Source: Bacteroides timonensis
GTDB lineage: Bacteria; Bacteroidota; Bacteroidia; Bacteroidales; Bacteroidaceae
Reading direction: 5' to 3'
DNA: 64,000 nucleotides
NCBI RefSeq assembly: GCF_000513195.1
Contig: NZ_CBVI010000024.1
Location: 1-64,000, forward strand
Shown here: in pieces, positions 1 through 64,000 of the stretch
Layout: each line of letters begins with the position of its first letter
Numbering within the stretch: the first letter of the stretch is position 1
Made by a program: the position numbers and the translations under genes
The notes under the pieces: model-generated
Seen by the model: the letters and a program-made list of their open reading frames with translations, nothing else
The model's database searches: none
What the model was told of the DNA's origin: nothing

Positions 1-1
1 G

Positions 2-625
2 GAAACTTATCCGGTAGATGATATATATAATATTAATAATACTAAAGGGAGTTCTTCTGACGAAAAAGCTTCGCCTGAAGGCGACATACCTTTAGAAGAT
101 AATTCTTCTAAAAAAAATATTGTTACACCGGAATCTTTAGCTGCCGCTAAAGAGTTTTTTCATCTTATCAATAAGGATTCCACACAGAAAGCACAGATAC
201 TAACGCCACTCATCAATTGGTTCCAACTGCACGAAGGACTCACACGCAAACACGCATGTGAGAATCTCATTCATCTGGTCAATGAACTACTAATTCCTTA
301 TTTTGCTTCGCAAGCACGATTCATGAAATCCAATCACACCGGACGGCTCTGCTGGTTAAGCAATCTGTTGAAATCAGCCCACGGACAACATCTGTTAAAC
401 GACGCTGCAAGAACAAACAGAGAGAAACGAAAACAAGCAGTTCATGAAATAAGAAGTAATCAACGCAGCAATCACCCTCTCAACGAATTCGAATGGACAG
501 ATCCCGAATCCGAAATGCGATTCTACGACGATGAGATGGAAGGAACAGTGAATATACCCAAGGATGCACCACCAAGACCATCAGCAGAAGCGACATGGAA
601 TGTGTTAAGCAACAAATGGGTATAA
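2..625 (+). CDS. C-terminal part of DUF7833-type protein (5' end outside window)
   Basis: The frame is open from base 2 with no stop, so the gene begins upstream of the window and the ATG at 323 is internal. The visible 207 residues are polar. They hold a low-complexity Asn/Ser linker, then a helical segment, a basic patch and an acidic tail. This resembles the C-terminal half of Bacteroides proteins annotated DUF7833 or Lin1244/Lin1753-like, which usually precede a primase-helicase in this module. No catalytic motif is visible. The next gene starts 39 nt downstream, which suggests co-transcription. A replication or mobile-element role is inferred from the neighbour only. Confidence 0.6.
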   Translation, partial: ETYPVDDIYNINNTKGSSSDEKASPEGDIPLEDNSSKKNIVTPESLAAAKEFFHLINKDSTQKAQILTPLINWFQLHEGLTRKHACENLIHLVNELLIPYFASQARFMKSNHTGRLCWLSNLLKSAHGQHLLNDAARTNREKRKQAVHEIRSNQRSNHPLNEFEWTDPESEMRFYDDEMEGTVNIPKDAPPRPSAEATWNVLSNKWV

Positions 626-664
626 AACTCTCCCATAAACCATAATTTATAATTCATAAATCCA

Positions 665-2671
665 ATGAAACCATTTTATTATCTATGTGACTTTCCCGAA
701 CGTAAGAATGCAGGAAAGAATTTCGTAACAGAGTGCCCTAAATGCGGCAAAAAACATCTTTATATTTCCAAAACGACAGGAGCTTTTCACTGCTTCTCCA
801 GCGGTTGCGACTTCAAAGGGAAGCTCAAAGACTTCTGGGAAGAAAGGCCGAGCTATAATTCGTCATTTACCGGAACAGCCGGTGATAAATTTATGGGTAC
901 ACATTACCCTACCCACAATATCCGCCAGGAAAGAGAATCAGGAAACGGCAGTGGAAAAGCCACATCCGAAGTACCTATGATTCCCGAAGATTACAAAAAA
1001 TTACCTCCCGAAGTATTCTCCAAAATCAAACCGCTGACAGATGATCCCGAGACTAAGGACCAGAATCAACTCGCTGCCCGACGCTATCTTGCAGATCAAG
1101 GCATCTCACTGAAAACGGCTATTGAAGCCCATATCGGCTGTCTCATGCATCGCTGCTACGGCAAGGATGAAGACAACAAGAGCACCGGAACCATGTATCA
1201 TTGCATAGCCTACGTCAACTTTCTGAACGGACAGCCCATAAATGTCAAATATCGCTCGTGCGATCCCTCAACTATCAAGGCCACAGATGAAGGAGAAACA
1301 ACCGGCAGGGAAAAAGCTGCCGGATATACCAAATTCTGGAGCCAGGATTCACCAACCACACCTTGCCCACCTTACCACATCGACTGCATCAATCCCCTGA
1401 AGGTAGCCGAAGAAACCATCCTCCGACTCATCATCACCGAAGGTGAAAAAGATGTGCTTACACTCAAAGAAGCAGGCTATCATTACGTTATTAGCGTACC
1501 CAACGGAGCGGCAAGCGATCTCTCTAAAAGTTTCGAAGCCTTCGAACCCTGGATAGACCAAGTGAGGGACATCGTGATCTGCGGAGACATCGACCTACCG
1601 GGAAGAACCCTGATGAAGCATCTCACCGACTACTTCGGAGAGCGTTGCCTACTCACCACACTACCCGGCGACTGCAAGGACATTTCCGACGTACTCGCCA
1701 CATACGGCATCGAAGTCGTACACGAAATCATCGAATCCGCCCGACCGCAACACACAGCGGACATCGTCACCGTAAGCGAACGGGCAAACGGGATTTTGAA
1801 CGTGCTGCACGGAGAATACGATCACGGATATGATGTAGGTTACGGCCCCTTGACCGACCATGTATTCCACCCCACCGACCAAGGCGGTCTGATTATCGAG
1901 ACCGGAGTACCCAACAGCGGAAAGACCGATTTTCTGAACGACCTCACGTGCCGGCTCATGGCCAAGACCGGACGCTATGTATGTTACCTCTCTTTCGAAG
2001 TGCCCGACAAAGACAAGCATATCGCCCATCTCGTGCAGCTCATGCTGGGAAAAGTGAACACTGTAAATTATACCCAAGAACAGTTGAAACCTATTGTCAG
2101 TTTTCTGGATAGCCACATGGTGCACCTCGACTTGCATGAAGTATCCCCCACTCCCAACAATATCATCGCGAGAGCGGACATGGTGCGGCGCACCCTTCCA
2201 CTGAAATATCTCATTATCGATCCATACCTCTTCATGGAGGTGGAAACCAACCGGTACAACACCGAAACCCAAGCCATAAAAGCTATGCTGACGCAGATGC
2301 AGGCATGGGGCAGAACCAACAATATATGGGTCATCATCGTAGCCCATCCGCGCAAACTCACCAAACTCAACGGGAAGAACGAGCTGGAAGAGATTGACAT
2401 GTATACCATAGCAGGCAGTGCCAACTGGGCCAATCTGGCCGATTTCATATTTTCCATATCCCGCATCAACCGACAGGACAGCAACTATACCCGACTCGAC
2501 ATGCTGAAGGTGCGCGATCAGGACCTGTGCCAGACAGGAAGCGTCCTATATGTCCGACAAGCCTGCGGACGTTACGACGAACGGGAGTCCGAAGAGCAAG
2601 TAATAGCGGAAGCACAAGGCAAAGTCATGAGTAGGGATCATTCACCTTGGATCAGTCTCATCGAAAGTTGA
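665..2671 (+). CDS. Toprim primase / RecA-fold helicase (T7 gp4 or Twinkle type)
   Basis: A 668-residue protein with the order of a bifunctional primase-helicase. The N-terminal zinc ribbon has Cys24, Cys27, Cys43 and Cys48. A Toprim segment follows near residue 256 (LIITEGEKDVL) with a downstream CGDIDLPG acidic motif. The C-terminal RecA/DnaB-like ATPase has Walker A GVPNSGKT near 414 and Walker B LIIDPY near 516. The family primes and unwinds DNA at replication forks of phages and mobile elements. In Bacteroides it recurs beside DUF4248, HU-like, smalltalk and amidase genes close to capsule loci. It appears intact. Its substrate and any link to capsule biology are unknown. Confidence 0.8.
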   Translation: MKPFYYLCDFPERKNAGKNFVTECPKCGKKHLYISKTTGAFHCFSSGCDFKGKLKDFWEERPSYNSSFTGTAGDKFMGTHYPTHNIRQERESGNGSGKATSEVPMIPEDYKKLPPEVFSKIKPLTDDPETKDQNQLAARRYLADQGISLKTAIEAHIGCLMHRCYGKDEDNKSTGTMYHCIAYVNFLNGQPINVKYRSCDPSTIKATDEGETTGREKAAGYTKFWSQDSPTTPCPPYHIDCINPLKVAEETILRLIITEGEKDVLTLKEAGYHYVISVPNGAASDLSKSFEAFEPWIDQVRDIVICGDIDLPGRTLMKHLTDYFGERCLLTTLPGDCKDISDVLATYGIEVVHEIIESARPQHTADIVTVSERANGILNVLHGEYDHGYDVGYGPLTDHVFHPTDQGGLIIETGVPNSGKTDFLNDLTCRLMAKTGRYVCYLSFEVPDKDKHIAHLVQLMLGKVNTVNYTQEQLKPIVSFLDSHMVHLDLHEVSPTPNNIIARADMVRRTLPLKYLIIDPYLFMEVETNRYNTETQAIKAMLTQMQAWGRTNNIWVIIVAHPRKLTKLNGKNELEEIDMYTIAGSANWANLADFIFSISRINRQDSNYTRLDMLKVRDQDLCQTGSVLYVRQACGRYDERESEEQVIAEAQGKVMSRDHSPWISLIES

Positions 2672-2681
2672 AGGGAATAAC

Positions 2682-2759
2682 ACTTGCGGCTGCGTCGGGC
2701 TATGCTTGTGCAAGTGTATGCTTACACAGCCGCAAGCGTCAGGCTTCGCAGCCGCAAGT
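2682..2759. repeat. Palindromic intergenic repeat, copy 1 of a two-copy family
   Basis: ACTTGCGGCTGCGT at 2682-2695 is the reverse complement, with one mismatch, of TCGCAGCCGCAAGT at 2746-2759. A further related arm, ACACAGCCGCAAGC, lies at 2724-2737. The element fills the gap between the convergent primase and DUF4248 genes. A related copy lies at 58821-58898, also between convergent genes, so a terminator or REP-like role is plausible. Confidence 0.75.
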
Positions 2760-2803
2760 GTCAAACTTCACAAGTGCCACTTTCAAATCTTCCCTCTCAA
2801 GCC

Positions 2804-3061
2804 TTAAGGTCTCCCTATATACTCAAAAATCAGTTCCACCTGCTTGCTGGTAAAAATCTGTTGGGCGGAGCGGTAACCCGTATCCAGCAAAGCCTGATAC
2901 AGAAGCACGTTCCCGCGCAACCAGCGCGAAAGGCGGTTAAGAGCCGAACGCTCCCCGATTTCAGGCGCGTATGCACGCGCTAACTCACTTTTGGAATAAG
3001 GACGGACAGGCCATTCTTCTACGGGCACATCCGTATCATGATTACATGCGATTGTCTTCAT
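2804..3061 (-). CDS. DUF4248 family protein
   Basis: An 85-residue protein with the DUF4248 pattern: an RPYSKSELARAYAPE helix near residues 20-34, then RLSRWLRGN and a C-terminal VELIFEYIG. In the family the first half looks like a helix-turn-helix (SKSELARAY) and the second like a partner helix. DNA binding is inferred, not shown. It lies opposite to the flanking primase and HU-like genes, as is usual for this Bacteroides module. A near-consensus -7 element (TACCTTTA on the minus strand) lies about 40 nt upstream of the start. Confidence 0.7.
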   Translation of the reverse strand: MKTIACNHDTDVPVEEWPVRPYSKSELARAYAPEIGERSALNRLSRWLRGNVLLYQALLDTGYRSAQQIFTSKQVELIFEYIGRP

Positions 3062-3185
3062 CTTACGATTACTTTTAGAGTACTGTTTATGCTATAAAGG
3101 TACAAAAAAGTCATCGGATATCACCCATTCCGTAACAATTTTATCAGGTGTCAATGTCACTCATTTTCATAGGTTCGGGAGATTG

Positions 3186-3193
3186 TATCTTTG
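3186..3193 (+). promoter_or_regulatory. Putative -7 element of the HU-like gene
   Basis: TATCTTTG matches the Bacteroides -7 consensus TAnnTTTG. No clear -33 TTG sits 20 nt upstream. Transcription from here would give a leader of roughly 90 nt before the ATG at 3292. Confidence 0.5.
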
Positions 3194-3291
3194 TATTGTT
3201 CATCACGGAGGACGCAGCGTCTCACTGAGCCGATCCGAGCTTTTCCGTAAGAACTTAATTATTTAATTATTAATTCTTTAATTTATTAATC

Positions 3292-3831
3292 ATGGGATTG
3301 AATTACAGTATCGCAATGCTCAAGAACCCGCAAAACCAGGATGAGAGCGCCAAGGCGTATGCCAAGTCACAAATCACAGGGGAACTGTCCCTGAAAGAAC
3401 TGAGCCGCCGTGTAGCTGCGCAGACCACCGCCAGTCGTGCCGATGTCACCGCAGTTATCATCGCTACCGTAGAAAACATGATTGACGGCCTGCGTGCAGG
3501 CGAACAAGTAGACTTCGGAGATCTGGGAAAATTTCGTCTTCAAATTACCAGCCGGGGTGCAGAAACCGCGGAAAAATTTACGGCTACCAACATCACCGGA
3601 GTTAATATCCAGTTCATTCCGGGCGAAGATTTGAAAACCATATTCTCCGGTCTTGAGTTTTCACCCGTACCTACCCGTGCGGCTACACGTCTGCTGCTCA
3701 AAGCTCAAAAGGCGGGACAGACGACAGTGGACTTTTCAAAAACGCCCTCTTCCGGTGGAAATTCCGGCAGTAAACCGGATGACGGTGGTAACACCGGTGG
3801 CGGAGGACTGGATGAAAACCCGCTGGGATAG
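3292..3831 (+). CDS. HU-like DNA-binding protein with Gly-rich tail
   Basis: A 179-residue protein of the Bacteroides HU/IHF-like family. Residues 1-125 carry the HU-like fold, including the stretch VDFGDLGKFRLQ and the following beta strands. Residues from about 145 form a Gly/Ser-rich low-complexity tail ending GGGGLDENPLG. The same terminal motif occurs in the HU-like protein at 31323. The family binds and bends DNA. The gene starts the smalltalk/amidase transcript. The 116-nt gap downstream holds an imperfect hairpin (arms at 3841-3852 and 3879-3891), which could partly stop transcription. Confidence 0.8.
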   Translation: MGLNYSIAMLKNPQNQDESAKAYAKSQITGELSLKELSRRVAAQTTASRADVTAVIIATVENMIDGLRAGEQVDFGDLGKFRLQITSRGAETAEKFTATNITGVNIQFIPGEDLKTIFSGLEFSPVPTRAATRLLLKAQKAGQTTVDFSKTPSSGGNSGSKPDDGGNTGGGGLDENPLG

Positions 3832-3947
3832 AATTTAAAAGCGTAGCCTTCAGAAATTAATAATGAAAAAATTAACCATGAAAGGCTGCGCAAATTCTTA
3901 AACGTCAACTAATATTTCAATTTTTATCTTTTAAATTTAATAGGTTT

Positions 3948-4052
3948 ATGGAAAAGAAATCAAAATCAGTATGGGGCATTGTCCTCAAAGTTATCGTCAC
4001 GGTGGTCACTGCCTTGGCCGGTGTATTCGGTATAACCTCCTGCATGCACTGA
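3948..4052 (+). CDS. Smalltalk family microprotein
   Basis: A 34-residue reading frame that begins MEKKSKSVWG and ends GITSCMH. It is a basic N-terminus followed by one hydrophobic helix, the form of Bacteroides 'smalltalk' proteins found directly before the N-acetylmuramoyl-L-alanine amidase. The TGA shares its last base with the ATG of the amidase at 4052, implying translational coupling. The near-terminal Cys within ITSC could suit lipid attachment, but no lipobox fits well. The arrangement recalls a holin-like membrane peptide beside an endolysin; that comparison is inference. Confidence 0.7.
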   Translation: MEKKSKSVWGIVLKVIVTVVTALAGVFGITSCMH

Positions 4053-4465
4053 TGAGAACCATCACACTCATTATCATTCACTGCTCAGCCACGCCTCAGG
4101 GCGTGCGCCGAAGTTTTGACGACTGTCGGCGGGATCACATCCGCCACCGTGGCTTCAATGACATTGGCTATCACTTCTACGTGACACGCGACGGTGAGAT
4201 TCACCGTGGACGACCTTACGAACGCATTGGAGCACATTGCCGGAATCATAACCGCCATTCCTTAGGTATCTGCTACGAAGGTGGACTTACCGCTTCCGGA
4301 CAACCGGCTGATACACGCACCTTACATCAGAAAGCTTCGTTAGTAGCTTTACTGCGCGAACTGAAACGGGTATTTCCACGGGCATTGATAGTAGGTCATC
4401 ACGACCTCAACCCGATGAAAAACTGTCCTTGTTTTGATGCGGCAAAGGAATATAGGGAATTATAA
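4052..4465 (+). CDS. N-acetylmuramoyl-L-alanine amidase (amidase_2 / T7 lysozyme type)
   Basis: A 137-residue single-domain amidase. The zinc-site pattern of T7 lysozyme-like amidases is visible: His in LIIIHCSAT near residue 9, the GYHFYVTRDGEIHRGR strand, and His plus Cys in VGHHDLNPMKNCPC near the C-terminus. It is predicted to cut the bond between MurNAc and L-Ala in peptidoglycan. There is no signal peptide, so export would need help, perhaps from the coupled smalltalk peptide. The start at 4052 is chosen because it overlaps the smalltalk stop and the fold begins there; the in-frame ATG at 3971 lies inside smalltalk. Confidence 0.85.
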   Translation: MRTITLIIIHCSATPQGVRRSFDDCRRDHIRHRGFNDIGYHFYVTRDGEIHRGRPYERIGAHCRNHNRHSLGICYEGGLTASGQPADTRTLHQKASLVALLRELKRVFPRALIVGHHDLNPMKNCPCFDAAKEYREL

Positions 4466-4487
4466 AATTATACCGTAAAACATTTCC

Positions 4488-4523
4488 TTTTTATAAGGCA
4501 TCTTATCAGATGCCTTATAAAAA
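4488..4523. terminator. Bidirectional intrinsic terminator
   Basis: A perfect 16-bp stem (4488-4503 with 4508-4523) with a TATC loop. It is flanked by T-runs on both strands and lies between the convergent amidase and flippase genes. Confidence 0.9.
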
Positions 4524-4543
4524 AACTGTTATAAAATTCGCTA

Positions 4544-6070
4544 TCATCTTCTAAATCTTCGTTTTACATATAACCAAACTTTTTGTTTGGTCAACATGTC
4601 AATCCCAATCCAATATATTGACAATATAATTATAATAACAGTTATAAAACCTATAAAAATGGAGTGTGGAATACTATCAACGCCTATTATATGATATAAA
4701 AAAACAGGTACAGGTAAAGCAGCCATAGTAACCAACAAACAGGGCTTAAAAACATTCCAGACATCTCTCCAATAATAATTTGCTATTTTCACTACTAATA
4801 TAGGCTTTACTATTAACCCCAATACGGCATAAGTCAATAAACTAGCCCATGAAAGAGCGACAGGAGAATATCCCGCTTTAAATAAGAAATAGATTATAGG
4901 AAAACTAATAAAACCTAAGGTTGGTGATATTAGAGCATTTTCCCTCAACCGTCCTTTAGCATACAAAGCTGTATAAAAAGAAGTGTCAAAAACTTGAAAC
5001 AGACTCTGAATAACTATAATCTGAAGAAATATAACCGTATAATCAGGCACAACATCCAGCCATATTTTTAATAAAGGATGCGCGAGAAGACAGACAGGAA
5101 AACAGATTATAAACATCATATAATAAGAATATTTGGTGGATGCCAACAATAGCCTTTTAGAACCCATCAAGTCGCCCACCGCCAGTTTCTTTACTATCTG
5201 CGGATTAGCTGCTGTACGAAAATTATTAACAAACTGACTAGCTGCCATATTTACTTGAATAGAAATAGATCGTGCCGCAACCACGGCAGGTTCAAAAAAC
5301 ATATTCAACAAAATCAGAATACCTTGACTATTAAGAGCTATTGAACTACTGGCAAATAAACTCCATCCCGAAAATCCCGCTATTTCTTTGAATATAGCCT
5401 TATCAAAAACAAAACGATAAACCGTTTCCTTAAAATGCCGACTACAATACAAACGATAGATACAAATGAGTCCTACCTGAACTATGAATAATAAAGTGGC
5501 ATACAATTTTAATTTATCATAACTGCCAATGGATAAAAGATAGACTATTCCTAGTTTTGCCGAAACTTCTATAATGCTCATATATGCAAAAACCGACATT
5601 TTCTCATGCGCAATAATACTTGCATTATAAGGAACTTGTGTCAATGTAAACACAGCAGTTAATATGGATATATGAAAAGTATAAACTGCAGCGTCCATCC
5701 GCTCAGCCGGTATCACCAATTTATTATAAAGAAACCATACTCCGAGCGTTTCTGCAACTATAACAACAAAGAGAGCAATTGCTATATGAATAGTCAATGT
5801 TGTAGAGAAAGTTCTCTTCAACTTTTCAAGATTGCCTGTTCCCAGTTCGTAAGTTAAAAAACGAGACGAACCTGTGCTGAGCGCACTATTAATAAAAGAC
5901 AAAAAGCCAACAATTCCACCTACGGACTGATAAATACCATAATTGTCAACTCCTAACGTTTGTAGTATCACACGTGAAGTATACAATGAAACTATCATTG
6001 TAAACATCATACGGAAATACAGGAATGCGGTATTCTTTGCGATGGTTCTATTGTTTGTTTTCTCCATCAT
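4544..6070 (-). CDS. Wzx-like oligosaccharide flippase (MOP superfamily)
   Basis: A 508-residue multi-pass membrane protein with 12-14 predicted helices and the N-terminal pattern NTAFLYFRMMFTMIVSLYTSRVILQTLG. This is typical of polysaccharide exporters of the MOP superfamily. The family moves lipid-linked oligosaccharide units across the inner membrane. It is the last gene of the leftward upxY operon, 4 nt after the acyltransferase stop region, and is followed by a strong terminator. Its presence implies a lipid-linked glycan substrate, although no glycosyltransferase is encoded in this operon. Confidence 0.85.
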   Translation of the reverse strand: MMEKTNNRTIAKNTAFLYFRMMFTMIVSLYTSRVILQTLGVDNYGIYQSVGGIVGFLSFINSALSTGSSRFLTYELGTGNLEKLKRTFSTTLTIHIAIALFVVIVAETLGVWFLYNKLVIPAERMDAAVYTFHISILTAVFTLTQVPYNASIIAHEKMSVFAYMSIIEVSAKLGIVYLLSIGSYDKLKLYATLLFIVQVGLICIYRLYCSRHFKETVYRFVFDKAIFKEIAGFSGWSLFASSSIALNSQGILILLNMFFEPAVVAARSISIQVNMAASQFVNNFRTAANPQIVKKLAVGDLMGSKRLLLASTKYSYYMMFIICFPVCLLAHPLLKIWLDVVPDYTVIFLQIIVIQSLFQVFDTSFYTALYAKGRLRENALISPTLGFISFPIIYFLFKAGYSPVALSWASLLTYAVLGLIVKPILVVKIANYYWRDVWNVFKPCLLVTMAALPVPVFLYHIIGVDSIPHSIFIGFITVIIIILSIYWIGIDMLTKQKVWLYVKRRFRR

Positions 6071-6074
6071 CTTA

Positions 6075-7067
6075 TTAAAGCCCTATCACTTGAGGAAATA
6101 TTTTCTTTAAAAGAAGCACTAAGATTAAATAAGAGACTAAGATTACACTCCCTCCTACTAGCATATATTCATAATAAGGAATATGGGGATTTAAATACCG
6201 CACAATTGGGTCGTATATCCAGTTCAATATTATTCTATGAGAGGCAAACAACGTCAAAGAATATTCTCCTATCAAAACAAGATATTTGGCAGACCCTATT
6301 TTACAGCCTATATACCAAAGAATATAACAAGCACATAATGAGTATGGCAGATTGAGCAAGAAACTTCCCGTCCGTTGATATAGCAAAACGAACGACAAAT
6401 CTTGTCTGTTAAAAAACAATATCAAAACAAAAACAACAATGGTTAATACCAGAATCTTAATATCAGGAAAATCTTTCTTTTCTTTAAGTAGTCTCTTAAA
6501 AAGATATCCAAAGTGATAGTAAACCAGTCCTAAAGCTATATTTCCATCAGAAAGAATCTGCATTCTATTATGAACCAAGCATGCAAACAGAAAACTTCCT
6601 AAGATTAAAACATGCTTGTAATATCCTTGCACATAGACATCTATAAAAAAATATATAATAGAAACGCTAAAAAGGCTAAAAAAGAACCATAATGGCGTAT
6701 TTGACGCCAAGGCCCCTGTAGAAACAAGAGAATAAAAAGGTGCTAAGAAATCTATTGTCCCATATAAAATATATCTGTTTGCATAGTAAACAATCAAGGA
6801 AACTGCAGACCAAAAAACATAAGGAAACAACAACTTTCTCACTTTATTATAGACGAAATCAGAAGCAGATCTTTTCGAAGAAAACAGAAAACCGCTGAAA
6901 AAATAAAATGACGTCATAAAAAAAGACATTATACTGAATAGAAGAGGCCTATTTCCTGATTCATAGGATATAAGTCCAAATTGCATAGACATGTGATAAA
7001 AAACCACATAGAGAATAAGTCCTCCTCTGATCAAATCTAAATATTGTATTCTATTGTTTTGCATCAT
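6075..7067 (-). CDS. Acyltransferase 3 (AT3) family membrane protein
   Basis: A 330-residue integral membrane protein with about ten hydrophobic segments. The N-terminal RIQYLDLIRGGLILYVVFYH carries the Arg and His typical of AT3 enzymes, and FFSGFLFS follows. AT3 proteins transfer acetyl or other acyl groups onto sugars of surface polysaccharides. Its start overlaps the stop of the upstream epimerase by 4 nt (ATGA), indicating coupled translation. With the carrier protein and hexapeptide acyltransferase of the same operon it makes the locus rich in acyl-transfer functions. The acyl group and acceptor are not known. Confidence 0.8.
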   Translation of the reverse strand: MMQNNRIQYLDLIRGGLILYVVFYHMSMQFGLISYESGNRPLLFSIMSFFMTSFYFFSGFLFSSKRSASDFVYNKVRKLLFPYVFWSAVSLIVYYANRYILYGTIDFLAPFYSLVSTGALASNTPLWFFFSLFSVSIIYFFIDVYVQGYYKHVLILGSFLFACLVHNRMQILSDGNIALGLVYYHFGYLFKRLLKEKKDFPDIKILVLTIVVFVLILFFNRQDLSFVLLYQRTGSFLLNLPYSLCACYILWYIGCKIGSAKYLVLIGEYSLTLFASHRIILNWIYDPIVRYLNPHIPYYEYMLVGGSVILVSYLILVLLLKKIFPQVIGL

Positions 7068-8233
7068 TTCCCCAATAATGTTCTTTTTACTTTTCTAATA
7101 ACTCTAAAACCAAACATCATTACCACAACATCCCAACGACCTCTATGTAAAGCAAAAATATATTTTCGTTTGTCCGAAGAATCAGCATCCCCGAGATAAT
7201 CAATAAAGTGCAGGTTTAACCCATCTGTATTAATTCTGTTTTTCTTACACCATTTCAGTATTATGCGATCTGTATCACCTTCAAAATCCCAATCTATTCC
7301 AAACTGATAATGATTGTCTCGATAAGCATTATAAGTCATCTCAATGCCTTTTCTCAATGAAATTGTGTGCCGAAACAAAGGAACAACAGCTTTTATCTTG
7401 TCGTTACTATTAAAACGATCAATGGAACGTCCTCCCAATATTTCACCAGCGCGGCTCGGAAGTTCTTTGGCATAGAAATCACTCGTTATATCTATTGTCT
7501 TTACTTTTTTTCCAGTAAATTCAGACAAAACATCAAGCACTTCATTAAAAGATGGAGTCTCATCACCACAAACATTAAAAGCTTCGTTATAGGCTTCATC
7601 TTTCCCTATTAATCCAACCACACCTACAGCAAAGTCTTCAACACGCATCATATTGCAACGATTTATTCCACCATTCCATCTTATGATAGGCTTACCGCTT
7701 AATATACGTGCAATCAATGTCCAGTGATAACCGTATTGAGGAGAAATACCATAAGGAATACGAGTGTCATCATACGTCACACATGGACGAATCACAGTAT
7801 AATTACAATTGGAATTAGCAGCCAATTTCATCAGAAGTTCTTCACTTGCCCACTTATTTACACTATATCTCCACATAGGACGGACTTTTGGAGAATTTTC
7901 ATTACACACAGTTGCTAACTCTGTATTATAGACGGCACATGAGGAAATAAAAAAATACTGTCTGGTATAATGCGAATAGAAATTAAAGCTTTCTGTTGTC
8001 TCTTTATCATTATAACAGAGAAAGTCCATTACTGCATCAAACTTTCGTTCCCCCAGCAAACCACGAATTCTATTAAAATCATTTTTATCGGATTTAATCA
8101 ACTCCACATTATCAGGAATAAGTTTTTTTCGATGCCCTCTATTTATCATGACCACCTGTATTCCCTGTTTTAAAGCTTCATTGGTAACAGCTGTACTAAG
8201 AACCCCTGTACCACCAATCATTAATACATTCAT
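7064..8233 (-). CDS. NAD-dependent epimerase/reductase (extended SDR)
   Basis: A 389-residue protein with an N-terminal Rossmann motif (VLMIGGTGVLSTAV, residues 3-16) and a YSVNK motif near residue 125 that supplies the Tyr-Lys of SDR enzymes. Residues up to about 320 match nucleotide-sugar epimerases or reductases. The C-terminal 70 residues are extra and basic, with no family recognised. It is expected to modify a nucleotide-linked sugar or a carrier-linked intermediate. It lies between the acyl carrier protein and the AT3 gene in the capsule-type operon, with a 13-nt gap to the carrier gene. Confidence 0.75.
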   Translation of the reverse strand: MNVLMIGGTGVLSTAVTNEALKQGIQVVMINRGHRKKLIPDNVELIKSDKNDFNRIRGLLGERKFDAVMDFLCYNDKETTESFNFYSHYTRQYFFISSCAVYNTELATVCNENSPKVRPMWRYSVNKWASEELLMKLAANSNCNYTVIRPCVTYDDTRIPYGISPQYGYHWTLIARILSGKPIIRWNGGINRCNMMRVEDFAVGVVGLIGKDEAYNEAFNVCGDETPSFNEVLDVLSEFTGKKVKTIDITSDFYAKELPSRAGEILGGRSIDRFNSNDKIKAVVPLFRHTISLRKGIEMTYNAYRDNHYQFGIDWDFEGDTDRIILKWCKKNRINTDGLNLHFIDYLGDADSSDKRKYIFALHRGRWDVVVMMFGFRVIRKVKRTLLGK

Positions 8234-8246
8234 AAAATGTTATCCA

Positions 8247-8480
8247 TTATTTGGAGAGATAGAGTCGATATAAGTCACTTATAGTCTCTGCCCCTTTCAT
8301 CTCAGATACCACAAAATTCTTATTATACTTATCAGCCATATCAGTCATAAAAGCTAAACCAGCAAGCGAACTCCACTCATCCATATAGCGGAACTCCGTA
8401 CTCATATCAATAGATTCATTAAGCCCATCAAAAAGGCTTTTGAAAAACTCTAAAAATTCTTGTTCGTTCATATTCCTCAT
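8247..8480 (-). CDS. Acyl carrier protein (capsule operon)
   Basis: A 77-residue acidic helical protein of ACP size. Its EWSSLAGL motif places the phosphopantetheine-accepting Ser at residue 38, preceding the recognition helix. The ATG at 8480 is chosen because a GGAAG ribosome site lies 8 nt upstream. A GTG at 8495 (which would overlap the upstream stop) and an ATG at 8471 are alternatives. Carrier proteins hold an acyl or aminoacyl group as a thioester. No ketosynthase or ligase is in this operon, but an adenylating enzyme is encoded in the divergent dlt-like operon 4 kb away. Confidence 0.75.
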   Translation of the reverse strand: MRNMNEQEFLEFFKSLFDGLNESIDMSTEFRYMDEWSSLAGLAFMTDMADKYNKNFVVSEMKGAETISDLYRLYLSK

Positions 8481-8482
8481 TT

Positions 8483-10285
8483 TTAATGCTTCCACACAAT
8501 ATCTGTATCAATAATCCGAGCCGGTGATCCGGTCACCAATACACGGGCAGGCAATGGAGCGATTACCACGGAATTGGAACCAACCACCGTACCGTCACCT
8601 ACTTTTACACCCGGCATGATTTTACATTCGGAACAAAGCCAGCAAAAATCACCAATTATAACAGGGTTAGTATCCTTGAAACCTTGTTGGGCAATAATAT
8701 GGCCACCATTAGTATCGCGGATAGAGACATCGCGGCCATAGAATGTATGGCTGCCAATATGTATCTTATCACCACAAATTAGCGTCAAGCCAATGTTTCC
8801 ACCACCGGAGGCACCACATACAAGCTCCGCATTATCAAACACTTCCACATCACAACCATAACCAAAACGGAAATCACCCTGAAATTCAACCTTAGAATTC
8901 TTGCCAAACAGGAAACGACTTTCCAGTTTAGATTTACGAAACCTTTTATTGCCCAATAGAATTCTCCCACCTACTGTTACTTTAGCAGTTTTATCAATCT
9001 CGAAGACACAATAGGGAGTTGGAAAAAGTAATTTACCCTTTTTCCAATCGGTCTTTATAGCCGGATGAAAAAAATTCAGGTGAAAGAACTGCCAAACCGC
9101 TTTAGGACGTAATTGAGTCATCGTCATAAAAGTGCGTGTACAAGAAACCAATGTCCGTATCTTATCATATTTTCTTGTTGATATCGGGAAATATTTATCT
9201 CCCAATTGGTCGAAACGCATACTTTCCAAATCCAAAAAGAATTGTTTCCTGTCATAATCGGGACAAACTGCCGGCTTTACTAAAGCAGGATTGAAAGGCT
9301 GTATATTTTCAATTTTCACTTCTCTTTTCCGTAAACGCTTGCTTACTTGTTCAAAGAAAATTTTCCCTTTTTCTGAATTAATAAGGACAGCTGAAGTGCC
9401 TGTATTATTATCCAAATCCTTAGCTGCTTTCTCCACCCCCCAAAAATCAGCTAAAGTGATGTCAGCCATACGTGGATAGCCCTTGAATTGACATGAATAA
9501 CAAGAAGGCCGATCTATCATGCCGCTATGATAGGCCCTGCTGTAAAGGTCTTTACCTCTCACACCATAGTATGACTTTCCATTGGCAAACGTAGATTTTT
9601 TGGTCAGACTACGCCAGCCCAACTCTTTATTCTTAGCCTTAAAATAAACAACCTTAGAGGCATTTATTTCTTCCAAATAATCAAAATATTTCCGGTGAGC
9701 TTTAGGTGATGCAATGCTCTTACATATAAAATCTACAATTATCAGATTCTCATAGTCTTTATCCAAATACCTGCGCAAGGCAGCCATTTGGCAAGGAGTT
9801 CCGCAAACTAATACCGGTTTTCCTGTTTTTACCGCTTTCTTGACTGCAGTATAGAAGCCCTCAGCATCGCTCTGCAAATATTTGGAACTACGGAGTCTTT
9901 TCAAATCCTCTTTGTTGTTTGAAATAAACTGGTGGGCAAAAAAATTAGTATCATAAACAGCTCCGCCAACATAACCGCCTTGTTTATATACACTTTCCGC
10001 CATTGCAGAAAAAGCTCCGCCGGATGTACTATCGAAGCGAATTTCCAAGTTCTTATGATAAGCTCCGTAACAAACCGGTGGATTATAATCATTGCGCTTC
10101 AATTCCTCAACGTGCAATATGGGACATACACGCTCGCATAACCCGCAATCAGTGCATTTATCCTTATCTACCTCCGGATACCAAAACCCTTCAATATCCG
10201 TTTTGAAAGTAATTGCATCATGAGCGCACACGTCGCCACAGGCGTTGCAACCGCAACACATTGCTTTATCTGAAATATCAATCAT
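8483..10285 (-). CDS. Ferredoxin / F420-hydrogenase-beta-like protein fused to hexapeptide acyltransferase
   Basis: A 600-residue two-part protein. Residues 10-60 hold two 4Fe-4S motifs (CCGCNACGDVC and CTDCGLCERVCP). They are followed by the coenzyme F420 hydrogenase/dehydrogenase beta-like domain to about residue 390. Residues from about 410 form a left-handed beta-helix with hexapeptide repeats ending VGDGTVVGSNSVV and GSPARI, as in maltose/galactoside O-acetyltransferases. In capsule loci the two halves usually come as separate genes, the first often beside pyruvyltransferases. The open frame is continuous, so the fusion appears real. Redox chemistry and O-acetylation by one polypeptide is an inference. 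Confidence 0.8.
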   Translation of the reverse strand: MIDISDKAMCCGCNACGDVCAHDAITFKTDIEGFWYPEVDKDKCTDCGLCERVCPILHVEELKRNDYNPPVCYGAYHKNLEIRFDSTSGGAFSAMAESVYKQGGYVGGAVYDTNFFAHQFISNNKEDLKRLRSSKYLQSDAEGFYTAVKKAVKTGKPVLVCGTPCQMAALRRYLDKDYENLIIVDFICKSIASPKAHRKYFDYLEEINASKVVYFKAKNKELGWRSLTKKSTFANGKSYYGVRGKDLYSRAYHSGMIDRPSCYSCQFKGYPRMADITLADFWGVEKAAKDLDNNTGTSAVLINSEKGKIFFEQVSKRLRKREVKIENIQPFNPALVKPAVCPDYDRKQFFLDLESMRFDQLGDKYFPISTRKYDKIRTLVSCTRTFMTMTQLRPKAVWQFFHLNFFHPAIKTDWKKGKLLFPTPYCVFEIDKTAKVTVGGRILLGNKRFRKSKLESRFLFGKNSKVEFQGDFRFGYGCDVEVFDNAELVCGASGGGNIGLTLICGDKIHIGSHTFYGRDVSIRDTNGGHIIAQQGFKDTNPVIIGDFCWLCSECKIMPGVKVGDGTVVGSNSVVIAPLPARVLVTGSPARIIDTDIVWKH

Positions 10286-10402
10286 ATAAATGGGAATACT
10301 TAATGAGAATATAAAATTCTGACCAACTCACTCTTCAGGTAAGCCGGCACATATATTCATACTGCAATAAAAAAATGCAGCGCCAAAAATAAAAGGGAAT
10401 AG

Positions 10403-10620
10403 TTACAACTGATTTATCAATCTATCAAGCGTGACCAACAATTGACGCGTTGGCTCTAACAGAGGAAGTACATCTTCACTTGCAAAATCAAAAAAATCAT
10501 TATAGTCACCCGTTATGCGATTTTGTAATAAACGGGGAATACAGACGGCCTTCTTCTTCCGTCAAAAGACCTTTAGATATGAAATTCAAGCCAAACTGAC
10601 CTATCCACACCGTTATGACT
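10403..10620 (-). pseudogene. Decayed HEPN-domain gene
   Basis: The 358-nt gap between upxZ and the fusion gene is not empty. On the minus strand it encodes, over shifted frames, SHNGV, then FGLNFISKGLLTEEEGRLYS, then LLQNRITGDYNDFFDF and a C-terminal LLVTLDRLINQL ending at TAA 10403-10405. This matches the C-terminal half of HEPN proteins of MNT/HEPN pairs (HxGV, FG, GRL, R-x-x-GDY). At least one frameshift lies near 10540, and no start or N-terminal half remains. No nucleotidyltransferase partner is seen. It is a relic, confident as coding remains but less sure as to family. Confidence 0.65.
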
Positions 10621-10643
10621 ATGAATACTTATGCCAAATAGAA

Positions 10644-11120
10644 TCACGCCTCAGCCTCTTCCCATGGATAAGGATTTTCTTCAATATTCTTCAGTTCCTC
10701 TATTGCTTCCTCCTGCTCAGCAGTCAGTCGGAAACTGCCCCAGCTATCAATAATAGCATGAGCCTCTTTAGCCAACTCCTCTGCATAAACCTCACCATAG
10801 CAATAAGTCAGCAGACGAACTTTCAACAATGAAGCAGGGATCAGTGGAAGAACGTTAAGAGCACGCTCCAGAACTTTCTGAATATATTCCTGTTTATGCC
10901 CATTATCATACATTGTGGCATTGAAGGCTACTAAAAGACCTAAACACAGCTCAGCTTCAGCTTCAGGAGTTGAGCCATGTTTTCCATACGAGTTTAGGGC
11001 TGATTCATAAACATCACGATTCAGACGGGTGAAACTATCAACATAAATCGGACTGCCATCCTGACCTAGAGTGAGAAGACTGTGAGCCAGGGAAAATAAG
11101 GATGAAACTTGATCACTCAT
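10644..11120 (-). CDS. upxZ: UpxZ family anti-antitermination protein
   Basis: A 158-residue all-helical protein with the UpxZ signature: an N-terminal LFSLAHSLLTLG helix, DGSPIYVDSFTRLNRDVY, then the CLGLLVAFNATMYDNG stretch. In Bacteroides, UpxZ proteins inhibit UpxY proteins of other capsule loci, so that one capsule operon dominates. It lies 43 nt downstream of upxY, the standard order at the head of a capsule operon. It appears full length. Confidence 0.88.
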   Translation of the reverse strand: MSDQVSSLFSLAHSLLTLGQDGSPIYVDSFTRLNRDVYESALNSYGKHGSTPEAEAELCLGLLVAFNATMYDNGHKQEYIQKVLERALNVLPLIPASLLKVRLLTYCYGEVYAEELAKEAHAIIDSWGSFRLTAEQEEAIEELKNIEENPYPWEEAEA

Positions 11121-11163
11121 ATATTTAATTATGATTTAGAATTTATGATTTATGACACTGAAA

Positions 11164-11703
11164 TTAGTCAGTTATCGGTTCTACAAGCGAAGAGTGAATA
11201 AAAGTCGTTGCAACAGCCATGACACCTTCAATATTGACAACTACACGACGGTCGCGACGGATACGAACAAATTCTCCTACAGCACCCTCAAAAACACCGC
11301 CCATGACACGCACCTTCTGGCCTCTTACCAGTTGAAGTTCAGCGGGTTCTACATAAATAACCGATTCTTCGTAGGTACCAGCAACAAGAATGAAACTACG
11401 CATCTGATCGTCTGGAACGATAACAGGAAGATGATGCTCCCGATTCATTATATAGCGTATAGGGATGTTCATACCGGCTTTATCCTTCAATGTATCGATA
11501 CGCTTACGAGTAGAGCGAATGAAAACAAGGTTATGCACGGCAGGAACAAACTTACAAATGCGACGACCATCTTTCACGACATAATCGCGACGCATCGGAA
11601 TGAAATTCTCTATCTTCTCTTCATCCAGAAAAGCTTTCAGAGCCAGTTCACGGCCATATGTGACACGTACTGCGAACCAGTGGAGGCGAGGAGGGATGTT
11701 CAC
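11164..11703 (-). CDS. upxY: UpxY family transcription antiterminator (NusG-like)
   Basis: A 179-residue NusG paralogue. It has an NGN domain beginning HWFAVRVTYGRELAL and a C-terminal KOW segment (GQKVRVMGGVFEGAVGEFVRI). UpxY proteins act on the leader of their own capsule operon and let RNA polymerase read through it. The start is uncertain: the only accepted start codon at the open end is GTG at 11703. The in-frame sequence up to about 11739 has coding character (YSGVPKEYSD) but no ATG, GTG or TTG. About 195 nt separate the gene from the left repeat of the invertible promoter. Confidence 0.88.
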   Translation of the reverse strand: MNIPPRLHWFAVRVTYGRELALKAFLDEEKIENFIPMRRDYVVKDGRRICKFVPAVHNLVFIRSTRKRIDTLKDKAGMNIPIRYIMNREHHLPVIVPDDQMRSFILVAGTYEESVIYVEPAELQLVRGQKVRVMGGVFEGAVGEFVRIRRDRRVVVNIEGVMAVATTFIHSSLVEPITD

Positions 11704-11898
11704 GTCAGAATATTCTTTGGGGACACCGGAGTAGTGAAATACTTACCGATTATTTTATGTAATGCAGTTGTTTTCAACAACTTATTTAGCATTCATCTTA
11801 TTCCAAAGCGTTCCGTCATCTCGATCAAAAAGCAGTGAAATAGTTATGTAAAAAGGTTATTAACGAAGAGATAAAAGAAAACGAAGTGTCTTTTAATC

Positions 11899-12102
11899 GT
11901 TCGTTTAATGTGCGCCATTTTAAACGTAAAAAATGGATACCAAGAATTATAAAAATGAGAAGATATTAAATCCATTTAGATATAATATAGAATATTGATT
12001 ATCAACAATATAATGTTTGAAATAAAATCTATTAGAAATATTTTTATTAAACACCTTGTACATTCGAAAAATACCCATTATCTTTGCGCACATTAAACGA
12101 AC
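11899..12102. promoter_or_regulatory. Invertible promoter segment with 17-bp inverted repeats
   Basis: GTTCGTTTAATGTGCGC at 11899-11915 is repeated exactly in inverse orientation at 12086-12102. Between the repeats lie 170 bp of AT-rich DNA containing one clear promoter. This is the structure of Bacteroides invertible capsule promoters, which are flipped by a site-specific invertase, often encoded elsewhere. As assembled the promoter points away from upxY, the capsule OFF orientation. Inversion would aim it at upxY. Confidence 0.88.
12056..12086 (+). promoter_or_regulatory. Bacteroides promoter reading toward the dlt-like operon
   Basis: A -33 TTG lies at 12056-12058 and a -7 TATCTTTG at 12079-12086, separated by 20 nt, which fits the Bacteroides consensus. 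The last G of the -7 element is the first base of the right inverted repeat, so transcription leaves the segment immediately, towards 12421. Confidence 0.85.
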
Positions 12103-12420
12103 ATTTTTTGCACACCCCTTATTTCAGGACGATATATAACTATATATCAATGCATTATCATTCCTCTAAATACTTTTTAGAAATGTCTCTTTTCATACTT
12201 TCTATCTATAATAAAAAAGGTCAAAGCCATTCTATTATTCGTCTATAAATCAGAGAAATAGTCATTACATCAAAAGAGAGAAAGATTATCTCCTAATACC
12301 TTCCTTCTATATTTAACACACATTAAGCCCTCCTCAATAGGGAAAATATCAAATCCTCCTGTCTTTACTACACAGAAAACGAATTAGACATTTACTATAA
12401 ACTATAAAATCACGAACAGA
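12103..12420 (+). other. Long leader before the dlt-like operon
   Basis: This is 318 nt of AT-rich sequence without a credible gene. It holds a small AT palindrome (GATATATAACTATATATC near 12130-12150). It would form a leader of over 300 nt for the dlt-like operon if transcription starts at the invertible promoter. No terminator or known riboswitch was recognised. Confidence 0.5.
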
Positions 12421-13608
12421 ATGGAAAAGGATCAAAAAGATATGATCAGTGAGATCATAGAGGCTTTTGAGAAGTATGCAGGACATCAGGCATTTGTTAT
12501 TAACAACATCACCTATACCTATCGTCAACTGTCTGAAACTGTATATAAAATATCCGCTTTGATTAATAGCAGGGAAGATAAAATCATCGGCATTATAGCC
12601 GAAGATAAATTGGAGACTTATGCCTCCATACTGGCAGTATTAATCAGCGGGAAAACGTATGTCATTCTACACCCAGCCTATCCCAGACACAGGAATAGAA
12701 AGATTGCGGAACTCGCCGATATTCATTTAATTCTATATACAAAGGACATCCGTGTATTGAACCTGGATACCGAACACGTAGATTTTATATGCACTTCGGA
12801 GTTACAGGAAATAGTTCCGTCTTCTTCCGGCATACATCCGGAAAAGAATGAAAATGCTTATATCATTTTCACCTCCGGCAGTACGGGAGAGCCGAAAGGA
12901 GTTCCTATCTCCCGTAACAACCTAAACGCTTTCTATAACGCATACAGCCATCTGGACTGGCAGTTGGACGAGAATGACCGTATGCTGCAAATGTTCGAAC
13001 TAACCTTTGACGTTTCTATCGTTTCTTTCTTATTTCCCCTGGCAATAGGTGCATGCATATATACAGTCTCTCCGGAAGGCGTAAAGTATATCAATGTCAT
13101 TGAAACCCTGGAAAAATACAACCTCACATTTGCTGCCGTAGCCCCCTCCCTACTCCAGTTATTATTACCCTATTTCTCTGAGATACAACTTCCTGAACTC
13201 AAATACCTGATAGTTACCGCCGAAGCATCGGATGTTGAATTACTATCTGCCTTCAGAGCCTGTGCTCCCAACGCCTCTTTTGTGAACCTGTATGGTCCCA
13301 CAGAAGGAACAATTTATTGCACAGCCTACCGGATACCGACCACCTCATGCAAACATCATAACGGTATGATTGCTATAGGCAAGCCATTCGAAGGAGTAGA
13401 TGTTCTAATTATGGATAATAACGGTAGCCCCGTCGCCACAGGCGAAACCGGAAAACTCTGGATCAGTGGCAGACAAGTGATGAACGGCTATTGGAACGCT
13501 CCTGAAAAGACTAAAGAATGCCTCATCGAAGGGAAGGATTGTATGGAACATTTCCCACTGAACACCAGCAGCAAAACCGATAGAAAAAGAATACTGGAAC
13601 TAATATAA
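12421..13608 (+). CDS. DltA-like adenylating enzyme with internal deletion
   Basis: A 395-residue ANL-superfamily adenylation enzyme, related to D-alanine-carrier protein ligases and NRPS A domains. Core motifs are present: A3 FTSGSTGEPKG near 150, A4 FDVSIVSF, A5 NLYGPTEGT and A6 GETGKLWISGRQVMNGYWN. Directly after NAPEKTKECLIEG the sequence jumps to FPLNTSSKTDRKRI, the A10 end with its Lys. Motifs A7 (TGD) and A8 (hinge, GYRIELGEIE type) are missing, about 100 residues, so the enzyme is probably inactive or altered. It is expected to load an amino acid or acyl group on the carrier at 13621. Confidence 0.8.
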   Translation: MEKDQKDMISEIIEAFEKYAGHQAFVINNITYTYRQLSETVYKISALINSREDKIIGIIAEDKLETYASILAVLISGKTYVILHPAYPRHRNRKIAELADIHLILYTKDIRVLNLDTEHVDFICTSELQEIVPSSSGIHPEKNENAYIIFTSGSTGEPKGVPISRNNLNAFYNAYSHLDWQLDENDRMLQMFELTFDVSIVSFLFPLAIGACIYTVSPEGVKYINVIETLEKYNLTFAAVAPSLLQLLLPYFSEIQLPELKYLIVTAEASDVELLSAFRACAPNASFVNLYGPTEGTIYCTAYRIPTTSCKHHNGMIAIGKPFEGVDVLIMDNNGSPVATGETGKLWISGRQVMNGYWNAPEKTKECLIEGKDCMEHFPLNTSSKTDRKRILELI

Positions 13609-13620
13609 AACTAAACTAAC

Positions 13621-13863
13621 ATGAATACGCAAATGATTTTAAATGAACTGAGCCTGATTTTTCAGGAGATATTGAAGAGAGACAACATCGTTCTTACCAG
13701 TGAAACCACCGCCCAGGATGTGGAAGGTTGGAATTCACTGACCAATATGTTACTGATAAGCAGAATAGAGAAAGATTTCAATGTTCACTTCACCTTCAGA
13801 GACATTGTCCGATTCAAGAATGTAGGAGATATTTGCAATGCCATTCTCACCAAAACCAAATAA
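13621..13863 (+). CDS. DltC-like carrier protein
   Basis: An 80-residue helical protein with the carrier motif GWNSLTNM; the phosphopantetheine Ser is residue 39. It follows the ligase by 12 nt and precedes the MBOAT gene by 3 nt, so the order is ligase, carrier, MBOAT, SGNH-like. That gene set is shared with the dlt operon, where the carrier passes D-alanine to the membrane acyltransferase. Length and motif spacing are normal for the family. It differs clearly from the carrier at 8247, so it is not a recent duplicate. Confidence 0.82.
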   Translation: MNTQMILNELSLIFQEILKRDNIVLTSETTAQDVEGWNSLTNMLLISRIEKDFNVHFTFRDIVRFKNVGDICNAILTKTK

Positions 13864-13866
13864 GAC

Positions 13867-15152
13867 ATGTCATTCATATCTTTGAATTTTGTCACACTGT
13901 TTGTATGTACCTTTCTTTTGTACTACACACTTCCACCTAAATATAGAAAAGCTATACTCTTGTTGTCAAGCTGTGTTTTCATAGGCTATTACCACATAGC
14001 TTTCCTGATCATAGCCCTTCTCATTTCACTGGCAACTTTTTTTCTCGGTAAATGGGTGGGACAATCAAAACATGAGAAGGATGCGAAAAGAATCTATATT
14101 TCGGGCTTGTGTTTTCTAATTACAGGCTGGTTGGCATTCCGATATGCCAACCTCCTGCCAGGCGTACACTGGCTATTCCCCTTAGGCATCTCCTTTTATA
14201 CCTTTCAGGCCCTTTCGTACCTGACGGAAATCTATTGGAAAGAAGAAGAACCGGAAGAGAACCTTGCAGACTTCATGATATATATGCTCTTTTTCATGAA
14301 ATTCCTATCAGGACCTATAGAACGGGCAAGAGATATGCTTCCACAATTGAAATCGGGTAAACCGGTAGCATATCCATCCATTGTCTACGGAATGAAACTG
14401 ATCGTAGTGGGACTGATAAAGAAGTTGATCCTTGCCGATTATATTTCCCCTTATATAGATGGTATTTTCAACTCTATACATACGGCATCCGGTATCCAAT
14501 TACTCATGGCATGCCTTTTATATCCGGTAGAATTGTATGGTGACTTTTCCGGTTATACGGATATTGCACTTGGAGGTGCCTGTATGTTGGGATTCAAACT
14601 CAGCCCTAACTTCAACCGCCCATTCATAGCTCAAACCACTGCCGAATTCTGGAGAAGATGGCACATGTCTCTTTCATTTTGGGTTAGGGATTACTTATAT
14701 CTGCCCCTATCTTCGGGCATGCGCCGTTGGGGACAGTGGGGAGTATTCCTGAGTCTGAGCCTGACATTTGCAGGATTAGGTGCCTGGCATGGTGCAGGAT
14801 GTTTGCAACCCTGTCCATCCTCCGCACTTATCTGCTTTTCGCAGTTTCCTTGATTTTTTTCCGTTTAGAGTCGGTGAGCGATGCTCTCTATTACATCAGA
14901 AACATCTCGTTCAGTACTCATGCCAGCTGGAAAGAAGTAAGCATCGGAATTCCGGATCATAATTGTATTGTGGCCAGTAGTGCTCTTGTAGTGATTTTAG
15001 TTTACGAATATTTTATGTCGAAACGAGATCTTCTAGAAGCGTTGGAAAAACAACCCATGCTTGTCAGATGGGGCATTTATTATCTGCTGGCCATTATGTT
15101 CTTTACTTTGGGACAGTTCAATTCCGACAGTTTTATTTATTTGCAATTTTAA
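13867..15152 (+). pseudogene. MBOAT (DltB/AlgI-like) membrane acyltransferase, frameshifted by deletion
   Basis: The first frame gives a normal MBOAT start with many membrane helices, then RFWRRWHMSLSFWVRDYLYLPL-type motifs broken across membrane segments. It reaches the catalytic His in GAWHGAG (His308, codon 14788). Just after this, near 14800, the frame changes: MBOAT-like sequence resumes in another frame as ATLSILRTYLLFAVSLIFFR and continues to the stop at 15152. In intact MBOATs about 70 residues separate these blocks, so an out-of-frame deletion is likely. Read as it stands, translation ends at 14853 after 328 residues. Enzymes of this family pass an acyl group from a carrier to an extracytoplasmic acceptor. 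Confidence 0.8.
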
Positions 15153-15173
15153 TCTAAAAACAAAGATAGCAGA

Positions 15174-16211
15174 ATGAAGAAAAACAGTGAGCGAAGTGCA
15201 GCTATGCGCTTCACGATGAAACTATTTATACTCCTGACGCCATTTATAACCTTACTAGTGGTGTATTTCCTCAATGATCCTTTTATGGTTTTAAGGCATT
15301 ATAACCGTTATGACGACTCACCCGTCATGTTGAATGAAGGCTATATCGGTTGGCAAATGTATATGAACAACCGGGATTCCATTGCATTTGATTCTTTTAT
15401 CATGGGAAATTCCTGCACCATGGCCTATCAATGTCATGAATGGGAAAAATATCTGGATGGTGGCAGGGCGGTACGCCTGTTCGAAAATGCAGAAAGCATA
15501 GCCGCCATCAGTAAGAAGTTGCAGGCTTTGGAAAGAAATGGTGCAGAAATAAAGAATCTGCTCCTGATTCTGGATAAAGAGTCATTGGGTAAAGACCAGC
15601 TCTCAAGCAACCATAACCATGTGTTGCCCCCGGCTATCTCAGGGATCAGCAACTTTAGTTTTCAGGAGAAATTCTGTCAGGCTTTCTTCTTCCCTAATTT
15701 CCTGTTTCCTTATCTCGATTATAAAATATTTCATCAATACCGTCCCTATATGCAAGGAGTGATAAACCCTTATGGCGCAATCAGAGATGCAGTGACAAAT
15801 GATGCAATCAATCCCAGAGAGAAGATGATCCGGGATGAAGGAGAGGCATATTGGGAAAATCGCAAAAAAGAATTTGTGAAAGCCAGAGACTGCAATTACA
15901 GAAATGGTGAATACCGGGAAGGTGAGCAATTCCTATGGGAAACACAGACCGGATTATTGAAGAAAATAGATCAAATCTGCCGGAAACATAACACCTCGGT
16001 TAAAATCATCATCAGTCCCGACTATAACCAGATCAGCATAAATCCGACAGATGTGGAAATATTAAAAGGCATTTTTGGCTATGAAAACGTATTTGATTTC
16101 AGTGGTATCAATGAATATACGAACGATATTCATAACTACTACGAAAAAGGACATTACAGACCGATACTCGGAGCACACTTATTACAAAAAGTATATGCAA
16201 ACCATAACTGA
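15174..16211 (+). CDS. SGNH/DltD-like membrane-anchored protein
   Basis: A 345-residue protein with one N-terminal membrane helix (residues 12-32) and an extracytoplasmic domain. FIMGNSCTMAY near residue 76 resembles the GDS block I of SGNH hydrolases, with Ser as candidate nucleophile. HYRPILGAHLL near the C-terminus resembles the closing catalytic His block. DltD and AlgJ/AlgX-type partners of MBOAT enzymes have this build. It is the fourth gene of the dlt-like operon, 21 nt after the MBOAT. Overall identity to DltD looks low, so the role in transferring or hydrolysing the acyl group is inferred from context. Confidence 0.65.
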   Translation: MKKNSERSAAMRFTMKLFILLTPFITLLVVYFLNDPFMVLRHYNRYDDSPVMLNEGYIGWQMYMNNRDSIAFDSFIMGNSCTMAYQCHEWEKYLDGGRAVRLFENAESIAAISKKLQALERNGAEIKNLLLILDKESLGKDQLSSNHNHVLPPAISGISNFSFQEKFCQAFFFPNFLFPYLDYKIFHQYRPYMQGVINPYGAIRDAVTNDAINPREKMIRDEGEAYWENRKKEFVKARDCNYRNGEYREGEQFLWETQTGLLKKIDQICRKHNTSVKIIISPDYNQISINPTDVEILKGIFGYENVFDFSGINEYTNDIHNYYEKGHYRPILGAHLLQKVYANHN

Positions 16212-16251
16212 TTTGAAATACATATTAAAAGTAACGGCTTATTATGCGAAA

Positions 16252-17073
16252 CTATTTCTGTAGAGTAAGCGCCCGCAATTGTTCCAAAGATCCGTTGAAT
16301 ACATTCAAATCGACCTCTTCTCTGATACCGGGAACATTGCCCACATCAGTATGTTGCCAGAAGTGCCATGAACCTTCATATTTGACGGAGTCTACGTAAT
16401 AGTGGGCAATCCAGTAGGGGTAAGTATTGAATACCGAATCACTAAGATAGCGGTTCTTGAATTTATAAGATGTATAAAGAATCGGTTTCACACCATAATG
16501 TGATTCTATACGATCGAGCCAGGTTTTGACAGCAATCCTTAAGTCATGGGGCGTGCTTTTACCAATAGTTTCGACATCAAGTACAGGTGGCAGATCTCCG
16601 GGAATAAGCTGGACCGTACGAATAAAGAAATCGGCTTGTTTTAGCGGATCTGTTTTAGGAGAGAAGAAATGGTAAGCTCCGCGAATAAAACCGTAACGAT
16701 GCGCCTGATCAAAATTGAACGGGAAAGTATCATCAGCATGATCACCACCTTCGGTAGCTTTCATAAAGACAAAATGGATAGGAAATTTGGTTGTTTTGTT
16801 GGTTGTCAGTTGCACCCAGTCAATACTGCCTTGATAATGGGAGATATCAATGCCATGCACTTCATAGTCGCAGGGCATACAGACCCCATATCCTTTCTGA
16901 CCATAACAAGGTTTCCAACGATAGGTATACGGACGAATGAAAAACCAATAAAACCCGGCAGAGAATACGGCAATGATACAAACAGCAAGTATTGTACGTA
17001 ACCATGCAGGCATGATACGCGCTTCGCTTTTCTTTTTACCGCGACGTGCAGCAGATTTCCTTTTAGTTGCCAT
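16252..17073 (-). CDS. Glycoside hydrolase family 25 lysozyme
   Basis: A 273-residue protein with a very basic N-terminus, one membrane helix (about residues 24-46) and a GH25 domain from residue 71. The motifs HGIDISHYQG (Asp76), FVFMKATEGGDH and PPVLDVET contain the Asp/Glu residues expected in the GH25 active site. GH25 enzymes cut the MurNAc-GlcNAc bond of peptidoglycan; this one would be anchored in the inner membrane facing the periplasm. It lies downstream of pfp with a 112-nt gap that holds a long hairpin, so it may have its own promoter. The gene is convergent with the dlt-like operon. Confidence 0.88.
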   Translation of the reverse strand: MATKRKSAARRGKKKSEARIMPAWLRTILAVCIIAVFSAGFYWFFIRPYTYRWKPCYGQKGYGVCMPCDYEVHGIDISHYQGSIDWVQLTTNKTTKFPIHFVFMKATEGGDHADDTFPFNFDQAHRYGFIRGAYHFFSPKTDPLKQADFFIRTVQLIPGDLPPVLDVETIGKSTPHDLRIAVKTWLDRIESHYGVKPILYTSYKFKNRYLSDSVFNTYPYWIAHYYVDSVKYEGSWHFWQHTDVGNVPGIREEVDLNVFNGSLEQLRALTLQK

Positions 17074-17087
17074 GTAATATTCAAAAC

Positions 17088-17156
17088 AGAACGCAAATTA
17101 CACAAATTACGCAAATAGATTATTCAAATTTGTGTAATTCGCATAATTTGCGTTCT
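17088..17156. repeat. Intergenic inverted repeat, AT-rich family
   Basis: AGAACGCAAATTA at 17088-17100 pairs perfectly with 17144-17156. Inside lies a second set of related words (ACACAAATTAC, GTGTAATTCGC) that extends the stem imperfectly. It lies between pfp and the GH25 gene and may end the pfp transcript. Confidence 0.75.
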
Positions 17157-17185
17157 TTTTATTAACTCTTCGTCAGTTTGCCGAT

Positions 17186-18832
17186 TTATTTAGCTTGCTC
17201 TAACTGCAAAGTCTTCGTCGGCTGGTCACAAACTTCCGTAGGTCCGAAGTACTGGATCGGTCCCGGATATACATAATCTGTAGTGATAGCCCACTGGTCG
17301 CGCTGAGCAGCAAATGCCTTGAATGGAGCACCATCCAGTTTCACCAGAGCTTTCTGGATTACCGGTTTCATTTCACCGTGACGGCGTTCCATGTTCATCA
17401 TCATCGTGATGGGCACACCACCTGCAATCCATTGGTCAGCAGGAGCCGTAGTGTTGCGTACAGAAGACATATAGCCTGTCTTGCCGTTAGCAATCAGAGA
17501 AGCAGCTGTATAACCCAGTGAATAGCAATAGTCAGCATCGTAGTTAGACGGAGCAGCGCAACGGCCTTCATAACCGAAGAAGTGGTGTTGAGAAGCGAAC
17601 TTACCTACGAATTTACCTTCTTCTTTCCATGCAGCAAGCTTAGTAGCTACCATTTCCGACAACAGTTTTTCTGTTTCGATCAAAGATACCTGTACGTTTC
17701 CGTGTGGGTCGCGGTCCAGCGTCAGCTGACGTGCAACACCCTCAGGCAGGCTGGCATAGATAGCCGCATTTTCAGGAGACAGTTTACGGATGATATAATC
17801 ACGTTGGTGAGACTTCTTAATTTGAGAGAATTCTTCAGCATTTTCAGCAAGGAAGTCGTTCAACTCAGCGATCAGACGTTTCATAGCCGGAATAAACTCA
17901 ATCAAACCTTCAGGGATCAAAACCGTACCGAAGTTGTTGCCTTGAGCAGCGCGGTTAGCTACTATCTGAGCAATGTAAGTTACGACATCGTCCAGAGACA
18001 TATCATTAGCTTCAACTTCTTCTGATACGATACAAACGTTAGGTTGTACCTGCAAAGCACATTCCAATGCAATGTGAGAAGCAGAACGTCCCATCAACTT
18101 GATGAAGTGCCAGTATTTACGAGCTGAGTTACAGTCACGTTGAATGTTACCGATAACTTCAGAGTAAACCTTGCAAGCAGTGTCGAAACCGAAAGAAGTT
18201 TCAATCATTTCGTTCTTCAAGTCACCGTCGATAGTCTTCGGACAACCAATTACCTGTACGCCGCACTTCTTAGCTGCATAGTACTCAGCCAGTACGCAGG
18301 CATTTGTGTTAGAGTCGTCACCACCGATGATAACCAATGCTTTGATATCAAGTTGCTTCAGGATTTCCAGACCTTTTTCAAACTGATCTTCTTTCTCCAA
18401 TTTAGTACGACCTGAACCGATGATATCGAAACCGCCCGTGTTACGGTATTCGTCAATGATATCTGAAGTCAGTTCCATATAGTTATGGTCAACCAAACCG
18501 CCGGGGCCAAGAATGAAACCATATAACTTGCTGTCTTTATTCAAACTCTTGATACCGTCGAAGATACCGGAAATCACATTGTGACCACCGGGAGCCTGAC
18601 CACCAGAAAGGATAACGCCCACGTTCATAGCTGGGAAGTTAACCACTTCGTCAGTAGCCTCAAACTTGATCAAAGGCATTCCGTACGTGTTAGGGAACAA
18701 TTTTTGGATAGCTTCCTGATCGGCTACAGATTGAGTAGCTGCTCCAGCTACCGCCTTAACGGCACCCTTCAGCGCTTTCGGAAGTTTGGGCTGATAAGCA
18801 GCCCTTGCAATTTGCAATGCACTTTTTGTCAT
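17186..18832 (-). CDS. pfp: Diphosphate-fructose-6-phosphate 1-phosphotransferase
   Basis: A 548-residue phosphofructokinase of the long, PPi-dependent type. [13 protein letters not shown] near residue 76 is the phosphoryl-donor loop. GGDDSNTNA near 170 has the second Asp diagnostic of pyrophosphate use, and PKTIDGDLK near 200 is the catalytic segment. It catalyses the reversible phosphorylation of fructose 6-phosphate with PPi in the cytoplasm. Length and motifs are normal. It is transcribed alone or with the GH25 gene. No exact TAnnTTTG element was found upstream. Confidence 0.93.
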
Positions 18833-18942
18833 TTTATCTAATTATTTAAAGGTGTTAGTAAAGTTTCGTTCAAAAGCGTCGCAAATTTCGTGTTTTTTTC
18901 TGAATTATGAAAGGAAGCGCACATCAAAAAAAATATGAAATG

Positions 18943-18974
18943 TTGGTTTATACCGTGGAAAGTACTTATCTTTA
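18943..18974 (+). promoter_or_regulatory. Probable promoter of the 19015 operon
   Basis: A TTG at 18943-18945 and a TATCTTTA (one mismatch to TAnnTTTG) at 18967-18974 are separated by 21 nt. The start codon lies 41 nt downstream. Confidence 0.55.
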
Positions 18975-19014
18975 CCGGAAATATTTCAATTTATTCACTT
19001 AAAACGTAAAGATT

Positions 19015-19284
19015 ATGGCAAGTAGAAGAGAACTTAAGAAAAACGTCAATTATATCGCAGGTGAACTGTTCATGGAGTGTTTGGTAAACAGCTTATACGT
19101 ACCCGGAACCGATAAAACTAAAGCCGACGAGCTGATGGGCAGAATCCTGAGTGTGCAAGATGAATTTATCAGCCGAATCAGCCATACCGAACCTGGAAAT
19201 GTAAAAGGTTTCTACAAGAAATTCCGCGAAGACTTTAATAAAGAAGTAGACGCAATTATTGACGCTATCGGTAACCTGAAGTAA
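19015..19284 (+). CDS. Conserved hypothetical helical protein
   Basis: An 89-residue, mainly helical and charged protein without signal peptide or known motif. The sequence pattern (RELKKNVNYIAGELFMEC, then VQDEFISRISHTEPGN) is typical of a small Bacteroidales family of unknown function that I recognise only loosely. It lies 9 nt before the PlsC-like gene, so the two are probably co-transcribed. Codon use looks like that of its neighbours. Confidence 0.75.
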   Translation: MASRRELKKNVNYIAGELFMECLVNSLYVPGTDKTKADELMGRILSVQDEFISRISHTEPGNVKGFYKKFREDFNKEVDAIIDAIGNLK

Positions 19285-19293
19285 GCACCGGGA

Positions 19294-19848
19294 ATGAAAA
19301 AAGCAATATACAGCTTTATCTACTATCGCATTTTGGGATGGAAGACAAACGTGACGGTACCGGATTATGATAAATGCGTGATAACTGCAGCACCTCATAC
19401 ATCTAATTGGGATTTATTTATCGGCAAACTTTTTTACGGAGCTATCGGACGGAAAACATGCTTCATGATGAAAAAAGAATGGTTCTTCTTTCCGCTGGGA
19501 TTAATTTTCAAAGCCGTAGGTGGCATACCGGTAGATCGGGGACGCAAAACATCATTGGTAGACCAGATGACGGAAAGATTCGCCAAAAGCAAGAAATTCC
19601 AACTCGCCATTACACCGGAAGGAACCCGTAAAGCGAATCCTAATTGGAAGAAAGGATTTTATTTTATTGCATTGAAAGCGCAGGTACCTATTGTAATGAT
19701 AGGTATCGATTATACCACTAAAACGATTTCTGCGACAAAGGCGATTATGCCGTCGGGAGATATCGAAAAGGATATGCGCGAGGTAAAGCTCTATTATAAG
19801 AATTTCAAAGGGAAGAACCCGAAGAACTTTGCTTTAGGAAACATTTAA
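19294..19848 (+). CDS. PlsC-like 1-acyl-glycerol-3-phosphate acyltransferase family protein
   Basis: A 184-residue glycerolipid acyltransferase of the short form. It has the HX4D motif in APHTSNWDLF (His32), GGIPVDRGRK near 83 for substrate binding, and TPEGTRK near 109. The family transfers fatty acyl chains to lysophosphatidic acid or similar lysolipids at the inner membrane. It is shorter than standard PlsC (about 240 residues), so another lysolipid or ornithine-lipid acceptor is possible. Downstream lies a dense palindromic repeat block rather than a simple terminator. Confidence 0.82.
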   Translation: MKKAIYSFIYYRILGWKTNVTVPDYDKCVITAAPHTSNWDLFIGKLFYGAIGRKTCFMMKKEWFFFPLGLIFKAVGGIPVDRGRKTSLVDQMTERFAKSKKFQLAITPEGTRKANPNWKKGFYFIALKAQVPIVMIGIDYTTKTISATKAIMPSGDIEKDMREVKLYYKNFKGKNPKNFALGNI

Positions 19849-19861
19849 AGTTCTTAATTCC

Positions 19862-20008
19862 GTATCTTCCTTGTAGTTTCTCCGTATCAACTCCGTGTCT
19901 GTTCCGTAGTATCTCCGTATCCGGTCCGTATCATCTCCGTAGTATCTCCGTACTCTTAGATACGGAGTTGATACGGAGATGATACGGATCAGACACGAGC
20001 CGGATACG
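19862..20008. repeat. TCCGTATC-rich palindromic repeat block
   Basis: This is about 147 bp built from variants of CTCCGTATC or CTCCGTAGTATC, five or more times on one strand and then inverted as GATACGGAG. Perfect arms are 19926-19941 with 19972-19987 (16 bp), and 19916-19924 with 20000-20008 (9 bp). It lies between the PlsC-like and amidase genes. Confidence 0.8.
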
Positions 20009-20064
20009 CTTCTGACTGACAATTGAACGTATAAAACCGATAATCATTTTCTTAACTAAGTATT

Positions 20065-20877
20065 ATGCGTGTAACTCTATTACAGACAGACATCGTTTGG
20101 GAAGATAAACAAGAAAATCTCCGCTTGCTCCGGGAAAAGCTGATAAAGCTTCGCGGAGAAGCGGAGATTGTTGTCTTACCCGAAACCTTCTCTACCGGTT
20201 TCAGTATGGATAGCCGGAGACTGGCTGAGCCGGTATCGGGTGAAACCATTACCCTCCTGCGTCAATGGGCGGCAGAATTCCAATTCGCCATTACAGGCAG
20301 TTATATAGCTTGTAATGAAGAAGTAGATGCAAATAAAAATGCGGTTCCCATTCCTGATAAGTCTTATTATAACCGTGCTTTTTTCCTGACTCCCGAAGGG
20401 GAAGCTTATTACTACGATAAACGACATCTCTTTCGTATGGGCCAGGAAACGGAGCATTTTACAGCGGGTAGCCAGCGGCCTGTTACCTCCTACCGGGGGT
20501 GGAATATACTGCTGTTAGTCTGCTACGACCTTCGCTTCCCGGTATGGAGCCGGAACGTAAATAATGAATATGATCTTCTGATATACGTTGCCAACTGGCC
20601 TGTTCCCCGCCGCCGGGTATGGGACATTCTGTTACAAGCCCGTGCACTCGAAAATATCAGTTATGTTTGCGGTGTCAACCGTATCGGTACGGATGGAAAT
20701 CAAATGCTATATAATGGCGGCAGCGTCATTTATTCACCAAAGGGCGATTTGCTTGCCAGCGTACCCGACCATGAAGAAGGAACCGCCACCGCAACTCTCG
20801 ACCTCTCTGTCCTGAGAGAATTCAGACAAAAATTCCCTGCATGGAAAGATGCTGAATGTTTCCAAATTAAGAATTAA
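20065..20877 (+). CDS. Carbon-nitrogen hydrolase (omega-amidase / YafV type)
   Basis: A 270-residue nitrilase-superfamily protein with the Glu-Lys-Cys triad visible as LPETFSTGF (Glu near 40), DKRHLFRMG (Lys near 118) and LLVCYDLRFP (Cys near 154). The closest subtype by motif is the omega-amidase/YafV group, which hydrolyses alpha-ketoglutaramate or ketosuccinamate in glutamine and asparagine transamination and metabolite repair. It is cytosolic and full length. A palindromic repeat block separates it from the upstream gene; the alpha-2-macroglobulin gene starts 20 nt downstream. Confidence 0.88.
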   Translation: MRVTLLQTDIVWEDKQENLRLLREKLIKLRGEAEIVVLPETFSTGFSMDSRRLAEPVSGETITLLRQWAAEFQFAITGSYIACNEEVDANKNAVPIPDKSYYNRAFFLTPEGEAYYYDKRHLFRMGQETEHFTAGSQRPVTSYRGWNILLLVCYDLRFPVWSRNVNNEYDLLIYVANWPVPRRRVWDILLQARALENISYVCGVNRIGTDGNQMLYNGGSVIYSPKGDLLASVPDHEEGTATATLDLSVLREFRQKFPAWKDAECFQIKN

Positions 20878-20897
20878 TAATTAATAATTAAAGCACT

Positions 20898-23800
20898 ATG
20901 GGACGAATGAAAGCTAAACACCGCATAGCTGACAGGTTATTCTTTCTGTTACTGACCATCTTAGTTTTTTCCTCTTGCGCAAACAGCAAAAAGGATATTG
21001 TTCCTTCTGCCGAGTATGCACCTTTTGTGAATGCATATACGGGAGGAGTTATCTCGCAAACTTCGAACATACGTATAGAACTGACGCAAGATCAGCCTAT
21101 GGTAGATTTGAACAATGAACTGAAAGAAAATCCGTTTAGCTTCTCCCCGTCCTTGAAAGGTAAAGCGTATTGGATCAGCAACAATACGGTTGAATTCGTT
21201 CCTGAACCAGGAACTTTAAAGCCGGGAGAGTTCTATGAAGGTACGTTCCAATTAGGCAGGTTTGTAGAAGTGGACAGTCGCCTGAAAGAATTCAAATTCT
21301 CTTTCAGAGTACAGGAACCCAATTTCACACTGTATATCGAACCACTGACAACCATCGACATAGATAGCCATGGCGACTTGGTGACATTGAAAGGTGAAGT
21401 ACGTTTCAGTGATGCCACTCCCAAAGAAGCAGTTGAGAAAATGCTCTCTGCCAAAGGCGGAAACGGCCAAAGCTATCCGGTCAGTATCACTCCGACAGAT
21501 CATCCGACGTGTTATCAGTTTGAAATAGCCGGTGTCATTCGCGCAGCGGAAGACTACCAGCTGGAAATCACCGCCAACGGCAGTCCTGCAGGAATCGACC
21601 GCAAACTGACAGAAAACGTACTGATCCCTGCCAAGAATGATTTCCGTTTCCTCTCTGCCAAACGCATTGACGAACCGGAGAATGGAATTGAAATAGTATT
21701 CTCCGATCCTGTTTCTACTACACAAGACCTGAATGGATTGATTGAAATCCCCGAAGTAGCATCTTCCATATTTCAAGTAGAGAATAATAAAGTATATGTC
21801 TACTTTGAAGCCAACCAACTGAGCAAACTGACTTTGAAGATACACGAAGGAGTGAAAAACAGCCGGGATAAATCGCTCGGAACATCACACTCCATCGCAT
21901 TTAGCGAACTGAATCTGAAACCACAAGTGAACATGTCTACATCAGCCGCTATCCTGCCCGACTCAAAAAGTTTGATCATCCCTTTCCGGGCAGTCAATCT
22001 CTATGCGGTAGATTTAAGTGTTATCCGTATTTTTGAAAACAATGTACTGATGTTCATGCAGACCAATACGCTCTCATCTGCCAGTGAACTGCGCCGTTCC
22101 GGACGATTGGTTTATCAGAACACATTGTGGCTGAGCAAGGACAGTACAAAAGACGTACACCGATGGGAAGATTATTCAATAGACCTTGCCGGACTGATTC
22201 GGCAAGAACCGGGTGCTATCTACCGTGTCATACTTTCTTTCCGGCAAGAATACTCAGCCTATCCTTGTAGCGGAACAGAAAAACAAGAGATGAGCTTTGC
22301 AGACAATACTGCTTCAGAGGGATTGACGAAAGTCAGCGGAAGTAGTACTTTCGAAGAAAATGAAGCTGAATGGGATACACCGGAAACTTATTTCTACTAT
22401 AATGGCAATGTAAAGATGGACTGGAGCCAGTATAACTGGCGGGAACGCAATAATCCTTGTCATGCCTCCTACTATATGGACTCTGACCGGGCAGCATCGT
22501 GCAACGTATTTGCCTCCAATGTAGGAATGATTGTAAAACGGAATTCACTGAACAAGCTGTGGATTGCCGTAAGCAACATCTTGGATACCAAACCAATGGA
22601 GAAAGCAAAAGTGACTGTTTACAACTTCCAATTGCAAACTATCGGAACCGGTGAGACCAATAGTGAAGGATTTACAGAAATCACCCCGAAAGGTGTTCCC
22701 TTCATTGTGGTGGCCGAAGTAGAGAAACAGAAAGCTTACGTTCGTGTGGCAGATGGTGAAGAACAATCTGTCAGCCGGTTCGATGTAGGCGGAAAAGATA
22801 TTCAGAAAGGATTGAAGGGGTTCGTCTATGGCGAGAGAGGGGTATGGCGACCGGGAGATACGCTGCATGTAAGCTTTATTATGGAAGACCGTGAAAAAAG
22901 AATTCCGGATAAACACCCTGTAGCATTGGAATTGTATAATCCGAGAGGACAATTCTATACCAAAATGATTTCCACGCAAGGTATAAACGGTTTCTACACA
23001 TTTGACCTGCCGACACGCCCCGAAGACCCGACGGGATTATGGAACGCTTATGTTAAAGTAGGCGGAACCGCTTTCCACAAAAGCCTTCGCATAGAAACAG
23101 TGAAACCAAACCGCCTGAAAATTAATCTGAAACTACCGGAGAAAGTAATCCAGGCTTCTACCAAAGAAATGCCGGTAATGCTTACTTCCACATGGTTGAC
23201 AGGCGCCACCGCTTCACGGTTGAAAACCAAAGTGGAAATGTCCCTGTCAAAAGTAAACACGCAATTTAAGAACTACGGGCAATACATATTCAATAATCCG
23301 GCTACCGAATTTACAACTGTGAAAAACGATGTATTCGACGGAATGCTGGATGCGGAAGGAAAAGCCAACTTTAGGTTGAAACTTCCGGCTGCCACCAATG
23401 CCCCGGGAATGCTGAACGCAACCTTAACCAGCCGTGTATTCGAACCGGGAGGAGATGCCAGTATTTACACGCAAAGCATTCCGTTCTCTCCATTCTCATC
23501 TTATGTAGGTATTAATCTGAACCAGCCGAAAGGAAAATACATCGAGACCGACCAGGATCATGTATTCGACATTGTTACCGTAAATGCAGAAGGACAATTA
23601 ATGAACCGCTCCAATCTGGAATATAAAATTTACCGTATCTCCTGGAGCTGGTGGTGGGAAAACCGGGATGAATCATTCGGAACTTATGTCAACAGTAGTT
23701 CCATCACTCCCATAGCCAGTGGCAATATACAGACTACAGGCGGAAAGGCAACCTTCAAATTCCGGGTAAACTACCCGGACTGGGGACGTTACCTGGTTTA

Positions 23801-26516
23801 TGTGAAAGATAAGGAAAGTGGGCATGCTACCGGTGGAACTGTTTACATAGATTGGCCAGATTGGCGCGGACGTTCAAGCAAGACGGACCCCAGCGGCATT
23901 AAAATGCTTGCTTTCTCTCTGGATAAAGACTCGTATGAAATAGGCGAAACGGCAACAGCCATCATTCCTGCCGCTGCGGAAGGACGTGCACTGGTAGCCC
24001 TGGAAAACGGCTCAACCGTTCTGCAACGTGAATGGATTGAAGTTTCCAACAACGGAGACACAAAATATTCTTTCAAAGTGACTCCGGAAATGGCTCCGAA
24101 CGTTTACCTGCACATCAGCCTGTTGCAACCTCATGCACAGACGGTGAACGATTTGCCGATACGTATGTACGGTGTGGTTCCGGTATTGGTGACTAATAAA
24201 CAAACTATATTGCAACCACAAATTAAAATGCCGGAAGTGTTGCGGCCGGAAACGGACTTCACCGTTACCGTCAGCGAAAAGAACGGCAAGCAGATAACAT
24301 ACACGTTGGCCATTGTAGACGACGGATTACTCGACCTGACTAATTTCAAGACTCCCGATCCGTGGAATGAATTCTATGCCCGCGAAGCATTGGGCATCCG
24401 CACCTGGGATATGTATGACGATGTACTCGGAGCATCTGCCGGACGCTACAGTTCATTGTTCAGTACGGGTGGTGACGAGACATTGAAACCGGCCGATGCA
24501 AAAGCTAACCGCTTCAAGCCGGTAGTGAAATTTATCGGTCCGTTCTATCTGGATAAAGGAAAACAGAAGACGCACACGCTGAAACTACCGATGTACGTAG
24601 GTTCTGTACGTACGATGGTGGTAGCGGGGCAAGACGGAGCTTATGGAAAAGCGGAAAAGACTTCTTTCGTGCGGACACCATTGATGTTGCTGTCAACACT
24701 GCCCCGTGTGCTGAGCACACAAGAAGAGATTACTGTTCCGGTAAATGTCTTTGCCATGGAGAAGGAAGTGAAGAATGTATCGGTATCCATCCAGGCCTCA
24801 GGTGGAGGTGTACAAGTGATCGATCCCAATAAACAATCCATAACTTTCAGTCAACCGGGTGACCAACTCGTTTACTTTAAAATAAAGACCGGAAGTAAAA
24901 CAGGAAAAGCAACGATACATATCACTGCCAGCGGTGGCAGTCAGCAGGCGAAAGAGACCATTGAAATCGAAGTCCGAAACCCGAATCCGGCAGTGACCTT
25001 CCGCAACAGCCAATGGGTGGAAAAAGGAGAAAGTGTAACACTTCCTTATTCATTGAATGGTGCTTCTCCGGCAAATAGCCGTATACTGCTGGAAGCCTCA
25101 CGTATTCCTTCGGTAGATATCAGCCGCAGGTTCGACTACCTGTATAATTATCAGCATCATTGCACCGAACAGCTGACTTCCAAAGCTCTGCCGCTATTGT
25201 TCGTCAGCCAGTTTAAAGCTGTGGATGAGGAAGAAGCTCAAAAGATTAAGGCCAACGTACAGGAAGCGATACGGCAACTCTATGCGCGCCAGCTTCCGAA
25301 CGGCGGTTTTGTTTACTGGCCGGGAAATGCCAGTGCCGATGAGTGGATTACTTCTTATGCGGGCATGTTCCTTGTTTTGGCGCAGGAGAAAGGCTATGCT
25401 GTCAACTCGAATGTACTGAATAAGTGGAAACGCTTCCAACGTGCTGCTGCCCAGAACTGGCGGATGCCGGATCAGGATGACAGTTGGGGTTACTGGCAAA
25501 CGGGAGTGCAACAAGCATACAGATTGTACACACTGGCATTGGCCGGTGCACCTGAGCAGGGTGCCATGAACCGGATGAAAGAACAAGCTAACCTGCCTCT
25601 GCAAGCCAAATGGAGATTGGCAGCCGCTTATGCCCTGACAGGCAAGATGAAACCGGCTGAAGAACTGGTATTTAAGGCAGAAACCACCGTTGCTCCTTAT
25701 TCCTCACAGAACTACATCTATGGTTCGTATGATCGTGACGAAGCTATGATATTGGAAACTTTACTCCTGATGAACCGAGACCAGGCGGCATTGCAACAGG
25801 CGAAGAAGGTATCCAAGAATCTGGCCGAAGAGAATTGGTTCAGTACACAGTCCACTGCTTTCTCATTGATGGCGATGGGACGCCTGGCTGAGAAGCTTTC
25901 AGGTACTTTGGATTTCACCTGGACTTGGAACGGAAAGCAGCAACCCGTAGTGAAATCAGCCAAGGCTGTATTTGCAAAGGAACTGTCCACTTCACCGGCT
26001 TCGGGTAATATTATAGTAAAGAATGAAGGTAAAGGTGCATTAAGTGTGGACCTCATTACACGCACGCAATTACTTAATGATACGTTACCCGCAATATCCA
26101 ATAACCTCCGCCTGGACGTAAAATATACGGATATGAACGGAGCGACGATATCTATAGATGATATCAAGCAAGGAACAGACTTTATGGCAGTCATCACTGT
26201 AGGTAATATCAGTGGAACCACTGCTTACAGCAATTTAGCATTGACACATATTCTGCCGTCAGGTTGGGAAATTTACAATGACCGGTTGATGACTCCGGAA
26301 GCGACGCCTACCCGTGAGTATACCTACCAGGATATTCGTGACGACCGCGTACTGACTTACTTCGACTTGCGTCGCAGCGAACTGAAAAAGTTCACCATAA
26401 GACTGCAAGCTACATATGCAGGTAATTTCATTTTGCCGGCTATCCAGTGCGAAGCCATGTATGACGATTCGGCACAGGCACGGACCAAGGCGGGAAGAAC
26501 GACTGTCAGCCGTTAA
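20898..26516 (+). CDS. Bacterial alpha-2-macroglobulin lipoprotein (YfhM-like)
   Basis: A very large 1872-residue protein. The N-terminus has a lipoprotein signal (FLLLTILVFSSCANS), placing Cys near residue 27 as the lipidated residue. Macroglobulin-type beta domains follow, and the thioester motif CTEQ is at residue 1422, followed by an alpha-helical thioester domain. The family traps proteases in the periplasm through its reactive thioester. The next gene, 9 nt downstream, is PBP1C, the conserved YfhM/PbpC pairing thought to guard and repair peptidoglycan during attack. Length is normal and the frame is intact. Confidence 0.93.
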   Translation: MGRMKAKHRIADRLFFLLLTILVFSSCANSKKDIVPSAEYAPFVNAYTGGVISQTSNIRIELTQDQPMVDLNNELKENPFSFSPSLKGKAYWISNNTVEFVPEPGTLKPGEFYEGTFQLGRFVEVDSRLKEFKFSFRVQEPNFTLYIEPLTTIDIDSHGDLVTLKGEVRFSDATPKEAVEKMLSAKGGNGQSYPVSITPTDHPTCYQFEIAGVIRAAEDYQLEITANGSPAGIDRKLTENVLIPAKNDFRFLSAKRIDEPENGIEIVFSDPVSTTQDLNGLIEIPEVASSIFQVENNKVYVYFEANQLSKLTLKIHEGVKNSRDKSLGTSHSIAFSELNLKPQVNMSTSAAILPDSKSLIIPFRAVNLYAVDLSVIRIFENNVLMFMQTNTLSSASELRRSGRLVYQNTLWLSKDSTKDVHRWEDYSIDLAGLIRQEPGAIYRVILSFRQEYSAYPCSGTEKQEMSFADNTASEGLTKVSGSSTFEENEAEWDTPETYFYYNGNVKMDWSQYNWRERNNPCHASYYMDSDRAASCNVFASNVGMIVKRNSLNKLWIAVSNILDTKPMEKAKVTVYNFQLQTIGTGETNSEGFTEITPKGVPFIVVAEVEKQKAYVRVADGEEQSVSRFDVGGKDIQKGLKGFVYGERGVWRPGDTLHVSFIMEDREKRIPDKHPVALELYNPRGQFYTKMISTQGINGFYTFDLPTRPEDPTGLWNAYVKVGGTAFHKSLRIETVKPNRLKINLKLPEKVIQASTKEMPVMLTSTWLTGATASRLKTKVEMSLSKVNTQFKNYGQYIFNNPATEFTTVKNDVFDGMLDAEGKANFRLKLPAATNAPGMLNATLTSRVFEPGGDASIYTQSIPFSPFSSYVGINLNQPKGKYIETDQDHVFDIVTVNAEGQLMNRSNLEYKIYRISWSWWWENRDESFGTYVNSSSITPIASGNIQTTGGKATFKFRVNYPDWGRYLVYVKDKESGHATGGTVYIDWPDWRGRSSKTDPSGIKMLAFSLDKDSYEIGETATAIIPAAAEGRALVALENGSTVLQREWIEVSNNGDTKYSFKVTPEMAPNVYLHISLLQPHAQTVNDLPIRMYGVVPVLVTNKQTILQPQIKMPEVLRPETDFTVTVSEKNGKQITYTLAIVDDGLLDLTNFKTPDPWNEFYAREALGIRTWDMYDDVLGASAGRYSSLFSTGGDETLKPADAKANRFKPVVKFIGPFYLDKGKQKTHTLKLPMYVGSVRTMVVAGQDGAYGKAEKTSFVRTPLMLLSTLPRVLSTQEEITVPVNVFAMEKEVKNVSVSIQASGGGVQVIDPNKQSITFSQPGDQLVYFKIKTGSKTGKATIHITASGGSQQAKETIEIEVRNPNPAVTFRNSQWVEKGESVTLPYSLNGASPANSRILLEASRIPSVDISRRFDYLYNYQHHCTEQLTSKALPLLFVSQFKAVDEEEAQKIKANVQEAIRQLYARQLPNGGFVYWPGNASADEWITSYAGMFLVLAQEKGYAVNSNVLNKWKRFQRAAAQNWRMPDQDDSWGYWQTGVQQAYRLYTLALAGAPEQGAMNRMKEQANLPLQAKWRLAAAYALTGKMKPAEELVFKAETTVAPYSSQNYIYGSYDRDEAMILETLLLMNRDQAALQQAKKVSKNLAEENWFSTQSTAFSLMAMGRLAEKLSGTLDFTWTWNGKQQPVVKSAKAVFAKELSTSPASGNIIVKNEGKGALSVDLITRTQLLNDTLPAISNNLRLDVKYTDMNGATISIDDIKQGTDFMAVITVGNISGTTAYSNLALTHILPSGWEIYNDRLMTPEATPTREYTYQDIRDDRVLTYFDLRRSELKKFTIRLQATYAGNFILPAIQCEAMYDDSAQARTKAGRTTVSR

Positions 26517-26525
26517 GTTCATTTC

Positions 26526-28871
26526 ATGGGGACTAAGATTATAAAGTACTTCAAACAACTGTCTATCACCAGAAAAGTAATACTCATACTTATTACAATT
26601 CTGGTGATAGCCTATATCTTTTGCCTCCCCCGGCAACTTTTCCATGTGCCCTACTCCACCGTCGTCACTGACCGGAACGGTGAATTACTGGGCGCACGCA
26701 TTGCATCCGACGGTCAATGGCGCTTTCCACCCCGGACCACTACTCCGGAGAAAATAAAGCAATGCCTCATCACTTTCGAAGACAGGCATTTCCATCACCA
26801 TTGGGGAGTCAATCCTGTCTCCATTGGCAGAGCCGCCTACCAAAACCTAAAGAATAAGCGCATTGTAAGTGGAGGAAGTACCCTCACCATGCAAACGATC
26901 CGTCTGGCAAGAAACGAATCGCGTACTTTTGGAGAAAAGTTCATAGAAATGATCCTGGCCACCCGACTTGAGTTTCGCGCTTCAAAAGAGAAAATCCTGT
27001 CCATGTACATTTCACATGCTCCTTTCGGAGGAAACGTAGTAGGGCTCGATGCCGCTGCCTGGCGATATTTCGGACATCCCGCCGAAGAACTGTCCTGGGC
27101 AGAAGCAGCCATGCTGGCAGTACTTCCAAACGCACCCGCCATGATTCATCTCTCCAAATCACGACAATTATTACTTAATAAAAGAAACCGTCTGCTAAAA
27201 CAACTATATGCACGAAAGATTATAGATAACTCCACTTACGAACTGGCTATCAGCGAACCACTCCCCGACGAGCCTCACCCACTCCCCCAAACCGCTCCCC
27301 ATCTGGTCAGTCGCTTCTATCAGGAACGAAACGGAAAATATTCCGTATCAACCATCGACAGGGGTATTCAAACCCAAATAGAGAACGCAGCCGAACGTTG
27401 GAGCAATGAATTTAACCGGAGTGATATACGCAACCTGGCAATTCTGGTGATTGATATCCGAACCAATCAGGTTGTGGCTTATTGCGGCAATGTCAATTTC
27501 GAACGGAAGCAAGCCGGTAACCAGGTAGATGTTATTCAGGCACCCAGAAGCACGGGAAGTATTCTGAAACCATTTTTATATTACGCCATGTTGCAGGAAG
27601 GCAGTCTGCTACCTCATACGCTACTGCCCGATATACCGGTTAATATTAATGGCTTTACACCTCAAAACTTCAGTTTGCAATTCGAAGGTGCTGTTCCTGC
27701 TTCGGAAGCGCTTGCACGTTCATTGAATATTCCGGCAGTGACGATGCTACAAAGATATGGTGTTCCCAAGTTTCATACTTTTCTGAGGCAAATAGGCTTA
27801 AAAACAATCAACCGCCCGGCTTCCCATTATGGTTTATCACTCATTCTGGGCGGAGCGGAAGCTACCCTGTGGGATGTGACAAATGCGTATGCTTACATGG
27901 GGCGGAGTTTATTGCAGCTTCCACAAACAGAATGTAGTTTGCTGCTTGCGGACGCTGAAGGATCAGGAGAACCAGAAGTCTTCGCTTCGGAAAAATCGAC
28001 GGATACTTTCCAACCGGGAGCCGTATGGCAAACCTTCAATGCGCTAACCGAGGTGAATCGTCCCGAAGAAATAGACTGGAAATCAATCCCCTCCATGCAC
28101 CCCATTGCCTGGAAGACCGGAACAAGCCACGGATTCCGCGATGCCTGGGCTGTAGGAGTCACCCCTCACTACGCCGTAGGTGTGTGGGTAGGAAATGCTA
28201 CAGGAGAAGGTAAACCTGGTCTTGTAGGAGCACGGACAGCTGGTCCGGTTTTGTTTGATGTATTTAGTCTGCTACCTCCGACACGGTGGTTCAGGCGTCC
28301 GGGAGATGTCTTTGTCAAGGCTGAGATATGCCGGAAATCCGGACACTTGAAGGGTAGGTTTTGCGAAGAAACAGATACTTTACTGATTCTTCCTGCCGGA
28401 CTAAAGACGGAAGCTTGCCCTTATCATCACCTTATCACCCTTTCAGCCGATGAAACTCACCGTATCTACGAGAATTGCGCAAATTTGGAACCAACTATCC
28501 AGAAGTCCTGGTTCACTTTGCCACCTGTATGGGAATGGTATTACAAACAGCATCATCCGGAATACAATCCGCTCCCTCCCTTCAAACCGGGCTGCGGAGA
28601 GGATGCATTGCAACCCATGCAATTCATCTATCCATCTATGAATGCCCATATTGTGTTACCTAAACAAATGGATGGAAGTCCGGGCTTTCTAACCGCCGAA
28701 CTGGCCCACGGCAATCCGAGTACCACCATCTTCTGGCACCTTGATAACACTTATCTTACCCATACACAGGACTTTCATAAGATCTCCTTGCAACCCACGC
28801 CCGGAAAACATTCACTAACAGCGATAGACGAAGCAGGAAATACAGTAACCACTACATTTTATATCAATTAG
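26526..28871 (+). CDS. pbpC: Penicillin-binding protein 1C
   Basis: A 781-residue class A PBP. One membrane helix near residues 18-35 is followed by the glycosyltransferase domain (EDRHFHHHWG near 85, GGSTLTMQ near 116). The transpeptidase domain has SILK as the SxxK motif near 344 and KTGTSHGFRDAW near 530, and a C-terminal BiPBP-type domain closes the protein. It polymerises glycan strands and is expected to bind the cell wall in the periplasm. Pairing with the alpha-2-macroglobulin gene is conserved in many bacteria. The start at 26526 follows the upstream stop by 9 nt. Confidence 0.93.
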   Translation: MGTKIIKYFKQLSITRKVILILITILVIAYIFCLPRQLFHVPYSTVVTDRNGELLGARIASDGQWRFPPRTTTPEKIKQCLITFEDRHFHHHWGVNPVSIGRAAYQNLKNKRIVSGGSTLTMQTIRLARNESRTFGEKFIEMILATRLEFRASKEKILSMYISHAPFGGNVVGLDAAAWRYFGHPAEELSWAEAAMLAVLPNAPAMIHLSKSRQLLLNKRNRLLKQLYARKIIDNSTYELAISEPLPDEPHPLPQTAPHLVSRFYQERNGKYSVSTIDRGIQTQIENAAERWSNEFNRSDIRNLAILVIDIRTNQVVAYCGNVNFERKQAGNQVDVIQAPRSTGSILKPFLYYAMLQEGSLLPHTLLPDIPVNINGFTPQNFSLQFEGAVPASEALARSLNIPAVTMLQRYGVPKFHTFLRQIGLKTINRPASHYGLSLILGGAEATLWDVTNAYAYMGRSLLQLPQTECSLLLADAEGSGEPEVFASEKSTDTFQPGAVWQTFNALTEVNRPEEIDWKSIPSMHPIAWKTGTSHGFRDAWAVGVTPHYAVGVWVGNATGEGKPGLVGARTAGPVLFDVFSLLPPTRWFRRPGDVFVKAEICRKSGHLKGRFCEETDTLLILPAGLKTEACPYHHLITLSADETHRIYENCANLEPTIQKSWFTLPPVWEWYYKQHHPEYNPLPPFKPGCGEDALQPMQFIYPSMNAHIVLPKQMDGSPGFLTAELAHGNPSTTIFWHLDNTYLTHTQDFHKISLQPTPGKHSLTAIDEAGNTVTTTFYIN

Positions 28872-28902
28872 GGTTAATGAAACCGATTTTCCTAAAGACA
28901 GG

Positions 28903-29012
28903 TACGCGGACGACACGGATTGGGCGGACGAACGCGGATTTTTAATTCATTAATATTATTGTGCAATTCTTCTTTATCCGCGTTCGTCCGCCCAATCCGT
29001 GTCGTCCGCGTA
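28903..29012. repeat. 37-bp perfect inverted repeat with 36-nt loop
   Basis: Bases 28903-28939 and 28976-29012 are exact reverse complements. The arms are GC-rich (CGCGGACGACACGG type) against an AT-rich loop and surroundings. It lies 31 nt after pbpC and could act as a terminator or as a mobile palindromic element. The rest of the 28872-29265 gap holds only promoter-like words. Confidence 0.9.
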
Positions 29013-29117
29013 TCCATCCCCCTTGAACAGGTGGTGTTTTTGTACAAAAAGATTCCATTTTAGTCTTTTTAATGAAAATACCTAAAAGAAGTGAGTGCAT
29101 AGTTACCAAAAAGTGGC

Positions 29118-29125
29118 TACATTTG
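29118..29125 (+). promoter_or_regulatory. Candidate -7 element upstream of the NagB-like gene
   Basis: TACATTTG fits TAnnTTTG. A second match, TATATTTG, is at 29206-29213. Neither has a TTG at the right spacing, so which one is used is unclear. Confidence 0.35.
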
Positions 29126-29265
29126 TATCCCGAAACAGTGTCAGAAGAAAACACCTTGTTCCGAAAAACAACCCCAACACTAGAATTAGTGAACATTGTT
29201 TTTTGTATATTTGTTAAATCTTAGAAGCGACAAGCTTTAATCAATTTATTAATACCAATTAAGTT

Positions 29266-31257
29266 ATGAAAACCAATCTTAGTTCTCAAATCACTCTCAA
29301 CAGAGTCTCCCCCAGGTATTACAGGCCTGAGAATGCATTTGAAAGGTCGGTATTGACCCGACTGGAAAAAATCCCAACCGACATCTACGAATCGGCAGAG
29401 GAAGGCGCCAACCACGTTGCCTACGAAATAGCTCAACTTATTCGTGATAAACAGAAAGCCGGACGCTTCTGCGTATTGGCATTACCGGGCGGTAATTCTC
29501 CCCGCAACGTATACTCAGCCCTTATCCGTATACATAAAGAGGAAGGTTTGAGTTTCCGCAACGTTATCATATTCAACCTTTACGAATATTATCCTCTTAC
29601 ATCAGATGCCATCAACAGCAACCTGAATGCCTTGAAGGAAATGTTCCTTGATCATGTGGACGTTGACAAGCAGAATATCTTTAGCCCGGACGGTACAATT
29701 CCTAAAGATACCATCTTTGAATATTGCCGCCTGTACGAGCAACGCATCGAAAGTTTCGGCGGATTGGATGCCGTATTACTGGGTATCGGGCGCGTAGGTA
29801 ACATTGGTTTCAACGAACCGGGTTCCCGCCTGAACTCCACCACCCGTTTGATTTTACTGGACAACGATTCACGCAATGAAGCATCCAAAATGTTCGGTAG
29901 CATCGAAAGCACTCCGATCAGCTCCATAACAATGGGTGTTTCTACCATCCTGGCTGCCAAGAAAATCTATCTGATGGCATGGGGTGAAGACAAAGCCAAA
30001 ATGGTAAAAGAGTGCGTAGAAGGTACTGTAACAGATACCATTCCGGCATCTTTCCTGCAAACTCACAACAATGCTCATGTAGTTATCGACCTTTCTGCTG
30101 CCGGTAACCTGACACGTATCCACCGTCCATGGTTAGTGACTTCCTGCGAATGGAACGACAAACTGATTCGTAGCGCCATCGTCTGGTTGTGTCAACTGAC
30201 AGGCAAGCCGATCCTGAAACTGACAAACAAGGATTACAATGAAAATGGTTTGAGCGAACTGCTGGCTCTGTTTGGTTCGGCATATAATGTGAATATCAAG
30301 ATCTTCAACGATCTGCAACATACCATCACCGGATGGCCGGGTGGTAAACCGAATGCGGACGATACCTATCGTCCCGAACGTGCGAAACCGTATCCGAAAC
30401 GTATCGTTGTATTCTCTCCGCATCCCGATGATGACGTAATCTCCATGGGTGGTACAATCCGCCGCTTGGTAGAACAAAAGCATGACGTACACGTGGCTTA
30501 CGAAACTTCCGGTAACATTGCCGTAGGTGACGAAGAAGTAATCCGCTTCCTGCATTTCATCAATGGTTTCAACCAGATCTTCAATAATAGCGAAGACAAG
30601 GTAGTTGTTGATAAATATGCAGAAATCCGTAAATTCCTGAAAGAGAAGAAAGACGGTGACATCGATACACGGGACATCCTCACAATTAAGGGTTTGATAC
30701 GTCGTGGTGAAGCGCGCACCGCTTGTACGTACAATAATATACCTCTGGATCATTGCCACTTCCTTGACCTGCCGTTCTACGAAACTGGCAGAATACAGAA
30801 AGGTCCGTTGACCGAAGCTGATGTGGAAATTGTACGTAACCTGCTGCGTGAAGTGAAACCTCATCAAATATTCGTTGCCGGTGACCTCGCCGATCCGCAT
30901 GGCACACACCGTGTCTGCACAGATGCCGTATTTGCTGCTATTGATCTGGAAAAAGAAGAAGGTGCAAAATGGTTGAAAGATTGCCGTATTTGGATGTATC
31001 GTGGTGCATGGGCCGAGTGGGAAATTGAAAACATTGAAATGGCAGTACCTATCAGTCCGGAAGAACTGCGTGCAAAACGTAATTCAATCCTGAAACACCA
31101 GTCTCAGATGGAAAGTGCACCATTCCTGGGCAACGACGAACGTTTGTTCTGGCAACGCAGTGAAGACCGCAATCGTGGTACCGCCGCATTGTATGACAAT
31201 CTCGGTTTGGCATCTTACGAGGCAATGGAAGCATTCGTGGAATATATTCCGCTGTAA
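29266..31257 (+). CDS. NagB-like / PIG-L (LmbE) deacetylase fusion
   Basis: A 663-residue fusion. Residues 1-300 resemble glucosamine-6-phosphate deaminase, and residues 380-660 are a PIG-L/LmbE de-N-acetylase with the zinc motif PHPDDD near 386 and a later His in DPHGTHR. The NagB-like half is unusual. Where E. coli NagB has MDEY (Asp72) and NDGHIAFNEP (Asp141, His143), this protein has LYEY and RVGNIGFNEP, so those three active-site residues are replaced while Glu148 is kept. The PIG-L half is the likelier active part. Bacteroides annotations usually call it nagB. A strong terminator follows. Confidence 0.82.
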   Translation: MKTNLSSQITLNRVSPRYYRPENAFERSVLTRLEKIPTDIYESAEEGANHVAYEIAQLIRDKQKAGRFCVLALPGGNSPRNVYSALIRIHKEEGLSFRNVIIFNLYEYYPLTSDAINSNLNALKEMFLDHVDVDKQNIFSPDGTIPKDTIFEYCRLYEQRIESFGGLDAVLLGIGRVGNIGFNEPGSRLNSTTRLILLDNDSRNEASKMFGSIESTPISSITMGVSTILAAKKIYLMAWGEDKAKMVKECVEGTVTDTIPASFLQTHNNAHVVIDLSAAGNLTRIHRPWLVTSCEWNDKLIRSAIVWLCQLTGKPILKLTNKDYNENGLSELLALFGSAYNVNIKIFNDLQHTITGWPGGKPNADDTYRPERAKPYPKRIVVFSPHPDDDVISMGGTIRRLVEQKHDVHVAYETSGNIAVGDEEVIRFLHFINGFNQIFNNSEDKVVVDKYAEIRKFLKEKKDGDIDTRDILTIKGLIRRGEARTACTYNNIPLDHCHFLDLPFYETGRIQKGPLTEADVEIVRNLLREVKPHQIFVAGDLADPHGTHRVCTDAVFAAIDLEKEEGAKWLKDCRIWMYRGAWAEWEIENIEMAVPISPEELRAKRNSILKHQSQMESAPFLGNDERLFWQRSEDRNRGTAALYDNLGLASYEAMEAFVEYIPL

Positions 31258-31280
31258 TCAACTGACCATATAATAAAGAA

Positions 31281-31314
31281 AAAAGGTTGCAATGTCAAAA
31301 CATTGCAACCTTTT
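31281..31314. terminator. Bidirectional intrinsic terminator
   Basis: AAAAGGTTGCAATG (31281-31294) pairs with 31301-31314 over a short loop, flanked by A-run and T-run. It lies between the convergent NagB-like and HU-like genes. Confidence 0.93.
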
Positions 31315-31322
31315 TTTAATGG

Positions 31323-31802
31323 TTAACCCAACGGATTCTCATCCAAGCCTCCGCCACTACCGGAGCCGCCCTCTTCGGAAGAAGAATCACCGGTGGAAGC
31401 AACTTGGAGTTCTTCCCAAAAGACATTGGATTCATTCACCATGGAGCGAGTGGTCACCTGACTACTCACATTACGGTGAACTTCAGGAATAAAGCGAACA
31501 CGTATACCCTTTATTTGCTTGGCACTCACCTCCTTCGGTGAAGCCACCCCATTTTTGTTGGTAGCAGCAGTGTAATAAAAAGTTCCTACCCCATCCAGTT
31601 TCACCGTACGTCCGTCAGCCATATAGTCGCCCAATACGCCTCCTAAGTTCTTCACAATTGCATAAGCATCACCCGGTGTTACAGTGGAAACAAATGCTAA
31701 CTTTGCAGCAATCTGATCAGTAGTTACCGGTTTGCCTACTGTAACGGATTGAGGATACCATAAGCCATTGATTGGCTGCTGCTGTTTCTTAAAAAATGCC
31801 AT
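31323..31802 (-). CDS. HU-like DNA-binding protein (second paralogue)
   Basis: A 159-residue HU-like protein of Bacteroides type. The N-terminal segment (WYPQSVTVGKPVTTDQIAAKLA) differs from the copy at 3292, but the core strand VKLDGVGTFYYT and the tail GGGLDENPLG match its layout. The family binds DNA, and copies often sit beside variable or mobile loci. It is a single-gene transcript: a consensus promoter lies upstream and the bidirectional terminator follows. Its relation to the recombinase and hsdS locus next door is unknown. Confidence 0.82.
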   Translation of the reverse strand: MAFFKKQQQPINGLWYPQSVTVGKPVTTDQIAAKLAFVSTVTPGDAYAIVKNLGGVLGDYMADGRTVKLDGVGTFYYTAATNKNGVASPKEVSAKQIKGIRVRFIPEVHRNVSSQVTTRSMVNESNVFWEELQVASTGDSSSEEGGSGSGGGLDENPLG

Positions 31803-31971
31803 AATAATAATGTATTAAATTGATAATATTGTTGCAGTGAACCAGTCATCCCTGCCTTGACCTACCTGTTTATAGCGAACAGCCCGAAATCGCATCGCAT
31901 ATATAAGGAAGAAGAAAAGATTGCCGCGAGGCCCCGGCGGAAACGTTTTTCCTTCCTCAAATCCGATATTG

Positions 31972-32002
31972 CAAAGTTAGGGCGGCGAGAAGGCAAAAGC
32001 AA
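31972..32002 (-). promoter_or_regulatory. Promoter of the HU-like gene
   Basis: On the minus strand, TTG (32002-32000) and TAACTTTG (31979-31972) are 20 nt apart, an exact Bacteroides promoter. The leader to the ATG at 31802 would be about 160 nt. Confidence 0.75.
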
Positions 32003-32296
32003 GAAAATGGCATCTACAACCGGCTTCTATAAAGCACTGTAACACAACACAATACAAAAGCCAGATCTCTACAAGGCTTATCAAGAACTCGAAATGAGAA
32101 ATAATGGGAAAAGACATAAATGCAGGAGGATCTCTACAGCGCATACACATAAATAGCTGATAATGAGATATGCGTTTTTTCAGTGTGTCTACAATGCCCT
32201 CTTATTTGAAAACTTCGAAAGACATATTACCTACATCTATAAAATTCCCCAATACCTATTTTGATCAGTACCGTGACATCGGCTATATGGTTGATA
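32003..32296. other. Intergenic region without recognised gene
   Basis: The stretch between the HU promoter and the recombinase stop shows no credible gene, terminator or repeat. A 61-codon frame at 31857-32042 overlaps the promoter and looks non-coding. Confidence 0.5.
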
Positions 32297-33223
32297 TTAT
32301 TTGCCCAAAGACTTTAGCATTTTATTAATGCACTTTTTCTTCTGTTCCATATTGGGATGTACATAGAGGTTTAGAGTTGTGCTGATATTAGAATGCCCCA
32401 ATATTACACTAACTGTTTTATAGTCGCAATTGCTCTCAATGCACCGAGTAGCAAAAGAATGGCGCAACCCATGAAATTTCAGTTGTGGCATTTTCAGTTG
32501 CTCCATAAGTTTCTTATAGTAGTTACGATAGGTACGTGGCTCCGTTGGCTCATTCTCATTCGTCAGCACATAGAAATCATCATTGACCACCTTCTTTAGT
32601 GGTTTAACGATAGATAGTAATTCCTTACTCATGGGAATCTCACGAAATGAGTTTTGGGTCTTGGGCGTGTTGATGACAAGTTCTGTATGTTTTGTTTCCC
32701 CTTCTATCACATAGATACGCTCGATAGTTCGCTGAACTGTGACTGTCCCTGTGTTTACGTCTATATCAGACCATTTTAAAGCGCATATTTCACCTATTCG
32801 CAAACCTGTGCTTAGACATACATAAATACCCAAATTTCTAAAAGTGAAGTTATCATGAATAAAATCTAATATCTTTTTATGGTTTTGAACGGTCAATACT
32901 TCAATCTCCTTGTTTGATTGCACCGTTGGATATTTTATATCCCACTCATAATAATTCATCCATTCATTTTTTACCCCAAACTTCATCACCATTTTTAGTA
33001 CAATTAAAATGTCCTTAATGGATTTGGCACTTAGTCCGGTATCCAACTTTTCCAAGACGAATGCCTGAACATGTTTTTCACTCAGCTCACAACTTTCACC
33101 AAAGGAAGGTAAAATGTGATTCTCCAGAATCAACATATATGTTGCAAATGTTGATTGCTTTACATACGGTCGCTTTTCAACTTTCCAAGCATCCGCAATT
33201 TTTCTAATTGTTTTATTTGTCAT
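32297..33223 (-). CDS. Tyrosine recombinase (hsdS invertase)
   Basis: A 308-residue tyrosine recombinase with an N-terminal SAM-like core-binding domain (residues 1-105). The catalytic domain shows Arg in GLRIGEICALKW, HGLRHSFATR (His-x-x-Arg), LGHSNISTTLNLYVH with the final His, and the Tyr nucleophile. It lies 50 bp from the 40-bp repeat of the hsdS cassettes. In Bacteroides such enzymes invert type I specificity genes, so it is the likely catalyst here; that assignment is inferred from position. It is intact and reads away from the cassettes. Confidence 0.88.
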   Translation of the reverse strand: MTNKTIRKIADAWKVEKRPYVKQSTFATYMLILENHILPSFGESCELSEKHVQAFVLEKLDTGLSAKSIKDILIVLKMVMKFGVKNEWMNYYEWDIKYPTVQSNKEIEVLTVQNHKKILDFIHDNFTFRNLGIYVCLSTGLRIGEICALKWSDIDVNTGTVTVQRTIERIYVIEGETKHTELVINTPKTQNSFREIPMSKELLSIVKPLKKVVNDDFYVLTNENEPTEPRTYRNYYKKLMEQLKMPQLKFHGLRHSFATRCIESNCDYKTVSVILGHSNISTTLNLYVHPNMEQKKKCINKMLKSLGK

Positions 33224-33272
33224 ACTAATTCTAAATTAGGTACTCTATAATTAGAGAAATATAATCATTTTA

Positions 33273-33312
33273 GTTCCAATTTTGAGATTTCCGGGGTTTA
33301 CTGGGGAGTGGA
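33273..33312. repeat. 40-bp inverted repeat, silent side (pairs with 38096-38135)
   Basis: It begins GTTCCAATTTTGAGATTTCC and is identical, inverted, to 38096-38135. It encodes the shared VPILRFPGFTGEW start of the specificity proteins. Recombination here would exchange the whole coding part of hsdS behind the resident promoter and start codon. Confidence 0.93.
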
Positions 33313-34394
33313 GACAAGATTTAATGGAAAACGTTACTGAAAGAATTGGTGATGGTATTCATTCAACTCCAACATATAATGAATATGGCGATTATTTCTT
33401 TATTAATGGGAATAATTTAGTTGATGGAAAAATCAAGATTTTCAATAACACACAAAAGGTTACAAAAGAAGAAGCATTAAAACAAAATGCGAATGTCTTA
33501 TGTGACAATTCACTACTACTCTCTATTAATGGCACTATTGGTAATGTTGCTATATATAACAATGAGCGTATAATGCTTGGGAAAAGTGCATGCTACATAA
33601 ATCCTAGTGCGAAAATTCTTCGAGACTTTCTTTTCTTTTACTTGCAGAATAGCAAAATACAAAAGTATTTTATATTGGAGCTCACAGGTTCAACCATAAA
33701 GAATCTATCTCTTACGTCAATAAAGAATACAAAATTAAGACTGCCAAGTATTCAAGAGCAAGCTAAAATAGCAAAACTGCTTCGTGCGATAGACGAGCGA
33801 ATTGCTACCCAAAACAAAATCATTGAGGATTTGAAGAAACTAAAGTCTGCAATTTCAGAAAAGCTTTTCAAGTCCGCAATTGGAGAGATCGTAACCTTGA
33901 GAGAAATATGTGATATAATTAAAGGAAAGCAAATCAATGGCGAATATCTCAAAGACAGTGGCAAATACTATGTAATGAATGGAGGCACAGAGCCTTCTGG
34001 ATATTATGAAAATTATAATGTCGAAGCCAACACTATATCAATTAGTGAAGGAGGTAACTCTTGTGGATATGTACAATTCAACTCTTCTCCTTTTTGGAGT
34101 GGGGGACATTGCTATACCATTCAAAACATTAAGGATGTTGTGGATAAAGGCTATCTATACCACTATCTCAAATCTAATGAAGGCTCGATCATGAAGCTCC
34201 GTATCGGATCAGGTCTTCCAAACATTCAGAAAAAGGATCTGGGCGACTATAAGGTACAGATTATAACAATGGATCAACAAAAATCTATTTCTGCTTGCTT
34301 GTCATTGCTTGAAAGAAAAACAGAAATTGAGGAAAATTTATTGTTTGCCTTACAATATGAGAAACAATATCTACTCCGCCAGATGTTTATATGA
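33282..34394 (+). CDS. hsdS: Silent hsdS cassette A (two target-recognition domains)
   Basis: A 370-codon frame with two target-recognition domains: residues 1-165 and 200-345, separated by the conserved helix ERIATQNKIIEDLKKL and closed by KQYLLRQMFI. It is full length except that it lacks the first dozen residues of the expressed copy (MANTNNNKSLN) and has no ATG; only a TTG is available. No promoter is visible. It is thus a promoterless, startless reservoir copy that becomes expressed after inversion at the 40-bp repeat. Both TRDs differ from those of the expressed gene. Confidence 0.85.
   Translation: MRFPGFTGEWRQDLMENVTERIGDGIHSTPTYNEYGDYFFINGNNLVDGKIKIFNNTQKVTKEEALKQNANVLCDNSLLLSINGTIGNVAIYNNERIMLGKSACYINPSAKILRDFLFFYLQNSKIQKYFILELTGSTIKNLSLTSIKNTKLRLPSIQEQAKIAKLLRAIDERIATQNKIIEDLKKLKSAISEKLFKSAIGEIVTLREICDIIKGKQINGEYLKDSGKYYVMNGGTEPSGYYENYNVEANTISISEGGNSCGYVQFNSSPFWSGGHCYTIQNIKDVVDKGYLYHYLKSNEGSIMKLRIGSGLPNIQKKDLGDYKVQIITMDQQKSISACLSLLERKTEIEENLLFALQYEKQYLLRQMFI
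33798..33827. repeat. 30-bp central inverted repeat, silent side (pairs with 37644-37673)
   Basis: It begins CGAATTGCTACCCAAAACAA and is exactly repeated in inverse orientation at 37644-37673. It encodes the RIATQNKIIE helix between the two TRDs, so recombination here would exchange only the second TRD. Confidence 0.92.
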
Positions 34395-35030
34395 ACATTT
34401 GACGGAGTAGATACTTCTTTTGTGAAGAATATAAATCACAAAGCATATTGCTTTCTATCAAAGAATCTAATGATGTGAGAAGTTTTGTACAATGATTCAT
34501 CGTTGATTTTTCTGGGATTGGAAACGACATACTAAGTATATCTTCACCATTAAGATTCGCTATAGCCCCATTACCGCCTTGCAGAGAATTCAATATATAT
34601 CTACGGTATCTGTTAGTTTGAAATAACCATTTCACAATAGGTTCTTTGGAACGATAGATACCGCAAAAAGCACCAACCGTAATAGGGGATAAGCACTCTC
34701 TATCATAATAAGATGATTTACCAACTAAAGAAGAACTACCATTTGCCATGCAAATAACAATATCTCCACTTTGTAATTGTTGTTCGGCAGACATTTGCTT
34801 GCGCACAAACACAACGTCATTATTATAATCAAGTGAACTTCCGTTGACAATATTGTTAGACCGACAAGTATGCCATCTTCTTCAATAACATCATTACTAC
34901 TGTATGTTAACCCACGAATATATGAGCCTACATCTCTAAGTAACATTTCATTAGAACGAATACTACTTAATAGACTTTCAATAATTGCAGATGCGCAATC
35001 CCTAATTTGATTCGAAAATGCAGATACAAG
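34387..35030 (-). pseudogene. hsdS: Silent hsdS half-cassette B, frameshifted
   Basis: Minus-strand sequence encodes a linker helix (SAIIESLLSSIRSNEM), the TRD start LRDVGSYIRGLTYSSND, and in a second frame VRKQMSAEQQLQSGDIVICMANG through to KKYLLRQMFI. The two frames join near 34860. One missing base turns the expected LVRSNNIVNGSSLDYNND into LVGLTILST. There is no start codon or promoter. It lies convergent with cassette A, and the two overlap by 8 nt in their shared MFI ends. It is a single-TRD reservoir, at present broken. Confidence 0.75.
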
Positions 35031-35170
35031 TCAAGCTAATCAGACGTTTTACGCCTAAAATCATCGCATTTTTTGCGATATTATAAGGTCTCTCTTGTTG
35101 ATACGACAATAATTGAGTATATTTGCCGCAAATATTGCGACGTTATTCGTTGCTTAATGACGCATCAGAT

Positions 35171-36460
35171 ATGTATATACACGAAAGAGACAATTGGACT
35201 ACATTCCGTTGGAATGCGACTGAGCTAACGGCACTTCTTGAAGAAGTGAACCGCAAACAGGGTTTGTTGTATGGCAGGCTTGCCTCGCTTGGCTTTGATA
35301 GCAAATTAAAAGCGATGGCGGAAAATCTGACGTATGATGTAGTTTATTCGTCAGAAATAGAAGGAATACGATTGAATGTAGATGAAGTACGTTCATCCAT
35401 TGCTCGAAAATTGGGTATAGAAAATATCAAACAGACAGCACCGTCGCACTACATAGATTCTGTTGTGGCAGTCATGCTTGATGCAGTAAAATATTACGAC
35501 CAGTTGTTGACAAAAGAGAAAATTTGTGCATGGCAAGCAGCATTCTTTCCGACAGGTTTCAGTGAGGGGTCACAGATTGAAGTTGGACAGTATCGTACAA
35601 ACGAGGAACATATAGTTTCCGGAATGTTCGGTCGCGAGAAAATCCATTATATTGCTCCCTCACCGGAACGCGTAGACGAAGAAATGGCACATTTTCTTGA
35701 TTGGTTCAACAGTCAGGAAAATATAAATTCAGTTATAAGGTCAGCCATTGCACATTTCTGGTTTGTTAGTATTCATCCATTTGAAGATGGTAACGGACGC
35801 TTGGCACGCATACTATCTGATATGTTGTTGGCCCGTGCAGATAAGAGTGAGTTCAGATTTTATAATATCTCCTCTCAAATAAATAAAGATAAAAACCACT
35901 ATTACGATATTTTAGAAAAAGCTCAACACAGCGATGGTGACATTACGGAATGGATATACTGGTATGCTAGTACGTTGTCGGTTGCACTTGACGAAGCGGA
36001 AAATATCGTCAGTACCATCTTGAACAAAAGTATCTTTTGGCAAAAGGCTTCTTCTGTACCACTTAGCCAAAGACAGACCGATATGCTGAACCTGTTCCTT
36101 GATGGCTATGAAGCAAAGATAACTTCCAAAACTTGGGCATCATTAGCTAAATGTTCCAAAGACACAGCTATACGAGATATTCAAGATCTTGTAGATAAAG
36201 AGATTCTTCGAGAAGATATTCCCGGAGCCAAACGACCGAGCTATTCCATTATATATGACCCAGAAGACATCACTGTCTTTTTTTCTGAAATCAGCATCGA
36301 GCAGCAAAATGGAAATCAATACATCAAAGCCCTCTATAAAGGCAAGTTAAAAGTGTGCGAAAGAATTTTGCCACTTGATGCAGAGCGATTTGAAAAAGGC
36401 GACCTTCCATTAGAGAACCTGCTTGCTAAGTATTGCTCATATCTGAGGATAAGTAAGTAA
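35171..36460 (+). CDS. Fic family protein with DUF4172-like N-terminus
   Basis: A 429-residue Fic protein if started at the ATG at 35171; a TTG at 35123 would add 16 residues without family similarity. The N-terminal DUF4172-like helices contain SSEIEG near residue 60, matching the (S/T)xxxE(G/N) inhibitory motif. The active-site loop HPFEDGNGRLAR starts at His202. A winged-helix-like segment follows. Fic enzymes with this loop usually transfer AMP to a hydroxyl of a target protein, and the N-terminal Glu blocks ATP binding. The gene lies between hsdS cassettes, inside the segment that can invert. The target is unknown. Confidence 0.85.
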   Translation: MYIHERDNWTTFRWNATELTALLEEVNRKQGLLYGRLASLGFDSKLKAMAENLTYDVVYSSEIEGIRLNVDEVRSSIARKLGIENIKQTAPSHYIDSVVAVMLDAVKYYDQLLTKEKICAWQAAFFPTGFSEGSQIEVGQYRTNEEHIVSGMFGREKIHYIAPSPERVDEEMAHFLDWFNSQENINSVIRSAIAHFWFVSIHPFEDGNGRLARILSDMLLARADKSEFRFYNISSQINKDKNHYYDILEKAQHSDGDITEWIYWYASTLSVALDEAENIVSTILNKSIFWQKASSVPLSQRQTDMLNLFLDGYEAKITSKTWASLAKCSKDTAIRDIQDLVDKEILREDIPGAKRPSYSIIYDPEDITVFFSEISIEQQNGNQYIKALYKGKLKVCERILPLDAERFEKGDLPLENLLAKYCSYLRISK

Positions 36461-36473
36461 TTTGCATATTAAT

Positions 36474-36490
36474 AGTCCTTAATCAAGGGA
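36474..36490. repeat. 17-bp inverted repeat at cassette C (pairs with 37620-37636)
   Basis: AGTCCTTAATCAAGGGA is found in exact inverse orientation inside the expressed hsdS at 37620-37636. It encodes SLIKG at the start of the second-TRD region, so it can serve to exchange cassette C with the resident second TRD. Confidence 0.8.
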
Positions 36491-37015
36491 ATTGCACAGA
36501 GTATAGCGCACAGCAACAAGTTCAATGTACGCATAGCCGAATGTTTGGAATGCAGCTCTTCAACTTTGCAAGAAAGCGAAATTTGGGAGTCTGGTTATTA
36601 TCCTGTGTATGGTGCTAATGGAATTGTTGGCTACCTTGACAACTATAATACTCAAAGTGAAGCTATTTATATTATCAAAGATGGTTCGGGAGTGGGAACT
36701 GTTTCTTATGTTACCGGCAAGTGTTCAGCAACAGGGACATTGAGTATCTTGCAAGCTAAAGAAGGTTATTCACTCCAATATCTTTATTATTTACTGAAAG
36801 TATTCAACTTTGAACCATATAAAACAGGGGTGGCAATACCTCACATATATTTCAAAGACTATGGTAAAGCCAAAATCTTTTGTCCATCATATTCTGAGCA
36901 ACTTAGATACGCCAAGCTATTATCTGTAATAGATAACAAACTATTGGCAGAACAGAATATTCTAACAAATTTTGGTTTGCAGAAGCAATACTTGCTCCGT
37001 CAGATGTTTATATGA
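36476..37015 (+). pseudogene. hsdS: Silent hsdS half-cassette C
   Basis: The open frame begins after a stop at 36473 and has no ATG. It encodes SLIKG, a linker, then one TRD (ESGYYPVYGANGIVGYLDN through HIYFKDYG) and the common end KQYLLRQMFI, about 179 residues. Its 5' end matches the region behind the central helix of the expressed copy. It is a promoterless donor of a second TRD. It converges on the expressed hsdS with an 8-nt overlap (37008-37015). It follows the Fic stop by 13-15 nt. Confidence 0.8.
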
Positions 37016-38168
37016 ACATTTGGCGAAGCAGATACTGCTTTTGAGTAGTATACTGTTCAAGCATTGACTTTTCGGTCTCTATTTTTATTGTTATCCTGCT
37101 CAATACTGAATAAATCCGCTTTTGATTATCTAACGAAGGCAACATAATGTTTGCTTTCTCAAAATCTGCCTTGCAAAGATTAAATCGTGTGCTTCCCTGT
37201 GCAAATGGGTATATGAATTTTCGGAACGGAGTTGAAGATACATAATATGAAAAATATGGAGAATAGGCAAGTTGCTCATTCTCAATATGAATACCAAAGC
37301 AAAAACTATTCAAATAAACGCTGTTTTTCCCTAAATAGACAGATCCAATACCAACTTCTTCTGGTGTTTCAGAAGATAGAGTAAACAATATGTCGCCATA
37401 TTTGACAACATTCTGTTTTTCTCCATCGTTTATGCGAACATATTGATAGTCATTCTCATTTATAAAATTGTTTGAATAGACATTCAGATATGTTATGAAT
37501 GGTTTGCCTGCTCCAAAATCATCTGCTGATTTCCCCGATAATCCAGAATATGATTGTCCTAATTCTGCAAATGATGTAGTTATTCCATTGCTATATTGCT
37601 TATATAATGAATCATTTAATCCCTTGATTAAGGACTCGTATTTCTCAATGATTTTGTTTTGGGTAGCAATTCGAGCATCAAGTAACGACAACATCGTTGC
37701 AATTTTATGCTGTTCTTCTTTTGAAGGTAAATTGATTCTTAGTTTGAGCAGTTTATTAACTGCTAATCCTGGTTGCGCGGATTGATCAGAATATTGACCT
37801 AAATTCATATTAAGAAGCAAATACTGAAAGAAGCCGGTTACATTTTCAGTATTTGCTTGAACAGCAATTGCATGTTCTGTTATATATGACTTTCCTTCTG
37901 CTATATTAATATTGCCACATAAAGCACCTTGTCGACCAATTAGGACGAAGAAACCGTCATGATTAAATGTGCTTGTATATCCTCTTAGTCCGTTACCACC
38001 ATAAACAGGATAAAGTCCTTCGCTCAAAATATTTTCAGCTTTAAGTCCCTTTCCACTCTTAAATTCAGAACAAGTTTCCGCGGCTGTAGTTTCCTTCCAC
38101 TCCCCAGTAAACCCCGGAAATCTCAAAATTGGAACATTGAGGCTTTTATTGTTGTTAGTATTTGCCAT
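37008..38168 (-). CDS. hsdS: Type I restriction-modification specificity subunit (expressed copy)
   Basis: A 386-residue HsdS with an ATG start (MANTNNNKSLNVPILRFPG). It has a first TRD to about residue 160, the central helix ARIATQNKIIEKYESLIKG near 165-185, a second TRD to about 360, and the terminal KQYLLRQMFI. It sets the DNA sequence recognised by the HsdM/HsdR complex. It is the only copy with a start codon and a connected operon, 2 nt after the ORF6N gene, so it is taken as the active one. Three inverted repeats inside it face the silent cassettes. Confidence 0.9.
   Translation of the reverse strand: MANTNNNKSLNVPILRFPGFTGEWKETTAAETCSEFKSGKGLKAENILSEGLYPVYGGNGLRGYTSTFNHDGFFVLIGRQGALCGNINIAEGKSYITEHAIAVQANTENVTGFFQYLLLNMNLGQYSDQSAQPGLAVNKLLKLRINLPSKEEQHKIATMLSLLDARIATQNKIIEKYESLIKGLNDSLYKQYSNGITTSFAELGQSYSGLSGKSADDFGAGKPFITYLNVYSNNFINENDYQYVRINDGEKQNVVKYGDILFTLSSETPEEVGIGSVYLGKNSVYLNSFCFGIHIENEQLAYSPYFSYYVSSTPFRKFIYPFAQGSTRFNLCKADFEKANIMLPSLDNQKRIYSVLSRITIKIETEKSMLEQYTTQKQYLLRQMFI
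37620..37636. repeat. 17-bp inverted repeat in expressed hsdS
   Basis: Exact inverse copy of 36474-36490, encoding SLIKG behind the central helix of the expressed HsdS. Confidence 0.8.
37644..37673. repeat. 30-bp inverted repeat in expressed hsdS
   Basis: Exact inverse copy of 33798-33827, in the central helix between the two TRDs. Confidence 0.92.
38096..38135. repeat. 40-bp inverted repeat in expressed hsdS
   Basis: Exact inverse copy of 33273-33312, just inside the 5' end of the expressed gene after the first 11 codons. Confidence 0.93.
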
Positions 38169-38170
38169 AA

Positions 38171-39112
38171 TTAGTGCCTTCCATTTATACGATTAATAAT
38201 TTCGTTGGCTGTAATATCTTTCATCAACGTAAAGCCAAACCATTCCTTGCCTAAATCCTTGATGGATGCACCGATATGATAGACTTCATCATCTATAATC
38301 AGGAAACGGTCGTGGGCTTGACGAAAGACATTTGCGGTGATAGGCGGATATTGAGCATTGTGGCGGTTTATATCCAGTTGCAGTTGAGGGCTGATTTGTT
38401 GTGTGTAGATTGTTGCAACAATACCATTATCCCTTTTATCAAGCATGGTCAACACTGTTTCGTCCACATAGTTGTCTATGAGAACAATGGAAGTCTTAGC
38501 TTTCTTAATTAAATCAGATACAAACATATACGCATCAAATACTTGACCATCAAAGAATATACCTTGGCTTGTAGTTTCTTTCTCCTCGAATTTCTGGAAT
38601 ATCTCGTCTATGCGCTTGTCTGCTTCCTGTTGATGCTGTTGCATCTCCAGTTGGTGATACTCTATCATTTCAAGTCGTTGGAATACTTGGGCATTGTTCA
38701 CAAGGAAACGACGCATTGCAACAAAAGCATCCATAATCTGAATACTTACAGATACGGCTGTTTCGCTACGAAGTACCGAAGATAACATCGCTACTCCTTG
38801 CTCAGTAAAGACATAAGGACATACCGAAGAATGCTTCAAGCTCTCGAATCGGTCACAATTTGCGACCAGTTCCTTTGTCTCGTCTTGGGATAACTGGAAT
38901 CTGAAACGTTCAGGGAATCGCTCGATATTACGTTTAACCGCTTGATTAAGAACCTTAGTATCTACGCCATAAAGCTCTGCTAAGTCTCTATCAATCATAA
39001 CTTGAATGTTTCTAATTGATAGAATACGTCCTTCTATTTGGGTGACATTGCTTAACCGGTCACAATTTGTGACCGGTTGCAAGCCATTTGTATGATTCAT
39101 GCTTTCGTCCAT
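38171..39112 (-). CDS. ORF6N-domain protein with PLD-like C-terminus
   Basis: A 313-residue protein. Residues 25-115 form an ORF6N domain (ILSIRNIQVMIDRDLAELYGV, FTEQGVAMLSSVL), a DNA-binding module common in phage and anti-repressor proteins. A coiled-coil-like segment follows (residues 145-180). The C-terminal domain contains HDRFLIIDDEVYHIGAS, which resembles a phospholipase-D HKD motif with Arg in place of Lys. It lies within the RM operon, 11 nt after hsdM and 2 nt before hsdS. A role in controlling or accompanying the RM system is inferred from position; catalysis is doubtful. Confidence 0.8.
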   Translation of the reverse strand: MDESMNHTNGLQPVTNCDRLSNVTQIEGRILSIRNIQVMIDRDLAELYGVDTKVLNQAVKRNIERFPERFRFQLSQDETKELVANCDRFESLKHSSVCPYVFTEQGVAMLSSVLRSETAVSVSIQIMDAFVAMRRFLVNNAQVFQRLEMIEYHQLEMQQHQQEADKRIDEIFQKFEEKETTSQGIFFDGQVFDAYMFVSDLIKKAKTSIVLIDNYVDETVLTMLDKRDNGIVATIYTQQISPQLQLDINRHNAQYPPITANVFRQAHDRFLIIDDEVYHIGASIKDLGKEWFGFTLMKDITANEIINRINGRH

Positions 39113-39123
39113 GTCTATTTAAA

Positions 39124-40680
39124 TTAATCTACCAATCCCAATTCTTTCAAGTAACCTTCAATCTCAACATCAAGCTCTGCGCGTTTGGCTTCAAGATCTT
39201 TTATTTCAGCCATTACAGCTTTAATGTCTATAGGTTCTTCTTCTTCAAAGGTATCAACATAGCGAGGTATATTAAGATTATAGTCATTGTCTGCTATTTC
39301 TTGCATAGTGGCTAGATGGCTATATTTCTCTATCTCTGTACGATTACGATAGGTATCTATAATTTTCCGAATGTGCTCCGGACGGAGTTTGTTTTGTGTC
39401 TTGACTTTTTCAAACTCTTTGCTTGCATCAATAAACAGGATATTATCGTCTTCCTTACGGCATTTCTTCATTACAAGAATACATGTAGGAATACTTGTTC
39501 CATAGAATATGTTGGCAGGCAGACCAATAATGGCGTCAATATAATTTTTCTTTTCAATAAGGAAACGACGGATAACTCCTTCTGCATTTCCACGGAACAG
39601 AACACCATGAGGTGCAACACAAGCCATTGTACCACCATCAGTCAAGTGATATACCATGTGAAGTATGAAAGCGTAATCGGCAGTTTTTTTAGGTGCGAGG
39701 CGACCTGCTTTGCTGAAGCGATCGTCATTATTGAATTTTTCCTCGGATGCACTCCATTCCGCTGAAAAAGGAGGATTTGCTACAACTGCATCGAATTGAG
39801 TTTCACCAAAGGCGTCAGCTTCAAGAGTGTCACCATTTTCAATCTTGAAATTGCTAAACTTGATGCCATGAAGTAACATATTCATGCGAGCCAAGTTGTA
39901 AGTTGTAGGATTCTTCTCTTGACCATAGATTTCTGCTGCATTACCAGTATGAGCCGCACGAATTAGCAAAGAGCCACTTCCGCAAGTAGGGTCATAGACA
40001 TTACGCAAACGGTCTTGTCCTGTAGTAACAATTTCAGCCAATATCTGACTAACTTCCTGTGGAGTGTAGAACTCGCCAGCCTTTTTGCCGGCACCAGCTG
40101 CAAATTGACCTATCATGTATTCATAGGCATCACCAAGCACATCAATCTGTGTGGCTGCATCTGCACTAAACTCTATTTCATTAAGCGCAATAAGAACATT
40201 GCTAATCAATTGATTCTTATCATCAGAACTCTTTCCTAGTTTAGGAGAAGCTAAGTCAATATCAGAGAACAGACCACCAAAGTCTTCTTCACTTTCATGA
40301 CCAAGTGTACTATCCTCGATACGTTTCAATGAGCGTTCAAGATTAGGAAGAATATTCTCTTTTCGGTTTATTCCTTCAATAATTGAAGAAAACAGATAGT
40401 TTGGTTCTACGAAATAACCGATATTTTCCAAACATTCTTTCTTCACATCTTCTTGTAATTCAATAGAATCGCTATCTGTATGTTGCCATAATTGTTTAAA
40501 TGTTATTTCGTCATCCTCTAATGCCTTATCAGCAAACGTTTCGATTTTTTCTGATAGATATTTGTAGAAAATAAAGCCAAGCGTGAAATACATAAAGTCA
40601 CTAGCTGACATATTTCCACGCAAGTTATTTGCTACCGCCCACAATTGGGTACGGAGTTTCTGTTGTAATTCTTCGCTCAT
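39124..40680 (-). CDS. hsdM: Type I restriction-modification DNA methyltransferase subunit
   Basis: A 518-residue HsdM with the N-terminal helical bundle (residues 1-150), GEFYTPQEV near 205, the AdoMet-binding motif DPTCGSGSLL near 228 and the catalytic NPPF near 305, which points to N6-adenine methylation. It forms the M2S methyltransferase with HsdS and, with HsdR, the restriction complex. The C-terminal acidic coiled coil is the usual contact to HsdS. It starts 4 nt after the protease-like gene. It appears intact. Confidence 0.95.
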   Translation of the reverse strand: MSEELQQKLRTQLWAVANNLRGNMSASDFMYFTLGFIFYKYLSEKIETFADKALEDDEITFKQLWQHTDSDSIELQEDVKKECLENIGYFVEPNYLFSSIIEGINRKENILPNLERSLKRIEDSTLGHESEEDFGGLFSDIDLASPKLGKSSDDKNQLISNVLIALNEIEFSADAATQIDVLGDAYEYMIGQFAAGAGKKAGEFYTPQEVSQILAEIVTTGQDRLRNVYDPTCGSGSLLIRAAHTGNAAEIYGQEKNPTTYNLARMNMLLHGIKFSNFKIENGDTLEADAFGETQFDAVVANPPFSAEWSASEEKFNNDDRFSKAGRLAPKKTADYAFILHMVYHLTDGGTMACVAPHGVLFRGNAEGVIRRFLIEKKNYIDAIIGLPANIFYGTSIPTCILVMKKCRKEDDNILFIDASKEFEKVKTQNKLRPEHIRKIIDTYRNRTEIEKYSHLATMQEIADNDYNLNIPRYVDTFEEEEPIDIKAVMAEIKDLEAKRAELDVEIEGYLKELGLVD

Positions 40681-40684
40681 TGTA

Positions 40685-41341
40685 TTATTTTCTTGTTATC
40701 AATAATGTTTCTGTTATTTTTATAGCTGGACAATTGTATGGATTTGATGTTAAGCACTGATGCTTATATACACCTCGAAAAGAATTAAGTGCTATAACCA
40801 TATTCCAATATGATGTAGGATTACAATCGTAACCAGGGTCAAGACAGAATATATTAAATATTCCGTCTTCATTCTTCTCATATCCAATAGCTAAAACTGC
40901 ATGAGCACCTCCTCCCTTATAATCTATACCAAGCATTATGGGAGAATCTAAATCTATTGTGTTTTGAATTTGCTCAATAAATCCATCTTTCAGATATTCC
41001 TTACTTTCGTCATCAAAACTTTCCGCTGATATAGATTCTATTGTCTTGCGGTTTAGCATCTTTTCTAATTGACTAAAATAGAAGCCATTTCTAACCAAGC
41101 CATATTTATCAAAGAAATTACAAAAAAGATTTTCAACTTCCGGTGTCTTTTTTAGAGTGTCATACAAGTCATCTAACTGATTCCTTTTAATGACTTTCAG
41201 AATCATTAGATACATCATCAATGAATAAACGGAACAAGCTCCGTCAATATCACCTTGTTTAATATGAATTGGGTTATCTGTCCGATTTTTAATACAGCAA
41301 CCTTTTTCTGTAAGAAATAATGCTTCTATTATCTTTATCAT
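40685..41341 (-). CDS. Papain-like cysteine protease-fold protein in the RM operon
   Basis: A 218-residue protein not usually part of type I RM systems. Visible elements suit a papain/C39-like fold: Gln29 and Cys36 in KQGDIDGACSVYSL, His147 in GGGAHAVLAIGY and Asp168 in FCLDPGYD, in the order Gln, Cys, His, Asp. Start choice: the ATG at 41341 lies 1 nt after the hsdR stop and the fold begins there. An upstream alternative at 41386 would overlap hsdR. It lies between hsdR and hsdM with 4 nt to hsdM, so it is surely co-transcribed. Substrate and role are unknown; it may be an accessory effector. Confidence 0.7.
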   Translation of the reverse strand: MIKIIEALFLTEKGCCIKNRTDNPIHIKQGDIDGACSVYSLMMYLMILKVIKRNQLDDLYDTLKKTPEVENLFCNFFDKYGLVRNGFYFSQLEKMLNRKTIESISAESFDDESKEYLKDGFIEQIQNTIDLDSPIMLGIDYKGGGAHAVLAIGYEKNEDGIFNIFCLDPGYDCNPTSYWNMVIALNSFRGVYKHQCLTSNPYNCPAIKITETLLITRK

Positions 41342-41342
41342 A

Positions 41343-44171
41343 TTAATCCCAACTAAATGTTTTAATAATAGAGCGTAACTTACCAAGAATACGTTCCATT
41401 GTCTTGCGACGTTTACTCAATCCCAAATGCTTTTCTTTCAACGCTTCTTGAATAATTTCAGGCTGCTCCTTTTGAAGATAATCGTATTCGGAAAGATAAT
41501 GATTAAGTATATCTACATTCAAATCTTCTTCCGTAGCTACACAAGTAATAGCCTTGCTACGTTCTTCTGTAATGTAGTTGTTCAATCGCTCTTCTAAGTC
41601 TGTTGTACCATCAGCCTTTTGTTTATTATTCATAAAGTTGTCTCTATCGTCATCTACATTTTTCTTAATGAATCCGTCAATTAACTTGGCTTTACCACGC
41701 AACTCTGCATCCTTTATCATCGTGTCAATGATTTCCCCACGTTTAGCTTCATAATCCTCGCTATAAGGATTCAAATCTGCAATGAGTTCCAGGATATATG
41801 CTACGTTCACAATATCGCTATGCAGCAATTCCAAACAAAAGTCAATATCTTTCAGAGACAGGTCTTCTGTATCATCATTAGGAGAATCAGGATTATCTGT
41901 CGGTGGTTTAGGGGCGTCAGACGTAAATCCCTCATAGATATCAAGATACTTGCTTCTGAAGTCCATAAATTGTTGCTCTGTAAGACCTAAGTCTGCAGCA
42001 TCTTCGTTATAGTCTTCATAGATTTGTATCTCTGCATGTTTCTTAATTATATCTCGAAATGCAAGGATGAAATCTTTTTTGTCATTTTCACTTTGAAGAG
42101 CATCTATACTGCTTGGATTTGGATATTTATCCGTGAAGTTTGTAGTCAATTCTACATACTCGTTCTTTACCTCTTCAAATGAAGGGCGAACGATATCCTC
42201 TGTATTATTACTGTTGCTAAACAGCTTTATTGAAGCATCAACATTATTCTTAAGATCACGGAAGCATACGATCTTACCAAAACGTTTCTTCTCATTAAGT
42301 ACACGATTGGTACGACTGAATGCCTGAAGAAGCGCATGATACTCCATGTTTTTATCAACATAAAGTGTATTCAGTTTCTTTGAATCAAATCCTGTTAGGA
42401 ACATACCAACTACAAGACATAAATCAAGAGACTTCATGTCGGAACGTTTCTTCTTCATACGAAGATTGATGTCATCGTAATATGCACGGAAGTTTTCTTG
42501 GCTGAATGATGTACCATACATATAATTATAGTCATCCATGATTTCTTGCAAGTCATCAGCTTCGCCCACGCTATCACTAACGAAGCCATTATTCATTCCT
42601 GTGAGTTCGTCATCCTGACTTGTATTTGCTGCATAAGTGAACACAGCGCCAATACGAATATCAGGTTTCAATTCCTTGAATATCTTATAGTAGCGTATAA
42701 GCATTGGTACTGACTGAACAGCAAAGAGTGCATCAAATTCACCATCAAAAGTGGACTTATTGAAATTATTGAGAATGAATTTGGCAATTTCATGCATTCT
42801 GTCTTCATTCCCTTTATTTACCTCTTCGTTACCTTTATAATATTCTACAAGGAAGCCAAGCACGTTTTCGTCAGCAATGGCATCTTTGATTAGATACTGA
42901 TGCAGACAGTTTCCAAATATTTCTTTGGTAGTATGATTATCTACAGCATTCTCTACAAATATTGGAGTTCCAGTGAATCCAAACATTTGTGTGTTATGGA
43001 AGAATTTCTCTATATTCTTATGACTATCACCAAAATGACTTCTGTGGCATTCATCGAATATCATAACAATACGAGAGTTGCGAATAGCGTCAATCTTATT
43101 ACTATACCATGTTTTTGTTACAGCTGTATTGAGCTTTTGTATTGTAGTGATAATAATCTTTGATGTACCTGATAGTCTTTTTACAAGTTCACTTGTGTCA
43201 TCAGTACCATCAACTGCGCCTGGTTCAAATGCTTCATACTCTGATTGGGTCTGAGTGTCAAGGTCATGGCGGTCTACAACAAACATTACCTTATCTACAT
43301 CTGGCAACTCTGATACCAATTGGGCAGCTTTGAATGAAGTTAAAGTCTTGCCAGCACCTGTCGTATGCCATATATAGCCGTTATCATTGGAGTTCTCAAC
43401 TTTATCAAGAATCTTCTCAACCGCATAATATTGGTAAGGACGAAGCACCATGAGACATTTATCTCCTTCATGCAAAACAATATATTTGCTTATCAGTTTG
43501 CCGAGAGTACACTTATCAAAGAAGAATGTTGCAAACTTATCCAATTCGTTGAATGGAGTATTAGCTGCATCAGTCCAATTGAAAGTAAACTTATATCCGC
43601 TATTTGGATTGTTAGCAAAATAGCGTGTATTCACACCGTTTGAAATAACGAATAACTGGATATAGTCGAACAAGCCATGAAATGATGTCTTATAGTATCG
43701 TTGTATCTGATTATATGCCTGCTTTAATTCAACGCCTCTTCTTTTCAGCTCTATCTGAACTAAAGGCAAACCATTGATAAGGATAGTAACGTCATAGCGA
43801 CATTTTTTACGTCCTTCAATCGTTATCTGATTACTTACTTGAAATTCATTCTGGCACCAATGAGTACGATTCAGGAATTCCACCCATACTCGTTTACCAT
43901 CTTCCGTGTCGAGCGGATAAAGATCGCGGAGTTTCTTTGCTTTTTCAAAGCGAGTTCCCCCTTCGAGATGAATCAATATTTTCTCGAACTCAGCATCAGT
44001 AAATCCAGTACGTCCGAATTCAGCCAATTGCTTCTTATTGTGTATTTCAAGCTGTTTCTTGAAATTAGCTTTCATGTTAGTTTCTTCGTCTATATGAACA
44101 TATTCATAGTTCATTGAACGTAGCGTTGCAATCAGCCCACTTTCAAGTGCAGCCTCACTTTGTACTGACAT
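41343..44171 (-). CDS. hsdR: Type I restriction endonuclease and translocase subunit
   Basis: A 942-residue HsdR. The N-terminal nuclease domain includes VQIELKRRG near residue 145 (the E-x-K of a PD-(D/E)xK site). The motor follows, with Walker A TTGAGKTLTS near 268, DECHRSHFG near 375 and later helicase motifs (GMFLTGFDS, QAFSRTNR). The C-terminus is helical, as expected for contact with the methyltransferase core. It moves DNA past the bound complex and cuts unmethylated DNA far from the recognition site. First gene of the leftward operon; no frameshift seen. Confidence 0.94.
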   Translation of the reverse strand: MSVQSEAALESGLIATLRSMNYEYVHIDEETNMKANFKKQLEIHNKKQLAEFGRTGFTDAEFEKILIHLEGGTRFEKAKKLRDLYPLDTEDGKRVWVEFLNRTHWCQNEFQVSNQITIEGRKKCRYDVTILINGLPLVQIELKRRGVELKQAYNQIQRYYKTSFHGLFDYIQLFVISNGVNTRYFANNPNSGYKFTFNWTDAANTPFNELDKFATFFFDKCTLGKLISKYIVLHEGDKCLMVLRPYQYYAVEKILDKVENSNDNGYIWHTTGAGKTLTSFKAAQLVSELPDVDKVMFVVDRHDLDTQTQSEYEAFEPGAVDGTDDTSELVKRLSGTSKIIITTIQKLNTAVTKTWYSNKIDAIRNSRIVMIFDECHRSHFGDSHKNIEKFFHNTQMFGFTGTPIFVENAVDNHTTKEIFGNCLHQYLIKDAIADENVLGFLVEYYKGNEEVNKGNEDRMHEIAKFILNNFNKSTFDGEFDALFAVQSVPMLIRYYKIFKELKPDIRIGAVFTYAANTSQDDELTGMNNGFVSDSVGEADDLQEIMDDYNYMYGTSFSQENFRAYYDDINLRMKKKRSDMKSLDLCLVVGMFLTGFDSKKLNTLYVDKNMEYHALLQAFSRTNRVLNEKKRFGKIVCFRDLKNNVDASIKLFSNSNNTEDIVRPSFEEVKNEYVELTTNFTDKYPNPSSIDALQSENDKKDFILAFRDIIKKHAEIQIYEDYNEDAADLGLTEQQFMDFRSKYLDIYEGFTSDAPKPPTDNPDSPNDDTEDLSLKDIDFCLELLHSDIVNVAYILELIADLNPYSEDYEAKRGEIIDTMIKDAELRGKAKLIDGFIKKNVDDDRDNFMNNKQKADGTTDLEERLNNYITEERSKAITCVATEEDLNVDILNHYLSEYDYLQKEQPEIIQEALKEKHLGLSKRRKTMERILGKLRSIIKTFSWD

Positions 44172-44191
44172 AGGTATTAAATTTTACATTG

Positions 44192-44199
44192 CAAAGATA
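44192..44199 (-). promoter_or_regulatory. Putative -7 element of the RM operon
   Basis: On the minus strand this reads TATCTTTG, matching TAnnTTTG. It lies 21 nt upstream of the hsdR ATG, implying a very short leader. No TTG was found at the standard spacing. Confidence 0.5.
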
Positions 44200-44338
44200 A
44201 TTAAAAATCCTCAATTATCAGCCTTAGGACAACTATTCTATCAAATGTTGCATTTTTCTACCTCCACCCCATCTTTACCCAGAGCCAGAATATCAAAGCC
44301 TCAATCGCCCCTACAGCACCTTCTGAAAGGGGATAAGA

Positions 44339-44416
44339 AAAGGTAACGACTTTGGGGTAGGAAAGGTAACGAGTAAGGTATCCAAAGGTAACGACTGAGG
44401 GTGGCAAAGGTAACGA
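44339..44416. repeat. Four direct repeats of AAAGGTAACGA, iteron-like
   Basis: The word AAAGGTAACGA occurs at 44339, 44362, 44384 and 44406, spaced 23, 22 and 22 nt, with variable G-rich spacers. That is about two helical turns per repeat. It lies in the 529-nt gap between hsdR and the amidase-like gene. It may be an operator for a repeated DNA-binding protein. Confidence 0.8.
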
Positions 44417-44628
44417 CTTTCCCTAACACAGGTTTTGGGAAGGTTTCAAGGCAAGCGGAATATCGCCTTTTTGTAACGTTTTATCAACAATAAACGTATC
44501 ATAATCTTTGGCAGTTTATATTCAATAGCTGCATTGGCATGCAAAGATATAATAAAAGAACAAGACGGGGGAAATGATTCAAATATATAAAATAAATGAA
44601 ATGTATATCTCCCAACCAATAAAATACG

Positions 44629-44636
44629 TAATTTTG
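44629..44636 (+). promoter_or_regulatory. Putative -7 element of the amidase/golvesin gene
   Basis: TAATTTTG matches TAnnTTTG and lies 65 nt before the ATG at 44701. Confidence 0.45.
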
Positions 44637-44700
44637 TCCGCCTCTGGAGCACAAAATATCTTTTGTTGTTCCCAGATGGCAGAACTAAACCGTATTACGT

Positions 44701-47601
44701 ATGAAAAGAATTGTTTTATTACTTACCATAATTCTATATGGAAGCTCACTCTTTGCACAAGATATCGAGGCGAACGTGCAAGATCGTCTTCAATCTTTCT
44801 TCCGGGAATATACTACCACAACCGTAAATATAGGAACTTGCAAACTGGATAGTTTCCGCATCAATCACCAAAAGAAAAAGCTGTTCATCTATGCCGATGA
44901 AAAGTTTTCCTATCAGCCTTTTCGGCCGGAAACAGTGGATGCCATTTATCGACATCTGAAACAAATATTACCGGGTCCTGTGAACTACTACGATCTGACG
45001 GTAGTAACAAGCGGACAAACTATCGAAAACCTCATTCCAAACTTATATCGGAAAGGAAAGAAAGATAAGTCTCGCCTGTACAACGGACTGGAATACAAAG
45101 GTGAACCTTGGGTGACACGACTTTCCCATCCTTACAACGTCAGCCGGGGATTGGAAGGTAAGCATATAGCTTTATGGCAAAGCCACGGGAAGTATTTCAT
45201 CAACAAAACAGGCGAATGGGGTTGGCAACGCCCCCGATTGTTCTGCACCACAGAAGACCAGTTTACACAATCCTTTATCCTGCCTTATGTTATCCCAATG
45301 CTGGAGAATGCCGGTGCCAACGTATTTACCCCCCGCGAGCGGGATACACAAAAGCAGGAAGTCATTGTCGATAATGACGGAACGCAGAATTCCCTATACC
45401 TGGATGTGAAAAGTCGTAAAGCCAAATGGGAGCAAACAGGACTCCCCGGTTTTGCCTGGCGCAAACAGGTTTATCGGGACGGAGAGAACCCCTTCGTCAG
45501 TGGTACCGCACGTTTTGCCCCTACAGAAAAGAAAAAAGACAAAGCCTTTGCCGAGTGGATACCCGATATTCCGGAAACAGGAGAGTATGCTGTATACGTC
45601 TCTTATCAAACTTTGCCTAATAGCGTAAGTGATGCCAAATATATTGTTTTCCATAATGGAGGAACCACTGAGTTCAAAGTAAATCAGCAGATAGGTGGTG
45701 GTACATGGGTGTATCTCGGTACTTTTTCTTTTGATAAGGGAAAGAACGATTATGGCATGGTGGTACTTAGCAATGAAAGCAAACAGAAAGGTGTAGTCTG
45801 CGCTGATGCCGTACGCTTTGGTGGTGGAATGGGCAATATAGAACGCGGTGGAGAAACCAGTGGAATGCCTCGTTATCTGGAAGGTGCCCGTTATTCCGCC
45901 CAATGGGCCGGTATGCCTTATTCGGTTTATGGCGGGCGTGAAGGTAAAGATGACATGTCTGATGACATTAATGTACGTTCCAGAATGATTAACTATCTGT
46001 CCGGCGGCTCGATATTCAATCCCAAAGACAAAGGTTTAGGAGTACCTTTTGAACTCTCAATGGCATTGCACAGCGATGCGGGTGCCAGCAAAGAAGATAA
46101 AATCATAGGTACGCTCGGCATATATACCACCGATTTCAATAACGGAGTACTCGGAGCCGGAACAGACCGCTATGCCTCCCGAGACCTTTCCGACATTCTG
46201 CTTACCCAACTCCAGCGGGATATCCGTTCCAGTTATGCTACGGACTGGACTCGCCGCAGCATGTGGAACCGTAATTACAGTGAAACGCGACTGCCCGCCG
46301 TTCCTTCCACTATTGTCGAATTACTTTCGCACCAGAACTTTGCCGATATGCGCCTCGGACATGATCCCAACTTTAAATTCACCGTAGGACGCTCTATTTA
46401 TAAAGCCATTCTGCAATACCTTTGCGGCCAGCATGGCAAGGATTATGTGGTACAACCTCTTCCTATAAGTAACTTCGCAATTCGCTTCGGCAACAAAAAG
46501 AACACACTGGAACTTTCCTGGAATGGTGAAGAAGATCCGTTGGAACCAACTGCCAAACCGCGCGAATACATCGTATATACCCGCATCGGCCGTGGAGGCT
46601 TTGACAATGGCGTACGTGTCAATAGTCCCTCTTATACCGTAAAGATAGAACCCGGTATTGTCTATTCCTTTAAAGTAACCGCGGCCAACCGGGGTGGAGA
46701 AAGTTTCCCCTCCGAAATTCTTGCAGCTTATAAAGCAAAGAAAGAAAAAGGACGTGTGTTAATTGTCAATGGATTCGATCGCCTCAGTGGGCCAGCCGCC
46801 ATTGATACCCCCACTGAAGCCGGATTCGATTTAAGTAAAGATCCGGGTGTACCTTACTTATATGACATCTCACTTTGTGGTGCTCAAACAGAATTCTCCC
46901 GTAAACAGACCGGAAAGGAACTGGGACGCAGTGGTAGCGAATGGGAAGGAATGCGAATTGCCGGGAATAGCTTCGATTATCCGTTCATGCACGGAAAGGC
47001 GATACAGGCATCCGGAGATTATAGTTTTGTATCATGCAGTGATGAAGCCGTAGAAAGCGGACGTATTCCATTGGAAGCTTACGATATCGTAGACTATATC
47101 CTCGGACTGGAAAAAGAAGACCGCCAAAGCAATCCGGCAAGCAATGCATATTACAAAACCTTTTCCTCTGCCATGCAGCGAGCACTGACCGCTTATTGCC
47201 AATCCGGTGGAAATCTGCTTGTGAGCGGTTCCTATCTTGGCAGCGATATGAACGGTTCGCAGGGAGACCGGGATTTCACACAAAACATTCTGAAATATGC
47301 CTACGGACAATCCATCACCGATAATCGCTCAGGAAATATTAATGGTCTGGGACGTACATTCAGTATCCCCCGCCTACCCAATGAGTACGCTTATCCCGTA
47401 ACTGCTCCCGAATGTATTCTACCGATAGGTACCGCTTTCCCGGTACTCACCTATACTTCCGGAAATCAAAGTGCCGCCATTGCCTATCAGGGCAACTACC
47501 GTACCTTCGTTATGGGGTTCCCATTAGAGAGTATTGAACAGGAAACGGATCGCAACGCTGTCATGGCTTCTATCCTGCAATTCTTTCAAGCAAAAAAGTA
47601 G
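44701..47601 (+). CDS. Secreted amidase_3-like protein with golvesin/xanthan-lyase and FN3 domains
   Basis: A 966-residue protein with a signal peptide (LLLTIILYGSSLFA, cut near 19). A split amidase_3-like catalytic domain is suggested by WQSHGKYF (His), GANVFTPRERD, LHSDAG (His) and VELLSHQNF (Glu). Inserted near residues 220-380 is a golvesin/xanthan-lyase beta domain (GEYAVYVSYQTLPNS, GVVCADAVRFGGG). An FN3-like domain (YTVKIEPGIVYSFKVTAANRGG) and a C-terminal Rossmann-like part follow. Bacteroides annotations often read 'xanthan lyase', but the catalytic residues suggest a peptidoglycan amidase in the periplasm. Confidence 0.75.
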   Translation: MKRIVLLLTIILYGSSLFAQDIEANVQDRLQSFFREYTTTTVNIGTCKLDSFRINHQKKKLFIYADEKFSYQPFRPETVDAIYRHLKQILPGPVNYYDLTVVTSGQTIENLIPNLYRKGKKDKSRLYNGLEYKGEPWVTRLSHPYNVSRGLEGKHIALWQSHGKYFINKTGEWGWQRPRLFCTTEDQFTQSFILPYVIPMLENAGANVFTPRERDTQKQEVIVDNDGTQNSLYLDVKSRKAKWEQTGLPGFAWRKQVYRDGENPFVSGTARFAPTEKKKDKAFAEWIPDIPETGEYAVYVSYQTLPNSVSDAKYIVFHNGGTTEFKVNQQIGGGTWVYLGTFSFDKGKNDYGMVVLSNESKQKGVVCADAVRFGGGMGNIERGGETSGMPRYLEGARYSAQWAGMPYSVYGGREGKDDMSDDINVRSRMINYLSGGSIFNPKDKGLGVPFELSMALHSDAGASKEDKIIGTLGIYTTDFNNGVLGAGTDRYASRDLSDILLTQLQRDIRSSYATDWTRRSMWNRNYSETRLPAVPSTIVELLSHQNFADMRLGHDPNFKFTVGRSIYKAILQYLCGQHGKDYVVQPLPISNFAIRFGNKKNTLELSWNGEEDPLEPTAKPREYIVYTRIGRGGFDNGVRVNSPSYTVKIEPGIVYSFKVTAANRGGESFPSEILAAYKAKKEKGRVLIVNGFDRLSGPAAIDTPTEAGFDLSKDPGVPYLYDISLCGAQTEFSRKQTGKELGRSGSEWEGMRIAGNSFDYPFMHGKAIQASGDYSFVSCSDEAVESGRIPLEAYDIVDYILGLEKEDRQSNPASNAYYKTFSSAMQRALTAYCQSGGNLLVSGSYLGSDMNGSQGDRDFTQNILKYAYGQSITDNRSGNINGLGRTFSIPRLPNEYAYPVTAPECILPIGTAFPVLTYTSGNQSAAIAYQGNYRTFVMGFPLESIEQETDRNAVMASILQFFQAKK

Positions 47602-47631
47602 AAAACAATACGTCTAATTAAAAATAACGCT

Positions 47632-47639
47632 TATCTTTG
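47632..47639 (+). promoter_or_regulatory. Putative -7 element of the 47676 operon
   Basis: TATCTTTG, 37 nt before the ATG at 47676; it fits TAnnTTTG but has no clear -33 TTG. Confidence 0.5.
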
Positions 47640-47675
47640 CTCTCAGAGTATAAACCTTTAAAAATATAAAACACT

Positions 47676-47990
47676 ATGTATACTATACAAGCAAACCCCA
47701 GCGGTACCCGCAGCCTAGAAATATCCGAAGAGAACCTGGCAACCATTGAGAAATATGGACTTTTCCGTCATCTTATTGACAGTAATGGTATTGTAGACGA
47801 ATCTGTTTTGGAAAAACTGCGACTGAATATCCGCTCCCTCATCGCATCACAGGAAGAAGACAGCAAAGACTTGCTCGACCTCTGCATCGACGTGATATAC
47901 CATAACAACATGAAGGCCTTCGGATTACAGCAACTGATTAAGCTCTATCTGGAATGGTTTTCAAAGCAGGAACCCATAGAAGAGGAATAA
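47676..47990 (+). CDS. Conserved hypothetical protein
   Basis: A 104-residue acidic protein, mostly helical, with an N-terminal beta-strand pair (YTIQANPSGTRSLEIS). No catalytic motif or signal peptide is seen, and I do not recognise the family. It is followed after 4 nt by the TusA-like gene, so the two form a small operon that ends at a strong terminator. A role in sulfur transfer or protein interaction could be guessed from the neighbour only. Confidence 0.7.
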   Translation: MYTIQANPSGTRSLEISEENLATIEKYGLFRHLIDSNGIVDESVLEKLRLNIRSLIASQEEDSKDLLDLCIDVIYHNNMKAFGLQQLIKLYLEWFSKQEPIEEE

Positions 47991-47994
47991 TAAA

Positions 47995-48210
47995 ATGAAA
48001 ACAATCGACACGTGCGGTCAAAAACTTTACAGTCCTCTCATCCCGGCCGTCAAAGCCATGTGCGAAGCTACACTGGGTGAGAAACTGGAAATTATCATGA
48101 ATGATACTGCTGCCTTCAATGATTTAAAAGAATATCTGGCAGAACAACAAATCGGCTTTCGTGAGATTTACGATGGCGAACAAATGACGGTGCAATTCAC
48201 CAAAAGATAA
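47995..48210 (+). CDS. TusA/SirA-like small protein lacking the CPxP cysteine
   Basis: A 71-residue protein with the beta-alpha-beta-alpha-beta size of TusA-like sulfur carriers (TIDTCGQKLYSPLIPAVKAM, then a VQF end strand). In true TusA the conserved motif is GxxCPxP. Here the residues after Gly are QKLYSP, so the catalytic Cys position is not filled; the only nearby Cys precedes the Gly. It may be a non-catalytic member or use that Cys. It overlaps no gene and ends before the terminator at 48267. Confidence 0.6.
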   Translation: MKTIDTCGQKLYSPLIPAVKAMCEATLGEKLEIIMNDTAAFNDLKEYLAEQQIGFREIYDGEQMTVQFTKR

Positions 48211-48266
48211 ATTGTGCAGTAAATAGCAAATCATCATTCATGATCGTATCCGGAAAATAAGAAATA

Positions 48267-48317
48267 AAAAACGAATCCTGTTTCAGCATAAGAAAGCTTC
48301 TAACAGGATTCGTTTTT
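48267..48317. terminator. Bidirectional intrinsic terminator
   Basis: AAAAACGAATCCTGTT at 48267-48282 pairs perfectly with 48302-48317 across a 19-nt loop, with T-runs on both strands. It lies between the TusA-like gene and the convergent histidine kinase. Confidence 0.9.
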
Positions 48318-48334
48318 ATATTATTTTCTCTCAT

Positions 48335-49519
48335 TTAATTATATTCCCGATTCATAATCAAGGGTACTACAAACCAAAATGTAGAACCTTTATTGACCTC
48401 AGATTCCAAACCTGCCCTACCTCCCAAATTTTGAATAATAGTTTGTGAAAGTGTCAACCCCAGACCTGTTCCCGGTACTTCCCGATCCAACTTTTTAAAA
48501 CTGGAAAATATCTCTTGCTGTTCTTCTTTCGGTATCCCAATTCCGGTATCAGACACATAAAAATGAACCTCATCCGTTCCCTCCATACGGCAACTAAAGC
48601 GTATCTCACCTGATTTGGTAAACTTGATCGCATTATGAATCAGGTTTGCCATCACCTGAATGATGCGTTGGCGTTCAGAATACATGATAATAGGTTGCAC
48701 AGAGTCTTCACAAATCAAATCAACTGAAGGATTATTGAATAGTTTCACCTTAAACATACCTTCCAGTTCTCTTAACAAGTCATTGGCATCAAACTCAGAA
48801 TACTCAAAATTCAGAGTTCCGGCTTCTATCTGCGAAAGATCAAAGATATCATTTATCAAACGTAACAAACGTTCATTGTTCTCTGAAATAATATCCATAT
48901 ACATTTTCTTTTCCTCTTCATCAGAAGCAGTAGCTATCAATCCCGAAAAACCAACAATCGCATTCAGTGGTGTACGGACTTCATGACTTATATTCGCAAT
49001 AAAAGTGGATTTCAATCTCTCTGCAGATATCGAATTCTTTCTCTCAATATTCAGCAACCTTTGAACATTCTGTAGTTCCGTCACATCATAAACCGTCAAT
49101 ACCATATGATCTTCCCCGTCAATAACAACATAAGCACCCGATACTGAAACATCACAAGGAATCACTTTGTCTTCTTTGTCATTCAGAAGATTCATAGAAG
49201 CATTTACTTTTTGGAAACTCTCTTTCTTATGAAAAGCTCTTCCAATAGCCGCGCGGATACCACAAAGTTTACACTGCTGATGCATACCACATTCGCCGGC
49301 TTCGGCAGCATTCCGGCAATGCAACAGGTCACCGACCTTTTGTGTCATACCAACCTCAGGAGCAGGAAGCTTATTCAAGGAATAGTAATTGGTATCGCAG
49401 ACTATAAAATCTTTATCAATCAGTAAAAAATAAGCATTGATATTCTGCAAAATCATAGTTGTCTGATCGAGTTTGCGTTGTATCACATCTTTTGATTCTT
49501 CATACGGAGGTATTTCCAT
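48335..49519 (-). CDS. PAS-domain sensor histidine kinase
   Basis: A 394-residue soluble kinase without membrane helices. Residues 15-155 form a PAS sensor with a Cys cluster C-x8-C-x5-C-x2-C (from HCRN to CKLCG, residues 70-90). The HisKA segment has the phospho-acceptor His in ANISHEVRTPLN near 180. The HATPase domain shows NLIHNAIKFTKSG, DTGIGIPKEEQ and GTGLGLTLSQ. It autophosphorylates in response to an unknown cytosolic signal. No response regulator lies beside it, so it is an orphan kinase in this window. Confidence 0.9.
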   Translation of the reverse strand: MEIPPYEESKDVIQRKLDQTTMILQNINAYFLLIDKDFIVCDTNYYSLNKLPAPEVGMTQKVGDLLHCRNAAEAGECGMHQQCKLCGIRAAIGRAFHKKESFQKVNASMNLLNDKEDKVIPCDVSVSGAYVVIDGEDHMVLTVYDVTELQNVQRLLNIERKNSISAERLKSTFIANISHEVRTPLNAIVGFSGLIATASDEEEKKMYMDIISENNERLLRLINDIFDLSQIEAGTLNFEYSEFDANDLLRELEGMFKVKLFNNPSVDLICEDSVQPIIMYSERQRIIQVMANLIHNAIKFTKSGEIRFSCRMEGTDEVHFYVSDTGIGIPKEEQQEIFSSFKKLDREVPGTGLGLTLSQTIIQNLGGRAGLESEVNKGSTFWFVVPLIMNREYN

Positions 49520-49740
49520 AATATATAGATTGATTTATATTTTATTTGTGCCATCGGCGTACAAAAGTATAAAATATAAAGATAAAACAGACGATTCTCT
49601 GATATTTTTGTTAGCGCTCATCTTACAAGGCGGATTTCGTCGTCTCACGAAGCCGTTTTACCTCGGACTTGGGGACGAACCGCAAGCATCGTCAACAGGA
49701 ATTTAACTATGCATTTTCTGGCTGAACTTCATTTTATGCG

Positions 49741-49748
49741 TATCTTTG
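49741..49748 (+). promoter_or_regulatory. -7 element immediately upstream of ygiQ
   Basis: TATCTTTG ends 4 nt before the ATG at 49753. The nearest -33-like word at 20 nt spacing is CTG (49718-49720). Transcription would start near the start codon, giving a leaderless or nearly leaderless mRNA. Confidence 0.5.
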
Positions 49749-49752
49749 CGGC

Positions 49753-51570
49753 ATGAAAGAATATCGACTGACTGATTGGTTGCCCACAACGAAAAAAGAA
49801 GTGGAGTTGCGCGGATGGGACGAACTGGACGTTATCCTGTTCAGTGGTGACGCTTATGTAGACCACCCTTCTTTCGGGGCTGCTGTTATCGGACGTATCC
49901 TCGAAGCAGAGGGTTTGCGCGTGGCGATTATACCTCAACCCAATTGGCGGGATGACTTACGCGACTTCAAGAAGTTAGGACGTCCCCGCCTGTTCTTTGG
50001 TATCAGTCCCGGATGTATGGACTCTATGGTAAACAAATACACTGCCAACAAGCGTTTACGTAGTGACGATGCCTATACACCGGATGCACGTCCGGATATG
50101 CGTCCGGATTACCCTTCAATTGTTTACACTCAAATTCTGAAGAAATTATATCCCGACGTTCCCGTCGTATTGGGAGGTATCGAAGCAAGCATGCGCCGCG
50201 TGACGCATTATGATTATTGGCAGGATAAGCTTATGAAAAGCATTCTCATAGAAAGCGGGGCCGACTTGCTGATTTACGGAATGGGAGAAAAACCTGTGGT
50301 GGAACTGATAAGAAGATTCAATGATAAGCGGTTATCACTAAATACCATTCCGCAAATTGCTTACCTATGCAAGACAACGGACTTCATCAGTGAAGAAGGA
50401 GATATCCGTCTCTTTTCTCATGCTGAATGTCTGAAAGACAAGAAGAAGCAGGCTGCCAATTTCCGCCACATTGAAGAAGAGAGTAATAAATATACAGCTT
50501 CCCGTATTACACAGGAAGTGGATAACATGACTGTTGTTGTCAATCCTCCTTACCCACCCCTGACGGAAGCTGAACTCGACCGTTCGTACGATTTGCCCTA
50601 CACCCGTCTGCCTCATCCCAAATACAAAGACAAGCGAATTCCGGCATACGATATGATTAAGTTTTCGGTGAATATCCATCGTGGGTGTTTCGGTGGTTGT
50701 GCATTCTGCACGATCTCGGCACATCAGGGAAAGTTTATTGTAAGCCGCAGTAAAGAAAGCATTCTTAAAGAAGTAAAGGCACTCATGGAGCTTCCCGACT
50801 TTAAAGGATACCTGAGTGACCTTGGCGGTCCATCCGCCAATATGTACCGGATGAAAGGGAGGGATGAGAACATTTGCAAGAAGTGCAAGCGCCCCTCATG
50901 TATCCTTCCTAAAGTTTGTCCGAACCTGAATACCGACCATCGTCCTTTACTGGATATTTATCATGCGGTAGACACTCTACCCGGCATCAAAAAGAGTTTC
51001 ATCGGCAGTGGTGTACGCTACGACTTGCTCTTGCACCAAAGCAAAGATCCGGCAACTAATAAAAGCACGAGTGAATATACCCGCGAGTTAATAGCCCGCC
51101 ACGTAAGCGGTCGCCTTAAAGTGGCTCCGGAACATACCAGTGACCGGGTATTGAGTATCATGCGCAAGCCCTCGTTCGGCCAGTTCCAGGAATTCAAGAA
51201 GATATTCGATCGTATCAACCGCGAAGAAGGATTGCGACAACAGCTGATTCCTTATTTCATTTCCAGTCATCCCGGCTGCAAGGAAGAGGACATGGCAGAA
51301 CTGGCTGTTATCACCAAACGCCTTGATTTTCATCTGGAACAGGTGCAAGACTTTACCCCCACCCCCATGACCGTAGCCACTGAAGCCTGGTATACCGGCT
51401 ATCATCCATACACATTGGAGCCTGTATTCAGTGCCAAAACGCCACGTGAAAAGCTGGCGCAGCGTCAGTTTTTCTTCTGGTATAAACCGGAAGAACGAAA
51501 GAACATCATCAACGAACTGCGCCGTATCGGACGGATGGATTTGATAGACAAATTATATGGAAAACGATAA
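49753..51570 (+). CDS. ygiQ: YgiQ family radical SAM protein
   Basis: A 605-residue protein with the YgiQ N-terminal domain (DVILFSGDAYVDHPSFGAAVIGR near residues 26-49) and a radical-SAM core whose CFGGCAFC motif (C-x3-C-x2-C) near residue 315 binds the 4Fe-4S cluster. A second Cys set, ICKKCKRPSCILPKVC near 380, is family-typical. The reaction of YgiQ proteins is not established. The start is supported by the family N-terminus, although it lies unusually close to the promoter element. Confidence 0.92.
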   Translation: MKEYRLTDWLPTTKKEVELRGWDELDVILFSGDAYVDHPSFGAAVIGRILEAEGLRVAIIPQPNWRDDLRDFKKLGRPRLFFGISPGCMDSMVNKYTANKRLRSDDAYTPDARPDMRPDYPSIVYTQILKKLYPDVPVVLGGIEASMRRVTHYDYWQDKLMKSILIESGADLLIYGMGEKPVVELIRRFNDKRLSLNTIPQIAYLCKTTDFISEEGDIRLFSHAECLKDKKKQAANFRHIEEESNKYTASRITQEVDNMTVVVNPPYPPLTEAELDRSYDLPYTRLPHPKYKDKRIPAYDMIKFSVNIHRGCFGGCAFCTISAHQGKFIVSRSKESILKEVKALMELPDFKGYLSDLGGPSANMYRMKGRDENICKKCKRPSCILPKVCPNLNTDHRPLLDIYHAVDTLPGIKKSFIGSGVRYDLLLHQSKDPATNKSTSEYTRELIARHVSGRLKVAPEHTSDRVLSIMRKPSFGQFQEFKKIFDRINREEGLRQQLIPYFISSHPGCKEEDMAELAVITKRLDFHLEQVQDFTPTPMTVATEAWYTGYHPYTLEPVFSAKTPREKLAQRQFFFWYKPEERKNIINELRRIGRMDLIDKLYGKR

Positions 51571-51584
51571 ATATTAATCTACCA

Positions 51585-52229
51585 ATGATGAAACGACTCT
51601 TTATTCTCTTCACTCTCTTTTTGAGTTATGCAAGCACAACCTTGCAAGCACAAGACTACCTGCCGCAAAACTTCAGTATCTCACTGGGTGGCGGACTAAC
51701 ATTGCCGCGCGTAGAAGGAAACCGTAATGACTTTTTCAGTAAAAATGGCGACCGTGCGGGATACAACCTGATGACAGAAGGACGCTACTACTTCATGCCC
51801 AACTTTGCCCTAGGGCTTCAGTATGATTACTTACGGGTAGCTCGTCTGCCGGATAAAATGCACCTCCATTATATACATCCCAATATAACTTACCGTTACT
51901 TGTGGAGCGAGGGAAACCAAGGGGTGTTTCTTTCATTCGGCATAGGCTACATGAACTATCAGGAACGTACTTACCAACGAGGTGAACGGAATGGAATGTC
52001 TTTTCAGAGAGGGTATTGCGGACTGTCATTCGGCATGGGTTACGAATTCTACATTACCAAGAAATTATCAGGAGTGTTTCGTGCAGATATACTCACAGCC
52101 GACTGGTTTGCAAACCCCGACGCACGGCTTTCCAATCCATACGATTATGATGACGGAATAGACCATAGTTGGTTTAAAAACAATGTTACATTCTTTAATC
52201 TGGGATTTGCGATACAATTTGGACGATAG
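51585..52229 (+). CDS. Outer-membrane beta-barrel protein
   Basis: A 214-residue protein with a signal peptide (LFILFTLFLSYASTTLQA, cut near 22). Alternating beta strands rich in Gly and aromatics follow and end in FAIQFGR, typical of porin-family or PorT-like eight-stranded barrels of Bacteroidetes. Its start is 15 nt after ygiQ, so it may share that transcript, though a functional link is unlikely. Location: outer membrane. No ligand or role can be assigned. Confidence 0.8.
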   Translation: MMKRLFILFTLFLSYASTTLQAQDYLPQNFSISLGGGLTLPRVEGNRNDFFSKNGDRAGYNLMTEGRYYFMPNFALGLQYDYLRVARLPDKMHLHYIHPNITYRYLWSEGNQGVFLSFGIGYMNYQERTYQRGERNGMSFQRGYCGLSFGMGYEFYITKKLSGVFRADILTADWFANPDARLSNPYDYDDGIDHSWFKNNVTFFNLGFAIQFGR

Positions 52230-52240
52230 CTATCAGAAAA

Positions 52241-55200
52241 CTATCCTTCTTCCACCTGCATCGCCACAATCTCCTGCAAAACACCAACTGCCGTTTCCAC
52301 ATTCTTCACATCCTTCACCAGCATACTACGACGGGTATTCTGTTCGCGCAAATCGCAGCGACGGGTATACTTCATCATGTATGCAATAACTTTACCGAAT
52401 GCCTGACTCTGATAATAGGGGCTTTCCGGATTGGAAATAAAGAATAGCGACATACGTCCGCCTTTAAGAAAAACCTTTTCCGCACCAAGGCGGGCAGCAA
52501 GACGACGCAACGGCACAATACGCAGTAACTCTTCCGTTTCTGACAGAACAGGACCAAAACGGTCGATAAGCCGGTTACGGAAAGCCTCTACATCTTTATC
52601 CAATGTCAGACTATCCAACTCGCGGTAAAGTAACATACGCTCACTACTACCCGCGACGTATGTAGCGGGAAGCAACAGTTCCAGATCACTTTCGACCTGA
52701 CATTCATCAACAAATTGTTCGCCACTAATGACACCACCTTCGGCTTTCAACTCTTCAGCATAGAGATCGGCAAACTCATCAGTCTTCAATTCGTGAACAG
52801 CTTCCGTTAATATCTTCTGATAAGTTTCATAACCAAGATCGGCAATGAAACCACTTTGTTCTGCCCCCAACATATTGCCTGCACCACGAATATCGAGGTC
52901 CTGCATGGCAATATGAATTCCACTACCCAAATCGCTGAAGTTCTCAATAGCCTGCAAACGACGTCTCGCCTCGGGAGTCAAAGAAGACAGAGGAGGAGCC
53001 AGCAAATAACAGAAAGCCTTCTTATTGCTTCTTCCCACGCGGCCGCGCATCTGGTGAAGATCGCTTAAACCAAAGTTCTGTGCCTGATTGATAATAATGG
53101 TATTAGCATTTGGAATATCAATACCACTTTCTATAATGGTAGTAGCTATCAATACATCATAGTCATAATTGACAAAGCCAAAGATTATCTTTTCCAATTC
53201 TGTCGGTTCCATCTGCCCATGTCCGATAGCTATTCTGCAATCCGGAATGTGCCGCTCAATCATTGCTTTCAATTCGGGCAAATTGGAAATACGGTTATTC
53301 ACAAGGAACACCTGTCCGTTACGACTCATTTCAAAGTTGATGGCATCAGCAATCACTTCCTCGTTAAAGGTATGCACTTCAGTCTGAATAGGATAACGGT
53401 TGGGCGGAGGTGTTTGTATCACACTCAGGTCACGTGCCCCTATCAATGAGAATTGCAATGTGCGGGGAATAGGTGTAGCCGTCATAGTCAAGGTATCTAC
53501 ATTCACTTTCAGCTGGCGCAGTTTCTCTTTTACAGATACCCCGAATTTCTGCTCTTCATCAATAATCAGTAATCCCAAGTCCTTGAATTGTATATCTTTA
53601 CCTAAAATACGATGTGTACCGATCAGTATATTCACATCTCCGGCAGCCAAACCTTTTATAACTGCTTTTGCCTGCGCTGCCGTGCGGGCACGGCTTAAAT
53701 ACTCCACCTTGCAAGGCAAATCTTTCAAACGATCCTTGAACGTCTGAAAATGTTGGTAAGCCAGCACTGTCGTAGGTACCAGGACAGCCACCTGCTTATT
53801 ATCCGCCACCGCCTTAAAAGCTGCACGGACTGCCACTTCCGTTTTACCGAAACCAACGTCTCCACAAACCAAACGGTCCATCGGGCGATTACTTTCCATA
53901 TCTGCTTTTACATCCGCCGTAGCTTTACTCTGATCAGGTGTATCTTCATAGATAAACGATGCTTCCAACTCCCGCTGCAGGAAACTGTCCACACTAAACT
54001 GGAATCCTTTTTCCTCCCGACGCTGAGAATATAACCTGATAAGATCGCGTGCAATATCCTTAATCTTAGTTTTGGTGCGCTCTTTCAGTTTTTCCCAGGC
54101 ACCGGTACCTAACTTATTCAGGCGGGGAGCTTCACCATCCTTACCTTTATACTTAGATACTTTATGCAATGAATGAATGGAAACAAACACCACGTCTTCA
54201 TTCTGATAGACCAGTTTCATCACTTCTTGTGTCGTATCTCCGTTAGGAATACGCACCAGTCCTGAAAAACGCCCTACTCCATGATCGGTATGTACGACAT
54301 AATCTCCCGGAGTAAACTGGTTCAGCTCTTTCAAGCTTAGAGCCACCTTACCGCTACGCGCTTTGTCACTCTTCAGATTATATTTATGAAAACGGTCGAA
54401 TAACTGATGATCCGTAAAGATACAAAGCCGCAAGGCATTATCGGCAAACCCTTCATGCAACGTACGTTCCACGGCCGTAAATGCAATCTGATCCCCCCTG
54501 TCTTCAAAGATGGCACGGATACGGTCAGTTTGTTTCATGCTGTCGCTACAGATGTACAACGCATATCCCTTCTCCATATATTCTTTGAAACTCTCAGCTA
54601 CCATATCAAAATTCTTGCGGAAGATAGGCTGTGCAGACGTATCAAAAGTAATCGTAGCATCCGGTGTACCTGTCGGTTTATTACCAAATTCCATACGACG
54701 AAAATCCAATGCACGGAGTGTAAACTCGCTTCCGTCAATCAGCTTGCCATCTAAGGTTATACAGCCACTTTCTTCTGCTTCGCGGGCAGCAATTGCCTGT
54801 GGAGTAAGTGTTTCATCATGCACTGTTTGAATGCGCTCACGCAACCAAAGTAAATCACGCATTGCCAGTACGGTATCCGCCGACAGAAAATCCAGAAACG
54901 AAACCATGCCACTCGCACCACCCTGCTCCAGACTACGGCTCAAATCGGGGACAATTACAATGCTATCTTTCTTTTCCTTGGAAAGCTGTGTCTCCACCTC
55001 AAACGTGCGGATACTTTCCACTTCATCCCCGAAGAAGTCAATACGGTACGGAAACTCGGAAGAAAAAGAAAACACGTCGATAATGCTACCACGTACGGCA
55101 TATTGTCCCGGTTCATACACATAATCTACATACTCGAAGCCATAGCTACGCAATACTTCCATGATGAAGTTCGTATCCACATTCTCCCCCGAATGCAGTT

Positions 55201-55636
55201 TCAGGGTTTTATCCCCCAATTCTTTCCGGGAAACGACCTTTTCGGCCAATGCATCAGGATATGTCACCACACAAAGCCCTTCTTCACCTTTCTGCAAGCG
55301 ACTCAACACTTCAGTACGAAGTATTTCATTCGCAGCATCTTTCTGTCCGTATTTTATTGCCCTGCGAAATGAAGAAGGGAAAAACAAGACTTTATCTGTT
55401 CCCAGCACCTGCGTAAGGTCATGGTAGAAATATCCCGCCTCTTCCAGATCGCCCAGAATAAAAACAAAAGGAAATTCTCCACGCTGCACCAGCACGGACG
55501 AAAACAGTGAAGCAGCAGAAGCACATAGTCCGCCACAGAAAAGAGTGCGTACAGACGGATTCTTCAGTAAACCACTCATAGCTTCCACATTGGGATGGGC
55601 GGCATATCGTTGTTGTAGCTCGGTAATAGTCATCAT
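52241..55636 (-). CDS. mfd: Transcription-repair coupling factor
   Basis: An 1131-residue Mfd with all parts: a UvrB-homology module, the RNA-polymerase-interaction domain (QFTPGDYVVHTDHGVGRFSG near 430), the translocase motor with GDVGFGKTEVAVRAAF near 592 and DEEQKFG near 690, and the C-terminal TRG-like and D7 domains. It removes stalled RNA polymerase at DNA damage and recruits UvrA. It is convergent and tightly packed with the barrel gene (11 nt). The frame is intact. Confidence 0.95.
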   Translation of the reverse strand: MMTITELQQRYAAHPNVEAMSGLLKNPSVRTLFCGGLCASAASLFSSVLVQRGEFPFVFILGDLEEAGYFYHDLTQVLGTDKVLFFPSSFRRAIKYGQKDAANEILRTEVLSRLQKGEEGLCVVTYPDALAEKVVSRKELGDKTLKLHSGENVDTNFIMEVLRSYGFEYVDYVYEPGQYAVRGSIIDVFSFSSEFPYRIDFFGDEVESIRTFEVETQLSKEKKDSIVIVPDLSRSLEQGGASGMVSFLDFLSADTVLAMRDLLWLRERIQTVHDETLTPQAIAAREAEESGCITLDGKLIDGSEFTLRALDFRRMEFGNKPTGTPDATITFDTSAQPIFRKNFDMVAESFKEYMEKGYALYICSDSMKQTDRIRAIFEDRGDQIAFTAVERTLHEGFADNALRLCIFTDHQLFDRFHKYNLKSDKARSGKVALSLKELNQFTPGDYVVHTDHGVGRFSGLVRIPNGDTTQEVMKLVYQNEDVVFVSIHSLHKVSKYKGKDGEAPRLNKLGTGAWEKLKERTKTKIKDIARDLIRLYSQRREEKGFQFSVDSFLQRELEASFIYEDTPDQSKATADVKADMESNRPMDRLVCGDVGFGKTEVAVRAAFKAVADNKQVAVLVPTTVLAYQHFQTFKDRLKDLPCKVEYLSRARTAAQAKAVIKGLAAGDVNILIGTHRILGKDIQFKDLGLLIIDEEQKFGVSVKEKLRQLKVNVDTLTMTATPIPRTLQFSLIGARDLSVIQTPPPNRYPIQTEVHTFNEEVIADAINFEMSRNGQVFLVNNRISNLPELKAMIERHIPDCRIAIGHGQMEPTELEKIIFGFVNYDYDVLIATTIIESGIDIPNANTIIINQAQNFGLSDLHQMRGRVGRSNKKAFCYLLAPPLSSLTPEARRRLQAIENFSDLGSGIHIAMQDLDIRGAGNMLGAEQSGFIADLGYETYQKILTEAVHELKTDEFADLYAEELKAEGGVISGEQFVDECQVESDLELLLPATYVAGSSERMLLYRELDSLTLDKDVEAFRNRLIDRFGPVLSETEELLRIVPLRRLAARLGAEKVFLKGGRMSLFFISNPESPYYQSQAFGKVIAYMMKYTRRCDLREQNTRRSMLVKDVKNVETAVGVLQEIVAMQVEEG

Positions 55637-55644
55637 AACGGGCG

Positions 55645-55702
55645 CAAAATTACTAAATAATCCTTAGTTTTATTCGTATGTGGTAGAAAACACTTAACTT
55701 TG
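55645..55702. promoter_or_regulatory. Divergent -7 elements for mfd and the sugar synthase
   Basis: On the minus strand TAATTTTG (55652-55645) lies 9 nt from the mfd start. On the plus strand TAACTTTG (55695-55702) lies 23 nt before the ATG at 55726. Both fit TAnnTTTG; neither has a clear TTG at 20 nt. Confidence 0.5.
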
Positions 55703-55725
55703 TTCCCAATTTAGAACCTCCTTTT

Positions 55726-56484
55726 ATGAATATGCAGACATCGGACAGCATCGTTATCATTCCTACATACAACGAACGGGAAAACATCGAGAACATCATC
55801 CGTGCCGTTTTCGCCCTGGAAAAAGTATTCCATATCCTGATTATAGAAGATGGCTCGCCTGATGGCACTGCCAACATAGTCAAGACCCTTCAGCAAGAGT
55901 TCCCCGAACGTTTGTTCATGATAGAACGCAAAGGCAAACTGGGACTGGGTACTGCCTATATCGCAGGCTTCAAATGGGCGCTGGAACATAATTATGAATA
56001 CATCTTCGAAATGGATGCCGATTTCAGCCACAACCCTGCCGACCTGCCACGCCTGTACAAAGCCTGCGCCGAAGAAGGTGCCGATGTCTCTATCGGTTCA
56101 CGCTACGTCAGTGGCGTCAATGTAGTGAATTGGCCTATGGGACGGGTATTGATGTCCTACTTTGCCTCCAAGTATGTACGCCTCATCACCGGACTGCCGA
56201 TACATGATACGACCGCCGGCTTTAAGTGCTACCGTCGTGAGGTATTGCAGACAATCGACCTGGATGGTATCCGCTTCAAAGGTTATGCCTTCCAGATTGA
56301 AATGAAATTCACTGCTTACAAATGCGGTTTCAAGATTGTGGAAGTACCGGTTATCTTTATCAACCGGGAACTGGGTACCTCGAAAATGAACAGCAGTATC
56401 TTTGGAGAGGCCGTTTTCGGTGTTATCAAACTGAAAATGCATAGTTGGTTCCATAAATACCCGCAAGCAGTAAAAAACAATTAG
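55726..56484 (+). CDS. Polyprenol-phosphate mannose synthase-like GT2 glycosyltransferase
   Basis: A 252-residue GT-A enzyme of family 2. IPTYNERENIENII near residue 11, IIEDGSPDGTANI near 40 and EMDADFSHNPADLP near 91 are the donor-binding and DxD-like motifs. KCYRRE and GYAFQIEMK follow. This set is typical of dolichyl/undecaprenyl-phosphate mannose synthases. It transfers mannose (or a related sugar) from a nucleotide donor to a polyprenyl phosphate at the inner membrane. The C-terminal membrane helices of the longer form are absent. It leads a pyrC operon; the link may be only transcriptional. Confidence 0.88.
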   Translation: MNMQTSDSIVIIPTYNERENIENIIRAVFALEKVFHILIIEDGSPDGTANIVKTLQQEFPERLFMIERKGKLGLGTAYIAGFKWALEHNYEYIFEMDADFSHNPADLPRLYKACAEEGADVSIGSRYVSGVNVVNWPMGRVLMSYFASKYVRLITGLPIHDTTAGFKCYRREVLQTIDLDGIRFKGYAFQIEMKFTAYKCGFKIVEVPVIFINRELGTSKMNSSIFGEAVFGVIKLKMHSWFHKYPQAVKNN

Positions 56485-56510
56485 TGATTAATGATAAATG
56501 ATTAGTGAAG

Positions 56511-57866
56511 ATGAAAAGAACACTGATACATAACGCAACAATAGTGAACGAGGGACGCTCTGTACAAGGTTCCGTAGTGATTGAAGGAGACCGGATTGCC
56601 GAAATACTTACCTATGGGAAAAAGCTCTCTGTCCCTTGTGATGAAACCATAGACGCTACCGGCTGTTGCCTGTTGCCGGGTGTTATCGACGACCATGTAC
56701 ACTTCCGCGATCCGGGATTAACCCACAAAGCGGATATTTTCACCGAAAGTCGTGCAGCCGCCGCAGGTGGTGTCACTTCCATCATGGATATGCCGAACAC
56801 CAACCCTCTGACTACCACCCTTAGTGCGCTCGAACAAAAGTTTGATTTACTGAATGAGAAGTGTATCGTTAACCACTCCTGCTACTTCGGAGCCACTAAT
56901 AATAACTATACGGAATTCAACCAGCTGGACAAACATCGTGTATGCGGCATCAAACTTTTCATGGGTTCCAGTACCGGAAATATGCTGGTAGACAAAACAA
57001 ACAGTCTGCTCAATATATTCAATGGAACAGATATGCTGATTGCTACCCATTGCGAAAGCCAGGAAATCATCAAAAAAAACACTGAATACTATAAGAAAAT
57101 GTTCAGTGATGCACCGGAAGTTCCTATCAGCAAGCATCCTAACATACGTTCTTCAGCCGCCTGCTACGCCTCAACAGAACTTGCGGTACGCATGGCAAGC
57201 TTAGCGGGTGCACGTCTGCACGTGCTTCATGTCTCTACAGCCAAAGAACTGCAATTTTTCAGTGATATACCGCTGGAAGAAAAGCATATTACAGCCGAAG
57301 CCTGTGTCGCACACCTGTTATACCGCCAACAGGACTATAAAGAACTGGGAACACGCATCAAATGTAATCCTTCCATAAAAAAACAAGCTGATCGTGATGC
57401 TTTACGGAATGCCGTCAATACCGGAGTGATTGATGTGATTGCTACCGATCATGCGCCCCACCTGCTCAGCGAAAAAGAAGGTGGCGCACTGAAAGCCATG
57501 TCGGGTATGCCCATGATTCAATTCTCTCTGGTCAGCATGCTCGAACTGGCAGAAAAAGGAATTTTCTCTATTGAAACCATTGTAGAAAAAATGTGCCATG
57601 CTCCTGCCCAGATATATGGTATCTGTGATCGCGGTTATGTCCGCGAAGGCTATAAGGCTGACCTTGTACTTGTCAGCCACGGAGACCGTTGGGAAGTCAA
57701 CTCTGAGAATATTCTCAGCAAGTGCGGATGGAGCCCGCTTGAAGGTAATTCTTTCCGCTGGAAAGTAGAAAAAACATTTGCTAACGGACACCTGATATAC
57801 AGTGACGGACAAGTAGATGATACTTACCGTGGCGAAGAGTTGAGATTCGATTACAAAGATAAATGA
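56511..57866 (+). CDS. pyrC: Dihydroorotase, class I
   Basis: A 451-residue amidohydrolase with the metal motif DDHVHFRDPGLTHK near residue 62, LFMGSSTGN with the carbamylated-Lys region near 150, later His residues (THCES, LHVLHVST) and the catalytic ATDHAPH near 310. It converts carbamoyl-aspartate to dihydroorotate in pyrimidine synthesis. The ATG at 56511 is preferred to the GTG two codons upstream. Its TGA overlaps the start of the next gene (57863), so translation is coupled. Confidence 0.92.
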   Translation: MKRTLIHNATIVNEGRSVQGSVVIEGDRIAEILTYGKKLSVPCDETIDATGCCLLPGVIDDHVHFRDPGLTHKADIFTESRAAAAGGVTSIMDMPNTNPLTTTLSALEQKFDLLNEKCIVNHSCYFGATNNNYTEFNQLDKHRVCGIKLFMGSSTGNMLVDKTNSLLNIFNGTDMLIATHCESQEIIKKNTEYYKKMFSDAPEVPISKHPNIRSSAACYASTELAVRMASLAGARLHVLHVSTAKELQFFSDIPLEEKHITAEACVAHLLYRQQDYKELGTRIKCNPSIKKQADRDALRNAVNTGVIDVIATDHAPHLLSEKEGGALKAMSGMPMIQFSLVSMLELAEKGIFSIETIVEKMCHAPAQIYGICDRGYVREGYKADLVLVSHGDRWEVNSENILSKCGWSPLEGNSFRWKVEKTFANGHLIYSDGQVDDTYRGEELRFDYKDK

Positions 57867-58768
57867 TGAACAGCCCTGCGGATAAAGTGTTGACGTACGC
57901 CATCCATGACGTTACTCCATACATCAATTGGATATACTTCTTTCATGCATGGGGATTTCAGCCTCGCTTCGCCGCCATTGCGGATATCCACGGCTGCGAT
58001 GCTTGCCGTGCTTCCTGGCTTACGACTTTTTCTGAGGATGATCGTGCCAAAGCTGCCGAGGCAATGCAGCTACTCAAAGAAGCTAACCTGATGCTTAACC
58101 AGCTGGATGAGACTTATCATGTACACACCATTTTCCGTCTTTGCAAGGCTAATGCCGATGGGGATAATTTACTGTTGGACGGCACACGCTTTCCTTTACT
58201 CCGCCAACAGATCCCCCATCCGGATGGCAGTCCTTTTCTCTGCCTCAGCGATTTTGTTCGTCCCCTTGCTTCCGGTACACCTGATACGGTAGGTATTTTT
58301 GCAGCTTCCTGTGACGGAGAAGTTGAACTTCTCTATGAGGATGATCCCTACAAACGTATGTTGGTACAGACACTTGCCGACCGACTTGCCGAAGCCGCCA
58401 CCGAAAAGATGCATGAATACGTGCGTAAAGTTGCCTGGGGGTACGCAAAGGACGAAAACCTTTCCATCCCCGAGTTGTTAAAGGAAAAATTCCAAGGCAT
58501 ACGTCCTGCCGTCGGTTACCCTTCTCTGCCCGATCAGTCTGTCAACTTTCTGTTGAATGAATTACTTCATATGCAGCAAATAGGCATTACGCTAACAGAA
58601 AACGGCGCTATGCGTCCACACGCCACTGTTTGCGGATTAATGCTGGCTCACCCTGCCGCACGATATTTTGCAGTAGGCAAGATTGGAAATGACCAATTGG
58701 AAGATTATGCACGACGCAGAGGAATGCCAATTAATGAAGTAAGAAAGTTTTTGGCGGCCAATCTCTAA
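57863..58768 (+). CDS. Stand-alone MetH reactivation (AdoMet-binding) domain protein
   Basis: A 301-residue protein that matches the C-terminal AdoMet-binding domain of cobalamin-dependent methionine synthase. YINWIYFFHAWG near residue 20 is the domain start, and GIRPAVGYPSLPDQS near 212 contains the R-x-x-x-GY AdoMet contact. MLAHPAARYFAVGKI follows. In MetH this domain reactivates oxidised cob(II)alamin. Here it is a separate protein coupled to pyrC, presumably acting in trans on a shorter MetH elsewhere. ATGs at 57863 and 57866 are both possible starts. Confidence 0.85.
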   Translation: MMNSPADKVLTYAIHDVTPYINWIYFFHAWGFQPRFAAIADIHGCDACRASWLTTFSEDDRAKAAEAMQLLKEANLMLNQLDETYHVHTIFRLCKANADGDNLLLDGTRFPLLRQQIPHPDGSPFLCLSDFVRPLASGTPDTVGIFAASCDGEVELLYEDDPYKRMLVQTLADRLAEAATEKMHEYVRKVAWGYAKDENLSIPELLKEKFQGIRPAVGYPSLPDQSVNFLLNELLHMQQIGITLTENGAMRPHATVCGLMLAHPAARYFAVGKIGNDQLEDYARRRGMPINEVRKFLAANL

Positions 58769-58820
58769 CTTTCTCCCTATTAAAAAGAATAACATCAGCT
58801 TATAGTTGCGTTATTATATG

Positions 58821-58898
58821 CTTGCGGCTGCGTCAGCTCACACTTATACAAGTGTAAGACAACGCAGCCGCAAGTGTAAGCTGATGCAACCGCAAGTG
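58821..58898. repeat. Palindromic intergenic repeat, copy 2
   Basis: CTTGCGGCTGCGT at 58821-58833 pairs perfectly with 58862-58874. The loop contains a nested palindrome (CACTT-ATAC-AAGTG, 58841-58854), and a third related arm is at 58885-58898. The words match the element at 2682-2759. It lies between convergent genes. Confidence 0.8.
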
Positions 58899-58904
58899 TT
58901 CTAT

Positions 58905-59750
58905 TCAGAATTTATATCCTATTTCAAACTCCAGATTCGTAAATCCTTCACTCCTACGCCATGAAGTCCAACCTGTACGTCCGGTCAGTCCGAATGTGAA
59001 ATGGCGTCCTTCTACCCCCATACTATAAGCTGCTCCACCGGTGAAGCGTTTACCAAAAGCTTCAGATTCTTCTGTTTCGTATGTATACTGAGAGCCATAG
59101 CCATCCGGGTTAGGACTCTGAAGTTGTCTCACATCACGAATATCTCCATTAATACCGCAATCTACATAAGGGCCGGCAGCAATTACCCAGTTCATCGAGG
59201 AGCTTAAACGGAACTTATAAGCAAACAGCAAAGGAATTTCCAGATATGTCAATTTATAATTGGTAGTTTCATTACTATAATACCATGTGTTGCCCTCCAT
59301 TTCACGGTGCGCAATGTAAGCTGCCGGCTGGAAAGACCAATGCTTGGCCATTTTAATGTCTACACCTCCCCCGACATGAAAAGACACTTTATCCTTCGTC
59401 TCGTCAGCACCCAAAAAGCGACTAACACCTACACCTGCCTTCACAAACCAGGAAAAACGCTTATCTATAACCAACCGTCCCATCGAAATCTTCATAGGTG
59501 TGTTAACGGTGATGTCTTTCCGACCTTTCTCCACCTGAATAGAATCAAGGTACAACGGTACATCTTCAATGAAAAAATTACCATCCTTATCAGAAGTAGC
59601 ACTCAAATTTGTGCCTTTTACGGTTACTTTGGCATTCTTCACCGGATAATGATCCTTATCAATAAGTCTGCCTTTCAGTTTTTGTCCCTGCGCCATAGAT
59701 GCTCCTGATATGCAGAGGCCTATAATTGCTAATATAATTATTCGTTTCAT
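58905..59750 (-). CDS. Outer-membrane barrel with CarboxypepD_reg-like plug
   Basis: A 281-residue protein with a signal peptide (IILAIIGLCISGASMA, cut near 20). A carboxypeptidase-regulatory-like beta domain (GQKLKGRLIDKDHYPVKNA, residues 22-90) is followed by a PorT-like barrel ending LEFEIGYKF. It is a paralogue of the next gene upstream, with the same two-domain plan but modest identity. Third gene of a three-gene operon with a lipoprotein. Likely an outer-membrane or surface component; no function is known. Confidence 0.8.
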   Translation of the reverse strand: MKRIIILAIIGLCISGASMAQGQKLKGRLIDKDHYPVKNAKVTVKGTNLSATSDKDGNFFIEDVPLYLDSIQVEKGRKDITVNTPMKISMGRLVIDKRFSWFVKAGVGVSRFLGADETKDKVSFHVGGGVDIKMAKHWSFQPAAYIAHREMEGNTWYYSNETTNYKLTYLEIPLLFAYKFRLSSSMNWVIAAGPYVDCGINGDIRDVRQLQSPNPDGYGSQYTYETEESEAFGKRFTGGAAYSMGVEGRHFTFGLTGRTGWTSWRRSEGFTNLEFEIGYKF

Positions 59751-59794
59751 TATATAATAGTATTCTTTATAAATTCAACATTTGATAAGTAGGA

Positions 59795-60664
59795 TTAGAA
59801 ACGGTATGAAACACTGGCACCCAGCACAAAGTTATGTTCCTTCACATCTCCCAGTCCTTCATCCTCCGCAATAATTCCCATATTCTTACCGGAAACGTTT
59901 ATCATAAGCTTCTTATATTCCACACCTATGCCATAAGTCATACCGAACCCGAGCGGATGCAGCAATGCATGCTTATAATTTCCCCAGCTACTCTCATAAT
60001 TTTTACTATAAATGTCATATTCAGCATCCTCCTTACCCGTTTCTGAAACTTTTACTTTACCGCTAAGTCCCCATGAAAATACCGGGCCGAAAGAAAGTAC
60101 CAAACTCATATTACGAGCCAGGTCATAACGTACCAGAAAATTCAACGGTACATCCAGCATCAACGGATTCCAGGTTTCCTTATAAGAGTATGATCCTTCC
60201 GTGAAATTATATTCCGCACCCCGACTGGCCAGTTGCACCATCGGACGAAATGCCCAACGCTTAGACATACGCACTTCCATACCTACACCAAAGTGATAAC
60301 CGTTTTTGCTATCAGAGCCCTCTGCCGTATAACGGCTCCAGTCCATTCCGGCTTCCACTACCAGCGAAAGACGCTTCGGGCGGGCAGCCATCATTATCGG
60401 CCGGTCAATCTTTGCATCGGTAGTCTCCATACCGATTGACTCTACGATCACTTTCTTAGTATCAACAGGTACATCCCGCAACAGGAATTTACCGTCGATA
60501 TCGGTTATTGAACTGATGTCGGTACCTTCTGCGGTGACCAAAGCACCTACTATCGGTTCGTTTCTCTTGTCAGTTACCACACCTTTTATATCGTGCGTCT
60601 GCTGTGCCATGAGGGTTGTCAGTCCGGCAATCGCCATGAGCATGGTTATAATCAGTTTTTTCAT
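59795..60664 (-). CDS. Outer-membrane barrel with CarboxypepD_reg-like plug (paralogue)
   Basis: A 289-residue secreted protein with a signal peptide (LIITMLMAIAGLTTLMA). A CarboxypepD_reg-like domain (THDIKGVVTDKRNEPIVGALV) is followed by a beta barrel ending VLGASVSYRF. The C-terminal aromatic residue suits outer-membrane insertion. It starts 5 nt after the lipoprotein stop. The pair with 58905 arose by old tandem duplication. No ligand can be proposed. Confidence 0.8.
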   Translation of the reverse strand: MKKLIITMLMAIAGLTTLMAQQTHDIKGVVTDKRNEPIVGALVTAEGTDISSITDIDGKFLLRDVPVDTKKVIVESIGMETTDAKIDRPIMMAARPKRLSLVVEAGMDWSRYTAEGSDSKNGYHFGVGMEVRMSKRWAFRPMVQLASRGAEYNFTEGSYSYKETWNPLMLDVPLNFLVRYDLARNMSLVLSFGPVFSWGLSGKVKVSETGKEDAEYDIYSKNYESSWGNYKHALLHPLGFGMTYGIGVEYKKLMINVSGKNMGIIAEDEGLGDVKEHNFVLGASVSYRF

Positions 60665-60669
60665 CTTTC

Positions 60670-61494
60670 TTATCTTGAGTATTGAATCCGTTGAACATAT
60701 CCGTAGATCGTATCATTATCTTTCGTTACTACAAAAGGACGCATATAATAAGCCTTCTGCAGAAGAGGGCCAATAAAATGCATGCCATCAGCCGACTCAG
60801 AAACATACGTTTTATCAGCAATGGTAGGGAGTTGATTTACATCGGAATAGCAAACCCCAACCTCTTTAAATCTTCCTTCAAATCCATCCACCCCAAAGTA
60901 AACTGATACTTCATTCTCATTAGCATATCCTAAATCTGCATAAGGAAGGTATTTCGTAGGAATCGTAAAGGACTTAAGATCATCCAAAGTAGCTTGCCTG
61001 CTATCTTGCTGCAAACAGTCATGAAGGATACCGGGACCACTACCCCAACTGTTACTATAAGCAACCGCACGATAATAATAGGTACCGGCCTGCCAATCAG
61101 AATGATCAAAATACCAAATAGCTGTAGTACTTTGCCAACCATAATAATACTCGGGATAGACACTATATACATTGTTATAATCGAAGCTATATGACAACAA
61201 AGCCTTATCCGTCAAATTGTCTTTGTCAGGAGATATAAAGTATTCAATATGCCCGAATGACTGATAAGGAGAATCCAGCACTATATCAGCTGAAAACACA
61301 TACACCCTATTGCGGTAATTAAGATGCATACCATGGGTAGATTCTAAATTTTCCAGTTCGGTATATGAAAAATCCACCACCTCCTTTACTTCACTCTTAA
61401 CCTCAGAGGGCGGAAACTCCGGGCTATCAATATCACCACATGCCGACAAACCCAGCAGCATTGCACAACACACTCCAATAAAATATTTCATCAT
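60670..61494 (-). CDS. Surface lipoprotein of unknown function
   Basis: A 274-residue protein with a lipoprotein signal (GVCCAMLLGLSACGDID; lipidated Cys near 19) and two acidic beta-rich modules reminiscent of FN3-like folds (YSFDYNNVYSVYPEYYYG, TYYYRAVAYS). The acidic residues after the Cys suggest surface export in Bacteroides. First gene of the operon with the two barrel proteins, driven by a consensus promoter, and divergent from the ECF sigma gene. I do not recognise a specific family. Confidence 0.75.
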   Translation of the reverse strand: MMKYFIGVCCAMLLGLSACGDIDSPEFPPSEVKSEVKEVVDFSYTELENLESTHGMHLNYRNRVYVFSADIVLDSPYQSFGHIEYFISPDKDNLTDKALLSYSFDYNNVYSVYPEYYYGWQSTTAIWYFDHSDWQAGTYYYRAVAYSNSWGSGPGILHDCLQQDSRQATLDDLKSFTIPTKYLPYADLGYANENEVSVYFGVDGFEGRFKEVGVCYSDVNQLPTIADKTYVSESADGMHFIGPLLQKAYYMRPFVVTKDNDTIYGYVQRIQYSR

Positions 61495-61527
61495 CGTTCT
61501 CTTATATTGTTGTTAATAGTATCCTTG

Positions 61528-61559
61528 CAAAGATAATGTACTCTTTTATAATTATCAAA
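61528..61559 (-). promoter_or_regulatory. Promoter of the lipoprotein/barrel operon
   Basis: On the minus strand TTTG (61559-61556) and TATCTTTG (61535-61528) are 20 nt apart, an exact Bacteroides promoter. The leader to the start codon is about 30 nt. Confidence 0.82.
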
Positions 61560-61664
61560 CTCTTTTTTTATAATATTTAGCCAAAAAAGCAATTTCAACA
61601 GCCAAATAGCCTAAAAGGAATACTAAATGATTAAAATCTAATCACACCCTTGTGATTTTCTAAT

Positions 61665-61672
61665 TACCTTTG
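61665..61672 (+). promoter_or_regulatory. Putative -7 element of the ECF sigma operon
   Basis: TACCTTTG matches TAnnTTTG, 43 nt before the ATG at 61716. A TTG at 61650 is too close to be a standard -33 element. Confidence 0.5.
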
Positions 61673-61715
61673 CGACTAACAGAGCAAAAGCAATTCAAGA
61701 AGCAAGAAACAGACG

Positions 61716-62201
61716 ATGGAGAATGTAGAACAGGAGTTCTTGTCCGTGATACGGGAGTATGAACGCGTCATATATAAAGTGTGCTATCTGTACACGACGC
61801 CGAATGCTACTCTTAACGACCTGTATCAGGACGTCGTGCTCAATTTGTGGAGAGCCTACCCCAAGTTTCGGAGAGAGTGCAAAGTATCCACATGGATTTA
61901 CCGCATCGCACTGAATACTTGTATTAGCTTTATTCGCAAAGAAAAGAACATTCCCGAAATCGTGACTCTAAGCCAGGACTCCGACCGAATGGAAGAATCG
62001 GACGAAACACAAGCCATGCTAAAGCAGCTCTACCGGATGATTAACCGTCTGGGCCCGTTGGAAAAGTCTATTATTCTGCTTTATCTGGAAGAAAAAAGCT
62101 ACGAGGAAATTGCTGAAATCACCGGCCTGACGGTAACAAACGTCGCTACCAAAATCAGCCGGATCAAAGACAAACTTAGAAAAATGAACAAGGAGGAATA
62201 A
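61716..62201 (+). CDS. ECF-type RNA polymerase sigma factor
   Basis: A 161-residue sigma factor. Region 2 (DLYQDVVLNLWRAYPKFRRECKVSTWIYRIA broken by its linker, residues 35-70) melts and reads the -10 element. Region 4 (LEEKSYEEIAEITGLTVTNVATKISRIKDKL) is the -35 reader. There is no C-terminal extension. The gene is coupled to a membrane protein whose start lies 1 nt after the stop, preceded by a perfect AGGAGG at 62191. That protein is a good candidate for a membrane regulator of this sigma factor. Confidence 0.92.
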   Translation: MENVEQEFLSVIREYERVIYKVCYLYTTPNATLNDLYQDVVLNLWRAYPKFRRECKVSTWIYRIALNTCISFIRKEKNIPEIVTLSQDSDRMEESDETQAMLKQLYRMINRLGPLEKSIILLYLEEKSYEEIAEITGLTVTNVATKISRIKDKLRKMNKEE

Positions 62202-62202
62202 T

Positions 62203-62829
62203 ATGGAATTGGATGAACTAAAGAAATCTTGGAATGCGCTGGACGAGCAATTGAAGAAAGAACCAATTGCCGATGAAAAGCAGATTGCGGGCATGATTGC
62301 CGAATACAAGGCAAACGCACGCAAAAGCATAGGGCGCCTTACGGGTTGGCAACGCTTCTCCATAGGTATTGGAGTCGTGGGACTGGCTCTCCTTCTGGTT
62401 ATTTGGTTACTGCCGTCCATCTTTCAGATCAACGAAGAATGGCAACCCAGGATTAATACACTCGTAATATTTGTCGGCATCAGTATTCTGCTGGGAATCT
62501 GGTGGGATCACAAAAACTATCGCTGGATAAGAAACACGAAAATAGATGAAATGCCTGTAGCCATAGTAAGCAAACGTATGGCAAGTTTCCGCCGATGGAC
62601 GAAATATGAAATTATCGCTATTTCCGCATGGGTGATTGTTTTCAATGTACTCAATTATTGGGTGATGGGCTATTACAAAGCTTCTTTCGGTGTTCAGGCC
62701 ACTTTGATTGCATTCTTTGTATTGTGTGACATTGCCATCATCTATCTGCTATACAAAAAAGTAGCTTACAAATTCCTTAACGACATCAAAAAAAATATAG
62801 AAGAATTAGAAGATATATGCACAGAATAA
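62203..62829 (+). CDS. Membrane protein, candidate anti-sigma factor
   Basis: A 208-residue protein with a cytosolic N-terminal helical segment of about 45 residues (MELDELKKSWNALDEQLKKE), then four predicted membrane helices at about 50-70, 80-95, 125-145 and 155-175, and a charged C-terminal tail. Proteins with this N-terminus commonly follow ECF sigma genes in Bacteroides, which suggests sequestration of the sigma factor at the membrane; this is inference, with no zinc anti-sigma motif seen. The AGGAGG site supports the start. It overlaps the next gene by 13 nt. Confidence 0.7.
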   Translation: MELDELKKSWNALDEQLKKEPIADEKQIAGMIAEYKANARKSIGRLTGWQRFSIGIGVVGLALLLVIWLLPSIFQINEEWQPRINTLVIFVGISILLGIWWDHKNYRWIRNTKIDEMPVAIVSKRMASFRRWTKYEIIAISAWVIVFNVLNYWVMGYYKASFGVQATLIAFFVLCDIAIIYLLYKKVAYKFLNDIKKNIEELEDICTE

Positions 62830-63980
62830 CCCTACTCCTTATCCTTTTTTTATTGATCCCCGATTTGTACATCTACTTTATGTACATTGTTCGGAAAACT
62901 AAAAACACCTGGCTGCGCATTGCGCACTGGATCCCCACTCTTTTATTGATAGCAGGCTACTTTCTGTTGATGCAGGGCATAGGCGAAAATGCGATGGCAC
63001 ACCATGCACAAGCCATCGGAAGACTGGCTATCTGCATTTTCCTGTTTGCCATCCCCAAGACCATCTTTATGATATGTTCGTTGGTGGGGCTGCCTTTTCA
63101 CTATTTGCTGCGCTGGCCCCGTTCACCGTTTACGGCTGTAGGGTTAGTATTGGGTGTAGTCAGTTTCTTTAATATACTTTATGGCACCCTGGTGGGTATC
63201 AGCAAATTTGAAGTGAAGGATATCGAATTTCACCACCCCAATCTTCCGAAAGCATTTGACGGTTACCGTATCGTGCAACTATCGGATATACATATCGGCA
63301 GCTGGATAGACAATGAGAAACCCATCAATGAACTGGTAGAACTCGTAAACGCCCAGAAACCCGATCTGATAGTATTTACCGGTGACTTGGTGAACCAAAG
63401 AAGTTGCGAACTGGAAGGATTTCAGGACATTCTGGCGCAATTGCATGCCAAAGATGGAGTATATTCCATTCTGGGTAATCATGACTACGGAAGTTACTAT
63501 CATTGGAAAAACCTGAAAGAACAGGTTAATAACATTGACAATCTGGTTCGGATGCAAAAGGCAATGGGATGGAAACTACTGAACAATGAGTATGATATAT
63601 TACATCATGAGGGGGACAGCATCGCACTTATCGGTGTAGAGAATGATGGTGAACCTCCTTTCTCACAATTTGCCGACCTGAAAAAAGCGACTAAAGGTAC
63701 AGATGGAATGTTCCGTATTCTATTAAGCCATAATCCTACGCACTGGCGCCGGGAAGTACTGCCGGATACAGACATCGAGCTGATGCTTGCCGGACATACT
63801 CATGCGATGCAGGCTATCATGTTCGGTCATTCACTTGCTTCGCTGATTTATCCCGAATGGGGAGGGATGTACACTGAAGGAGATCGGGGATTATATGTCA
63901 ATATAGGAATCGGCTATGTAGGACTGCCGTTCCGCTTCGGGGCATGGCCGGAAATTACAGTAATAACGTTGCGTGATTAG
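62817..63980 (+). CDS. Membrane-anchored metallophosphoesterase
   Basis: A 387-residue protein with three or four N-terminal membrane helices (residues 1-130) and a calcineurin-like phosphoesterase domain. The metal motifs are in order: DIHIG near 158, FTGDLVN near 192, LGNHDYG near 221, LLSHNP near 303 and LAGHTHAMQ near 328. The YkuE/YaeI-type subgroup hydrolyses phospholipid head groups or related phosphoesters. It is the third gene of the sigma operon, translated through a 13-nt overlap, so it may be a target or effector of that stress response. The frame ends 20 nt before the window end. Confidence 0.88.
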   Translation: MHRITLLLILFLLIPDLYIYFMYIVRKTKNTWLRIAHWIPTLLLIAGYFLLMQGIGENAMAHHAQAIGRLAICIFLFAIPKTIFMICSLVGLPFHYLLRWPRSPFTAVGLVLGVVSFFNILYGTLVGISKFEVKDIEFHHPNLPKAFDGYRIVQLSDIHIGSWIDNEKPINELVELVNAQKPDLIVFTGDLVNQRSCELEGFQDILAQLHAKDGVYSILGNHDYGSYYHWKNLKEQVNNIDNLVRMQKAMGWKLLNNEYDILHHEGDSIALIGVENDGEPPFSQFADLKKATKGTDGMFRILLSHNPTHWRREVLPDTDIELMLAGHTHAMQAIMFGHSLASLIYPEWGGMYTEGDRGLYVNIGIGYVGLPFRFGAWPEITVITLRD

Positions 63981-64000
63981 GCGCAACATTATCTAGCTCA

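Follow-up and report, generated by a model that had tools for sequence, protein, structure and literature searches.

We analysed 64,000 nt of Bacteroides timonensis DNA (the window) and found what is very probably a phase-variable promoter for capsule genes, belonging to the Mpi/GTTCGTTTAA class, flipped by a serine invertase acting in trans and lying beside an older, decaying dlt-like operon. The switch itself is one more capsule switch of this class, a type already shown to work in B. intestinalis. Comparative evidence argues against the OFF orientation driving a second functional operon, and the dlt-like genes probably stand next to the switch by accident.

Architecture of the proposed invertible promoter

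The switch and the capsule genes to its left comprise the following features:

4544..10285, minus strand: FrhB/hexapeptide protein, epimerase, acyltransferase and MatE-like protein, capsule-type (Pfam)
10644..11120, minus strand: upxZ (PF06603, E 2.7e-37)
11164..11703, minus strand: upxY, the gene that opens the capsule operon, for a NusG-family antiterminator (Pfam)
11899..12102, strand not applicable: invertible segment in OFF orientation, 204 nt with arms
11899..11915, plus strand: left arm of the inverted repeat, proximal to upxY (17/17 exact match)
12056..12058, plus strand: promoter -33 element, TTG
12079..12086, plus strand: promoter -7 element, TATCTTTG
12086..12102, minus strand: right arm of the inverted repeat (17/17 exact match)

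The two arms are identical over all 17 positions and separated by 170 nt, exactly as an earlier note on this DNA had placed them. This is the single case of a perfect 17-mer inverted repeat with a gap of 100–300 nt in the 64 kb; even a perfect repeat of 14 nt with such a gap was present in no more than 6 of 100 first-order random sequences. Inverted GTTCGTTTAA cores are present 184 nt apart, the spacing in this class being about 183–186 bp. The segment contains one Bacteroides-type promoter (TTG-N20-TATCTTTG), found exclusively on the plus strand and sitting at one end adjoining an arm, in agreement with the earlier description of a single consensus promoter with TTG at 12056 and a spacing of 20. 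It is directed rightward to 12421, away from upxY, and the assembled orientation is therefore capsule OFF. The upxY/upxZ capsule operon flanks the switch on one side; its MatE-like protein scores slightly under the Pfam cut-off. At its far end, at 665–4465, the capsule island has Toprim/DnaB-like, HU-like and amidase genes; the Toprim/DnaB-like and amidase genes have relatives in the islands of four other genomes (G084, G064, G135 and G176).

Related switches and evidence for inversion

When up to three mismatches are allowed, 23 copies of the arm motif are found in the B. timonensis genome, compared to 13 for a backwards-pattern control; 16 of the 23 make eight inverted pairs with 170–173 nt between the arms. 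B. timonensis has seven matches to the exact pattern GTTCGTTTAATG-N165..195-CATTAAACGAAC, and across the genus such exact repeat pairs were detected in 16 of 158 genomes, 48 pairs overall; the reversed control matched nowhere. We compared 39 switch loci (8 from B. timonensis and 31 others, leaving out 9 of the 48 exact pairs and one locus without a upx gene in reach), and the orientation was OFF at 33, ON at 5 and without a call at 1. Of the eight B. timonensis switches the one on contig C125 is ON; the other seven are OFF. All six switches found in G084 are OFF. At one locus (L092:9859-10065) both arms carry an identical change, GTTCGATTAATG / CATTAATCGAAC, as if they were co-evolving or converted.

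The C125 switch has inverted relative to its ortholog in G084: the two flanks align in the same orientation with 97% and 99% identity, while the segment reaches 99% identity when inverted and 58% otherwise.

Switches of this kind have been described in B. intestinalis. According to the available text of PMC8375218, reads show both orientations of PVR7, 8, 9, 11 and 12, each with a capsule operon downstream, transcription at the capsule loci starts within the proximal repeat, and in the wild type one capsule promoter is mainly ON and four are mainly OFF. Those promoters share the 10-bp core GTTCGTTTAA with the window switch, the cores are 183–186 bp apart there and 184 nt here, and Mpi homologs are present in both; we found no essential difference, and the available text does not discuss OFF-side genes (PMC8375218). 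The same repeat is cited in a later paper (PMC12118408, available text). The Mpi system of B. fragilis is alike in its trans-acting serine invertase, several up(a-h)Y/Z capsule loci and TAnnTTTG promoters (PMC4747536, PMC3090145, available text), but its repeat, quoted in PMC8375218 as ARACGTTCGTN, overlaps with ours only partially. Invertible promoters before capsule operons are also known from B. thetaiotaomicron and B. xylanisolvens; they differ in having other repeats and adjoining integrase or invertase genes (PMC12118408, available text).

A candidate invertase

The search for an Mpi-like invertase, suggested in the earlier note, was successful. Among seven serine recombinase matches in the B. 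timonensis genome, one is a candidate Mpi-like serine invertase of 196 aa (G000:C130:17056-17643). Of 158 genomes in the genus, 27 have an ortholog with at least 64% identity. These 27 comprise 15 of the 16 genomes in which exact repeat pairs occur (the one left over, G128, is 60% complete) and 12 genomes in which a C130-type invertase is present without such a pair. The link between invertase and repeats (Fisher p 7e-13, uncorrected for relatedness) is a correlation across the genus. Primer sites for B. fragilis mpi (PMC10939037, available text) match the C130 gene at 19/24 and 14/21 positions. On four other serine recombinases of the genome, with two longer ones left out, they match at most 14 and 13 positions, so that the reverse primer scarcely discriminates among recombinases (14/21 versus at most 13). 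With the eight repeat pairs, the sister inversion, this invertase and the core common with B. intestinalis, the proposal of an invertible capsule promoter is well supported.

Another invertase, encoded on C58 (L084), was considered as the switch enzyme and rejected: homologs with at least 75% identity occur in just 5 of the 16 repeat-bearing genomes (Fisher p 0.012), and in 7 of the 16 at E <= 1e-40. The identity cut-offs for the two invertases (75% for C58, 64% for C130) were placed at the gaps of each hit list. Phage_integrase matches, i.e. tyrosine recombinases, number 36 in the genome, including one in the window at 32297-33223, which is XerC/XerD-like, scores under the family cut-offs, lies 20 kb from the switch and is probably housekeeping.

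The dlt-like operon on the OFF side

To the right of the switch we annotated:

12103..12304, plus strand: flank on the OFF side; neither a consensus Bacteroides promoter nor a terminator-like site found
12305..12420, plus strand: native leader of the dlt-like operon, mostly conserved in B. oleiciplenus (alignment)
12421..13608, plus strand: adenylating enzyme, 395 aa, 101 aa missing compared to 496-aa intact relatives (AMP-binding Pfam, alignment)
13621..13863, plus strand: carrier protein, open frame (PP-binding Pfam)
13867..14853, plus strand: front part of the MBOAT gene, broken by a 103-nt deletion (Pfam, alignment)
14727..15152, plus strand: ORF encoding the rest of MBOAT, in a different frame from the front part
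15174..16211, plus strand: SGNH-like protein with N-terminal helix, open frame (predicted model)

Gene order and geometry confirm that the OFF promoter is aimed at divergent genes for an adenylating enzyme, a carrier, an MBOAT and an SGNH-like protein, as had been noticed before. The operon itself appears to be a decaying remnant; two of its four genes are broken, a damage that the earlier note does not mention. Compared to the 496-aa enzymes of G064 and G135 the adenylating enzyme has lost 101 residues in frame, a gap that we take to comprise the hinge and the following core motifs, and a loss of 103 nt has broken the reading frame of the MBOAT gene. Both deletions are present in G084 with junctions identical to those in the window, together with further deletions, and are therefore not assembly errors of the B. 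timonensis genome. No second copy of the adenylating enzyme was found in the B. timonensis genome at E <= 1e-30. G084 has two other full-length relatives of the enzyme (55–56% identity) away from the switch (G084:C1:3749370-3750848 and 3892435-3893910). Pairwise dN/dS of the operon genes is 0.01–0.25 where defined, which means that the decay is recent or partial or that the remaining parts are under some constraint; the remaining genes may still do something.

In its order of adenylating enzyme, carrier, MBOAT and SGNH-like gene the operon is the same as the DltABCD D-alanylation operon, and DltA and DltB models rank among the best named matches of the window genes. The earlier label "dlt-like" holds to this extent, but the window genes score under the NCBIfam cut-offs (DltA 191/476 bits, DltB 135/375 bits), and the complete adenylating enzyme and MBOAT of a DltABCD operon are not present in the window. 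The intact operon of G064 (L120) is also under these cut-offs (282/476 and 161/375 bits) and its enzyme exceeds the cut-off for a general amino acid adenylation domain (327 versus 317.4), hence "dlt-like" denotes likeness and not membership. Similarly, the SGNH-like character claimed for the fourth gene is backed by the best fold matches of its model (pLDDT 89.7), which are SGNH-type esterases, but none of these reaches E <= 0.001 and the gene has no Pfam match. When the SGNH-like alignment was searched against PDB sequences, nothing scored better than E 0.43.

The adenylating enzyme gene begins 319 nt past the repeat. Between 12103 and 12440 no consensus Bacteroides promoter was detected at 8/9 positions (0.13 expected from letter shuffles), there is no terminator-like site in 11600–12600, and the OFF-side gap shows no unusual RNA structure (fold z -0.01). 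The operon leader of about 110 nt is conserved in B. oleiciplenus and retained in the window, where 12305–12440 is 99.3% identical to L120:11425-11560. A leader that is both kept and conserved suggests that the operon has control of its own, though no consensus promoter was found in it.

Switch and operon in related genomes

In G064 and G135 an intact operon lies beside the switch, with an AbiD-like gene and a terminator-like hairpin between them. The AbiD-like protein has 294 aa (Abi_2 3.7e-43, PADLOC AbiD); its genes (L120:10332-11216 in G064, L122:10329-11213 in G135) start 292–293 nt from the repeat and point in the direction of the OFF promoter. Between the AbiD-like gene and the operon of G064 we found a perfect promoter at L120:11262 and the hairpin at 11331-11357, and both are also present in G135 according to the alignment. 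The promoter at 11262 could be the operon's own, but the hairpin intervenes, and we did not rely on it. The window has neither the AbiD-like gene nor the perfect promoter and hairpin of L120, so that OFF transcripts may run into the operon.

Operon and switch are separable: in other species the two occur apart. At the G176 locus the switch has no operon and GH25 and PFK genes adjoin it; the sole match to the enzyme in this genome is distant (29% identity). The operon of B. oleiciplenus has GH25 and PFK as its right-hand neighbours, as in the switch-bearing relatives, and no repeat core was found in its 21.5 kb locus. It starts 168 nt after a methyltransferase gene, presumably PrmA-like. In G092 (C4) the orthologous switch is about 314 kb away from the operon. 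Across the capsule island, the distance from the PrmA-like gene to the switch is 24 kb in G084, 26 kb in G064 and 34 kb in G135; in B. timonensis the gene is on another contig. Among the 17 named operon loci (L158-L174, the last partial, of 20 matches listed) only L158 from B. cellulosilyticus has an adjoining upxY and repeat pair; the window's own record is absent from these 17.

Genes facing the OFF orientation at other loci

At 4 of the 39 loci (window, G084, G064, G135) the OFF side carries the adenylating enzyme, and the other 35 switches do not face such an operon. The commonest OFF-side set combines a small ORF with genes for WYL_2 and Lin1244-type proteins. ORF clustering detected WYL_2 homologs at 17 of the 39 loci and tblastn at two more, and at 15 of the 17 the gene starts 754–774 nt from the repeat. 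At L089:8225-9910 and similar loci WYL_2 is directly preceded by a promoter-like site and by a leader that looks repeat-rich by eye. In an alignment of ten loci, TANNTTTG-like sites, some with one mismatch, are located about 122 and 615 nt past the repeat; at five B. timonensis loci scanned, one or both places show 8 or 9 of the 9 consensus positions (0.18–0.54 expected per locus from letter shuffles). The WYL_2/Lin1244 set therefore seems to have promoters of its own. VapE-type genes occupy the OFF side of other loci. We also considered the orientation of OFF-side genes as proof of two-way switching and dismissed it: the loci repeat a small number of gene sets, and the nearest long ORFs face the switch at L123, L137, L140 and L144.

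Discussion

Our preferred explanation runs as follows. A trans-acting serine invertase, most likely that of C130, would recombine the two arms; in one orientation the promoter would drive upxY, upxZ and the capsule genes leftward, and in the orientation assembled in the window the capsule would be OFF. The dlt-like operon probably predates the capsule island: the synteny is explained most simply if the island inserted between the PrmA-like gene and the leader of the operon, although the direction of this event is our inference. Transcripts starting in the OFF state may enter the operon remnant, which would no longer yield a working aminoacylation pathway.

The earlier note proposed a two-way switch, in which one flip could trade capsule-type expression for surface aminoacylation by way of the dlt-like operon. 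The invertible promoter is indeed the sole consensus Bacteroides promoter found upstream of 12421, no terminator-like site separates it from the nearby enzyme gene, and the operon genes have low dN/dS. However, the enzyme lacks 101 aa, the MBOAT frame is broken and a second enzyme copy was not found; in G064 and G135, where the operon is intact, the AbiD-like gene, the hairpin and another consensus promoter stand between switch and operon; and operon and switch are separable, with the conserved leader kept. A functional capsule-for-aminoacylation exchange in B. timonensis is thus unlikely on genomic grounds, and we regard the two-way reading as very improbable. That the window repeat is a fixed relic which has lost inversion is very improbable as well: the window switch and each of the five orthologs compared have the OFF orientation, the inverted state not being seen among them, but OFF is common in the family anyway (33/39), the arms are perfect and conserved, and the sister switch on C125 has inverted. 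An incidental effect, in which transcription from the OFF promoter covers the operon remnant but matters little or not at all, is compatible with the preferred explanation and has in our view an even chance of being true. OFF-state transcription into the remnant is plausible from the orientation of the promoter, the gap free of terminator-like sites and unusual structure, and the fact that transcription in B. intestinalis starts within the proximal repeat (PMC8375218, available text); against it, the orientation of IVp-II in B. fragilis, a different switch, is described in the available text of PMC4747536 as without influence on upstream genes.

Where relatives keep the intact arrangement, the AbiD-like gene might instead be the one driven by the OFF promoter, and capsule would then alternate with phage defence. 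The distance and direction of this gene at two of the five orthologous loci compared would fit, but it has a promoter-like site of its own (L120:10249, 8/9 positions), no match was found in the B. timonensis and G084 genomes at E <= 1e-10, and it is absent from the G176 and G092 loci; we consider this improbable. The same low probability applies to a more general idea, namely that switches of this family are two-way throughout, with the OFF promoter serving a cargo slot of varying genes and coupling loss of the capsule to, for example, phage defence. The slot would hold the AbiD-like gene and the aminoacylation operon, the WYL_2 and Lin1244 genes, or VapE-type genes, and positive evidence for the idea is confined to the geometry. 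The available text of the open-licence literature (PMC8375218, PMC8748976, PMC4747536, PMC3090145) describes no OFF-side partner operon in Bacteroides, which is weak evidence of absence.

With this probable phase-variable capsule promoter beside a decaying operon, eight Mpi-class capsule switches are well resolved within one genome. The case also illustrates that a gene behind an invertible promoter is not to be equated with its target until intactness, own control and linkage in relatives have been checked. If the general two-way reading were true, gut Bacteroides could couple loss of the capsule to phage defence.
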